Below, one piece after another: positions 1-38,987 of a DNA stretch of 38,987 bases (position 1 is the first letter of the stretch; each line of letters begins with the position of its first letter). Under the pieces are notes generated by a model. It worked only from the letters and a program-made list of their open reading frames with translations. It did not search any database and had not been told where the DNA came from. A program made the translations under genes and the position numbers. The DNA comes from Planctomycetota bacterium (GTDB taxonomy: Bacteria; Planctomycetota; Phycisphaerae; Sedimentisphaerales; UBA12454). The stretch spans positions 1 to 38,987 of the forward strand of contig JAKJEQ010000007.1 in the NCBI GenBank assembly GCA_022705345.1. Reading direction: 5' to 3'.

Positions 1-399
1 TCTTTCGATCTGCTTTGGGGGCGCTGGCCTCAGTGGAGCGTGATTAATTCTTATGTTTTCTGGAATGAAACTTCGCCATCGGAAACATCAAACCTTTTCA
101 GGGTCAATGTGGGGCACTCTTTTTATCCTGCGGAAAAAATCCAATTATGCACCGATTACCATATGCTCTGGGCGAATCAAAATACAATTGGAGGTACAGC
201 CGCAGCTAACGGAATGTCATGGTCACAGGGCGGAAAATTCAGAGGCCATCTTTTCACCGGGCTGGTCAATTACAACATAACCAAACAGCTTAGGAGCTAT
301 TTTCTGTTCGAATATTTTGTGCCTGGCAACTACTATGCGGAGTCCAGCAGAGACGCGGCTTATGTAAGCAAAGTTAACGTAGAATATACTTTTAATTAA
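1..399 (+). CDS. Outer-membrane beta-barrel protein, 3' end only
   Basis: The gene is cut by the window start: frame 1 is open from base 1 to the TAA at 397-399, giving about 132 residues. An internal GTG at 40 is not a convincing start, because the frame continues upstream with barrel-like sequence. What is visible is alternating polar and aromatic residues in short strands (for example residues reading YNITKQLRSYFLFEYF), typical of amphipathic transmembrane beta strands. The protein ends in VEYTFN, an aromatic-rich last strand of the kind recognised by the Bam machinery. It resembles the C-terminal part of porin or alginate-export-like (AlgE-type) barrels, but family assignment is uncertain without the N-terminus. 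It lies 24 bp upstream of a substrate-binding lipoprotein on the same strand and is probably co-transcribed with it, which suggests a role in passing a small solute across the outer membrane. Confidence 0.6.
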   Translation, partial: SFDLLWGRWPQWSVINSYVFWNETSPSETSNLFRVNVGHSFYPAEKIQLCTDYHMLWANQNTIGGTAAANGMSWSQGGKFRGHLFTGLVNYNITKQLRSYFLFEYFVPGNYYAESSRDAAYVSKVNVEYTFN

Positions 400-423
400 G
401 AGATAATCGAAAAGGGAAATTAA

Positions 424-1413
424 ATGAAAAATAAACAAATTAAGCTGGTCATGCTTTTACTTATTTTATGTTTGCTGCCCAACGGGTGCAGCAAAAAGGA
501 AAAGGTTCACCGGGTTGGAATACTTTGTGCACTTGATTATATTTCCGAAATCCCGGATAGTTTTAAAAAAGAAATGCACAAGCTCGGTTATATAGAAGGA
601 ACAAACATAATATATGATGTAAAAAACACAAATTACGAGCCTGAAAAAGAAAAGCAAATACTAAATAAATTCGTTAAGGAAAAAGTGGATTTGATTTTCA
701 CCTTTCCGACCGAAGTATCAATGGACGCAAAAAACATCGCGGAAGGTACAGGAGTACCTGTTCTTTTTACATTTGCTAATATAGAAGGCACGCATCTTGT
801 TGAGAATATTCGATGTCCGGGAGGCAACATAACCGGCTGCCGTTATCCTGGGCCTGACCTTGCGGCGAAGCGTTTCGAGATTCTGCGCGAGCTTGTTCCA
901 ACGGCCAAAAGGATATGGATTCCGTACCAGAAGGGTTATCCGATAGTTACCAGCCAGCTTGAAGTGTTATACCCACTTGCAGAAGCGGCAGGAATAACTC
1001 TTATAGAATGCCCAGCAGCAAATGCCGAGGAAATAGAAGCGGATTTGCAGGCAAGAGAAACTTCGGGAGATCCCGGAATCGACTCAATGCTGATAATAGC
1101 CGAACCACTTGGCGTGACAGCAGAAGCATTCGCTGTTTTTGGAAAATTCGCTTTTGAACACAAGATACCGGTTGGAGGCGCTCTGATATCTGCAGGAGGA
1201 TATGATTCGATTTTCGGTGTAAATGTGAATCTTCAAAGCGCGGCAAAAGAATCGGCGTTACTGGCAGACAAAATTTTAAGAGGAAGGCCAGCGGGAACTT
1301 TGCCGGTTGTTTCTGCGGAAAGTTTTTTCCAGTTAAATTATAAAGCCGCCCAGAAAATCGGGATACACCCCCCTGAAGGTCTTTTAAGCACAGCCGATGA
1401 GTTAATACATTAA
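424..1413 (+). CDS. ABC-type substrate-binding lipoprotein (ABC_sub_bind family), copy 1
   Basis: A 329-residue periplasmic binding protein of the PF04392 (ABC_sub_bind / TrpX-like) family. A lysine-containing N-terminus and a hydrophobic stretch lead to a lipobox-like PNGC, with Cys22 the probable lipidated residue, so the protein should be anchored in the periplasm. The mature part starts with the family-typical RVGIL strand and carries the PGGNITG motif near residue 132 and a SAKRI/AKRFEILRELVP-type helix. The ATG at 424 has AAGGGA six bases upstream. Copy 2 follows 17 bp later and is clearly paralogous along its whole length, so this looks like a tandem duplication. No ABC permease or ATPase gene is adjacent; the next partner is a sensor kinase. 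The ligand cannot be told from sequence; relatives are often annotated for aromatic amino acids or left unassigned. Confidence 0.85.
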   Translation: MKNKQIKLVMLLLILCLLPNGCSKKEKVHRVGILCALDYISEIPDSFKKEMHKLGYIEGTNIIYDVKNTNYEPEKEKQILNKFVKEKVDLIFTFPTEVSMDAKNIAEGTGVPVLFTFANIEGTHLVENIRCPGGNITGCRYPGPDLAAKRFEILRELVPTAKRIWIPYQKGYPIVTSQLEVLYPLAEAAGITLIECPAANAEEIEADLQARETSGDPGIDSMLIIAEPLGVTAEAFAVFGKFAFEHKIPVGGALISAGGYDSIFGVNVNLQSAAKESALLADKILRGRPAGTLPVVSAESFFQLNYKAAQKIGIHPPEGLLSTADELIH

Positions 1414-1430
1414 TTATCGAGGGCAAAAAA

Positions 1431-2432
1431 ATGAAAATGAGAATAAAAACAGAAGTAATATTCGCAATTTTGCTGACATTTTGCTTTTTTGGTTTAAACG
1501 GATGCAATAAGAAGAAACCGAGAGTATATAGAATAGGCATAATAACGGGGACGGCGGCGTATGAAGAAATTGTAAACAGTTTCAAAAATAAAATGAAAGA
1601 GCTGAATTATAGAGAATCGGAAAACATCGAATATGATTTGCATTTAGCAAACAACCACTATGAAGAAGAACAAATTCTTCAAAAATTCGTTTCCGATAAG
1701 GTTGACTTAATATTCGCATTTCCAACCGACCCGGCTATTGCGGCGAAAAAAGCGGCAAGCGGGACGAATATACCGGTAGTATTTACTATGGCCGGGATAG
1801 AAAGCAATGACCTTATAGAAAGCATATTGAAACCGGGCGGAAATATCAGCGGTGTACGTTTTCCAAATACTGAAATAAGCGCAAAGCGTCTTGAAATCCT
1901 TAAGGAACTTATACCCAATGCCAGGCGAGTATATTTGATTTACGATCCTAATTACCCCAATGCCATTGTTGCCCTCGATTGCCTTAACCAATCCGCACCT
2001 GAACTTGGAATAGAACTTGTAAAGGAAACCGTCAATAACCTCAACGATCTTGAGAGAGTATTAAACCAAAGGGGACAACTTGAAGATATCGGAATCGACG
2101 CAATTTTTATTTTGCCGGAACTATTAACTCAGAGTCCAAAAGGTTTTGAAATGATAATGAAATTCGCGAACGAAAAGAAGCTGGCAGTTTGCGGAGCTAT
2201 GCCGTTTACAAGTGAAAATGGAGCCGTCTTTAGTATGGCGCCTGATAGAGCAGAAATGGGCCGGGAGTCGGCTATTATCGTCGATAAAATATTCAACGGC
2301 GTTCCAGCCGGCGAAATCATGGTCGTCACCCCTGGTATACGGTTAATTATAAACTATGATTCAATCAGTAAACTCGGCCTTACAGTTCCTGAAGGTTTAT
2401 TGGATAGAGCCGATATGATAATTGGTCAATAA
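1431..2432 (+). CDS. ABC-type substrate-binding lipoprotein (ABC_sub_bind family), copy 2
   Basis: A 333-residue paralogue of the preceding gene. The signal sequence ends in a canonical lipobox LNGC with Cys25 as the lipidation site, followed by a lysine-rich linker. The PF04392 fold is indicated by the RIGIITG first strand, the DLIFAFPTDPAIAAKKA segment and PGGNISG at about residue 135, at the same place as in copy 1. GAGGG precedes the ATG. Its stop codon overlaps the start of the histidine kinase gene by one base (TAATG), a strong sign of translational coupling, so binding protein and kinase are probably made together. This supports a sensory function in which the binding protein presents a ligand to the kinase's Cache domain, but that is inference; it could equally feed a transporter encoded elsewhere. 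Confidence 0.85.
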   Translation: MKMRIKTEVIFAILLTFCFFGLNGCNKKKPRVYRIGIITGTAAYEEIVNSFKNKMKELNYRESENIEYDLHLANNHYEEEQILQKFVSDKVDLIFAFPTDPAIAAKKAASGTNIPVVFTMAGIESNDLIESILKPGGNISGVRFPNTEISAKRLEILKELIPNARRVYLIYDPNYPNAIVALDCLNQSAPELGIELVKETVNNLNDLERVLNQRGQLEDIGIDAIFILPELLTQSPKGFEMIMKFANEKKLAVCGAMPFTSENGAVFSMAPDRAEMGRESAIIVDKIFNGVPAGEIMVVTPGIRLIINYDSISKLGLTVPEGLLDRADMIIGQ

Positions 2433-4336
2433 TGAACAAGAACAAGAACAAGAAATTTAGAAGCCTGACTTTTTCAGTAGCAGTTGCATTTTTAAGTCTA
2501 AGCGCAACTGTTCTGATTATTGCCAATACCCTACAGATATATTTCAATATCTGCACGCAGCGAGATCTGATCGCAGGACGGCAGAAACTCATTGCCCAGG
2601 AAGCGGCAGATACAGTCAAGGGGTACATTCTGGAAAAATCGGAATTTCTCAAGACAGCGGTAAAGGTAGGCAAACTGATCAACACAGATAAATCTGAACA
2701 GAAACTTGTGATGGAAAAAATACTTGGCTTCAATCAGGCATTTCGCCAAGTAGTATTACTGAATTCAAAACAGCAGCAAATTCTCAGGCAATCTCGTTTA
2801 TCGAATCTTTTATCAGGCCAATTAACCGAGCAGATAAAAAAAAGAGGAGAAGAAATACTTCCTGAAGTATTACAGGGCAAAACTTACATAAGCCCGGTGT
2901 ATTTCGACAGTATTACAAGTGAACCTCTGATAATAATGGGAGTGCCGGTAAAAGACTCTTTGGGCAATTTTCAAATGATCGTGCTCTCCGAAATCAACCT
3001 CAAATTTATGTGGGATATCGTAAATCCAATAAAAGCTGGAGAAAACGGCCGGGCTTATGTCGTGGATTCGCAAGGGGCTCTCATAGCCTTCGGTGACATA
3101 GGCAGAGTTTTAAAAAGAGAAAACCTGCTGCATTTGAAGGAAGTAGCGAAATTTGTATCTGATTCTTGTGCTTACAATGAAGGTAAAATAAAAATGTCCA
3201 AAGGCATAATGGATACATGTGTCGCGACCACTCACGCGCATCTTGGCACACCTAACTGGGCAGTAATGGTCGAGACGCCGATTTATGAAGCATACGCGCC
3301 GATACTGTCATCGCTTAATCTAGCGGCAATAACAATGTTCTCCTGCTTCGGTTTTTCGATAGTGGCCAGTCATTATCTTTCGAAGCGAATTACAAGACCA
3401 ATCATCCACTTGAGGGATGCTGCCGAAAAAATCGGGCAAGGCCAGATGAATACGAAAATAGAACACGAGTCTTTTGATGAAATAGGTCAATTGGCTGAGG
3501 GGTTCAACCAGATGGTTGAGGATCTGCAAAAGACGACTGTTTCGCGAGACGCTCTTATCAAAGAGGTGCACGAACGCAAAAATGCAGAACAGAGTCTCGA
3601 GCAAACGGCCGAAAAGCTCGAACAGGCGAATCAGGAATTGAAGAATTTTGTTTATATCGCATCTCATGATTTAAGGGAGCCTCTGCGGAAAATAACCGCA
3701 TTTGGTCAACTGCTGGAAAAATCGCTTGGCAACAAGCTGGAAGGCGATGATGCAGAAAATCTTAAATTTATGGTCGACGGCGCAGACCGGATGTCGCAGA
3801 TGATTAACGGCTTATTGACCTACTCGAGGGTAAATACACAATCCCAGCCCTTCCAAACTGTTGATCTGAACAAAACAGTAAAAGAGCTTCAGAAATTCGA
3901 ACTTTCAGTTGTACTTGAAGAAAAAAACGCCTGGATAGAAATCCCATCTCCTCTGCCGTGTATCGAAGGTGACCCGGTACACATACGACAGCTCATACAG
4001 AATCTTATCGCAAACGGAATTAAATATCAGAAGAAAGACAGCGTTCCTGAAATTACGATCAGCAGCAAACCTGCCGCTGATAACATGGTGAGAATAGAAG
4101 TATCCGATAACGGAATCGGAATTGTCCCAGAATATCAGAACGCCATATTTACGATGTTCAAAAGGCTGCATACTCGAAGCGAATATGAAGGCACAGGCAT
4201 CGGACTGTCGGTATGTAAAAGAATTGTCGAACGTCATGGGGGACATATCGGTGTCGAATCAATTCCGGGCAAAGGATCAACATTCTGGTTTACAGTCCCC
4301 AGAGCAAAAGAATTAATCATCGCTGAAATATCCTGA
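2432..4336 (+). CDS. Membrane sensor histidine kinase (Cache-HAMP-HisKA-HATPase)
   Basis: A 634-residue inner-membrane kinase. Order of parts: TM1 about residues 13-35; a large periplasmic region to about 290 that reads like a double Cache sensor (segments such as YISPVYFDSITSEPLIIMGV and GRAYVVDSQGALIA); TM2 about 293-313; HAMP about 313-366; a coiled coil; HisKA with the phospho-acceptor His412 in ASHDLREPL; and an HATPase domain with DNGIGI near 559 and GTGIGLSVCKRI. The HisKA sequence is of the phytochrome-like subgroup. There is no receiver domain and no response-regulator gene beside it, so its partner must be encoded elsewhere. The start overlaps the stop of the second binding-protein gene. 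Likely role: autophosphorylation in response to a small ligand sensed in the periplasm, possibly with help from the two binding proteins. Confidence 0.9.
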   Translation: MNKNKNKKFRSLTFSVAVAFLSLSATVLIIANTLQIYFNICTQRDLIAGRQKLIAQEAADTVKGYILEKSEFLKTAVKVGKLINTDKSEQKLVMEKILGFNQAFRQVVLLNSKQQQILRQSRLSNLLSGQLTEQIKKRGEEILPEVLQGKTYISPVYFDSITSEPLIIMGVPVKDSLGNFQMIVLSEINLKFMWDIVNPIKAGENGRAYVVDSQGALIAFGDIGRVLKRENLLHLKEVAKFVSDSCAYNEGKIKMSKGIMDTCVATTHAHLGTPNWAVMVETPIYEAYAPILSSLNLAAITMFSCFGFSIVASHYLSKRITRPIIHLRDAAEKIGQGQMNTKIEHESFDEIGQLAEGFNQMVEDLQKTTVSRDALIKEVHERKNAEQSLEQTAEKLEQANQELKNFVYIASHDLREPLRKITAFGQLLEKSLGNKLEGDDAENLKFMVDGADRMSQMINGLLTYSRVNTQSQPFQTVDLNKTVKELQKFELSVVLEEKNAWIEIPSPLPCIEGDPVHIRQLIQNLIANGIKYQKKDSVPEITISSKPAADNMVRIEVSDNGIGIVPEYQNAIFTMFKRLHTRSEYEGTGIGLSVCKRIVERHGGHIGVESIPGKGSTFWFTVPRAKELIIAEIS

Positions 4337-4365
4337 TTAGTCACATCGCAAATTTTGCCAAAATG

Positions 4366-4388
4366 GCAGTTTTGACTGCATAAACTGC
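4366..4388. promoter_or_regulatory. Inverted repeat, possible activator site upstream of hsp20
   Basis: GCAGTTT and AAACTGC form a perfect 7-bp inverted repeat with a 9-base centre. It lies about 115 bp before the expected start site of the sigma-54-like promoter at 4466, a typical distance for an enhancer-binding-protein site. There is no T-run after it, so it does not look like a terminator for the kinase gene. The role is inferred from position only. Confidence 0.35.
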
Positions 4389-4465
4389 AACCATTCAGCA
4401 AGCATAGCCCCATAAAAATCACGTAATTTCCTGCCTTACTTTGACTTAGAAAAACACGTATAAAC

Positions 4466-4481
4466 TGGCATAGGGTTTGCT
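4466..4481 (+). promoter_or_regulatory. Candidate sigma-54 (-24/-12) promoter for hsp20
   Basis: TGGCATAGGGTTTGCT matches the RpoN consensus (TGGCAC, N5, TTGCW) at all key positions except one C to T change, with the invariant GG and GC separated by exactly 10 bases. Transcription would begin near 4492, giving a leader of about 50 bases before the ATG at 4542. I found no well-spaced sigma-70 promoter in the same gap and no CIRCE element. Whether the host encodes RpoN cannot be seen here. Confidence 0.55.
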
Positions 4482-4541
4482 TTATTTATAAGTGAGAAAG
4501 AAAAGAATTAAAGATTAGAGATTTTTGTAAGGAGTAAAATT

Positions 4542-5042
4542 ATGGCACATGAACATTTTAATCCAATGAAAAGGAAAGGGCAGCAGCTTGCGGCAAGACG
4601 AGAACCGGAAAATCCGTTTTTCGCTCTTCAGCACAGAATGAACCGTATGTTCGATGATTTTCTCGGCGAGCCGTTCGATCTGTTCGGTATCCGGGAGCAG
4701 GCAAACGTCTTTATGCCTCCGATGAACCTGAGCGAAACGGAAAAGGAAATTATCGTAACCGCTGATTTGCCGGGCGTTGAGGAAAAAGACCTCGATATTT
4801 CCGTTACCAAAGACGAGCTGACAATTAAAGGCGAAAAGAAATCCGAATCCGAAGAAAAAGGCAAAGATTTCTACAGGATGGAAAGGTCTTACGGCACTTT
4901 CACCAGGACAATAGCTTTGCCGAAGGGAATCGACGAAAGCAAGATAAACGCCGAACTCAAGAAAGGCGTTTTGAAACTTACGATTCCAAAAACCGCTGAA
5001 GCTGCCGCCGAAAAAAAGAAAATTCAGATCAAAAGTGAATAA
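4542..5042 (+). CDS. Small heat-shock protein, Hsp20/alpha-crystallin family
   Basis: A 166-residue cytoplasmic holdase chaperone that binds unfolding proteins and hands them to ATP-dependent chaperones. The alpha-crystallin domain spans about residues 58-150 and begins with the typical MPPMNLSETEKEIIVTADLPGV. It contains the conserved G-V-L signature (KKGVLKLTIP), and the C-terminal tail carries the I-x-I motif (IQI) used for oligomer assembly. The N-terminal arm of about 55 residues includes a short FFALQHRMNRMFDDF helix common to bacterial members. AAGGAG lies eight bases upstream of the ATG. The gene stands alone: a sigma-54-like promoter precedes it and a strong intrinsic terminator follows. 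Confidence 0.95.
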   Translation: MAHEHFNPMKRKGQQLAARREPENPFFALQHRMNRMFDDFLGEPFDLFGIREQANVFMPPMNLSETEKEIIVTADLPGVEEKDLDISVTKDELTIKGEKKSESEEKGKDFYRMERSYGTFTRTIALPKGIDESKINAELKKGVLKLTIPKTAEAAAEKKKIQIKSE

Positions 5043-5060
5043 AGAAAATTTTCAAATGTT

Positions 5061-5100
5061 AACTGCCGCAAGTCTTAAAAAGGCTTGCGGCAGTTTTTGT
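5061..5100 (+). terminator. Intrinsic terminator after hsp20
   Basis: AACTGCCGCAAG (5061-5072) pairs perfectly with CTTGCGGCAGTT (5084-5095) across an 11-base loop, followed by further T residues. It starts 19 bases after the hsp20 stop codon. Confidence 0.9.
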
Positions 5101-5128
5101 GAATTAACTGAGTGACTGAGCGATTGAG

Positions 5129-5161
5129 ATTGCCACGGCTGTCTGCGGACAGCCTCGCAAT
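5129..5161. repeat. REP-like hairpin repeat, copy 1
   Basis: A compound inverted repeat: ATTGC, CAC, GGCTGTC, loop TGCG, GACAGCC, TC, GCAAT. The outer flank (ATTGCCAC ... CTCGCAATGACA) recurs in a partial, degenerate copy at 7209-7234. The rest of 5101-5249 contains no recognisable gene. Confidence 0.6.
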
Positions 5162-5249
5162 GACAGTTTATAGCAAGGAAACCAAAACAGAAAAACTCCG
5201 GCAACGTTTATAGCTGTGAGGGCTTTCTGTTGTAGTTTGGCGGTTTGGT

Positions 5250-5894
5250 TTATTTTTTTGATAAAAGAGGAAAACCTTCTTTAATTTCATAATTTATGTT
5301 CTCGACTAATATTCCTTTTTCGCCAAAGAATTTTAATGCCCTCGAGATCGATGGAGTAACTTGAGCAAAATCAATTCTCAAAATGTTTTTGTTTGTGATT
5401 GAAACAGGATAGTCATGACACTTGGTTCGTATGTTAGGATCTGGTTCCATTTGTTCATTAATTATGACATTTTGAATTTCTTCAGGTATCATATCTATGT
5501 AAATATCAAGATATTTTTCGTATCCTATACACGTTTGCCGAACCCATTTTATCTCATATAATTCCATTTCAACTATTATTTTTCCATCGGGTAAATGGGA
5601 ATTCAAGCAAGAACGTATTTTTATAAATAATTTTTGATAATCAGCTTTTAGAAGCCAATTCGCACTACTAATAGTTTTTATCAGCATTACAAATCCTATA
5701 ACAATAAAGAGAATAAGCAAGATTTCCGAAATAATAAAAATATAAAATGGAAGATATTTTTTTGAGAACAATTGAAATAAACCAATGCTGATTAGGATAA
5801 AAATTATTAAATTAACAATATTGGCAATAAAAGATTTCTTAAATCGTATGTATGGATAAGACAGTGCAACTTTATCTTCGCTAATTAAATGCAT
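5250..5894 (-). CDS. Hypothetical AT-rich membrane protein, two TM helices
   Basis: I do not recognise this 214-residue protein. It has a short cytoplasmic start, a hydrophobic helix at about residues 25-45 (NLIIFILISIGLF), a second long one at about 50-75 (FIISEILLILFIVIGFVML), then a soluble C-terminal domain of about 135 residues with mixed strand and helix character and no cysteine-rich or nucleotide-binding motif. It is preferred over a chance open frame because a GGAG sequence sits at a normal distance before the ATG, it follows the U32 gene by only 26 bp on the same strand, and it has proper membrane-protein organisation. It is visibly richer in A and T than its neighbours, which could mean horizontal transfer or simply hydrophobic codon bias. 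Confidence 0.6.
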   Translation of the reverse strand: MHLISEDKVALSYPYIRFKKSFIANIVNLIIFILISIGLFQLFSKKYLPFYIFIISEILLILFIVIGFVMLIKTISSANWLLKADYQKLFIKIRSCLNSHLPDGKIIVEMELYEIKWVRQTCIGYEKYLDIYIDMIPEEIQNVIINEQMEPDPNIRTKCHDYPVSITNKNILRIDFAQVTPSISRALKFFGEKGILVENINYEIKEGFPLLSKK

Positions 5895-5920
5895 ATAATA
5901 AAGCTCCAGATTTTCAAAGT

Positions 5921-7132
5921 TTATATAATTCTTCTTAATATTGCATAAGCAGGCAGCTTCTGCCCTGCTATTATTTTTTGAGGATTATTTGCATACTCTA
6001 ATTGCTGGCCATCGGCGGTTTTTAATGGGCTTGGCATAGTTATTTCTGAAATTTCGCCGGTGGGGGTGAGGACTTCGAGCTTTTCGCCTGCGAAAATTTT
6101 ATTCCTGACGTGACAAACGCTCCCTGCTTCGATTTGCTCATCAACTATATCGCCCACAAAAACCGCTGCTGATTTCGGCTGGCTTTTTTTGGTGCTGTAA
6201 TCATCGGGCGTAATAGAGCCTTTCATAAAGCCTGTGGTGTAGCCGCGATTTTTGACTCTGCTTAATAATTTCAAACATTCATCGGGGCTTATTTTTTTGC
6301 CGTCAAGCAGTTGGCGGTAAAGCGAGACAATCGAAGCGATGTAATGAACGGATTTCATTCTGCCTTCGATTTTGAAAGAGTCGATTCCAATTTCTTTGAG
6401 CTGCTCTACATATTCGAAGAGCGCGAGGTCTTTGCTGTTGAAAAGATATTGTCCTCTTTCGTCCTCGAAGACGGGAATGAATTCGCCCGGTCTTGATTCT
6501 TCGACAAGTGAATAACCCCATCTGCACGGATGGGTGCATTCGCCCCTGTTTGCTCTTCTTCCGGTGAGATAGTCGCTGATAGCGCATCTGCCGGAATACG
6601 AAAAGCATACGGCGCCGTGAATGAAGACTTCCAGTTCGACGCCGCTGTCCTTTGTGTCTTTTCTAATCTGTTTTATCTGCTCGAATGATAATTCTCGTGC
6701 GAGATTTACTCTTGCTACTCCAAGCTGACGATACGCAAGAACGGTTTGGCTGCTTGTCGTATTTGCCTGAGTGCTGACGTGAATCGGAATATTTATTCCG
6801 GCTTTTTTCAGCTCGAAAATAAGACCCATATCGGCGACAATTAAGGCATCTGCACCGATTTCCTTAAGTTTGCCCGCGATGTCGATTAACTTTTTATATT
6901 CATTGGTAAAAGGATAAATATTAAGGGTAACAAAGCCTTTTTTGCGGTTTTTATGCAGAAAATCGAGCCCATTTGCGGCTTCATCAAGAGTTAAATTGCC
7001 TGCGTAAGCGCGTAAAGAGCCAAATTCAGTGCCGAAATAAACGCAGTCGGCGCGGTAATGCGCCGCCCAGGTAAGTTTTTCCAATGTTCCGCCTGGGGCG
7101 GTAAGTTCAGGTTTTGCTAGCACTTCTTTCAT
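5921..7132 (-). CDS. U32 family protein (TrhP/RlhA-like RNA hydroxylation factor)
   Basis: Historically called peptidase U32 or collagenase. Characterised relatives (TrhP/YegQ, RlhA/YdcP) are iron-sulfur proteins that, with prephenate-derived chemistry, hydroxylate tRNA U34 or 23S rRNA C2501. The U32 signature is complete: E168-V-F-I-H-G-A-V-C176, then SYSGRC183, and C199 and C203 in RGECTHPC, which supply candidate cluster ligands. The N-terminal KPELTAPGG and DCVYFG and the SFKIEGRMKS strand are also family-typical. I choose the ATG at 7132 (403 residues), since AGGAAAAGGA lies just upstream; the frame extends to a TTG at 7165 without support. The substrate, tRNA or rRNA, cannot be decided here, and the length resembles the YrrO-type subgroup. 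Confidence 0.88.
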   Translation of the reverse strand: MKEVLAKPELTAPGGTLEKLTWAAHYRADCVYFGTEFGSLRAYAGNLTLDEAANGLDFLHKNRKKGFVTLNIYPFTNEYKKLIDIAGKLKEIGADALIVADMGLIFELKKAGINIPIHVSTQANTTSSQTVLAYRQLGVARVNLARELSFEQIKQIRKDTKDSGVELEVFIHGAVCFSYSGRCAISDYLTGRRANRGECTHPCRWGYSLVEESRPGEFIPVFEDERGQYLFNSKDLALFEYVEQLKEIGIDSFKIEGRMKSVHYIASIVSLYRQLLDGKKISPDECLKLLSRVKNRGYTTGFMKGSITPDDYSTKKSQPKSAAVFVGDIVDEQIEAGSVCHVRNKIFAGEKLEVLTPTGEISEITMPSPLKTADGQQLEYANNPQKIIAGQKLPAYAILRRII

Positions 7133-7208
7133 ATTCCTTTTCCTAAAATTTTTTAAAAATCTCAATTAATTTGGATAATTGAGATAGCTTCGTCGTTTTT
7201 GGGCTAAA

Positions 7209-7234
7209 ATGCCACAAAAACTCCTCGCAATGAC
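7209..7234. repeat. Partial copy of the REP-like repeat
   Basis: TGCCAC and CTCGCAATGACA flank a short unrelated centre, matching the outer part of the 5129-5161 hairpin. The inner GC-rich stem is missing. It lies between divergent genes. Confidence 0.4.
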
Positions 7235-7296
7235 AATATTTAGAGATTAGCTATTAGTATATTCGAGTAAATACGCGAAAAAAGCAAAATTTTTTG

Positions 7297-7324
7297 TTGA
7301 ATATTATTCTAATTCATTGATAAT
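7297..7324 (+). promoter_or_regulatory. Candidate sigma-70 promoter for the zinc-ribbon/purN operon
   Basis: TTGAAT, 16 bases, GATAAT, in an AT-rich gap. The start site would be near 7331, and AAGGAG with an ATG follows at 7378-7389. Confidence 0.4.
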
Positions 7325-7388
7325 ATTTGGTTCTGTTTTTTTAAAATTTTATAGAGATGGTTTTCATCTTAGAAATTAAGGAGCGTTC

Positions 7389-8123
7389 ATGGGAACAGTG
7401 CTCAATGCTCTGGTAAAACTTCAAAGTGTAGAAAATAGTTTAAGAGCGGCCAAGGCCAAATTAGCCCGAAGCCGTCGCAATGTCATCTTAAAGGAAAATC
7501 AACTCCGCACCCTGCAGAATTCACTGGCAGCCAAACAGGAAGAGATTCAGTTAACGAAAATTCAGGCAGACAGGCTCGAACTCGAACTTAAAAGCGTGGA
7601 TGAAACTCTGGCAAAATATCGTGCAGCTCTCAATGCCGCAAAAAGCAATAAAGAATATTCGGCAATTCTCACAGAATTGAACACAACAAAGGCCGACAGC
7701 AGCAAGGTCGAAACCCAGACTCTCGAACTGATGAAGAACATCGAAGCCGATCAGACTCAATGCGAATTGATCAAGCAGCAAATCGAAGCGGCCAAAGACG
7801 AACTTAACGAGATTCGCAGGCAGAGCGAAGAACAGGCCAAAAAATTCGAAAATGAAATTGCAGAAATAGAAGTTCAGTGGCATCAAGCGGCCAAAGATCT
7901 GCCTGGAGAAATACTGGATACTTTCAAACGTGTAGCGGAGACATATGACGGCGAAGCACTGGCAGAAGTGGAAGTACAGGATCACCGGAGCGGCGTTTAT
8001 ACCTGCGGCGGTTGCTTTATGAGCCTGACAACAGAAACGGCAAATACGCTGATGAGCAAGGACGAAATAATACGATGCCCGAACTGCACGAGAATTTTGT
8101 TCCTCAAGGACTCGGAGAGCTGA
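7389..8123 (+). CDS. C4-type zinc-ribbon coiled-coil protein (COG1579 family)
   Basis: A 244-residue protein with a long, charged, heptad-like coiled coil (about residues 5-165) followed by a C-terminal zinc ribbon with two CxxC knuckles: C206/C209 and C230/C233. This arrangement defines the widespread COG1579 (zf-RING_7) family, whose members are proposed nucleic-acid-binding or scaffold proteins without an agreed function. The start at 7389 is supported by AAGGAG five bases upstream. The RNase H-PurN gene begins four bases after its stop codon, so the two are almost certainly co-transcribed; in other bacteria COG1579 genes also sit next to RNase HI-like or NIF3-like genes, which fits a nucleic-acid context. 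Confidence 0.85.
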   Translation: MGTVLNALVKLQSVENSLRAAKAKLARSRRNVILKENQLRTLQNSLAAKQEEIQLTKIQADRLELELKSVDETLAKYRAALNAAKSNKEYSAILTELNTTKADSSKVETQTLELMKNIEADQTQCELIKQQIEAAKDELNEIRRQSEEQAKKFENEIAEIEVQWHQAAKDLPGEILDTFKRVAETYDGEALAEVEVQDHRSGVYTCGGCFMSLTTETANTLMSKDEIIRCPNCTRILFLKDSES

Positions 8124-8127
8124 GGTT

Positions 8128-9189
8128 TTGGTTAATACCATAAGCATTTTTACAGACGGAGGAAGCAGAGGCAATCCCGGTCCTGCCGCGGGAGCGTTTG
8201 TTGTTTGCGACGAAAATAATAATCCGCTATTTTCTACTGCGAAATTTATTCCTCACGCGACTAATAATATCGCTGAATATACCGGTCTTTTGTCTGCGCT
8301 GGAAAAAGCTGTTTCTCTTGAAGCAAAAAACGTAAAGATTTACAGCGACAGCGAATTGATGGTCCGGCAAATCAACGGGGAATATAAAGTAAAAAACGAA
8401 AATTTAAGGCAGCTTTACAGTCAATGTGTCTGCCTTCTCGAAAATTTCTCTAAATGGGAAATAAAACATATCCCGCGGGAAAAAAATACAAAAGCTGATA
8501 AACTTGTTAATCGCGCAATCGACGGGCGGAGCGATATAGAAGAAAAGTCGCCTTCAGAAATAGATTCACAATCGAATCATCTGCGGCTTGGTTTTCTCAT
8601 CAGCGGAGGGGGAAGAACGCTGATTAACATTCACGAGCTAATAAAAAAGAAAAAATTGAACGCGGAAATTTCAATTGTTATTTCGTCACGTTCAGAAACG
8701 GCTGGAGTTGAAAAAGTAAAAAACGCCGGTCTGCCGCTGGAAATAGTCAGAAAAAAAGATTTCCCTGAAATTGGAGAATTCAGCAAAAAAATCGGCGACC
8801 TGCTGATCAAAGCACGTGTCAACCTCGTTTTGCAGGCCGGATGGCTGTGCCTGTGGAACATCCCCAAAGAATTGGAAAATAAAGTGATGAATATCCACCC
8901 TGCTCTTTTGCCTGCATTCGGCGGCCAGGGGATGTGGGGACATCACGTTCATGAAGCGGTGATTAAAGCGGGCTGCAAAGTCAGCGGCTGCACGGTTCAC
9001 TTCTGCACAAACGAATACGACAAAGGACCGATAATAGTTCAGCGAACATGCCCTGTCCAAGATAACGACACGCCGGATACACTGGCGGCAAGAGTCTTTG
9101 AGCAGGAATGCCTGGCATACCCTGAAGCTATAAGGCTTTTCTCATCGGGAAGGCTGTTCGTTCAGGGCAACCGCGTATTGACAAAATAG
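8128..9189 (+). CDS. purN: RNase HI-like / phosphoribosylglycinamide formyltransferase (PurN) fusion
   Basis: A single 353-residue frame with two complete domains. Residues 1-130 are an RNase HI-type fold with the four acidic catalytic positions visible: D10 in FTDGGSRGNPGP, E50 in NNIAEY, D74 in IYSDSE and D124 in NTKAD. A polar linker of about 20 residues leads to a PurN domain (about 152-353), which transfers formyl from 10-formyl-THF to GAR in purine synthesis. This domain has LISGGG in place of the phosphate loop, the catalytic N255-x-H257 (NIHPALLP) and D298 in the EYDKGP loop. The start is a TTG four bases after the previous stop; no ATG is available before the RNase H motif. Both active sites look intact, so two activities are predicted. 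I know PurN and RNase H as separate proteins in model bacteria; how common this fusion is I cannot check. Confidence 0.88.
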   Translation: MVNTISIFTDGGSRGNPGPAAGAFVVCDENNNPLFSTAKFIPHATNNIAEYTGLLSALEKAVSLEAKNVKIYSDSELMVRQINGEYKVKNENLRQLYSQCVCLLENFSKWEIKHIPREKNTKADKLVNRAIDGRSDIEEKSPSEIDSQSNHLRLGFLISGGGRTLINIHELIKKKKLNAEISIVISSRSETAGVEKVKNAGLPLEIVRKKDFPEIGEFSKKIGDLLIKARVNLVLQAGWLCLWNIPKELENKVMNIHPALLPAFGGQGMWGHHVHEAVIKAGCKVSGCTVHFCTNEYDKGPIIVQRTCPVQDNDTPDTLAARVFEQECLAYPEAIRLFSSGRLFVQGNRVLTK

Positions 9190-9212
9190 GTCATTTTTTA
9201 TATATTATATAA

Positions 9213-9683
9213 GTGAACACTCGCCAAAAAAAACTTATCGCCAATATAGTAGTAGTGGTTTTTTTTACCATAGCTATGATTGCAGGATTCGCGAATATCA
9301 AAAATAAAATTAATCGCTCTGAATCTATCCGTGCAATGAAAATACTCGGCCAGGAGATTCTGAAATATCGCAAGAACTACGGCTCACTTCCCAACGAAAT
9401 TTATATAACTCAAATCAAAGAGAGGATAGGCGCCGTCAGAATAGGCAATGTTCAATATAGAGCAACGTGGATCGAATATGGCGCACCGCCTGAAACGACA
9501 ATTCTTGCATACGCCCCAAAAAAATATTCGGGTGTTGTTAAAGACGGCTATGTTGTTCTGTGGCTCGACGGCAGGGTCGAATGGATCGATAAAAAGGAAT
9601 TTGAAAAGACCCTGCACGACCAGCAGAAACAGCAGGAGATCCGGTGGTTGCAGGAACAGCTTAGAAAACCCAGAACATTCTAA
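9213..9683 (+). CDS. Small single-pass membrane protein, pilin-like features
   Basis: A 156-residue protein starting at GTG, 23 bp after the purN stop. It has one N-terminal membrane helix (about residues 9-27) followed by a helix with LGQEILKYRKNYGSLPN, which resembles the alpha-1 C-terminal half and the Y-x-x-x-x-G-x-x-P turn of GspG-like pseudopilins. A short beta region follows with VVLWLDGRVEWI, similar to the C-terminal 'DG' strand in planctomycete prepilin-type proteins. The usual G-F-T-L-x-E prepilin cleavage motif is absent, so it is unlikely to be processed as a pilin. The C-terminus is a charged glutamine-rich helix. Function unknown; the gene is likely part of the preceding transcription unit. 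Confidence 0.65.
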   Translation: MNTRQKKLIANIVVVVFFTIAMIAGFANIKNKINRSESIRAMKILGQEILKYRKNYGSLPNEIYITQIKERIGAVRIGNVQYRATWIEYGAPPETTILAYAPKKYSGVVKDGYVVLWLDGRVEWIDKKEFEKTLHDQQKQQEIRWLQEQLRKPRTF

Positions 9684-9684
9684 T

Positions 9685-10056
9685 TTATTCTTTCATTCCA
9701 AACATTTGTTCTTTGAGGTCGAGGTAATAAAAATAATCTTCCTGTTTAACATTTGGCGGACACCTGTGATCGCAAAAAGGAATGTAACCGCCTCGCTCGA
9801 CATAGGGGACAAGCGATTTCATATATTTTTTTATTTCTTCTTTGCCGCTGCCAAGGGCCATTTTGTCGAAGCCGCCCATTATTCTCAGTTCTTTGCCGTA
9901 CTCGTCCAGCAGTTTGCCGGGATGAGTGCAGCAGTTGACTTCAAACGGAAACAGGCAATTGATTCCGCTTTCCAGCAGCAAAGGCAAAATGGGTCTGACA
10001 TCGCCGTCACAATCGGTGTACCAGATGTCAATGCCGCAGGTTTTTAATTTTTTGTT
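9685..10056 (-). pseudogene. URO-D family protein, 3' fragment cut off by the IS element
   Basis: C-terminal part of a uroporphyrinogen-decarboxylase-like protein (URO-D fold, relatives of corrinoid methyltransferase components). It reads KKLKTCGIDIWYTDCDGDV and continues through a typical GINCLFPFEVNC strand and a PPNV segment to the stop at 9685. Removing the IS together with one 9-bp duplication joins this fragment in frame to the 5' fragment at 11385-12149, giving an uninterrupted protein of 375 residues, the normal family length. The frame continues a short way into the IS as an open reading frame with its own ATG (10122), but a functional product from that is unlikely because the catalytic N-terminal half would be missing. 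Confidence 0.85.
10048..10056. repeat. Target-site duplication, left copy
   Basis: TTTTTTGTT directly abuts the left end of the IS element and is repeated exactly at 11385-11393. Confidence 0.9.
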
Positions 10057-11384
10057 CAGTACTGTCCCATTATAAGTTGAATAAGGACAGTTGGTTATAG
10101 TTTTGTTGTTCTTTAAAATCATAAGAATTTTCCGTAAGTGCTTGTTTCAGCGGTGTTTTCTCGAAAAGCAGGATACTTATAATTTGGAGTATTTCGTGTA
10201 ACGAACGCTCCAGTTCCAGTTCCTTTTTGATTATCGCCACAAGCACATAAACACTGATCGCGATCCATATCTGTGTCTTGACTGCATTGATGGAAGTTCC
10301 GAAAAACGATTTTATTCGCAGATGTTGTTTGATCCATTTGAAGAACAATTCGATCTGCCATCGCAGTTTGTACAACTGACAAATGGTCAATGCGTCCAAT
10401 TGAAAATGATTGGTCAGGAATACGAAGGTACGGTGCTGTTCTTCGTCTCGAAAAGTAATTCGTCTCAGTGGTATCGGATAAAGTCTTGAAGTTTTTGGAC
10501 CAGTCAATTGAATTGTCTGATCGCTTCTTATGCCGGCGTTCTTGTTTATTGGATAAGAACACCGGCGATAATAAACTAAGTTGTCTTTTGCTCTGATGAC
10601 GAAGAAGCAGTTGCTCTTTGAAAAACTGTATAATGTTTCGAAGTCTGTATAGCCTTTGTCCATTACATATATGGCAGAGGCCTCCAGAGGTATCGTTGGA
10701 AAGATGGTAGCTTCGTGTACTGCACCGCTTGTAATGCGTACAAACGTAGGTATAGAGCCTTTTAAGTCCATTAGTGTATGCAGCTTTATTGCACTTTTGT
10801 GCTGTCGATGCTGTGCCCATGGAAATAATGACAGACACAAATCGATAACGGTTGCATCCAGAGCATAGACTGTGTTTTTCAATGTGACACCGAAGTCTTC
10901 GTTGGCGTAAAGCTGTCTTGCTTTGGAAATGAGAACCTGTGCAAAATCGTGGTATATTCGCCAGTCTCTTTTTTCGTTGGAGTTGGCGAGGTTGTTGCGA
11001 GAAACTTTTCCGCGAAAGCCACAGTGATAGAGCTTGCCCTGTAAAGCGTTTAAGCAGGTTTCGATATCTCTTAAGCTTTCTCGATAAGTAAGCTGAGCAA
11101 ATGCCATCGTTAGATATTGATCGAAACAAGAAAAAGATTTTACTCGATGGTTGCCATTGTATCGATTGACGCAAGTTCTGAATTGATGCATTGGAATGAA
11201 ATCGAGTATTTGCGAAAACACTGTACGTTCGTTGTTCATTGGCCTTGCTGCTCCTGATTGGTGATAATAAAATATCACGGCAGGATACCAGCCAGTTCAA
11301 ATCGATAACAGTTGTTTTTTGTTGTAACATTGTATATTTAAAATAGTTATACTAATTATGTCTCAAGTTAATGGGACAGTACTG
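10057..11384 (-). mobile_element. Complete IS4-family (ISPepr1-like) insertion sequence, 1328 bp
   Basis: Both ends carry the same terminal sequence in inverted orientation, CAGTACTGTCCCATTA, perfect for 16 bp and partly similar beyond. A 9-bp direct repeat TTTTTTGTT flanks the element, a size usual for the IS4 family. One transposase gene fills the inside, with its stop codon lying within the left terminal repeat. Intact ends, an intact duplication and an undamaged transposase all indicate a recent insertion. It interrupts the URO-D family gene. Confidence 0.95.
10070..11239 (-). CDS. IS4-family DDE transposase (ISPepr1 group)
   Basis: A 389-residue transposase that cuts and joins the element's ends through an RNase H-like DDE catalytic core. 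Visible residues: D128 in YALDATVIDLCLSLFPW, D194 in YVMDKGYTDF and E297 in the YREK signature (YKLRWQIELFFKWIK). The N-terminal segment FSQILDFIPMHQF and the C-terminal region after the E are typical of ISPepr1-type members. The ATG at 11239 is chosen because family members begin with this short M-N-x leader and GGAG/AAGG sequences precede it; the frame itself is open to 11278. No stop or frameshift is present, so the enzyme should be active. Confidence 0.95.
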   Translation of the reverse strand: MNNERTVFSQILDFIPMHQFRTCVNRYNGNHRVKSFSCFDQYLTMAFAQLTYRESLRDIETCLNALQGKLYHCGFRGKVSRNNLANSNEKRDWRIYHDFAQVLISKARQLYANEDFGVTLKNTVYALDATVIDLCLSLFPWAQHRQHKSAIKLHTLMDLKGSIPTFVRITSGAVHEATIFPTIPLEASAIYVMDKGYTDFETLYSFSKSNCFFVIRAKDNLVYYRRCSYPINKNAGIRSDQTIQLTGPKTSRLYPIPLRRITFRDEEQHRTFVFLTNHFQLDALTICQLYKLRWQIELFFKWIKQHLRIKSFFGTSINAVKTQIWIAISVYVLVAIIKKELELERSLHEILQIISILLFEKTPLKQALTENSYDFKEQQNYNQLSLFNL

Positions 11385-11393
11385 TTTTTTGTT
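11385..11393. repeat. Target-site duplication, right copy
   Basis: TTTTTTGTT follows the right end of the IS element, identical to 10048-10056. Confidence 0.9.
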
Positions 11394-12149
11394 GATTCTC
11401 TTATATCGCGGCACTACTACGTTTTTGAAAAAATCGACCGAAACGATGGGGCCTGATTTGAAACAGATGTCCTCCCATCCGCCGGCGTAATCGAAATCGA
11501 TTTTGCCGAGCACCTGGTCGAGAGAATGTTCGACAAGGCGGCAGCAGGTTTCCACCATATCCTCCACCATATCCGGATAATCATAGACAGCATAAGCGAG
11601 ACCTTCAAATGTAAGCATATCACGAATTTTGCCAATCATCGAACCGCAACTTATGCCGAGAGGAAAATTTCTATCGGACGGGTATTGCCTTTTAAGAGAC
11701 TCCACGTCAATCTTCCGCTCAGGGATATCGATTTGAAATCTTTCTTCTTTTATTTTCTTCCAGTCGTCAGGATTGCTAATCGATGATTTAAGATAATGCG
11801 GGATGGTATCGTGACCGTCTTTTGGTATTTCCGCGGTCAGGCCGTCCCTGTTCATCACGATTTTTGTGGTGTCATTCTCCTCGATAACGGTGTTGTCCCC
11901 GAAATCAGGCTCGAGCCAGTTTTTCCCGCTGAAAGTCCGAATTGAATCGAAATTGAAAAGTTCATCTGCCTGGCCATTGTTTGTAATATTGTTATCGATA
12001 AAAACCTGCCATGCTGTAAAATTTTCCTTCCAGTATCCGAATTCCATATTGAAACAGCGGTCTACAGGCAGATAATGCATCTGGTTATTAAAACGCTGCC
12101 TGTCAGTCATTGCGGACTTCCATTTTTTTCTTATCGGTGCAATACTCAT
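11385..12149 (-). pseudogene. URO-D family protein, 5' fragment
   Basis: N-terminal about 255 residues of a URO-D-like protein, up to VPRYKRINKK, where the IS begins. Family hallmarks are the TDRQRFNNQMHY leader, an internal PLGISCGSMIG strand and the DFDYAGGWEDICFKSGP segment; the latter matches the substrate-pocket region of uncharacterised URO-D proteins common in Planctomycetota and Lentisphaerae, where they often sit beside AraC regulators. The ATG at 12149 has an AAGG eight bases upstream; an upstream start at 12173 and an internal one (MTDRQ) are alternatives. The true heme enzyme HemE is not implied: these paralogues are thought to act on methyl-corrinoid or related chemistry. After the insertion the frame runs about 10 codons into the IS and stops. 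Confidence 0.85.
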
Positions 12150-12185
12150 AATAAACCTTAAAAAAATTTGCATTTAACTTAGATA

Positions 12186-12198
12186 TATTGTTACAATA
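12186..12198. promoter_or_regulatory. Palindrome between URO-D gene and araC
   Basis: TATTGT-T-ACAATA is a perfect 6-bp inverted repeat in the 117-bp divergent gap. It could be an operator serving one or both genes; AT-rich surroundings make chance possible. Confidence 0.35.
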
Positions 12199-12266
12199 AT
12201 ATATATTTTATTAGATTAAAAACTGTTTTTGCTTTATTTTATTGCCATTAACCCTGAAAAATTGCT

Positions 12267-13082
12267 ATGTCAAAAATAGGCGGAAATATACGAAATTATT
12301 TTGTTTCACAAATTTACGGCGATATCCCCGGTCTCTACATCTCATCTTGCGGGCACTGGAATGTCACTGACCATATTCTCGAAAACAGAACTCGCAGCGA
12401 TTACCTGATAATATATTGCGTAAATGGAAGGGGGACCTATACAGAAGGTAAAAAAGAGTACACCATAAAAAAAGGAATGATATTTGCCGCGTATCCCGAT
12501 ATTGTTCACAGCTATTGGTGCGGCGAACAGGGATGGGAAATCTGGTACTGCCATTTTGCGGGCGATATCGCGGGAAAGCTGCTTCAATGGGCGGGATTTA
12601 ATGTTATGTCGCCGATTATTCAGATTGGGATTAAAAAAACGCTGCTGAAAACATTCGGGGAAATCATAACGGCAACTGTCGAAAAAAAAATAAATTGCGA
12701 AATAGATACTTCCTGGCTGCTTTACAAATTGCTTTTACAGCTTAAGGGATGCAGGATTTCGAGTGAAACGAAAGGCCATTTTTTGCAGCGGGTTCTTGAA
12801 TGCCGGGCGGAAAACATCGATGAAATGGCAAAATGCGCAGGAATGTCGAAATATCATTTTATCAGGGTATTTAAAAAAAATATCGGCATTACGCCGTGGC
12901 AGTATATTATGCAGCGAAAAATCACAAACGCAAAGGAACTGCTGCACAATCCCAATAAAACAATAAAGCAAATCGCATACGAGACCGGCTTCAAAGACCC
13001 GGATTATTTTTCGACAACGTTTAAAAAAATCACGGGGCTCAGGCCGGGAGATTTTAGAAATACTTTGGATTATTCCAAATAA
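12267..13082 (+). CDS. AraC family transcriptional regulator
   Basis: A 271-residue regulator. Residues about 20-110 form a cupin-type ligand-sensing domain (YCVNGRGTYTEGKKEYTIKKG followed by the H/W-rich YPDIVHSYWCG strand). Residues about 165-268 contain the double helix-turn-helix, with AKCAGMSKYHFIRVFKKNIGI for the first and IKQIAYETGFKDPDYFSTTFKK for the second, the canonical AraC signature. It is divergent from the URO-D gene and so is its likely regulator; now that the target is interrupted, the regulator may be without a job. The ATG at 12267 lacks a clear Shine-Dalgarno sequence. The last 13 bases overlap the 3' end of the convergent UDP-sugar pyrophosphorylase gene. Confidence 0.92.
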   Translation: MSKIGGNIRNYFVSQIYGDIPGLYISSCGHWNVTDHILENRTRSDYLIIYCVNGRGTYTEGKKEYTIKKGMIFAAYPDIVHSYWCGEQGWEIWYCHFAGDIAGKLLQWAGFNVMSPIIQIGIKKTLLKTFGEIITATVEKKINCEIDTSWLLYKLLLQLKGCRISSETKGHFLQRVLECRAENIDEMAKCAGMSKYHFIRVFKKNIGITPWQYIMQRKITNAKELLHNPNKTIKQIAYETGFKDPDYFSTTFKKITGLRPGDFRNTLDYSK

Positions 13083-14494
13083 AGTTTTTGGCCTGGTTCA
13101 ATTTTCAGGTTTAAATATTTGGCTGCAATGTCTTCTGCGCTTAAGGCGAATAAAGACGAGATTTCAATTTCACAATCTATTGAACCGTCAGCCTTTTTGG
13201 GCACTTTTATTCCTGCGGTTTCAATCCATTTGGCAGCTCGCCGGGTCATCATTCGCTTTGTAACCGCGGGACTGTCTGCGCCATCTGCGTTTTTTACCGG
13301 CGCAAATTCTTCGCTTCGGATTGTCTCGAGAATTATCGATTCTTTCGCAAGAGGCAGAGCGTCGAAAACAAAAGTTTCGAGCTTAATGCCGTTTGGTTTT
13401 TCAGGTTTGACAATTTTGCCGCTTGTTGTATCGACGAAGGGAATTTTTTTGACCGCCTTGTGGTACGGCAGAGCGAAACCCCTGGCGTTCAATCTTTCGA
13501 CGAATGTTCTGCTGATAATGTGAATCGCGATGCTGCCGAGCGCAAACACAAGCGAACCGTCGGGATTTTTTCTGTAAGCCAGCTCATCGGGCAAATCGCT
13601 GTATTCAATCACTGTAACTTTTCCGTCAGCGAGGCAGAAATTTCCGACTTTTTCGAGCGGCTCGCATTTGGTCAGGTATTTCGATGACATTTCAGCATTA
13701 TCAATCGCGTGGAGACCGATAAAGATCGGGTCGAAAATATTTATCAGCGGGTTATCAACCTGGAAATAACTAATGTGTTCTATTCCGATTTTTTTCATCT
13801 GCTCAATTGCGCCGCTTTTGTAGAGCGCTTTTAAACTTCCGCCGTGGCCATCGGGCGATGTGGCGAGGGTATCCTTATCGGCAAGAAGAATTTTGCCGTC
13901 CATCGAATAATTTACTTCCGTTCCCTGCTGGAAGAAGAAAATATTTTGCTCCCTGAGGCCGTAGAAATTATTCGATTTGAAAATTTGCCGCGTCGGTTCA
14001 TCGTTTAGCGGACTTGTCATTATGTACCAGTGAGGCTGGAAACCATATTTTTGGCCGGCGGCTTTTATGCCTTCGGCAAAAATCTGGAACAGAGATTTAT
14101 TCTTAATCGGAGATATTCTGTAATCGCCTTTTGGGCCGTCGAAGCCAAGCCTTGTGCCCTGCCCGCCTGCGACTACGAAGGCCGCGACTTTGCCTTGCGA
14201 CAGAAGCAGTTCGCCAAGCTTTTTCGCTTTTGTGAATTTTTCTTTATGTTCCGGCGTCTGCGGTATCGCAGGATAAACGGGAGCGGGTTCTATTTTGGAA
14301 GGAAGTTTTGTCGGGGCGGGATTTTTGACATATTCCTGAATCTTTGAATCAAGCGAATCGAAATCAATTTGCTCAATCTGTTCGAGAAGTTTTTCTTTCG
14401 AGCTTTCGTCAAGCTCATTCCAGAATGTCAAAAGATGCTGCTGATTATGTTTTGCTAAAGTCTGTAATGTCTTTTCATAGTTTTTCGTAATCAT
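13070..14494 (-). CDS. UDP-N-acetylhexosamine pyrophosphorylase-like (UDPGP type 1 / UAP1-like)
   Basis: A 474-residue nucleotidyltransferase that should make a UDP-sugar from UTP and a hexose-1-phosphate, probably GlcNAc-1-P or GalNAc-1-P. The signature loop V-A-G-G-Q-G-T-R-L-G lies at residues 108-117, with P121-K122-G following, then KSLFQIFAEGI. This arrangement, preceded by an N-terminal helical domain of about 100 residues, is that of eukaryotic UAP1 and its bacterial relatives, not of GlmU or GalU. Other supporting segments are YIMTSPLNDEPT, QVDNPL and GNFCLADGKVTVIEYSDLP. Substrate preference cannot be read with certainty. The start ATG at 14494 has no clear ribosome-binding site. It converges on and slightly overlaps araC. 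Confidence 0.87.
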   Translation of the reverse strand: MITKNYEKTLQTLAKHNQQHLLTFWNELDESSKEKLLEQIEQIDFDSLDSKIQEYVKNPAPTKLPSKIEPAPVYPAIPQTPEHKEKFTKAKKLGELLLSQGKVAAFVVAGGQGTRLGFDGPKGDYRISPIKNKSLFQIFAEGIKAAGQKYGFQPHWYIMTSPLNDEPTRQIFKSNNFYGLREQNIFFFQQGTEVNYSMDGKILLADKDTLATSPDGHGGSLKALYKSGAIEQMKKIGIEHISYFQVDNPLINIFDPIFIGLHAIDNAEMSSKYLTKCEPLEKVGNFCLADGKVTVIEYSDLPDELAYRKNPDGSLVFALGSIAIHIISRTFVERLNARGFALPYHKAVKKIPFVDTTSGKIVKPEKPNGIKLETFVFDALPLAKESIILETIRSEEFAPVKNADGADSPAVTKRMMTRRAAKWIETAGIKVPKKADGSIDCEIEISSLFALSAEDIAAKYLNLKIEPGQKLYLE

Positions 14495-14588
14495 TTTTGC
14501 ATTTTAGAAATGGATTTCTATTTTGCAAGAGATTCTCCGACATTTTACCGCAAAATACGCGAATTTTCACAAATTATCAATGGTTTTC

Positions 14589-14651
14589 ACAAAAACGGTG
14601 CCAGGAGTCGTTTTTTTTATTTACAAAAACGGTGCCAGGAGTCGTTTTTTT
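14589..14651. repeat. Two-copy 34-base tandem repeat with terminator-like shape
   Basis: CGGTGCCAGGAGTCG flanked by A5 and T7-8 occurs at about 14589-14618 and again, identical, at about 14623-14651. In each unit AAAAACG and CGTTTTT can pair around an 11-base loop. The second copy reaches the stop codon of the upstream gene on the minus strand, so on that strand the pair sits exactly where a terminator for the 816-residue gene would be. The stem has few GC pairs, so termination is uncertain. Confidence 0.75.
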
Positions 14652-17100
14652 ATGCCGATGGTTTTCGATTTTTGGAGCAGAAATCGCCCATAAGCTGCAT
14701 CGCGACATTCAGTTTTTCGCTTGAGCCGTCAAGATCGGCATACGCCTCGACAAGCTTGACCAAATCCGGGTCAGCAGGACTGTTGCCAAGATGATGAGCG
14801 GCGTTTACGATACCTGCATCGAGTCCATATCTCATCGCCACCTCGACATAAGCTCTTGTTACGCCGATTTTACGCGCGGGCAAATCACGGACGCTGTTAG
14901 TTACGCCGAGTGAGAAATGACAATTCTTCAGCAGCGGATCCGTTTTGATTCGCTTGATTGTATTAAATGTTCGATATGTGTATCCGGGAACGCCGGGCTG
15001 CATCGGCATATCAATCGCAAGCGGGAACACTGTGGAATCGAAGAAAATTTCTTCGGCCTTGAAACCGTGTTTCATCGCGGCATCATAAAGGGTTTTAGCC
15101 AGATTATACAAATCATCGACAGTGTCGGTGGCTGCTTTTGCCTCGCTGATGAGCAGGCCGATGAATTTAAAATCATAGTGTTTTTTCAGGGGCATCATAT
15201 TATCCATCGTGTAAACCTTAATGGAGTTGACCAGCGGCGGCTGAACTTTCTCGCTGGTATCATACCATTCTTTAAGGCCTGCAATCAGAACATTATCGTC
15301 GCTGCTGTCAACGCAAACCGGAACGCCCCTGCCGAACTTTCGGACGAGCTTTACATATTCCTTCATAAGTTTGACCGCAAGAGCCGGGTCGGTTTCTCCG
15401 AACTGGTCGATGTTGACTGCAATATAATCTGCGCCGTCAGCGGCCTGCGATTCGATCAGGGCTAATATGTATTGCAGTTCAGGGCTGTCTTTGCTGAAAC
15501 AATCGTCGCCGAGTTCGAGAAGCTGTTTCATAACCATGCCTGTTTTCGGAATCGAAGCGTGAATTGCTTCGCCAATGTTAAAGATCGCGTTTTTCATTGT
15601 ATGGTCCCTGCCAAAAAGATAATTCGGTATAGAAGCCGAATGCTCGAGAGCGGGAATGCGGGGCTTGTTAATTGTTTTGCGCAATTTTTCAATTCCGCCC
15701 TTTTCGCTTCCGGCCGCTTTGTAGATTCTATCTCCGATACAGATTCTGTCGAGATTATTTCCGCATTTTCCATCGGCAGTCGAGTCGCCGCAGGGAGCGT
15801 TGTCCATTCCTTTTTCGCAGCCGCCGATTGTGCAAAGGCCGAAATTCTCGGGCAGATAGCAATCGCCGCACTCTTCGCAATCGAACAGGCAGTATTTCAT
15901 CGGTTTTTCGAGCATAAAGAAGCTTTTGTAGAAAAAGCCCTTGTTTTTATCCACGCCGAAAAACTTCATTACTTTTTTGAAAGCGTGAAAACCTTTGTGC
16001 TCGGGGTCAAGAATTGACCAGTGCATAAAGTTAAAGAATCGATGAGCGTTTGTTTTTGGATAATCAGAAAGTCTTGTCTTATTTCCCGCATCATCATACA
16101 GATAGAATGGCCTTCTTGCGGGCCAGCAAAGATTATCTTTGTACTTTTCCCAATCGCTGCCGATTTCGGCCGCTCGTTTGAGAATCTTTATGAACATTTC
16201 GTAATCGTGAACGCCGCCGACATCTGCGCCTGCGGCACCGATAGATTTGTACATCGCGATTTGCTGGGCGGCTCGTTCGATATGTTCATTGAGTGATTCG
16301 GAATAAACTTTGGCAAGCAGTTCATCACTGACAAAACAGCCGGGCAGTTTTATATCGTGCATCAAACGAGGAGCGGGTGTGATTGTGCTTAGAAGGTAAA
16401 CATTTCCGAGCACGGGCACATTAATATTATTCTCTTTAAGATAGCGCATCAGCTCTACCGACTTTTTCCAGTCCCAGCCGACCTGGGTAATCAGGAATTT
16501 TGCGCCGCGGGCAACTTTTTTCTCCATTTTAAAATACTGCTGCATCTGTGATTCTTCATTATATTTGAAGGGGGAAACAGCGGCGCCCGCGTAAAACAGC
16601 TTTGCGGCGGCGAGATTTTCCGGCTTTGCCGAAAGATAGGCATCATTATTGATGCGGCTAATTTTATCGAGCAGGCCGATGGATTCCAATTCGAACACGC
16701 CTTTGGATACTGCCGGTTTGTCGCCGGTCAGAGCAAGAACGCTTTCGACTCCGGCCGCGCGATGTGCGGCAAGAAGGCTTGTCAACGCGTCGGCGTTCAA
16801 ATCCTTGCAGCTTATGTGAGGAATAAAATCGAGATCGCCGAGCAGATTTTTGCTAACGAGGAAGCGATGAACATCAGAAGGTTCGATGTTCGCGACCCCG
16901 CCGGGACTTTGGGGATTTGTAATGCCGACAAAATTAAAGCCTGCCGGGATGTCTTTTCCGCCTCCGGCGTTAAACGCCGTTAGAAATTTTTGGATCGGAG
17001 CGAAACTAAAATTCGGGCCGCCTACAAGCTCTGCCACAATGGCAAAACCATCTCTATTTTTTAATGCCTTACTTAATCTTTTTTTTGCCGGTGTTTGCAT
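14650..17100 (-). CDS. Methylenetetrahydrofolate reductase fused to MTHFR_C domain and pterin-binding methyltransferase-like domain
   Basis: An 816-residue three-part C1 protein. Residues about 1-300 are a MetF-type TIM barrel (5,10-methylene-THF reduction), with an expected FAD and folate site (VLALTGD segment). Residues about 370-480 are a cysteine-rich MTHFR_C domain starting with CLFDCEECGDC near residue 402, as in MetV, the zinc-containing partner of MetF in acetogens. Residues about 505-816 resemble a pterin-binding methyltransferase barrel (AcsE/MetH-like), with SDSS/VDSSD, NSIKVY, FSLGVTNSVRDLPARK and a LDAGIVNAAH strand. Together these are consecutive steps: methylene-THF to methyl-THF, then methyl transfer to a corrinoid protein. 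Start at the ATG 17100 with AAGGA upstream. Whether it serves methionine synthesis or a Wood-Ljungdahl-like branch cannot be told here. Confidence 0.85.
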   Translation of the reverse strand: MQTPAKKRLSKALKNRDGFAIVAELVGGPNFSFAPIQKFLTAFNAGGGKDIPAGFNFVGITNPQSPGGVANIEPSDVHRFLVSKNLLGDLDFIPHISCKDLNADALTSLLAAHRAAGVESVLALTGDKPAVSKGVFELESIGLLDKISRINNDAYLSAKPENLAAAKLFYAGAAVSPFKYNEESQMQQYFKMEKKVARGAKFLITQVGWDWKKSVELMRYLKENNINVPVLGNVYLLSTITPAPRLMHDIKLPGCFVSDELLAKVYSESLNEHIERAAQQIAMYKSIGAAGADVGGVHDYEMFIKILKRAAEIGSDWEKYKDNLCWPARRPFYLYDDAGNKTRLSDYPKTNAHRFFNFMHWSILDPEHKGFHAFKKVMKFFGVDKNKGFFYKSFFMLEKPMKYCLFDCEECGDCYLPENFGLCTIGGCEKGMDNAPCGDSTADGKCGNNLDRICIGDRIYKAAGSEKGGIEKLRKTINKPRIPALEHSASIPNYLFGRDHTMKNAIFNIGEAIHASIPKTGMVMKQLLELGDDCFSKDSPELQYILALIESQAADGADYIAVNIDQFGETDPALAVKLMKEYVKLVRKFGRGVPVCVDSSDDNVLIAGLKEWYDTSEKVQPPLVNSIKVYTMDNMMPLKKHYDFKFIGLLISEAKAATDTVDDLYNLAKTLYDAAMKHGFKAEEIFFDSTVFPLAIDMPMQPGVPGYTYRTFNTIKRIKTDPLLKNCHFSLGVTNSVRDLPARKIGVTRAYVEVAMRYGLDAGIVNAAHHLGNSPADPDLVKLVEAYADLDGSSEKLNVAMQLMGDFCSKNRKPSA

Positions 17101-17588
17101 TGGTCACATCCTTATTATTATACAACATACCTATAATAATAAATTTATGTTCTTAGGCTATATTATTTACTCCGCTTTTTTAACACAATTCTGCTGCCGA
17201 AAATCATAGTAAGAGGTGGTTTTGACAGCTTGATTTTGTGTGGATAACGTGTTGAAAACATAACATCGATGTTAAAATGAATACTCTGCACAAATAAGGG
17301 AAAATGCCGTAAAAATTAAAGACTTTTAGTGTCCTGCATATATCGGCAAAGAACTCAAATATTTTAGTTCCTAACTCTATTATTTACAGACGCTTAATTT
17401 CAGCAATTTATATACTTAAAACATCTGCTGTTAACAGGCAACTTTATATTTTTCCAGCTTATCAAATTTTATGCCAAAATTTGGAGTTTAGCCGTTTGGA
17501 GTATATAAGTGGAAAACTCACAATTTATTTTCGTTTATAGCCCATTAAAAACAAACAACTTATATATCGGACCTTGCAAAAATAATCT
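17101..17588. other. 488-bp non-coding gap
   Basis: No credible gene on either strand. It is AT-rich and contains a perfect 14-bp palindrome TAACATCGATGTTA (17261-17274), one consensus DnaA box (TGTGGATAA, 17239-17247), a TTGACA at 17222-17227 without a good -10, a 10-bp palindrome CTGTTAACAG (17428-17437) and an AT-rich CCAAAATTTGG. It also holds the unresolved promoter for the folate fusion gene and the 3' side of thiE. Confidence 0.7.
17261..17274. promoter_or_regulatory. Perfect 14-bp palindrome TAACATCGATGTTA
   Basis: It lies about 160 bp upstream of the minus-strand folate fusion gene, and so could be an operator for it, but no family of regulators is suggested by the sequence. Confidence 0.35.
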
Positions 17589-18635
17589 CTAAATATTTTT
17601 TAGAATCTTCTCTTTTAGCTTTTTACATAGACCTGCCGGGTCGTTCGAATCGCACACACATGAGGAGACAGCGATGCGTTTTGCTCCTGCGCGAAGTACA
17701 TCGTCAATGTTGTCCAAACTAATTCCGCCTATCGCAACTGCTTCAACATTTTTACCTTTCAAATATTCGGCAGCTTTTGAAACATAATCAAGAGCGCAAA
17801 TTTCAACCTGCTTCTTTGTGTTTGTGCAAAAAACCGAACCAATGCCGACATAATGAGGCTTTTGTGCAACAGCATTTGCAAGTTCGGCCATCGAATGAGT
17901 GCTGATTCCAATTATCAACGGCTTTAATTGCATTTTACGGATTTCATCGGCAGGCAAATCGTTTTGTCCGAGATGAACGCCGTCAGCATCGGCGGCGATG
18001 GCAATATCCGCCCTGTCGTTAATAATGCTGATAACATTATTCTGCTTACAGATATGGACAAATTCCCGCGCAAGCGGCAAAAGTTCAGAATCAGACATCT
18101 CTTTGGCTCTTAATTGGATGCAATCCGCTCCGCCGACTGCACAACTTTGCGCGATTTTCAGTGGATCGGTTCCTTTTTGAACTGTTATAATGCAGTATAG
18201 TCTTGTCTTTTTAAATTTTATGGCCGGAAAGCCGATGATCGAAATATTCTTTTCGAGCGTGTAGCAATCATATCGCAATTTTTCGAATTCGCCTGCAAGC
18301 TCGGAGTTGGTAACAGATATCGCTTCGCTAATCGCCCGAAGCGCTTCGGTAGTTCTTCCCAGCCCTGCGGTTACGCAATCTTCGAGGCTTTGGCGTTTCA
18401 TCTGCCCGGCAACATGCATACCGCAGCCTACATCGTTTTCTGTATCACGGGAAGAAATAAGTTTTTGCATGTCTAATATCGCAACGGCCGAGCTTAATCG
18501 ATGGCGGAACTCTTTACATTCAGCCGCCAATTGCTCATTGTCCAGAGCAAACCGGCAGAATTCCTCCGTAATGCGCAAGCCTTCGCGCGCACGGTTGTAA
18601 TTGGCATCAACAATTCTGTAAATCGCCCTGTTCAT
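17589..18635 (-). CDS. thiE: ThiD2-ThiE fusion: HMP-P kinase-like domain plus thiamine-phosphate synthase
   Basis: A 348-residue thiamine-synthesis enzyme. The N-terminal domain (about 1-145; IVDANYNRAREGLRITEEFC, KEFRHRL, DCVTAGLGRTTEALRAI) is of the ThiD2 type, reported as a monofunctional hydroxymethylpyrimidine-phosphate kinase in relatives. The C-terminal TIM barrel (about 150-348) is ThiE, which joins HMP-PP and thiazole phosphate; its motifs are GGADCIQLRAKE, INDRADIAIAADADGVHLGQNDLP, GIGSVFCTNTK and AIGGI. The ATG at 18635 is chosen because homologues begin with this M-N-R-A-I-Y-R-I-V-D-A-N leader; the frame extends to 18770 over the ackA promoter and start. No TPP riboswitch is visible in the 115-bp upstream gap. 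Confidence 0.9.
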   Translation of the reverse strand: MNRAIYRIVDANYNRAREGLRITEEFCRFALDNEQLAAECKEFRHRLSSAVAILDMQKLISSRDTENDVGCGMHVAGQMKRQSLEDCVTAGLGRTTEALRAISEAISVTNSELAGEFEKLRYDCYTLEKNISIIGFPAIKFKKTRLYCIITVQKGTDPLKIAQSCAVGGADCIQLRAKEMSDSELLPLAREFVHICKQNNVISIINDRADIAIAADADGVHLGQNDLPADEIRKMQLKPLIIGISTHSMAELANAVAQKPHYVGIGSVFCTNTKKQVEICALDYVSKAAEYLKGKNVEAVAIGGISLDNIDDVLRAGAKRIAVSSCVCDSNDPAGLCKKLKEKILKNI

Positions 18636-18684
18636 ATCACCACTGTAAATTGCAATTACCTTTGATACAAGGGAAAATTGATAA

Positions 18685-18712
18685 TTGACACACCGGCTTT
18701 TATCGCTATAAG
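18685..18712 (+). promoter_or_regulatory. Sigma-70-type promoter for ackA
   Basis: TTGACA, 16 bases, TATAAG. The start site would be near 18719, followed by AAAGGA at 18737-18742 and the GTG start at 18751. It lies in the gap divergent from thiE. Confidence 0.65.
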
Positions 18713-18750
18713 TGGTTATTTCATTTAAAATTATTAAAGGATAGCGTACA

Positions 18751-19941
18751 GTGAAAATTCTCGTAATCAACGCAGGCAGCAGTTCGATTAAGTATCAATT
18801 ATTCGAAATGCCCGCCGAGAAAGTACTTGCGAAGGGACTTTTGGAAAAAATCGGTGAGGAAACATCAAAACTCACTCACACATCGGACACAAAAGAACAT
18901 AAAATTGAAAAACGAGCAGCCGACCACGCCGCTGGAATGAAATTAATTCTCGATGCACTCGTTGACCCAACTGTCGGAGTTATCAAAGATATTTCGGAAA
19001 TCAACGCAGTCGGGCACAGGGTCGTTCACGGTGGTGAAGAATTTACCGATTCGTGCATTATTAACGAGCATGTGATCGGCTCGATTGAAAGATTCGCAGA
19101 CCTTGCGCCTCTTCATAACCCGCCGAACCTTACGGGAATCAAAGCCGCTCAAACGGCACTTCCAGGCGTTCCGCAGGCGGCTTGTTTCGATACGGCTTTT
19201 CATACGTCTCTTCCGCAAACCGCGTTTATCTATGCGTTACCCTATGAAATATATGAAAAGTACCGGGTGAGAAAATACGGTTTTCACGGAACGAGCCATA
19301 AATATGTTGCCCAGCGCGGCGCGGTTCTTTTGGGCAAGAGAACCGATAAGGCGAACCTTATTACCTGCCATCTCGGCAACGGCTGTTCGATGGCCGCAGT
19401 TAAAGAAGGCAAAAGCGTCGATACATCGATGGGTCTGACTCCTCTTGAGGGGCTTGTTATGGGAACGCGAACCGGAGATTTCGACCCTGCGATTCTGTTT
19501 TATCTTTCCGACAAAGGCTACAGCGTCAACGACTTAAACAAGATGTGCAATAAGGCAAGTGGACTGCTGGGTATCTCAGGCGTTTCGAATGATATGAGAA
19601 ACCTTCGCGCACAGGCGGACGCCGGCAATAAACGGGCACAGCTTGCGATCGATATTTTCTGCTATAGAATCAAAAGATACATAGGCGCTTATACAGCGGT
19701 AGTCGGCAGACTTGACGCGATAGTCTTTACGGGGGGCATAGGCGAAAACGCACCCGATGTCAGGTTTCAATCTTGCGGCGGTTTGGAACAAATCGGCGTC
19801 GATATAGACGCGGAACTGAACAAAAATACAATCCGCAAAGAAGGAACTATCAGCACGGCAGATTCGAGAGTGAAAGTATTTGTTATTCCGACAAATGAAG
19901 AGCTTGCGATAGCTCAAGATACGTTTGTTTTGACAAAATAA
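18751..19941 (+). CDS. ackA: Acetate kinase
   Basis: A 396-residue cytoplasmic kinase making ATP from acetyl phosphate, or acetyl phosphate from acetate. The ASKHA-fold motifs are all present: INAGSSSIKY at the N-terminus, GHRVVHGG, LAPLHNP, CFDTAFH, YGFHGTSH, CHLGNGCS, DTSMGLTPLEGLVMGTRTGD and FTGGIGENA. Full family length. The start is GTG with AAAGGA nine bases upstream, behind a strong promoter match. No phosphotransacetylase gene is adjacent. In a fermenting host it would yield ATP at the last step of acetate formation, consistent with the glycolytic and pentose-phosphate genes in this window. Confidence 0.97.
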   Translation: MKILVINAGSSSIKYQLFEMPAEKVLAKGLLEKIGEETSKLTHTSDTKEHKIEKRAADHAAGMKLILDALVDPTVGVIKDISEINAVGHRVVHGGEEFTDSCIINEHVIGSIERFADLAPLHNPPNLTGIKAAQTALPGVPQAACFDTAFHTSLPQTAFIYALPYEIYEKYRVRKYGFHGTSHKYVAQRGAVLLGKRTDKANLITCHLGNGCSMAAVKEGKSVDTSMGLTPLEGLVMGTRTGDFDPAILFYLSDKGYSVNDLNKMCNKASGLLGISGVSNDMRNLRAQADAGNKRAQLAIDIFCYRIKRYIGAYTAVVGRLDAIVFTGGIGENAPDVRFQSCGGLEQIGVDIDAELNKNTIRKEGTISTADSRVKVFVIPTNEELAIAQDTFVLTK

Positions 19942-19947
19942 CCGTAG

Positions 19948-19980
19948 TTAGTTCTGCCGATTTATTCGGCGGGTTCGTAA
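19948..19980. repeat. GATTTATT hairpin repeat, copy 1 (intergenic)
   Basis: TTAG, then GCCGA-TTTAT-TCGGC as a 5-bp hairpin, then GGGTTCGTAA. It is related to the copies at 27335-27373 and 31491-31528 by the shared TTAG start, GATTTATT core, G-rich right arm and GTTyGT end. It sits seven bases after the ackA stop and runs into the Shine-Dalgarno sequence of the next gene. Confidence 0.6.
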
Positions 19981-19993
19981 AAAGGAGACAGAT

Positions 19994-20632
19994 ATGAAAA
20001 AGGCTGTTATAGTTTTGATTGCGCTATTTTTCATCGGAGGCTGCGACAGCGTTTATTACGGGACACTTGAAAAATTCGGCAAACATAAACGCGACATCCT
20101 CGTTGATCGTGTTGAAGATGCCCGCGATTCGCAGGAGCAGACAAAAGAGCAGTTCGCATCGGCACTGGAGAAATTCAAGAGCGTTGTGAACGTGCCGACA
20201 GGAAAACTCCAGGAAAAATATGATACGCTCAAATCGGAGTTCGACGAGAGCGAAGCAAAAGCCGAGGCGGTAAAAAATCGAATTGATGCCGTTGAGGAAG
20301 TCGCTCAGGACCTTTTCGCTGAATGGAAAGACGAGCTTGAACAGTATAAAAATCGCGAACTGAAGGCATCGAGCCAAAAGCAGCTTGATGAAACACGCAA
20401 GAGATATAAAGAAATGATCGGCGCAATGAAAAGAGCGGAAAGTAAAATCGAGCCGGTGCTCTCAGCCTTTCGCGACCAGGTACTATTTTTAAAACATAAC
20501 TTAAACGCCCAGGCCATCGCTTCGCTGCAAACAGAAGTTGCGACAATGGAAACGGATATAGAGCAGTTGATTGCAGAAATGGAAAAATCAATCGCCGAAG
20601 CCGACAGCTTCATTAAAAATATGAAAGAGTAA
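19994..20632 (+). CDS. DUF2959 family lipoprotein
   Basis: A 212-residue lipoprotein. The short signal sequence ends in the lipobox FIGGC with Cys17 as acceptor. The mature protein begins with the DUF2959 hallmark YYGTLEKFGKHKRDILVDRVEDARDSQ (given here in two parts: YYGTLEKFGKHKR, DILVDRVEDARDSQ) and is otherwise a long alpha-helical, heptad-rich rod, probably a coiled coil in the periplasm. The family has no established function. The start ATG has a strong AAAGGAGA eight bases upstream. It may be co-transcribed with ackA, 52 bp upstream, although a hairpin repeat lies between them, and with the small membrane protein that starts nine bases downstream. Confidence 0.85.
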   Translation: MKKAVIVLIALFFIGGCDSVYYGTLEKFGKHKRDILVDRVEDARDSQEQTKEQFASALEKFKSVVNVPTGKLQEKYDTLKSEFDESEAKAEAVKNRIDAVEEVAQDLFAEWKDELEQYKNRELKASSQKQLDETRKRYKEMIGAMKRAESKIEPVLSAFRDQVLFLKHNLNAQAIASLQTEVATMETDIEQLIAEMEKSIAEADSFIKNMKE

Positions 20633-20641
20633 AATTTTTGA

Positions 20642-21214
20642 ATGGATAATAACTGTATTTTTACGGTTGTTCCTTCCAAATGGCTGCGTCATTATGAATA
20701 TTTTCTTTTGGCCTGTACGCTTATATTCTTACTTTATCTTATTTATCTAATAACCCCGACTTTATTTAATTCATTAAAACTCGCATATACAAGCAATGTA
20801 TGGCCAATTTCGGATTTATTGCTTTTGCTTTTTTTCGTTCTATTAATCTCATTTCTATTTGTTAGAATTAAATTTTTCCTGCTTGCACTGCCTCTTTATA
20901 AAACCAATATCGAATTTTTTAATGATTCCATAGTTTTCACAAAAAAAAGTTTCAAATATAAAGTCAGCAAGCCTGATATAAAGTACATATTCGCATGGAA
21001 GAGAAAAACCTCGATCATATTTCAAAACGAACAACTCTATTATTTCGTTTTTTCTGAAAGCATTTACGGAAGCAAACAATTGAATTGCATCAATGGATAT
21101 TTTAAAACCTCGAATGTATATTTTAATGATAAAAAGCAAATTAAAAAGATAATGAAAGATAATAATCTGCAAAAGTCCCGCAACTATTTACCGTGTTTTC
21201 GCAGGTGGATTTGA
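20642..21214 (+). CDS. Hypothetical two-TM membrane protein (YcxB-like architecture)
   Basis: A 190-residue protein with two hydrophobic helices (about 19-43 and 57-80) followed by a compact soluble domain of mostly beta strands (IEFFNDSIVFTKKSFKYKVSK, then IKYIFAWKRKTSIIFQNEQLYYFV), an arrangement like YcxB-type proteins with a PH-like domain. I infer only the architecture, not a function. It starts nine bases after the DUF2959 stop, so co-transcription is likely. The ATG lacks a clear ribosome-binding site. Its last 31 bases overlap the 3' end of the convergent mnmG gene. Base composition is notably AT-rich. Confidence 0.6.
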   Translation: MDNNCIFTVVPSKWLRHYEYFLLACTLIFLLYLIYLITPTLFNSLKLAYTSNVWPISDLLLLLFFVLLISFLFVRIKFFLLALPLYKTNIEFFNDSIVFTKKSFKYKVSKPDIKYIFAWKRKTSIIFQNEQLYYFVFSESIYGSKQLNCINGYFKTSNVYFNDKKQIKKIMKDNNLQKSRNYLPCFRRWI

Positions 21215-22986
21215 ATAATCATAATATCAGCGGGGGTGATTCCGCCGATTCGGCCGGCCTGGCCGAGTGTCGCGGGTTTGAATTTCTTAAGCTTTTCTTT
21301 TGCCTCGGCGCGGAGATGATCGACTTTATCATAATCAAGCGATTCCGGCAGTTTCAGCTTTTCGCTTTTTTGATATTGAGCGATTGCCTTTTCCTCTTTT
21401 ATAAGATAGCCTTCGTATTTAGCGTCGGTCAACACGCTTTCAATTACATTTTCTGAAAAATCTGAAACTGGGATTTCAGATTTGATCGCTTGCTGGGGCT
21501 GTTTGAGATGTTCCCAAAGCGATTTTCCTTCTTTGCGATTGGCTTTCAAAAATTCAATAAGCGCTTTTATCTGTTCCTGTTTTTGCAGAAATTTTTTCCA
21601 GCGTTTATCATCTACAAGCCCGATGTCTCGTCCGATTCGTGTAAGTCTGGTGTCAGCGTTATCGCTCCGCAGGCTCATTCGCCATTCAGCGCGGGAAGTG
21701 AACATCCTGTACGGCTCGTCGATTTCTCTCGTCAGTAAATCATCAACCATTACGCCGATATACGCCTGGTCTCGCCGAAGAACCAGCGGCTCTTTTCCGT
21801 CGAGCATTCGCGCTGCGTTAATCCCGGCCATAATTCCCTGACCGGCGGCCTCTTCGTAACCGCTCGTTCCGTTAATTTGCCCGGCAAGGAAAAGGCCCTT
21901 GATTTTTCTCGTTTCGAGGCTTGGCTTTAATTGTATCGCGGGACAATAATCATATTCGATCGCATAAGCGTAATGAATAATCTTTGCGTTTTCAGTGCCG
22001 GCCATCAGTTTTATCATCTGCTCCTGAACATCTTCGGGCACAGAAGTGCTGATTCCGTTGCAGTAAATCGTTCGGCACTCTTCATCTTCAGGCTCAAGGA
22101 AAACCTGGTGACGGGTCTTATCGGAAAATCGCAGAATTTTCGTTTCGATACTCGGACAGTACCGCGGGCCGGTTGTTTTTATTTGACCGGTATAAAGCGG
22201 GGCACGATCCATATTATCAATCAGGAGTTTATGAATTTTTTCGTTGGTGTAAGTTATCCAGCATGGAATTTGTTTGCGCGTAATCGAATCAGTCAGAAAC
22301 GAAAACGGCGACGGCTTTTCATCGCCATGCTGAATTTGCGTTTTATCGTAGTCGATTGTTTTGGCATCAAGTCTTGCCGGTGTTCCGGTTTTAAGTCTTA
22401 AAACCTCAAGCCCCAATTTCCGCAGGCTGTCTGATAATTCATTAGCCGCCGGTTCGTCGAGTCTTCCGCCGGGCCATTGTTTTGTGCCAGTGTGCATTAC
22501 GCCTTTAAGAAATGTTCCGGTAGTTACAATTACCGCAGCGGCGGTGAAGATTCTGCCGTCAGTGCATTTGATGCCTATCACCTGATTATCTTCGACGAGA
22601 ATTTCAGCGACGAGTCCTTCGGTGATTGTCAGGTTTTCAGTTTGTTCGAGCAGCCTGCGAATACACGCAGAATATTTATATTTATCGATTTGAGCGCGGG
22701 GGGATTGAACCGCGGCGCCTTTTGAGCGATTGAGAAGTCTGAACTGAATTCCCGTTTCGTCTGTTGCGATTCCCATCAGTCCGCCGAGGGCATCTACTTC
22801 TTTTACGATTTGCCCTTTAGCGATTCCGCCGATAGCGGGGTTGCAGCTTGCTTTCGCGATTGTGTCTTTGCTGATGGTCAGCAGAAGAGTCTTTGCGCCG
22901 ATTTTCGCGGCGGCGTGCGCTGCTTCGGCCCCTGCGTGCCCTGCTCCTATAACTATACAATCAAATTTATTATTATTTTGTTCCAT
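21184..22986 (-). CDS. mnmG: tRNA uridine-5-carboxymethylaminomethyl(34) synthesis protein MnmG (GidA)
   Basis: A 600-residue FAD- and folate/NADH-dependent enzyme which, with MnmE, modifies the wobble uridine of several tRNAs. The FAD-binding G14-A-G16-H-A-G19-A-E-A lies at the N-terminus. Other signatures are SCNPAIGGIAKG, GTFLKGVMHTG, LKTGTPARLDAKTIDY, GPRYCPSIE, GLFLAGQINGTSGYEEAAGQG and the C-terminal GRIGGITPADIMIIQIHLRK, which belongs to the MnmE/tRNA-binding end. Two Cys residues (RCSC region and C near residue 277) lie where the family has catalytic cysteines, but I did not confirm them individually. Family length is normal (about 620). mnmE is not in the window. The ATG at 22986 lacks a strong Shine-Dalgarno sequence. 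Confidence 0.96.
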   Translation of the reverse strand: MEQNNNKFDCIVIGAGHAGAEAAHAAAKIGAKTLLLTISKDTIAKASCNPAIGGIAKGQIVKEVDALGGLMGIATDETGIQFRLLNRSKGAAVQSPRAQIDKYKYSACIRRLLEQTENLTITEGLVAEILVEDNQVIGIKCTDGRIFTAAAVIVTTGTFLKGVMHTGTKQWPGGRLDEPAANELSDSLRKLGLEVLRLKTGTPARLDAKTIDYDKTQIQHGDEKPSPFSFLTDSITRKQIPCWITYTNEKIHKLLIDNMDRAPLYTGQIKTTGPRYCPSIETKILRFSDKTRHQVFLEPEDEECRTIYCNGISTSVPEDVQEQMIKLMAGTENAKIIHYAYAIEYDYCPAIQLKPSLETRKIKGLFLAGQINGTSGYEEAAGQGIMAGINAARMLDGKEPLVLRRDQAYIGVMVDDLLTREIDEPYRMFTSRAEWRMSLRSDNADTRLTRIGRDIGLVDDKRWKKFLQKQEQIKALIEFLKANRKEGKSLWEHLKQPQQAIKSEIPVSDFSENVIESVLTDAKYEGYLIKEEKAIAQYQKSEKLKLPESLDYDKVDHLRAEAKEKLKKFKPATLGQAGRIGGITPADIMIIQIHLRKHGK

Positions 22987-23043
22987 TAATTAATAATTAG
23001 GTGATTAGTTAATATATTGGTGTAAATTCGTGTTCATTCGCGG

Positions 23044-23427
23044 TTAAATTTCAGTAATCGCAGTCGCCGAGGCCATCACAAAGTTGGCGGTATGACTGAT
23101 GCTCAAACTTATTTCCCCAATTTTCAATTCACTTGCGATTCGCTTCACTTCTCCGGTAAGCGTAACCATCGGTTGGCCGAGATGATTATTCACAACTTCG
23201 ATATCCGTCCATGCTATTTTGCCCCGCCAGCCGGTACCCAGAAGTTTAAGCACTGCTTCCTTGGCGGCGAACCTGCCTGAAAGTTTTTCAATTCTGTTTT
23301 TTACTCCGTCAGCCTGCTGTTGCTCGTCAGGCGTAAAGACCCTGTCCAGAAAATGACTGCCGTGCCGCTGGAGCATCTGCTCGATTCGGGGACAATCAAC
23401 TAAATCTATGCCGTGAAGAATTTTCAT
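23044..23427 (-). CDS. acpS: Holo-[acyl-carrier-protein] synthase
   Basis: A 127-residue phosphopantetheinyl transferase that activates ACP for fatty-acid synthesis. The conserved magnesium ligands are visible: D8 in HGIDLV and E57 in GRFAAKEAVLKLLGTG, with the family-typical ISLSISHTANFVMA at the end. The ATG overlaps the stop region of the upstream PPIase gene by four bases (ATGA), so the two are translationally coupled. Full length for the family. Confidence 0.95.
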   Translation of the reverse strand: MKILHGIDLVDCPRIEQMLQRHGSHFLDRVFTPDEQQQADGVKNRIEKLSGRFAAKEAVLKLLGTGWRGKIAWTDIEVVNNHLGQPMVTLTGEVKRIASELKIGEISLSISHTANFVMASATAITEI

Positions 23428-24584
23428 TCCTGTTCCGTTTTCGCGAGATTGGCCCTGTAATCTATATAAGCTTTTTCAAGACAGTATTCGACAAACTGGT
23501 CGGCGTAAGTCAAATCGACCTGGGCGATAATTTTATTCATCATTTCATCAACAGTTTTTTTACGTTTTTCAAACTGCATTCTTGCTTCGACTTCATTTTG
23601 AACCTGCTCGAAAGACTTGCTTTCGTCGGGAGTCTTACTTTCAAGTTTAACTATGAACGTATGTCCTCCGGCGGTAAAAGGTTCGCTGACATCGCCGTTA
23701 TTCATAGCTTGTACTTTCATTTCAATTTCATCGTACGGTTTTGTTAGCGTACCCGGCACGACAGGTTTCCACAGTCCGCCGTTTGCCGCCTCATAATCAT
23801 GCGAATATTTTTTGGCAAGATCGCTGAAATCTTCGCCGCTCTTTAATTTTTCGCTGATTTGCGCCGCAAGCTCGCGTGCCTTTTGCTCGAGACTGGCGTT
23901 TGGATCATTCGGCTCGTACAATTTTGACGTCTCAATATCGATTACCCTGAAGGTCAACTGCCCTTTCTGCTCGTAATATTGATTCTTTATCTTGTTATAA
24001 TACGCAAGCAGTTCGGAATGCGTTACAGGTTTTTCGTCCTTGAGCTCTTCCGAAATAAAAGACTGAACAAGTATGGCGCGTCTTTGTTCTTTATAGAAAT
24101 CCTGCCAGTTGGTTCCCATTTTTTTCAGCAGTTTTTCAACTTCAGAATAATTTCCGCCGCATCGCGCGATAAATTTCTGCACTTCCTCTTCAACCACTTT
24201 ATCTATAATTTCGTCATCGACATTTTCAGGCAGCGCGGCTTTGGCCTTCTGATAAAGTTTTATATCCGCTATTTTCTGTACAAGCACACCAGACACAACT
24301 GGCGTTGCTGTTTTAATAAACTGGCCGTAATCGTCCGTCCTCGCAAGCTCTGTCAATTTAGTCTGAACAGGATTAATAATTTCATCCGCGGTAATAGCTG
24401 ACGACTCGATAGAGAGCACCAGGCCGCCGTAAGGCACAGGCATATTCGGCATTTCCTTGGGGGGATTTACGGAAGCAAGGCGCTGCGCATCGACATCCGG
24501 CTTTTTCGCCGCCTCTTCGCAGCCGTATAAAAACATAATTATATAACTTGCCAGCACTAAAAGTGCAATTTTTTTTGACTTCAT
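23424..24584 (-). CDS. Parvulin-type peptidyl-prolyl isomerase lipoprotein (SurA/PrsA-like)
   Basis: A 386-residue envelope folding factor. From the chosen ATG at 24584, a hydrophobic stretch ends in the lipobox LYGC with Cys21 as acceptor. A helical N-terminal chaperone-like region follows (to about residue 190), then a parvulin domain with the LTFRVIDIETSK strand, EDFSDLAKKYSHD, GGLWKPVVPG, and NGDVSEPFTAGGHTFIVKLESK, all typical of PpiC/SurA. The remaining tail is helical. The ATG at 24584 is supported by AGGA at normal spacing; an upstream ATG at 24608 adds eight residues before the signal without a better site. It overlaps acpS by four bases. Substrates would be outer-membrane or periplasmic proteins. 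Confidence 0.92.
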   Translation of the reverse strand: MKSKKIALLVLASYIIMFLYGCEEAAKKPDVDAQRLASVNPPKEMPNMPVPYGGLVLSIESSAITADEIINPVQTKLTELARTDDYGQFIKTATPVVSGVLVQKIADIKLYQKAKAALPENVDDEIIDKVVEEEVQKFIARCGGNYSEVEKLLKKMGTNWQDFYKEQRRAILVQSFISEELKDEKPVTHSELLAYYNKIKNQYYEQKGQLTFRVIDIETSKLYEPNDPNASLEQKARELAAQISEKLKSGEDFSDLAKKYSHDYEAANGGLWKPVVPGTLTKPYDEIEMKVQAMNNGDVSEPFTAGGHTFIVKLESKTPDESKSFEQVQNEVEARMQFEKRKKTVDEMMNKIIAQVDLTYADQFVEYCLEKAYIDYRANLAKTEQE

Positions 24585-24615
24585 ATCAAAACATCCTGTT
24601 TTTTTCATCTTTCGT

Positions 24616-25062
24616 TTATCGTTGACGCTGCTCGTTTAGTTGACCGTTTAACGGTTGCGCCGTATTAATGCGGTCACTAAATTTATCCCATGCAACAGCC
24701 AATTTATAGCATTGTCTGCTGATTTTATCATAAATATCTATCAACACATCACATCTTTTTGCATCAACAAACGAAGAATACAAATCTTTGGCTTGAGTCA
24801 ATGATACTATTGTTTCGTTAGTCTCTGCCATTGCATCATCAAGATATTTCTGAAACCCTCTTTTTTGATGCCGTTTTGAATGCCCTTCAGCAATCAATCT
24901 CAGACCAGCTTTGGCTGAACGCCTAAGCTGGTCTGACAAATCAAATTTTTCTTCAGGCGGCAATACAGGCAAAATATACTTAAACACTTCAAGCATTGCC
25001 TCATAAGCGCTTTTATAAACATCTAAATCCCGAAAACTTTTGATTGGCTTTTTGTTTTCCAT
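24616..25062 (-). CDS. Four-helix bundle protein (23S rRNA intervening-sequence / S23 family)
   Basis: A 148-residue protein of the four-helix-bundle family (PF05635). It starts with the standard KSFRDLDVYKSAYE, then LRRSAKAGLRLIAEG and the FQKYLDDAMAETNETIVSLTQAKDL helix. Members are encoded in insertions of 23S rRNA genes and as free-standing chromosomal genes; relatives serve as Avd in diversity-generating retroelements. The function of free copies is unknown. Here there is no rRNA, reverse transcriptase or variable repeat around it. The gene is enclosed by an inverted repeat: the left copy lies in its own last codons (24620-24636) and the right copy upstream (25088-25104). That structure suggests it arrived as a small unit. 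Confidence 0.88.
   Translation of the reverse strand: MENKKPIKSFRDLDVYKSAYEAMLEVFKYILPVLPPEEKFDLSDQLRRSAKAGLRLIAEGHSKRHQKRGFQKYLDDAMAETNETIVSLTQAKDLYSSFVDAKRCDVLIDIYDKISRQCYKLAVAWDKFSDRINTAQPLNGQLNEQRQR
24620..24636. repeat. Inverted repeat flanking the four-helix gene, left arm
   Basis: CGTTGACGCTGCTCGTT; its reverse complement occurs at 25088-25104 with one mismatch. Similarity continues loosely on both sides (CGTTTATC and CGTTTAAC words). The arm is inside the coding end of the four-helix gene. Confidence 0.75.
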
Positions 25063-25067
25063 AACGT

Positions 25068-25120
25068 CCTGCGATAAACGTTACCGTAACGAGCTGCGTC
25101 AACGTAACCGTTTATACGCA
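25068..25120. repeat. Inverted repeat flanking the four-helix gene, right arm and hairpin
   Basis: AACGAGCTGCGTCAACG (25088-25104) is the right arm. It sits between GCGATAAACGTTAC and GTAACCGTTTATACGC, which are themselves imperfect inverted repeats, so this end can fold into its own hairpin. Confidence 0.7.
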
Positions 25121-25188
25121 ACCCATAACTTCAATATTTTTTAATCCAACAAACGCCTAACATGAATTTTTGAAAATTATAGCCTATC

Positions 25189-28100
25189 CTATGCTCTTTT
25201 GCGAAGAATTTTTCTCAGCACCGCACAAACGGTATCAGGTTCGAGATATTTGCTGTCCAGGCGCAAATAAGCGGTCTGGGGGTCTGGAATCCGCAATTTG
25301 CCCGGCGCTTTGGCGAAAATATCGATGGCATTCCTGGTATTTTCCTTTTCAAGCGAAAAAATTATATCGCTGCCGCTGATATTTATCGCCCGGAAACCCG
25401 CCTCAGAAGCCAGAATCCTAATTTCAGCGAGTTCGAGCAGTTTTTGGACTTCCGGACAAATACGCCCGAATAAATCATTAAGTTCGTCTTCAAGCTGTTT
25501 CAGATCCTGCGAGTTTCTCGCCGCCGCGATTCGCCGATAAACATTCATCCGCTGCGAATCGGACTGGATATAATTCCTCGGAATGTAAATCGAAAATCCC
25601 AAATCGATAACTGCCGTCGGTTCCTTTTCCATCGGCTCCTTTTTAAGTTTTCTTACCGCATCGCTCAAAAGTTTACAGAAAAGCTCGAACCCTATCGTAT
25701 TAATATGCCCCGACTGTTCGGGCCCGAGAATATTTCCCGCTCCTCGAATTTCCAAATCGCGCAGGGCAATTTTAAAGCCCGCCCCAAGCTGCGAATATTC
25801 CTCGATCGCTTTCAATCGCTTTACAGCGGTGGTAGTAATCGAACGATTCTGCGGCAAAAGCATATACGCGTACGCCCTGTGTTTGAACCGCCCGACCCTT
25901 CCGCGAAGCTGATGGAGCTGGGCAAGTCCGAACCGGTCCGCGTCATTTATGATCATCGTATTTGCGTTGGGAATATCGATTCCGGATTCGATTATCGCAG
26001 AGCAAATCAGGACATCGATTTGGCCGAGCACAAATTTCACCATCGCTTTTTCAAGCTCGTGCTTGTGCATCTGGCCGTGCGCAATTCCGATTCGAACCTC
26101 CGGAACAAGCGTTTGGATTTTATCTGCGAATTTCTCGATTGTCTGCACCCTGTTATGAACAAGGAATATCTGCCCCTGCCTGTTGAGTTCAAAAAGTATC
26201 GCTCGCTTGATAGTTTCATTATCGAATTTTTTAACATGCGTTACGACCGCCCGTCTGTCCAGCGGCGGAGTCGTCAGCGAGCTTATATCCCGCAGCCCGA
26301 GCATCGCGATATGAAGCGTTCGCGGTATCGGCGTTGCCGTCATCGTCAGCACATCGACATTGACCCGCATCTTTTTCAATTTTTCTTTATGCTCGACGCC
26401 GAACCTCTGCTCCTCATCAATAATCAAAAGCCCCAAATCTTTGAACCCGACATCGCCGCTCAAAAGCCTGTGCGTGCCGATAAGAATATCGACGCCGCCC
26501 TGCTTTGCGCGTTTAACAATTTCAGAAGACTGCTTTTTGGTTTTGAAGCGGTTTATGGATTCTATCGAAACGGGAAAATCCGCGAACCGCTGCAAAAACG
26601 TCCGCTCATGCTGAACACACAGAACTGTCGTCGGCACAAGCACTGCAACCTGTTTACCCGCTTCAACAGCCTTGAAAGCGGCTCGCATCGCAAGCTCGGT
26701 TTTGCCATACCCGACATCACCGCAAAGCAGCCTGTCCATCGGAACAGGTTTTTGCATATCCTGCTTTATATATTCGCTTACCGTTTCCTGGTCCGGCGTC
26801 TCCTCGTACAGAAACGATTCCTCGAATTCCCGCTGCCAGTTGGTATCAGGCCCGTAAGCGATGCCCGGCATACTCTGCCGTTTTGCCTGCATATCGAGCA
26901 GCTCTGTCGCAAGGTCATTGACCGCCTGAGCGACTTTTTCTTTCTGCTTCTCCCATTTCCTGGTTCCGATTGTGCTAAGCTTCGGCCTAATCGCGGTGGT
27001 GCCGACATATTTCTGCACGAAACCGATGTTCTGCATCGGCACGTGAATCAAAACATTGTCAGCAAATTGCAGCGTGAGAAATTCTTTTTTGCTGCCGTCT
27101 TTCTCGATTGTCTCAATGCCTTTAAATTTCCCGATTCCATAATTTATGTGAACGACATAATCGCCTTTACTCAAGTCCGACGCACTGTCAATCGCTTTCG
27201 ATGCGCTCAAAGGCCGAATCGTCCTGCGTACCACCGTTTGTCCGAACAGTTCATGATGAGTCGCCACGATAGTTTTAATATCATCGATAATAAACCCGCG
27301 ATGAATGAAACCGACAACAAGATGGATCCCGTGGTTAGCCCGTCGATTTATTCGGGGGGTTTGTTCAACATTTTCATTTAAAATCTCCTGGATCCTTTTT
27401 ATTTCAGCGTCCGCCTGACAGTACAAATAAATCTCCCACCCTGTCTGCGCAAGCTCAGCAAGTTGCTTCAATGCTGTCCTGTGTCCCGACCATCCGGGAA
27501 CTCCTTTTGCTTCGAACTGCTGCGTGCTTTTTATTCGAAGCTCGATATTGTCCTCGCCTTGCGCAAACCTGCTGATATGAACCTGCTGAAAAGCGGTTAT
27601 TTTTTTGTAAATTTCTTCCCACTTATAAAGCCCCTGCGGCCTTTCGACCCTGCGAATAAAAACATCAGCCACATCCTGAACTTCAGTCGGCTCCTCAATA
27701 AAGATTATCGTGTCAGGCTCAAGTATATCCAAAAAAAGCGTTTGACTCTCAATCTTGTCGTCTGTTGTGCCCGTAGTGATAGTAATATCATTGATGTGCC
27801 CCGCCGACCGCATCGTATCGAGGTCTATGGTTCTGATACTTTCAATTTCATCGCCAAAAAATTCGACTCTTACTGCAACCGGCTGGTTTGATTTTGTCGA
27901 GACCGGCGCGAAAACATCAATGATTCCGCCTCGCCTTACAAACTGCCCCGGCAAATCCGTACGTTCCACCGCTTCAAAACCATTGTCGGCAAGCCATTGA
28001 CAAACCTTATCCATTTCGATGCTCGCCCCTTTGACAAGCGTCAACCCTCGTTCAAGAAGCTCACCCGGCTTGGGCAGCGGCTGCATAATCGCCTGAATCG

Positions 28101-28440
28101 ACGCTGAAATAATCGCAGGCTGCTGCTGAGATATAATCTTTAGGCCGAGCCTGGCCCGTGCCGATGCCGTCTCATCGGTTGCGTCTATTATTTCCTCGCC
28201 AGCCCAGCCCGGCAAGGTCTCAACATCTTTCGCTCCAATAGTTATAAGGTCATCGACCGCATTATCAGCATCGTCGAGATGCCTGCTGATGTAGAGGAGA
28301 GGTTTCCCGGTTTGCTGATGTATCTGAAAGGCCAACAAAGGCGCAAAGGATCCCCATGTCCCGGCAATTTTGACCACCCTGTCAGCGGCCTTTACACAGG
28401 AAATTATTTCCGATGCTGAACTGAAATTATTAAAGTTCAT
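25189..28440 (-). CDS. mfd: Transcription-repair coupling factor Mfd
   Basis: A 1083-residue ATP-driven translocase that removes RNA polymerase stalled at DNA damage and recruits UvrA. Order: UvrB-like N-terminal domains (to about 350), an RNA-polymerase-interacting CarD-like domain with KGDYVVHINYGIGKFKG (about 430), the helicase core with Walker A GDVGYGKTE near 570 and DEEQRF near 674, motif TMTATPIPRTLHIAMLGLRD, QLRGRVGR, and the C-terminal TRCF domain (FAxxR-poor YIPRNYI to the end). Slightly shorter than E. coli Mfd. At about residues 355-370 the segment EQTPRINRRANHG, just before the conserved VGFIHRGF, is encoded by a hairpin repeat that also occurs between genes. The reading frame is preserved. 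Confidence 0.96.
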   Translation of the reverse strand: MNFNNFSSASEIISCVKAADRVVKIAGTWGSFAPLLAFQIHQQTGKPLLYISRHLDDADNAVDDLITIGAKDVETLPGWAGEEIIDATDETASARARLGLKIISQQQPAIISASIQAIMQPLPKPGELLERGLTLVKGASIEMDKVCQWLADNGFEAVERTDLPGQFVRRGGIIDVFAPVSTKSNQPVAVRVEFFGDEIESIRTIDLDTMRSAGHINDITITTGTTDDKIESQTLFLDILEPDTIIFIEEPTEVQDVADVFIRRVERPQGLYKWEEIYKKITAFQQVHISRFAQGEDNIELRIKSTQQFEAKGVPGWSGHRTALKQLAELAQTGWEIYLYCQADAEIKRIQEILNENVEQTPRINRRANHGIHLVVGFIHRGFIIDDIKTIVATHHELFGQTVVRRTIRPLSASKAIDSASDLSKGDYVVHINYGIGKFKGIETIEKDGSKKEFLTLQFADNVLIHVPMQNIGFVQKYVGTTAIRPKLSTIGTRKWEKQKEKVAQAVNDLATELLDMQAKRQSMPGIAYGPDTNWQREFEESFLYEETPDQETVSEYIKQDMQKPVPMDRLLCGDVGYGKTELAMRAAFKAVEAGKQVAVLVPTTVLCVQHERTFLQRFADFPVSIESINRFKTKKQSSEIVKRAKQGGVDILIGTHRLLSGDVGFKDLGLLIIDEEQRFGVEHKEKLKKMRVNVDVLTMTATPIPRTLHIAMLGLRDISSLTTPPLDRRAVVTHVKKFDNETIKRAILFELNRQGQIFLVHNRVQTIEKFADKIQTLVPEVRIGIAHGQMHKHELEKAMVKFVLGQIDVLICSAIIESGIDIPNANTMIINDADRFGLAQLHQLRGRVGRFKHRAYAYMLLPQNRSITTTAVKRLKAIEEYSQLGAGFKIALRDLEIRGAGNILGPEQSGHINTIGFELFCKLLSDAVRKLKKEPMEKEPTAVIDLGFSIYIPRNYIQSDSQRMNVYRRIAAARNSQDLKQLEDELNDLFGRICPEVQKLLELAEIRILASEAGFRAINISGSDIIFSLEKENTRNAIDIFAKAPGKLRIPDPQTAYLRLDSKYLEPDTVCAVLRKILRKRA
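27335..27373. repeat. GATTTATT hairpin repeat, copy 2, in frame within mfd
   Basis: TTAGCCC, GTC, GATTTATT, CGGGGGG, TTTGTT. It matches the intergenic copy at 31491-31528 in about 30 of 38 positions. On the minus strand it is read as part of the mfd protein without a stop. Confidence 0.65.
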
Positions 28441-28452
28441 CTACTAATAGAT

Positions 28453-28481
28453 ATTGTAATCTCTAAATCTGTAGAAAACAA
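28453..28481 (-). promoter_or_regulatory. Candidate promoter for mfd
   Basis: On the minus strand TTGTTT, 17 bases, TACAAT, placing the start site a few bases before the mfd ATG region. Confidence 0.35.
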
Positions 28482-28497
28482 TACCTCAGTATATACA

Positions 28498-28530
28498 CAA
28501 AAAAACAGCGGATTGTTTTGATCAATCCAC
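28498..28530 (-). terminator. Intrinsic terminator after phosphofructokinase
   Basis: On the minus strand GTGGATTG and CAATCCGC form an 8-bp stem (one G-T pair) with a 7-base loop, followed after two bases by a run of seven T. It begins 24 bases after the pfk stop. Confidence 0.85.
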
Positions 28531-28554
28531 TATCCATTAATTAATCTTTTTTTG

Positions 28555-29652
28555 TTAATCCCCAAAACACGTATTTACGCCCCTTGCGGCAGCTATTAAT
28601 GGCGAATTTACTGACACTTTTCGCACTTTGCCGGCCACCTGCGCAAGCGGAACGCTCGAAACCTGATTATTCTTCCACACAACCAGTCTGTTCTTCTTGC
28701 CCGCGACGACCAGCTCAAGGGCGGTATGCCCGAAACTTGTCGCAAGCACCCGGTCGCGTGCCGTCGGCCTGCCGCCGCGCTGAACATATCCGAGCGTCAC
28801 GCTGCGGGCCTCAAGGCCTGTGCACATCTCAATCTGTCCGGCAAGTTTATTCGCTATTCCGCCAAGGCGAATCGTCTCGGGAGAGTAGGCGACGGTTCTT
28901 CGCACCACCATTTCGCCGCCGAGTTCTTTGGCGCCTTCAGCAACGCAAATAATCGTGTATGTTTTGCCCCAACTGTTCCGCTCCTGAATAAAATCGCAAA
29001 CCTTATTAAGACTGTACGGAATTTCGGGAATCAAAATCACGTCAGCCCCGCCCGCAACACCGGCGTGCAGCGCAATCCAGCCCGCATATCTGCCCATCAC
29101 TTCCAAAACCATAATCCGATGATGAGCGCTTGCGGTTGTGCGAAGTTTATCAATAGCCTCGGTCGCAGTGGTTACCGCGGTATCGAACCCAAAAGTTACA
29201 TCCGTTCCCCACAGATCGTTGTCTATTGTTTTCGGAACGCCGATGACGGGTAAACCTTTTTCAGCTAATTTTTCCGCGCTGGTCATTGTGCCGTCGCCGC
29301 CGATGCAGACCAGCGCATCGATTTTCTTCTGCTTTAAAGTCCGGACGCATGATGCCGTTAGATCTTTGAACGTAACTTCGCCTGCTTTGTTAGTGTAAGG
29401 ATATTTTGAAGGATTGGTTGTGTTATTAGAGCCGAGGATCGTTCCGCCGACTTCGAGAATATTACTGACGTCCCTGTAATTCAAAGGTCGAATCCTGTTT
29501 TCGATCATCCCCAGAAATCCGTCTTCAATTCCCCAAACCTTGATGCCGTATTCCTGAATGGCGGTTTTGGTTACCGCTCTGATAACCGCGTTAAGTCCCG
29601 GGCAATCTCCGCCGCCTGTCATTACTGCGATGCTCTTTATTTTTTTTGCCAT
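28555..29652 (-). CDS. pfkA: 6-phosphofructokinase (ATP-type motifs)
   Basis: A 365-residue glycolytic enzyme phosphorylating fructose-6-phosphate. Motifs in order: MTGGGDCPGLNAVIRAV (nucleotide loop), GGDGT (the glycine after GGD points to ATP), PKTIDNDLWGTDVTFGFDTAV with the catalytic aspartates, EVMGRYAGWIA, IPEIPY and QRGGRPTARDRVLAT. The combination GGDGT with PKTIDND is that of the group with Gly104 and Lys124; classical PPi enzymes have GGDD with PKT. ATP use is therefore predicted but not certain. The ATG at 29652 has AAGGA six bases upstream; the open frame extends six codons further to a TTG that contains the binding site. A terminator follows the gene. Confidence 0.93.
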   Translation of the reverse strand: MAKKIKSIAVMTGGGDCPGLNAVIRAVTKTAIQEYGIKVWGIEDGFLGMIENRIRPLNYRDVSNILEVGGTILGSNNTTNPSKYPYTNKAGEVTFKDLTASCVRTLKQKKIDALVCIGGDGTMTSAEKLAEKGLPVIGVPKTIDNDLWGTDVTFGFDTAVTTATEAIDKLRTTASAHHRIMVLEVMGRYAGWIALHAGVAGGADVILIPEIPYSLNKVCDFIQERNSWGKTYTIICVAEGAKELGGEMVVRRTVAYSPETIRLGGIANKLAGQIEMCTGLEARSVTLGYVQRGGRPTARDRVLATSFGHTALELVVAGKKNRLVVWKNNQVSSVPLAQVAGKVRKVSVNSPLIAAARGVNTCFGD

Positions 29653-29685
29653 TCCAATTCCTTCAGTCAAAATTCAAACACATAG

Positions 29686-29714
29686 ATTTTATGAGAAAAC
29701 AGCGGCTTGGACAA
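29686..29714 (-). promoter_or_regulatory. Candidate promoter for phosphofructokinase
   Basis: On the minus strand TTGTCC, 17 bases, TAAAAT, ending about 34 bases before the ATG at 29652. Confidence 0.5.
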
Positions 29715-29719
29715 GCATT

Positions 29720-31480
29720 TTAAGAGTCAAAAACTTTTTCCCATTCCCGCATCACCGCGTCAACCAGCGGGCCAACAGTGTTTTCTGAGAAATCAAATTT
29801 CAATCCTGCCGCCGCGAATAATTCCGGCAGCGGTTTAGACCCGCCTAATGACAATGCCCTGCAATAATTTTCAACTGCTTTATTAGAATCCTTCTGCGAC
29901 TGCTGCCATATACCAAGAGCGCCTAATTGCGCGATTCCATATTCGATATAATAAAATGGACATTGAAAAATATGCAGCTGCCTTTGCCACATAGTCTCTC
30001 GAAATTCAGCCAGCTCCGACCAGTCGTACAATTTGCCGTAAAATCGTTCATTAATTTCCAGCCACGCCTTTCGCCGCTGATTTCTGTCTTGTACCGGATG
30101 TTCGTAAATCCAATGCTGAAATGCGTCGATATTCGCAACCCATATTAGATAGAAAATCGTCTCTTCTAATTTTTCCCGCCATGCCCTTTTCGCATCGTCC
30201 TCACTATAAAATTCGTTCAGATACCTGCTGCCCAAAAGTTCCATCGCCTGCGAAGCAACTTCGCAAAACTCTATCGGCGCGTGCCGGTACATCACCAACG
30301 GCTCATCTCTGCACAAACTCGAATGAAAAGCATGTCCGCCCTCGTGGAGCAAAAGATAAACATCGCTGTTGCTGCCGACCGTATTTCCAAAAATAAACTG
30401 CTCTCGCCTTTCATTAAGCGATGCCTGATAACCTCCCGGCGCTTTGCCTTTTCTGCTGACAAGATCCAAAAGACCAAGCTCCTGCATCCTCCCGATTTGC
30501 TTATCAAATTCAGGATGAAGCTTTCCAACGATTTTACGAATCCCTCCGATCAGCTCATCGGCCTCTTTAAACGGCGACAAAGCCGGCTTGCCGTAAGGGT
30601 CTGCCGATTGAGTTACATCGAAGTCCCACGGGCGAAGCGAATCAAGCTTCATTATTTTCTTGCGCTGCTGGAAAATCCTCTCTACCGCCGGAACCACTTT
30701 TTGCTCGACTGCCTGATGATAATCAAAACAATCCTGAGGTGTATAATCGAACCGATGCCATTCTTTAAATTTATAATCTCGATAATCTTCAAAACCCGCG
30801 TTAACCGCTATTTTATGCCGCAACAAAATCATCTGGTCAAAAATATCGTCGAGCTTGTCAGCTTCATTCCTCCATTTTTTCATCATTGCCCGCCACGCTT
30901 TTTCCCGCACGCTCCTGTCAGCCTCGGAAAGTTTCCGCCGAATCTGCGGCATAGTTAGCAGTTTGCCATCGAACTCGACTGTCATCCCGCCGCACACAGT
31001 TTGATAATCCTGGATAAGACCGTCCTCGCGTTTTTGCAGTTCCACATTTTCATCGCGAAAGACTTCTATGTCCGCGCGTGCGTCTCTCGCAAGCACAACA
31101 TATCTGTCTCTGGGCAATGTAACAGAATCGTAAAATGAAATAAATTTTATTTTGAGCTGATAATCCAGCGGTTTGATTGCGGGAAGCAATTCCTGCGTGA
31201 ATCGTCTGTATGCCTCGCTTCGCGCTGCATCGTCAGTCTGGCATGTCATTCGAATACTCAGAACTGAACCGTGCTCACCCAGCGCACTTTCAAGCTCTGA
31301 CCAGCAAGCCAGAAATTTTTCCATCTCCTGCCACGATTTGACCGGCATATCGAGCAGCTTTTTATAAAGCGCGCAAACCGAATCGATATCCTGAAAATCT
31401 ATTTTTTCCGGAAGAAAACTTCTCGGCTGGTAAAGCGGTAGTTTACTTAAATCAAGTTCAACAGCTTTCATCAAGTCCAC
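29720..31480 (-). CDS. M3 family metallopeptidase (oligoendopeptidase F-like)
   Basis: A 586-residue cytoplasmic zinc peptidase that degrades short peptides. The zinc site H379-E380-G-G-H383 lies in YLLLHEGGHAFHSSL, with the third ligand expected in the EFCEVASQAMELL helix that follows. The N-terminal half is helical (SELESALGEHGSVLS, AWRAMMKKWRNEADKLDDIFDQM), as usual for the family, and GSNSDVYLLLHEGGHAFHS plus WIYEHP are typical of the PepF branch. The start is taken as the GTG at 31480 behind GGAGGT, with an ATG three codons later as an alternative. It lies 72 bp downstream of transketolase on the same strand, with a hairpin repeat between. Confidence 0.93.
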   Translation of the reverse strand: MDLMKAVELDLSKLPLYQPRSFLPEKIDFQDIDSVCALYKKLLDMPVKSWQEMEKFLACWSELESALGEHGSVLSIRMTCQTDDAARSEAYRRFTQELLPAIKPLDYQLKIKFISFYDSVTLPRDRYVVLARDARADIEVFRDENVELQKREDGLIQDYQTVCGGMTVEFDGKLLTMPQIRRKLSEADRSVREKAWRAMMKKWRNEADKLDDIFDQMILLRHKIAVNAGFEDYRDYKFKEWHRFDYTPQDCFDYHQAVEQKVVPAVERIFQQRKKIMKLDSLRPWDFDVTQSADPYGKPALSPFKEADELIGGIRKIVGKLHPEFDKQIGRMQELGLLDLVSRKGKAPGGYQASLNERREQFIFGNTVGSNSDVYLLLHEGGHAFHSSLCRDEPLVMYRHAPIEFCEVASQAMELLGSRYLNEFYSEDDAKRAWREKLEETIFYLIWVANIDAFQHWIYEHPVQDRNQRRKAWLEINERFYGKLYDWSELAEFRETMWQRQLHIFQCPFYYIEYGIAQLGALGIWQQSQKDSNKAVENYCRALSLGGSKPLPELFAAAGLKFDFSENTVGPLVDAVMREWEKVFDS

Positions 31481-31490
31481 AATACCTCCA

Positions 31491-31528
31491 TTAGCCCCCG
31501 GATTTATTTAGGGGGGTTCGTTAATATT
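31491..31528. repeat. GATTTATT hairpin repeat, copy 3 (intergenic)
   Basis: TTAGCCCCCG, GATTTATTTA, GGGGGGTTCG: CCCCC and GGGGG can pair around the AT-rich core. It lies between the transketolase stop and the peptidase start and has no T-run, so it is not an obvious terminator. Confidence 0.65.
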
Positions 31529-31552
31529 CTCAAGCTTCGTGCCTCTTGATGG

Positions 31553-33565
31553 CTATTTTCCTGCCGCGGCAATCGACTTTTTCGCCGCCTCTGCAACCGC
31601 ATCAGCCGTAATGCCGAATTTCTCGTAGCATACTTTATACGGTGCTGATTCGCCGAATCTCGTCATGCCGATAAATTCGCCATTGTCGCCGATATATTTT
31701 TCCCAGCCCATCTTAATGCCCGCTTCGACTGCGACCCTGGCCTTAACGCTCGGCGGTAGAACCGAATCTTTATAACTCTGATCCTGCTTATCGAACAATT
31801 CCCAGCTCGCAAGATTAACGACCTGCGCCTTGATATTTTCTTCCGCAAGTTTTTCCGCCGCCTTCATCGCGATTTCAAGTTCCGAACCGACGCCGATAAG
31901 TATCACATCAGGCTTATCTTGTTTTATAACAGCATAACCGCCCTTTGCGATGCTCGATGCGGGTGGATATTTCGTTCTGTCAAGAGTAGGCAGATTCTGT
32001 CTTGTCAAAAGCAGAGCCGTCGGCCCGTTTTTATTTTCAAGCGCGATCTTCCAGCAATACGCCGTTTCATTCGCATCCGCAGGACGCAGCACAAGCATCT
32101 TCGGAATCGCGCGAAGAGCCGCGATATGTTCAATCGGCTGATGAGTAGGGCCGTCTTCGCCCAACCCGATTGTATCGTGCGTGAAAACGAATATAGATTT
32201 ATAACCGCTCATCGCCGCAAGACGAACAGCGGGTTTCATATAATCGAAGAAGCAGAAGAACGTTCCGCCGTAAGCGCGAAGCAGTTCGCTTGTCCCGATT
32301 CCGTTCATTATCGCCGCCATCGCATGTTCGCGGACGCCGTAACGAATGTATCGGCCTGTCCATTTATCCTTCTGGAAATCCTCAACGCCTTTATATCTTG
32401 TGTTATTCGATGGCGTCAAATCCGCAGAACCGCCGAGAATCAAAGGCATTTTCGGCATAAGCGCATCGAGAGTTTTTCCTGATGCCGACCTTGTCGCCAT
32501 TGGTTCCGGCGCAAATGTCGGAAGCTCCGTAATATCCGGATATGGATTGGTTATCAGCTTTGCGAGTTCCGGATATTGCTGCGAATATTTTTTGAACATT
32601 TCATTCCACTGTTTTTCAAGTTCCGCGCCTTTGTCCTTTGTCTTTCTCGTATGTTCGAGAGCTTCGGCAGGTACATGAAAACTCTTTTCCGGGTCCCATC
32701 CGAAATTTTTCTTTATAAGTTTAATCTCGTCATCGCCCAGCGGCGCTCCGTGAGCTGTGTGTGTGTCCTGGAAATTCGGACTTCCATAACCAATGTGCGT
32801 GCGAAGATTAATAATGCAAGGCCTGTTCTTTTCGGCCTGAGCGTTCTTGATCGCCTTTTCGAAAGCAATCATATCGTTGCCGTCGCCGCCGACAACCTGG
32901 ACATACCAACCATAAGCCTCGAATCTCTTTGCGCGGTCTTCAGTAAATGAAAGAGCCGTATTTCCGTCAATCGAAATATTATTATCGTCATAGATAACGA
33001 TTAAATTATTCAAGCCAAGGTGTCCCGCAAGAGAGCATGCTTCCGATGCGACGCCTTCCTGCAAACATCCGTCGCCTGCAATCGTGTAAATTTTGTAATC
33101 GAAAAGATTGAAGCCATCTTTGTTGAAATATGCAGACAAATATTTCTGCGCGATTGCCATACCGACGCAGTTGCTTATTCCCTGTCCCAGCGGACCCGTT
33201 GTGGCTTCAACGCCCGGAGTAGTATGGCCGTATTCGGGATGGCCCGGAGTTTTACTGCCCCACTGCCGGAAATTTTTCAAGTCATCAAGACTTAAATCAT
33301 AACCCGTCAAATACAAAAGCGAGTACAGAAGCATGCTTCCGTGACCCGCGCTTAAAACGAACCTGTCCCTGCCGAGCCATTTCGGATTAGCGGGATTATG
33401 TCTTAAGTATTTCGTCCAGAGTGTATATGCCGCCGGAGCCATTCCCATCGGCATACCCGGATGACCGGATTTGGCCTTTTGAACGGCATCCATAGCGAGA
33501 AATCTTATTGTTTGTACACAAAGTTCATCTAATTCATTTAGACCGGGATTTATCTTTTTCTGCAT
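31553..33565 (-). CDS. tkt: Transketolase
   Basis: A 670-residue thiamine-diphosphate enzyme of the non-oxidative pentose phosphate pathway, moving two-carbon units between sugar phosphates. The substrate-phosphate and TPP sites are seen in KAKSGHPGMPMGMAP, the TPP motif GDGCLQEGVASEAC ... NNISIDG, GPLGQGISN, the central EPMATRSASGKTL, the pyrimidine-domain YGVREHAMAAIMNG and TFFCFFDYMKPAVRLAAM, and GEDGPTHQPIEH. Full family length. ATG at 33565 with AAGGAAAG just upstream, behind an excellent promoter. Likely constitutive. The C-terminal domain (ASWELFDKQ, EAGIKMGWEKYIG) is complete. Confidence 0.97.
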   Translation of the reverse strand: MQKKINPGLNELDELCVQTIRFLAMDAVQKAKSGHPGMPMGMAPAAYTLWTKYLRHNPANPKWLGRDRFVLSAGHGSMLLYSLLYLTGYDLSLDDLKNFRQWGSKTPGHPEYGHTTPGVEATTGPLGQGISNCVGMAIAQKYLSAYFNKDGFNLFDYKIYTIAGDGCLQEGVASEACSLAGHLGLNNLIVIYDDNNISIDGNTALSFTEDRAKRFEAYGWYVQVVGGDGNDMIAFEKAIKNAQAEKNRPCIINLRTHIGYGSPNFQDTHTAHGAPLGDDEIKLIKKNFGWDPEKSFHVPAEALEHTRKTKDKGAELEKQWNEMFKKYSQQYPELAKLITNPYPDITELPTFAPEPMATRSASGKTLDALMPKMPLILGGSADLTPSNNTRYKGVEDFQKDKWTGRYIRYGVREHAMAAIMNGIGTSELLRAYGGTFFCFFDYMKPAVRLAAMSGYKSIFVFTHDTIGLGEDGPTHQPIEHIAALRAIPKMLVLRPADANETAYCWKIALENKNGPTALLLTRQNLPTLDRTKYPPASSIAKGGYAVIKQDKPDVILIGVGSELEIAMKAAEKLAEENIKAQVVNLASWELFDKQDQSYKDSVLPPSVKARVAVEAGIKMGWEKYIGDNGEFIGMTRFGESAPYKVCYEKFGITADAVAEAAKKSIAAAGK

Positions 33566-33598
33566 CGTCTTTCCTTGTTTATAACATTAAAGACGAGC

Positions 33599-33627
33599 AT
33601 AATAAGCCAAATCTTCTGATATGTCAA
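33599..33627 (-). promoter_or_regulatory. Sigma-70-type promoter for transketolase
   Basis: On the minus strand TTGACA (33627-33622), 17 bases, TATTAT (33604-33599). Expected start near 33592, a leader of about 26 bases containing the ribosome-binding site. Confidence 0.75.
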
Positions 33628-33680
33628 CATCCCAATGCACCCGCTGCTTTTGGAATTTTGCTTTGTTCGTTTTTGTTTTT

Positions 33681-33983
33681 TTATGCTTCAGGATTAAACG
33701 TCATACAGCAGGCTTTTTCACTTTTATGACCGACGGTTACACCAGCCGCCGCGCATTGAAGTCTGTCGTTATACATGCATTCGCTCATTCGACAGGCGCC
33801 AACGTGACCCATCTGTGTCGGATCGCCGGCCTTGCAGGAACTCTGGCTTTTTGACCAGAACGTATCGCACATTGCTGAATTTGTTTCAGCATCTCCTACT
33901 GTAATGGCCGATGCATGGCATTGATTATGTTTGTTATAAGCACAATCGGTCATATCGCATGTTTGAACATGTGGCATTTGCAT
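33681..33983 (-). CDS. Tandem DUF1540 small cysteine-rich protein
   Basis: A 100-residue protein with two DUF1540 repeats. The first has CDMTDCAYNKHNQCHASAITVG and ends CDTFW (given in parts: CDMTDCAYNK, QCHASAITVG, CDTFW); the second has CRMSECMYND, QCAAAGVTVG and CCMTF. The regular cysteine spacing (C-x4-C-x3-N-x4-C ... C) suggests metal binding, probably zinc, as proposed for the family, which has no known function. The ATG at 33983 follows AGGAAAGG; the frame continues to 34025 without support. No signal peptide. It lies upstream of transketolase on the same strand, but the strong promoter between them suggests separate transcription. Confidence 0.85.
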   Translation of the reverse strand: MQMPHVQTCDMTDCAYNKHNQCHASAITVGDAETNSAMCDTFWSKSQSSCKAGDPTQMGHVGACRMSECMYNDRLQCAAAGVTVGHKSEKACCMTFNPEA

Positions 33984-34086
33984 ATTTTTTTCGCCTTTCC
34001 TAAAAAATCGCTTCGAAAGTAACATTTTTATTTATTCCTCTAAATTGGCATTCTGCTTAATGTCCACTGCTCAAATGCCCAACCCT

Positions 34087-34115
34087 TTGACAAAAGTCCC
34101 ATAAATCTCGATAAC
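34087..34115 (+). promoter_or_regulatory. Candidate sigma-70 promoter for the hybrid kinase
   Basis: TTGACA, 17 bases, GATAAC, in the divergent gap between the DUF1540 gene and the kinase. It implies an untranslated leader of about 157 bases. No other structure was recognised in 33984-34277. Confidence 0.45.
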
Positions 34116-34277
34116 TGCCAGTTTTCACAACTTGCTTACCTTAATCTTCCGCTGCAAATATAATCTCTTCAAAGACTTAAGGCGTTTTCTTTTTTTTGCT
34201 GAATTTTGCTAAACTCGGCCGATAAGTAGCATTTTGTTTTTGTCGATAAAAAATTGTCTAAAAAAGGCAACTGAGAA

Positions 34278-36257
34278 ATGGAATTTTTAAAAAATGAAAA
34301 GATGACCAGGGAGTCAAATACGCTAACAGTTATAGTTACTGTTATGGGTCTGGCAGGTATTATTGACTTATGGTTCTACTCAAGCACGGAGGCAAACCTT
34401 CTTAACTCCCTCTTCCTGCTTATACTGCTTAGCTGCATTAGCTTTGGTATTTTCATTCTTGTTTCGCGTCATCTAAAAGCTCGTCACAATGAGATTAAAA
34501 ATTTAATTAAAAATCTTACTTACGAAATCGACTCTCAGAATTCAAAACTCGAAGAATCCAAAATCCAGGCGGAGAAAATTAATCAGCAGCTTCAGATTTC
34601 CGTAAAATATGCAAATTCGATGTCGCAGCAGGCCGCGGAAGCGAACCGTTCGAAAGGTGAATTCCTTGCAGGCATGAGCCATCATATCAGAACACCAATG
34701 AACGCTATCATCGGTTTCAGCGAAATTCTCGCTGAAGACGACCTTACTCCGGTCCAGCAGAACCAGGTCAAAATCATCCGCGACAGCAGCAGGGCCCTGC
34801 TGAGATTGATAAACGACTTGTTTGATTTCTCCAGAATCGAATCCGGAAGATTTGAAGTTGACAAAAATTCTGATGTTAACATCGATGGCGTTCTCAAGTC
34901 CATTGAAGAAGTCATGAAACCTGCCGCTATCGAAAAAGGACTTATTTTCGAAATCATCAGAACCTCCGGCGTGGATAACAGCGATGTTTCCGTTCATGCG
35001 GATGAAGGCAGGCTAAAACAATGCCTGATGAACCTCGTCGGCAATGCCATAAAATTCACCAAAAAAGGTTTTGTCCGGATCAGGGTTTCTATTTATAAAA
35101 AAATCGGCACTAATTTCGTAAGGTTCGATGTCGAAGACAGCGGCATAGGTATCGCTTCAGAGAATCTTTCGCGTATCTTCGAACCTTTCTCTCAAATAGA
35201 AACATCCGACGGCCTTATCAATCATCAGTTTTCAAGCACCGGGCTCGGCCTTGCGGTTACGCATCATATCGCGGAAATGCTCGGCGGAAGACTCACCGTA
35301 AATAGTACATTTTCGAAAGGTTCGGTATTTTCGCTCTTTGTCCCGCAGACAATAAAACAATGTAATCCGGTGCAGCAGCAAACCTGTGAAGCAAAAGAGA
35401 CAAAACCGGAAATCTCTGAAAACAGCAATACGAAGCTTGCAGGCAAAATCCTTGTCGCTGAAGACAGCCCGACAAATCAAACTCTCATCGACCTGATTTT
35501 GAAAAAAGCCGGGCTAAAAACCAAAATTGTTGACAACGGCCTTTTAGCAGTACAAAAAGCAGGCGAAGAGAAATTCGATCTCATCCTTATGGACATCCAG
35601 ATGCCCGTCATGAACGGTTTCGAAGCCGCCAGACAAATTAAAAAAGAACATCCCGAACTTCCTGTCATCGCGCTCACAGCATGCGCTATGAAAGGAGACG
35701 ACGAAAAATGTTATTCCGCGGGCTGCGATGGCTATCTCACAAAACCTGTTGACAGGGAAAAACTTTTAGAAGTGTTAAAGAAATTTCTAAATACAAATGA
35801 CCCCCGACAGAATTCAAATAATATCAGTTCGGACTCACAGGAGAAAATAATGGTTCAAAGCGACACAGTACAAACAGGAGAACTTGAATTAGATTGGCAG
35901 CTTCTAATGGACAGAATTGGCGATGAAGCTCTAATTGACGAAATCGTGCCGGTCTTTCTCAAAGATAACAAGGAGAGAATGCAGCTGCTCGCAGAGGCGG
36001 TAAAGAAAAAAGATTCGAAAGAAGTCAAATTTTATGCCCATTCCATCAAAGGCGCTTGCGGAACTATGGGTGCACAGAAACTCTTTGAACTCGGCAAACA
36101 GCTCGAAAATGCCGGAAGGCTCGAAGAGATTGACAAATACCAGCCTCTTTTCGAACAGATTACAGAGCATTTTGACTGCCTGCTGGCTCTTCTAAACAGA
36201 AACGATTGGAAGCAGATCGCAAAAAACAGACACGCCCTCGCCCATCGTTCGGCCTAA
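34278..36257 (+). CDS. Hybrid sensor histidine kinase with receiver and Hpt domains
   Basis: A 659-residue phosphorelay protein. Two membrane helices (about 19-35 and 42-62) are separated by only a few residues, so there is no periplasmic sensor; the signal may be sensed in the membrane or cytoplasm. A coiled coil (about 65-115) leads to HisKA with H135 in MSHHIRTPMNAIIGF, then HATPase (DSGIGI, STGLGLAVTHH), a receiver with phospho-acceptor D439 in LILMDIQMPVMNG, and a C-terminal Hpt with H588 in AHSIKGACGTMG. This is the ArcB/BarA layout, in which phosphate passes His-Asp-His to a separate response regulator, not found in the window. The ATG at 34278 has only a weak AAGG site. It is followed by tRNA-Leu. 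Confidence 0.93.
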   Translation: MEFLKNEKMTRESNTLTVIVTVMGLAGIIDLWFYSSTEANLLNSLFLLILLSCISFGIFILVSRHLKARHNEIKNLIKNLTYEIDSQNSKLEESKIQAEKINQQLQISVKYANSMSQQAAEANRSKGEFLAGMSHHIRTPMNAIIGFSEILAEDDLTPVQQNQVKIIRDSSRALLRLINDLFDFSRIESGRFEVDKNSDVNIDGVLKSIEEVMKPAAIEKGLIFEIIRTSGVDNSDVSVHADEGRLKQCLMNLVGNAIKFTKKGFVRIRVSIYKKIGTNFVRFDVEDSGIGIASENLSRIFEPFSQIETSDGLINHQFSSTGLGLAVTHHIAEMLGGRLTVNSTFSKGSVFSLFVPQTIKQCNPVQQQTCEAKETKPEISENSNTKLAGKILVAEDSPTNQTLIDLILKKAGLKTKIVDNGLLAVQKAGEEKFDLILMDIQMPVMNGFEAARQIKKEHPELPVIALTACAMKGDDEKCYSAGCDGYLTKPVDREKLLEVLKKFLNTNDPRQNSNNISSDSQEKIMVQSDTVQTGELELDWQLLMDRIGDEALIDEIVPVFLKDNKERMQLLAEAVKKKDSKEVKFYAHSIKGACGTMGAQKLFELGKQLENAGRLEEIDKYQPLFEQITEHFDCLLALLNRNDWKQIAKNRHALAHRSA

Positions 36258-36321
36258 ATTGCATAGCTTGTTACACCTTTATATTGACTTTTCGCCATTT
36301 ACCCACTAACATACTGTTATT

Positions 36322-36405
<84 letters not shown>

Positions 36406-36429
36406 GTTTTTTTTATTTAATGATTTAAA

Positions 36430-37191
36430 TTGGCTGACAAAAAAATCAAAGCAGTTCTCTTTGACTTGGGCGATACCCTGCTCAACTACGGCAAAATCGA
36501 CCCGCACGAACCATTTTTCAAAGCCGCAAAGCAAACATGGATTTGGCTAAAAGAACAGGGCCAGGCCGCCGGCTGGCAATGGCTTTACACTTTCAGGAAT
36601 CTCCTGTCCGTTCACCTGCGAATTATATGGTCGCATTTTACCGGCCACGATTTCGATTCATTGCAGGTTATGAAAAATCTCGGCAAAAAAATGGGCCATC
36701 AGCTCACCGACCAACAATACCAAGACCTCGTTTGGCTCTGGTATGACCCGCTGGCAAAATTAGTTACAATCGAACCCGACCTCCATCAAACCCTCACTTC
36801 GCTTCGCGACAAAGGTTTGAAAATGGCAATTGTTTCAAATACTTTCGTTTCCGCTTCCGTCCTCAACAGGCACATCAGGGAGCTTGGCCTTTACGAATTT
36901 TTTGAATTCATCTACTATTCATATATGTTCAACAAGCGAAAGCCTCATCCCGAAATGTTCCTCGCTGCCGCTAAGCAGCTCAATCTTGCACCTTCTGAAA
37001 TTATTTTCGTAGGCGACAGAATCGACAACGATATGGTCGGCAGTATCGGCGTCGGTATGACTCCGGTTCTGAAAAAAGCTCATTCCAATTATAAAAAAAA
37101 TGTTCCGCCGCAAGTAACACAGATAAACAGCATCTCCGAACTGCCCGCGTTAATCGAAAAGCTCAACACCTCAAAGGACAGCAATGGCTGA
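36430..37191 (+). CDS. HAD family phosphatase-like hydrolase
   Basis: A 253-residue haloacid-dehalogenase-superfamily enzyme. Motif I is D12-L-G-D15 in VLFDLGDTLL; motif II is IVSNT; the motif III lysine is in KRKPHPEMFLAA; motif IV is VGDRIDND. A helical cap occupies about residues 20-100. The substrate is unknown; such proteins dephosphorylate small phospho-metabolites. The start must be the TTG at 36430: an in-frame stop lies nine bases upstream and no ATG occurs before motif I. There is no Shine-Dalgarno sequence, and the start is only 24 bases after the tRNA. It overlaps the oxidoreductase gene by eight bases, so those two form an operon. Confidence 0.88.
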   Translation: MADKKIKAVLFDLGDTLLNYGKIDPHEPFFKAAKQTWIWLKEQGQAAGWQWLYTFRNLLSVHLRIIWSHFTGHDFDSLQVMKNLGKKMGHQLTDQQYQDLVWLWYDPLAKLVTIEPDLHQTLTSLRDKGLKMAIVSNTFVSASVLNRHIRELGLYEFFEFIYYSYMFNKRKPHPEMFLAAAKQLNLAPSEIIFVGDRIDNDMVGSIGVGMTPVLKKAHSNYKKNVPPQVTQINSISELPALIEKLNTSKDSNG

Positions 37192-38173
37192 TAAAATTAA
37201 ATGGGGAATCGTCGGTACAGGAGGTATCGCACACACGTTTGCAAAGGCTCTTGCAATCCTGCCCGATGCCGAGCTTGTCGCCGTTTCTTCACGAAAAAAA
37301 GAATCCGCTGAAAAATTCGCCGCAGAGTTCAATATCCCTGAATATTATGTCGGCGCCGATTCGCTTGCCAACGATAAAAATATCGACGTCGCTTATATCT
37401 CCACAATCCATCCCGCACATAAAAGCGATACACTTAGCTGCCTTAAAGGCGGAAAAGCCGTTCTCTGCGAAAAACCATTGGCGATGAACGGCCTCGAAGT
37501 CTCACAGATGATTGACTGTGCCAAAAAAAATAATCGTTTCCTCATGGAAGCGATGTGGACATATTTTTTTCCTGCAATGGTTGAAGTTCGCCGAATAATT
37601 TCCATCGGCGATATCGGCCAAATCCGCCTTGTTAACGCAAATTTTTGCTTTAATAGAGAACCCGACCCTGAAGGCAGGCTCATCAATCCTTTATTAGGAG
37701 GCGGAGCACTGCTGGACATTGGAGTTTACGTCATCGCATTTGCTCAAATGATTTACGGCAAAGAACCGCAAAACATCTCGAGCAACGCTCACATCTGCGC
37801 CACAGGGGTTGACGAACAGTGTTCTATGATTTTCAGCTATCCCGGAGGCTCGCTCGCTTCGCTTAATTGCTCGTTCAGTGTCGATTCCCCCTGCCAGGCC
37901 GCCGTTTACGGAACAAAAGGTTATATCAGAATCCCACATATGTTCTTCCACCCGGACACATTTTCCGTAAAAATCGGCGAACTGCCCGAAAAAGAATATT
38001 CTTTTAACCGTCTCGGCAACGGCTACACCTACCAGGCCCTCGAAGTAATGCAGTGTCTGCGCGATGGAAAATTACAAAGTCAAATTATGCCATGGTCGGC
38101 CAGTGCTTCGATTATGAGAACTATGGACAAAATACGAAAACAGTGGAATCTCGTCTATCCATGTGAAAAATAA
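37184..38173 (+). CDS. Gfo/Idh/MocA family oxidoreductase
   Basis: A 329-residue NAD(P)-dependent dehydrogenase of the sugar/inositol type. The Rossmann nucleotide loop is GIVGTGGIAHTF (G11-x-G13-G14), and the family E-K-P motif with catalytic K97 is in CEKPLAMNG. The C-terminal substrate domain has GGGALLDIGVYVI, where the aspartate/histidine-type catalytic pair usually lies, and MEAMWTYFFPA. This subgroup resembles dimeric dihydrodiol or glucose-fructose-type oxidoreductases; the substrate cannot be assigned. It is translationally coupled to the preceding HAD gene (ATGGCTGA overlap), suggesting a joint role in carbohydrate modification or salvage. Confidence 0.9.
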   Translation: MADKIKWGIVGTGGIAHTFAKALAILPDAELVAVSSRKKESAEKFAAEFNIPEYYVGADSLANDKNIDVAYISTIHPAHKSDTLSCLKGGKAVLCEKPLAMNGLEVSQMIDCAKKNNRFLMEAMWTYFFPAMVEVRRIISIGDIGQIRLVNANFCFNREPDPEGRLINPLLGGGALLDIGVYVIAFAQMIYGKEPQNISSNAHICATGVDEQCSMIFSYPGGSLASLNCSFSVDSPCQAAVYGTKGYIRIPHMFFHPDTFSVKIGELPEKEYSFNRLGNGYTYQALEVMQCLRDGKLQSQIMPWSASASIMRTMDKIRKQWNLVYPCEK

Positions 38174-38194
38174 TTTCTTGATCAGGAGTTTTTT

Positions 38195-38987
38195 ATGAAG
38201 AAACTTGCATTTGCGGCAATGATCGTAATCATAAATTCAACTCTTTTCGCCCAAACAGACGCTAACCAAATAAACAATTTCATCGACAAAGAACTCGGTA
38301 TCATCCCCGAAAGAATCATCAGTATCGTACGAAGCCCCGACCTCCGGCACATTGCACTGCTTGCTGCCGTGAACGCTAAAAATCAGATCTTTCTCGACGG
38401 CGTCCCCGGCTCGCTGTTCGATCTCATCGGCGAAAATTCTATTCTCTTCAGCCCGGACAGCAATCATCTCGCTTATGTCGCGATGCAGGATAACAAGCAA
38501 ATGGTGGTCCTGGATGGAAAACAGGGCTCCCAGTTTGACGGTATTCTCAAAGATGGAATGGTTTTCAGCCCGGACAGCACCAGGTTCGCTTATCTAGCCA
38601 AAAATGGAATCAGAACTGCTATCGTCGTCGATGATAAACTTTTGACCTTCGAAGAAACCATCGAAGCTAAAAGTATTCCCTTATTCAGCAATGACAGCAG
38701 GCATCTGGCTTTTATCGGATGGCAAGGTTCCAAAAGACTGGTTGTCCTCGACGGTAATCCGCACCAAGGCTACGATGATATCAGCTTTTTGGCTTTCAGT
38801 CCTGTACACAACAAATTGGTTTACGGTGCGCGAAAAGGCACAAAACGTTTAATGGTTTTCGATGGCAAGCCAGGAAATGAATTCGGTGAAATAGGAAAAG
38901 TACTTGCTTTTACCTCCAGTGGCGGGCGTTTCGCCTATCGCGCCCGCTCCGCTGCAAAATGGCAGGTTGTTGTCAATGAAACGAATC
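38195..38987 (+). CDS. Secreted WD40/PD40-like beta-propeller protein, 5' part
   Basis: The gene runs off the window end after 264 codons. It begins with a standard Sec signal (MKK, hydrophobic core, cleavage near TLFA-Q), so the product is periplasmic or secreted. The mature part is built of repeats of about 45 residues that each contain F-S-P-D-S-x-x-x-A-Y-x-A followed by a V-V-L-D-G-K-x-G-x-x-F-D strand, repeated at least five times and becoming more degenerate (LFSNDSRHLAFIG, FTSSGGRFAYRA). This resembles TolB/PD40-type propeller blades. Function unknown. AGGAG lies six bases before the ATG; the gene starts 21 bp after the oxidoreductase and may be in the same operon. Confidence 0.82.
   Translation, partial: MKKLAFAAMIVIINSTLFAQTDANQINNFIDKELGIIPERIISIVRSPDLRHIALLAAVNAKNQIFLDGVPGSLFDLIGENSILFSPDSNHLAYVAMQDNKQMVVLDGKQGSQFDGILKDGMVFSPDSTRFAYLAKNGIRTAIVVDDKLLTFEETIEAKSIPLFSNDSRHLAFIGWQGSKRLVVLDGNPHQGYDDISFLAFSPVHNKLVYGARKGTKRLMVFDGKPGNEFGEIGKVLAFTSSGGRFAYRARSAAKWQVVVNETN

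Follow-up and report, generated by a model that had tools for sequence, protein, structure and literature searches.

How is the small heat-shock gene hsp20 of this planctomycete switched on? The textbook bacterial heat-shock systems are sigma-32, HrcA/CIRCE, HspR and CtsR. The gene lies in a window of 38,987 nucleotides, the whole stretch of DNA analysed here, which is contig C208 of a genome (G000) of 2.1 Mb and 83% completeness, placed in the Planctomycetota, Phycisphaerae, Sedimentisphaerales. Its closest named hsp20 relatives are in the MAGs Planctomycetes bacterium GWF2_41_51 and GWF2_42_9 and in one Sedimentisphaerales MAG. A sensor histidine kinase gene (2432-4336) lies upstream in the same orientation, and the original prediction placed in front of hsp20 a sigma-54 promoter preceded by an inverted repeat that might bind an enhancer-binding protein (Table 1).

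The predicted GG-N10-GC spacing is borne out: TGGCATAGGGTTTGCT, at 4466-4481, has GG, ten bases and then GC, and its -24/-12 elements resemble TGGCACG-N4-TTGC, with a predicted transcription start at about 4491-4493. Taken on its own within the 39-kb window, such a match is not significant, since 0.28 matches are expected by chance and 22 of 100 shuffles contained at least one. The comparison with relatives is more telling. Of 30 order members, 27 have TGGCAY-N5-TTGY no more than 420 bp upstream of hsp20, whereas the pattern precedes a single one of the 75 hsp20 genes taken from other phyla and turns up in 0.07% of hsp20 upstream regions after shuffling; in the three other order members (L018, L025 and L029) the promoter was not found before the hsp20 detected. 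Among relatives in the genus TGGCAYRGRGTTTGCTTT is identical or nearly so, and the -24/-12 region is among the best-kept stretches of the hsp20 upstream alignment. It is because of this conservation across the order, and not from the single match, that we judge the sigma-54 promoter to be real and conserved.

Table 1. Positions in the window of hsp20 and of the elements proposed to control it.
Feature	Sequence or size	Position	Strand	Basis
Enhancer site 1 (putative)	TGCCAAAATGGCA	4356..4368	+	Perfect TGCCA-N3-TGGCA palindrome; conserved in genus and order
Inverted repeat	GCAGTTT-N9-AAACTGC	4366..4388	+	Sole match in the window (0 expected); overlaps enhancer sites 1 and 2
Enhancer site 2 (putative, weaker)	TGCATAAACTGCA	4377..4389	+	TGCA-N5-TGCA; kept in 3/3 genus members
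-24/-12 promoter	TGGCATAGGGTTTGC	4466..4480	+	GG at 4467-4468, GC at 4479-4480; conserved in order and genus
Ribosome-binding site	AAGGAG	4529..4534	+	AAGGAGT invariant in genus alignment
hsp20 (small heat-shock protein)	166 aa	4542..5042	+	ORF; PF00011, 93 bits, E 1.3e-26

The inverted repeat is present as described, but conservation in relatives separates it from the promoter: its left arm, GCAGTTT, is kept in the genus, whereas the right arm, AAACTGC, reads AATTTGC or ATACTGC in the two closest relatives, so that the repeat itself is a poor choice of enhancer. Conserved instead, and overlapping it, is the palindrome TGYCAAAATGGCA at 4356-4368, 110 bp before the -24 box; TGYCANNNTGRCA has two matches in the window against 0.10 expected. 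This palindrome stands in tandem with the second site, 21 bp apart (two helical turns), and on this basis the idea of an upstream enhancer before the hsp20 promoter stands, at sites other than the repeat first proposed. In the order as a whole the hsp20 enhancer takes the form TGYCA-N3-TGRCA or nearly so and mostly lies 76-114 bp ahead of the -24 box; a further site often follows at a spacing of 20-23 or 32-33 bp, roughly two or three helical turns. In the interval from enhancer to promoter, IHF-like sites numbered five perfect matches against 0.46 expected, and 19 against 7.7 when at most one mismatch was allowed, which is no more than suggestive. The other TGCCA-N3-TGGCA palindrome of the window, TGCCACAATGGCA at 17032-17044, lies inside a minus-strand coding ORF (14650-17100) and is probably there by chance.

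The same combination of elements was sought genome by genome with a pattern blind to gene content, comprising TGYCA-N3-TGRCA, a spacer and a -24/-12 promoter. Chaperone genes (dnaK, groES, groEL, clpB or hsp20), named by eye from conserved sequence rather than by family scan, lie downstream of 61 of the 65 distinct sites inspected, and a reversed control pattern gave zero matches in scans of 17, 59 and 392 genomes. Outside the order 19 of 20 sites fit the chaperone-gene pattern, and the arrangement is therefore phylum-wide. At least 35 of the 392 genomes in the phylum bear the motif in a strict scan, which is a lower bound because such a scan misses degenerate copies. Membership of the regulon in G000 rests on these pattern searches, which place sites before hsp20, before dnaK (C219:14535-14629, minus strand) and before clpB (C55:13647), the last of these, CGGCACATACTTTGC, having C instead of T as the first -24 base (one mismatch). 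The original prediction had tied Hsp20 by itself to envelope or other stress; palindrome and promoter precede dnaK, groES, groEL and clpB across the phylum as well, which points away from an Hsp20-only link to envelope stress and towards a general protein-folding (heat-shock) regulon, to which hsp20, judging from these shared elements, very probably belongs. The four sites without a chaperone gene are at L174, L182, L206 and L300. That at L174 (G015) precedes small HTH-like ORFs and that at L182 (G018) a 68-aa ORF, while at L300:1440-1565 (minus strand, G172) palindromes and a sigma-54 promoter precede the gene of a free-standing receiver-domain protein of 138 aa, which may provide feedback within the regulon.

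The more usual forms of control leave few traces. In line with the original note, neither CIRCE nor a sigma-70 promoter was found: an exact CIRCE occurs at one of 391 loci, L106 (SAR324), which is outside the phylum, and at none of the own-genome loci, and a consensus scan of 4300-5110 gave no sigma-70-type promoter. HrcA was found in one of 59 order genomes, in none of the 41 good ones and not in G000. The sole HrcA (L187, G008:C24:1463-2122) belongs to a genome in which groES and dnaK also have the sigma-54 motif in front of them. At about 4409 stands CCCCATAAA, which looks like the -10 box of a sigma-32 promoter and recurs in one relative, but the other relative has GCACATAAA at this place and no CTTGAA-like -35 was found at the right distance; with CIRCE and HrcA missing too, hsp20 is very unlikely to depend on the controls found in most bacteria, a sigma-32-like promoter or HrcA/CIRCE. 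Together with the shared promoter and palindrome, this suggests that the chaperone genes are turned on by an activator powered by ATP rather than through a textbook heat-shock sigma factor or the HrcA repressor.

The palindrome might also be read without any activator. The kinase gene ends at 4336, a terminator scan detects a stem of six pairs with T after it at 4355-4369, and a chance -24/-12 match is not rare in the window, so that TGCCAAAATGGCAG-TTTT could be taken for the intrinsic terminator of that gene and the promoter for an accident. Against this, the palindrome recurs in many genomes at a set distance before the dnaK, groE and clpB promoters, often without a T run, and the hsp20 promoter is conserved in 27 of 30 order members; as a full explanation the terminator is already refuted and scarcely credible, though the palindrome could double as one at hsp20. 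It is also unlikely, if less so, that the palindrome serves a repressor or general transcription factor and that only the promoter belongs to sigma-54. Dimeric regulators commonly use palindromes of such size, but the sites lie 64-116 bp before the -24 box, single or in tandem and without overlapping the promoter, which is the geometry of an enhancer, and sigma-54 promoters require an activator anyway.

Such promoters are silent until an upstream-bound AAA+ activator remodels the closed complex. G000 has an intact, full-length rpoN (a 483-aa ORF with the RpoN box ARRTVAKYRK) and five enhancer-binding proteins, and the dependence on such a protein that had been proposed for hsp20 finds its promoter, its upstream site and its candidate regulators in one genome. 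Of the conditions named beforehand as refuting the idea, neither a missing rpoN nor the disappearance of both elements from close relatives was observed. Comparative genomics shows, at the level of sequence, the promoter, the palindrome, their joint conservation, the membership of a regulon, rpoN and the scarcity of HrcA. We propose that RNA polymerase with sigma-54 would transcribe hsp20 from the -24/-12 promoter at 4466-4480, and that an enhancer-binding AAA+ activator would occupy the two sites in tandem (4356-4368 and 4377-4389) and spend ATP on opening the promoter once the DNA has looped. One activator would also serve dnaK, groES/groEL and clpB, forming a Planctomycetota sigma-54 protein-folding stress regulon that operates in an order which has almost entirely lost HrcA. 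We hold this explanation as a whole, with sigma-54 promoter, tandem-site activator and shared chaperone regulon, to be highly likely, and we infer that the activator binds the palindrome and responds to heat or misfolded protein.

A candidate for the activator was chosen by elimination, after grouping the enhancer-binding proteins of seven genus members. Only the groups g1, g2 and g3 occur in all seven. The g2 protein, with a GAF domain and an HTH that is NifA-like by eye, adjoins nitrogen genes (named by eye as porin and ammonium transporter genes, or a type III glutamine synthetase gene), and the sigma-54 promoters nearby have a palindrome of another kind, TATACATTTTTGTATA. At the g2 loci L165, L117, L132, L123, L138 and L142 the TATACATTTTTGTATA promoter stands before a porin-like, sometimes an ammonium-transporter-like, gene. 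Among the enhancer-binding proteins of the motif-bearing single-contig genome G014 g3 is absent; the PspF-like g4 is missing from 13 motif-bearing genomes, including the single-contig G019, G023 and G033; and g7, a group of about 445 aa, was not found in G002-G006. No activator tracks the presence of hsp20 within the genus, because members without the gene retain the motif. Autoregulation gave no lead either, as no palindrome was present at the bEBP loci of the genus or at the g1 loci of the phylum.

The best candidate is g1, an NtrC-family response regulator, which, by this elimination, we favour by a modest balance of probability. In G000 its gene (C88:9749-11101) lies beside pnp, as it does near pnp in most genomes of the order, and in this genus it directly follows a gene for a soluble histidine kinase. 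The protein resembles NtrC and NtrC1 in having a receiver, an AAA+ domain (GAFTGA/GSFTGA) and a Fis-type HTH, here with IGERTLYRK, and the closest solved structure to its DNA-binding domain is that of Aquifex NtrC1 (4l5e, E 7e-8); it differs in that its proposed targets are chaperone genes, not nitrogen genes. The palindrome, as a two-fold site with a 3-bp centre, is likewise NtrC-like. Every order genome examined contains g1, as do 27 of the 35 motif-bearing genomes of the phylum at the threshold used. It was not found in the other eight, and in the four of these in which bEBPs were read the IGERTLYRK HTH is present in G184 and G376 and not among the bEBPs read in G123 and G195; most of the motif-bearing genomes read out outside the order have it.

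The promoter and regulon could nonetheless be real and the activator another bEBP, such as g4, or several lineage-specific ones, and this is quite possible, although we lean against it. The g4 protein has no sensor domain, and its gene is immediately upstream of ftsH and co-oriented with it (L116:1585-2571 and L127:1562-2548, both minus strand), an arrangement that is conserved in much of the order and attractive for stress control, and the protein looked ideal at first because this neighbour recalls FtsH and sigma-32. Moreover, g1 occurs in lineages that gave no motif match, such as Brocadiaceae-like genomes (f53). What speaks against g4 is its absence from those 13 motif-bearing genomes, and what speaks against a change of activator is that the palindrome hardly varies between the order and the phylum at large, a sign of a single conserved DNA-binding domain. 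Different lineages could even so use different activators.

If g1 is the regulator, its receiver domain bears on how it might be controlled. Where the soluble kinase gene is its neighbour, the receiver keeps the acidic pair, the phospho-acceptor Asp, the Thr and the Lys (G000-G006, G018, G034 and G037; in G015 the first D is replaced by E). In genomes without the kinase gene these residues are changed (G007, G008, G013, G014, G017, G019, G023, G027 and G036), or, in G033, changed only at the Thr; the receivers of G019, G023 and G027, which trimming reduced to dashes in the alignment table, read VDEN, VDEK and VDNT in the sequences themselves. Loci with a decayed g1 receiver are L253, L263, L267, L272, L276, L287, L326 and L327. 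This decay in kinase-less lineages, a further difference from NtrC and NtrC1, implies that a regulatory g1 would work without phosphorylation there. Put together, the ancestral heat-shock response of the Planctomycetota may have consisted of sigma-54 and one NtrC1-like activator at TGCCA-N3-TGGCA, with the kinase lost and the receiver decayed in several lineages of the order, the target sites kept, and the activator sensing folding stress directly, for example through its release from a chaperone. This joint account is tentative and, taken in full, doubtful.

Compared with HrcA-CIRCE and sigma-32, the proposed regulon has the same target genes but would rely on activation by sigma-54 and an enhancer, not on derepression or a dedicated sigma-70-type factor. 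In E. coli the use of sigma-54 concerns, to our knowledge, one small heat-shock gene only, beside sigma-32, and we know of no conserved enhancer regulon there. That gene, ibpB, is transcribed with sigma-54 according to work cited in PMC4370416. A parallel is offered by Chlamydia, a relative in the PVC group, whose chaperone operon has tandem sigma-66 and sigma-54 promoters and an NtrC-type activator, AtoC, beside HrcA (PMC8762339). Chlamydia keeps HrcA/CIRCE and the second promoter, whereas the order studied here is almost without HrcA and its regulon also takes in groE, clpB and hsp20. Within the Planctomycetota and Bacteroidota, a 2025 in silico survey found predicted sigma-54 promoters enriched at chaperone genes, its predictions for the Planctomycetota covering GroEL, GroES, GrpE, DnaJ, DnaK and IbpA-type proteins, mostly in Planctomycetia and less often in Phycisphaerae (PMC12316311). 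In the passages of that survey consulted here no enhancer or activator is assigned; here there is a common palindrome, found in Phycisphaerae too, and a candidate activator. No description of the palindrome or of its activator was found in the literature searched, mainly open-access papers, so that while the sigma-54 enrichment of the phylum's chaperone genes was already predicted, the novelty appears to lie in the common enhancer and the candidate activator. A chaperone regulon run by sigma-54 and an enhancer ATPase would, if true, be off without its activator, gated by ATP and tunable through tandem enhancers. It would also explain why, in another member of the phylum, Rhodopirellula baltica, heat induces these chaperone genes while rpoH, rpoE and rpoN are not regulated (PMC2754498). 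The proposal can be tested on a precisely defined site and a specific candidate protein.

Elsewhere in the window, at 14589-14637 on the minus strand and between two minus-strand genes, two copies of TGGCACCGTTTTTGT lie 34 bp apart (a tandem repeat of about 34 bp), preceding a 474-aa ORF (13070-14494) that is UDP-sugar pyrophosphorylase-like. Both fit the sigma-54 pattern, although they have the look of a duplication.
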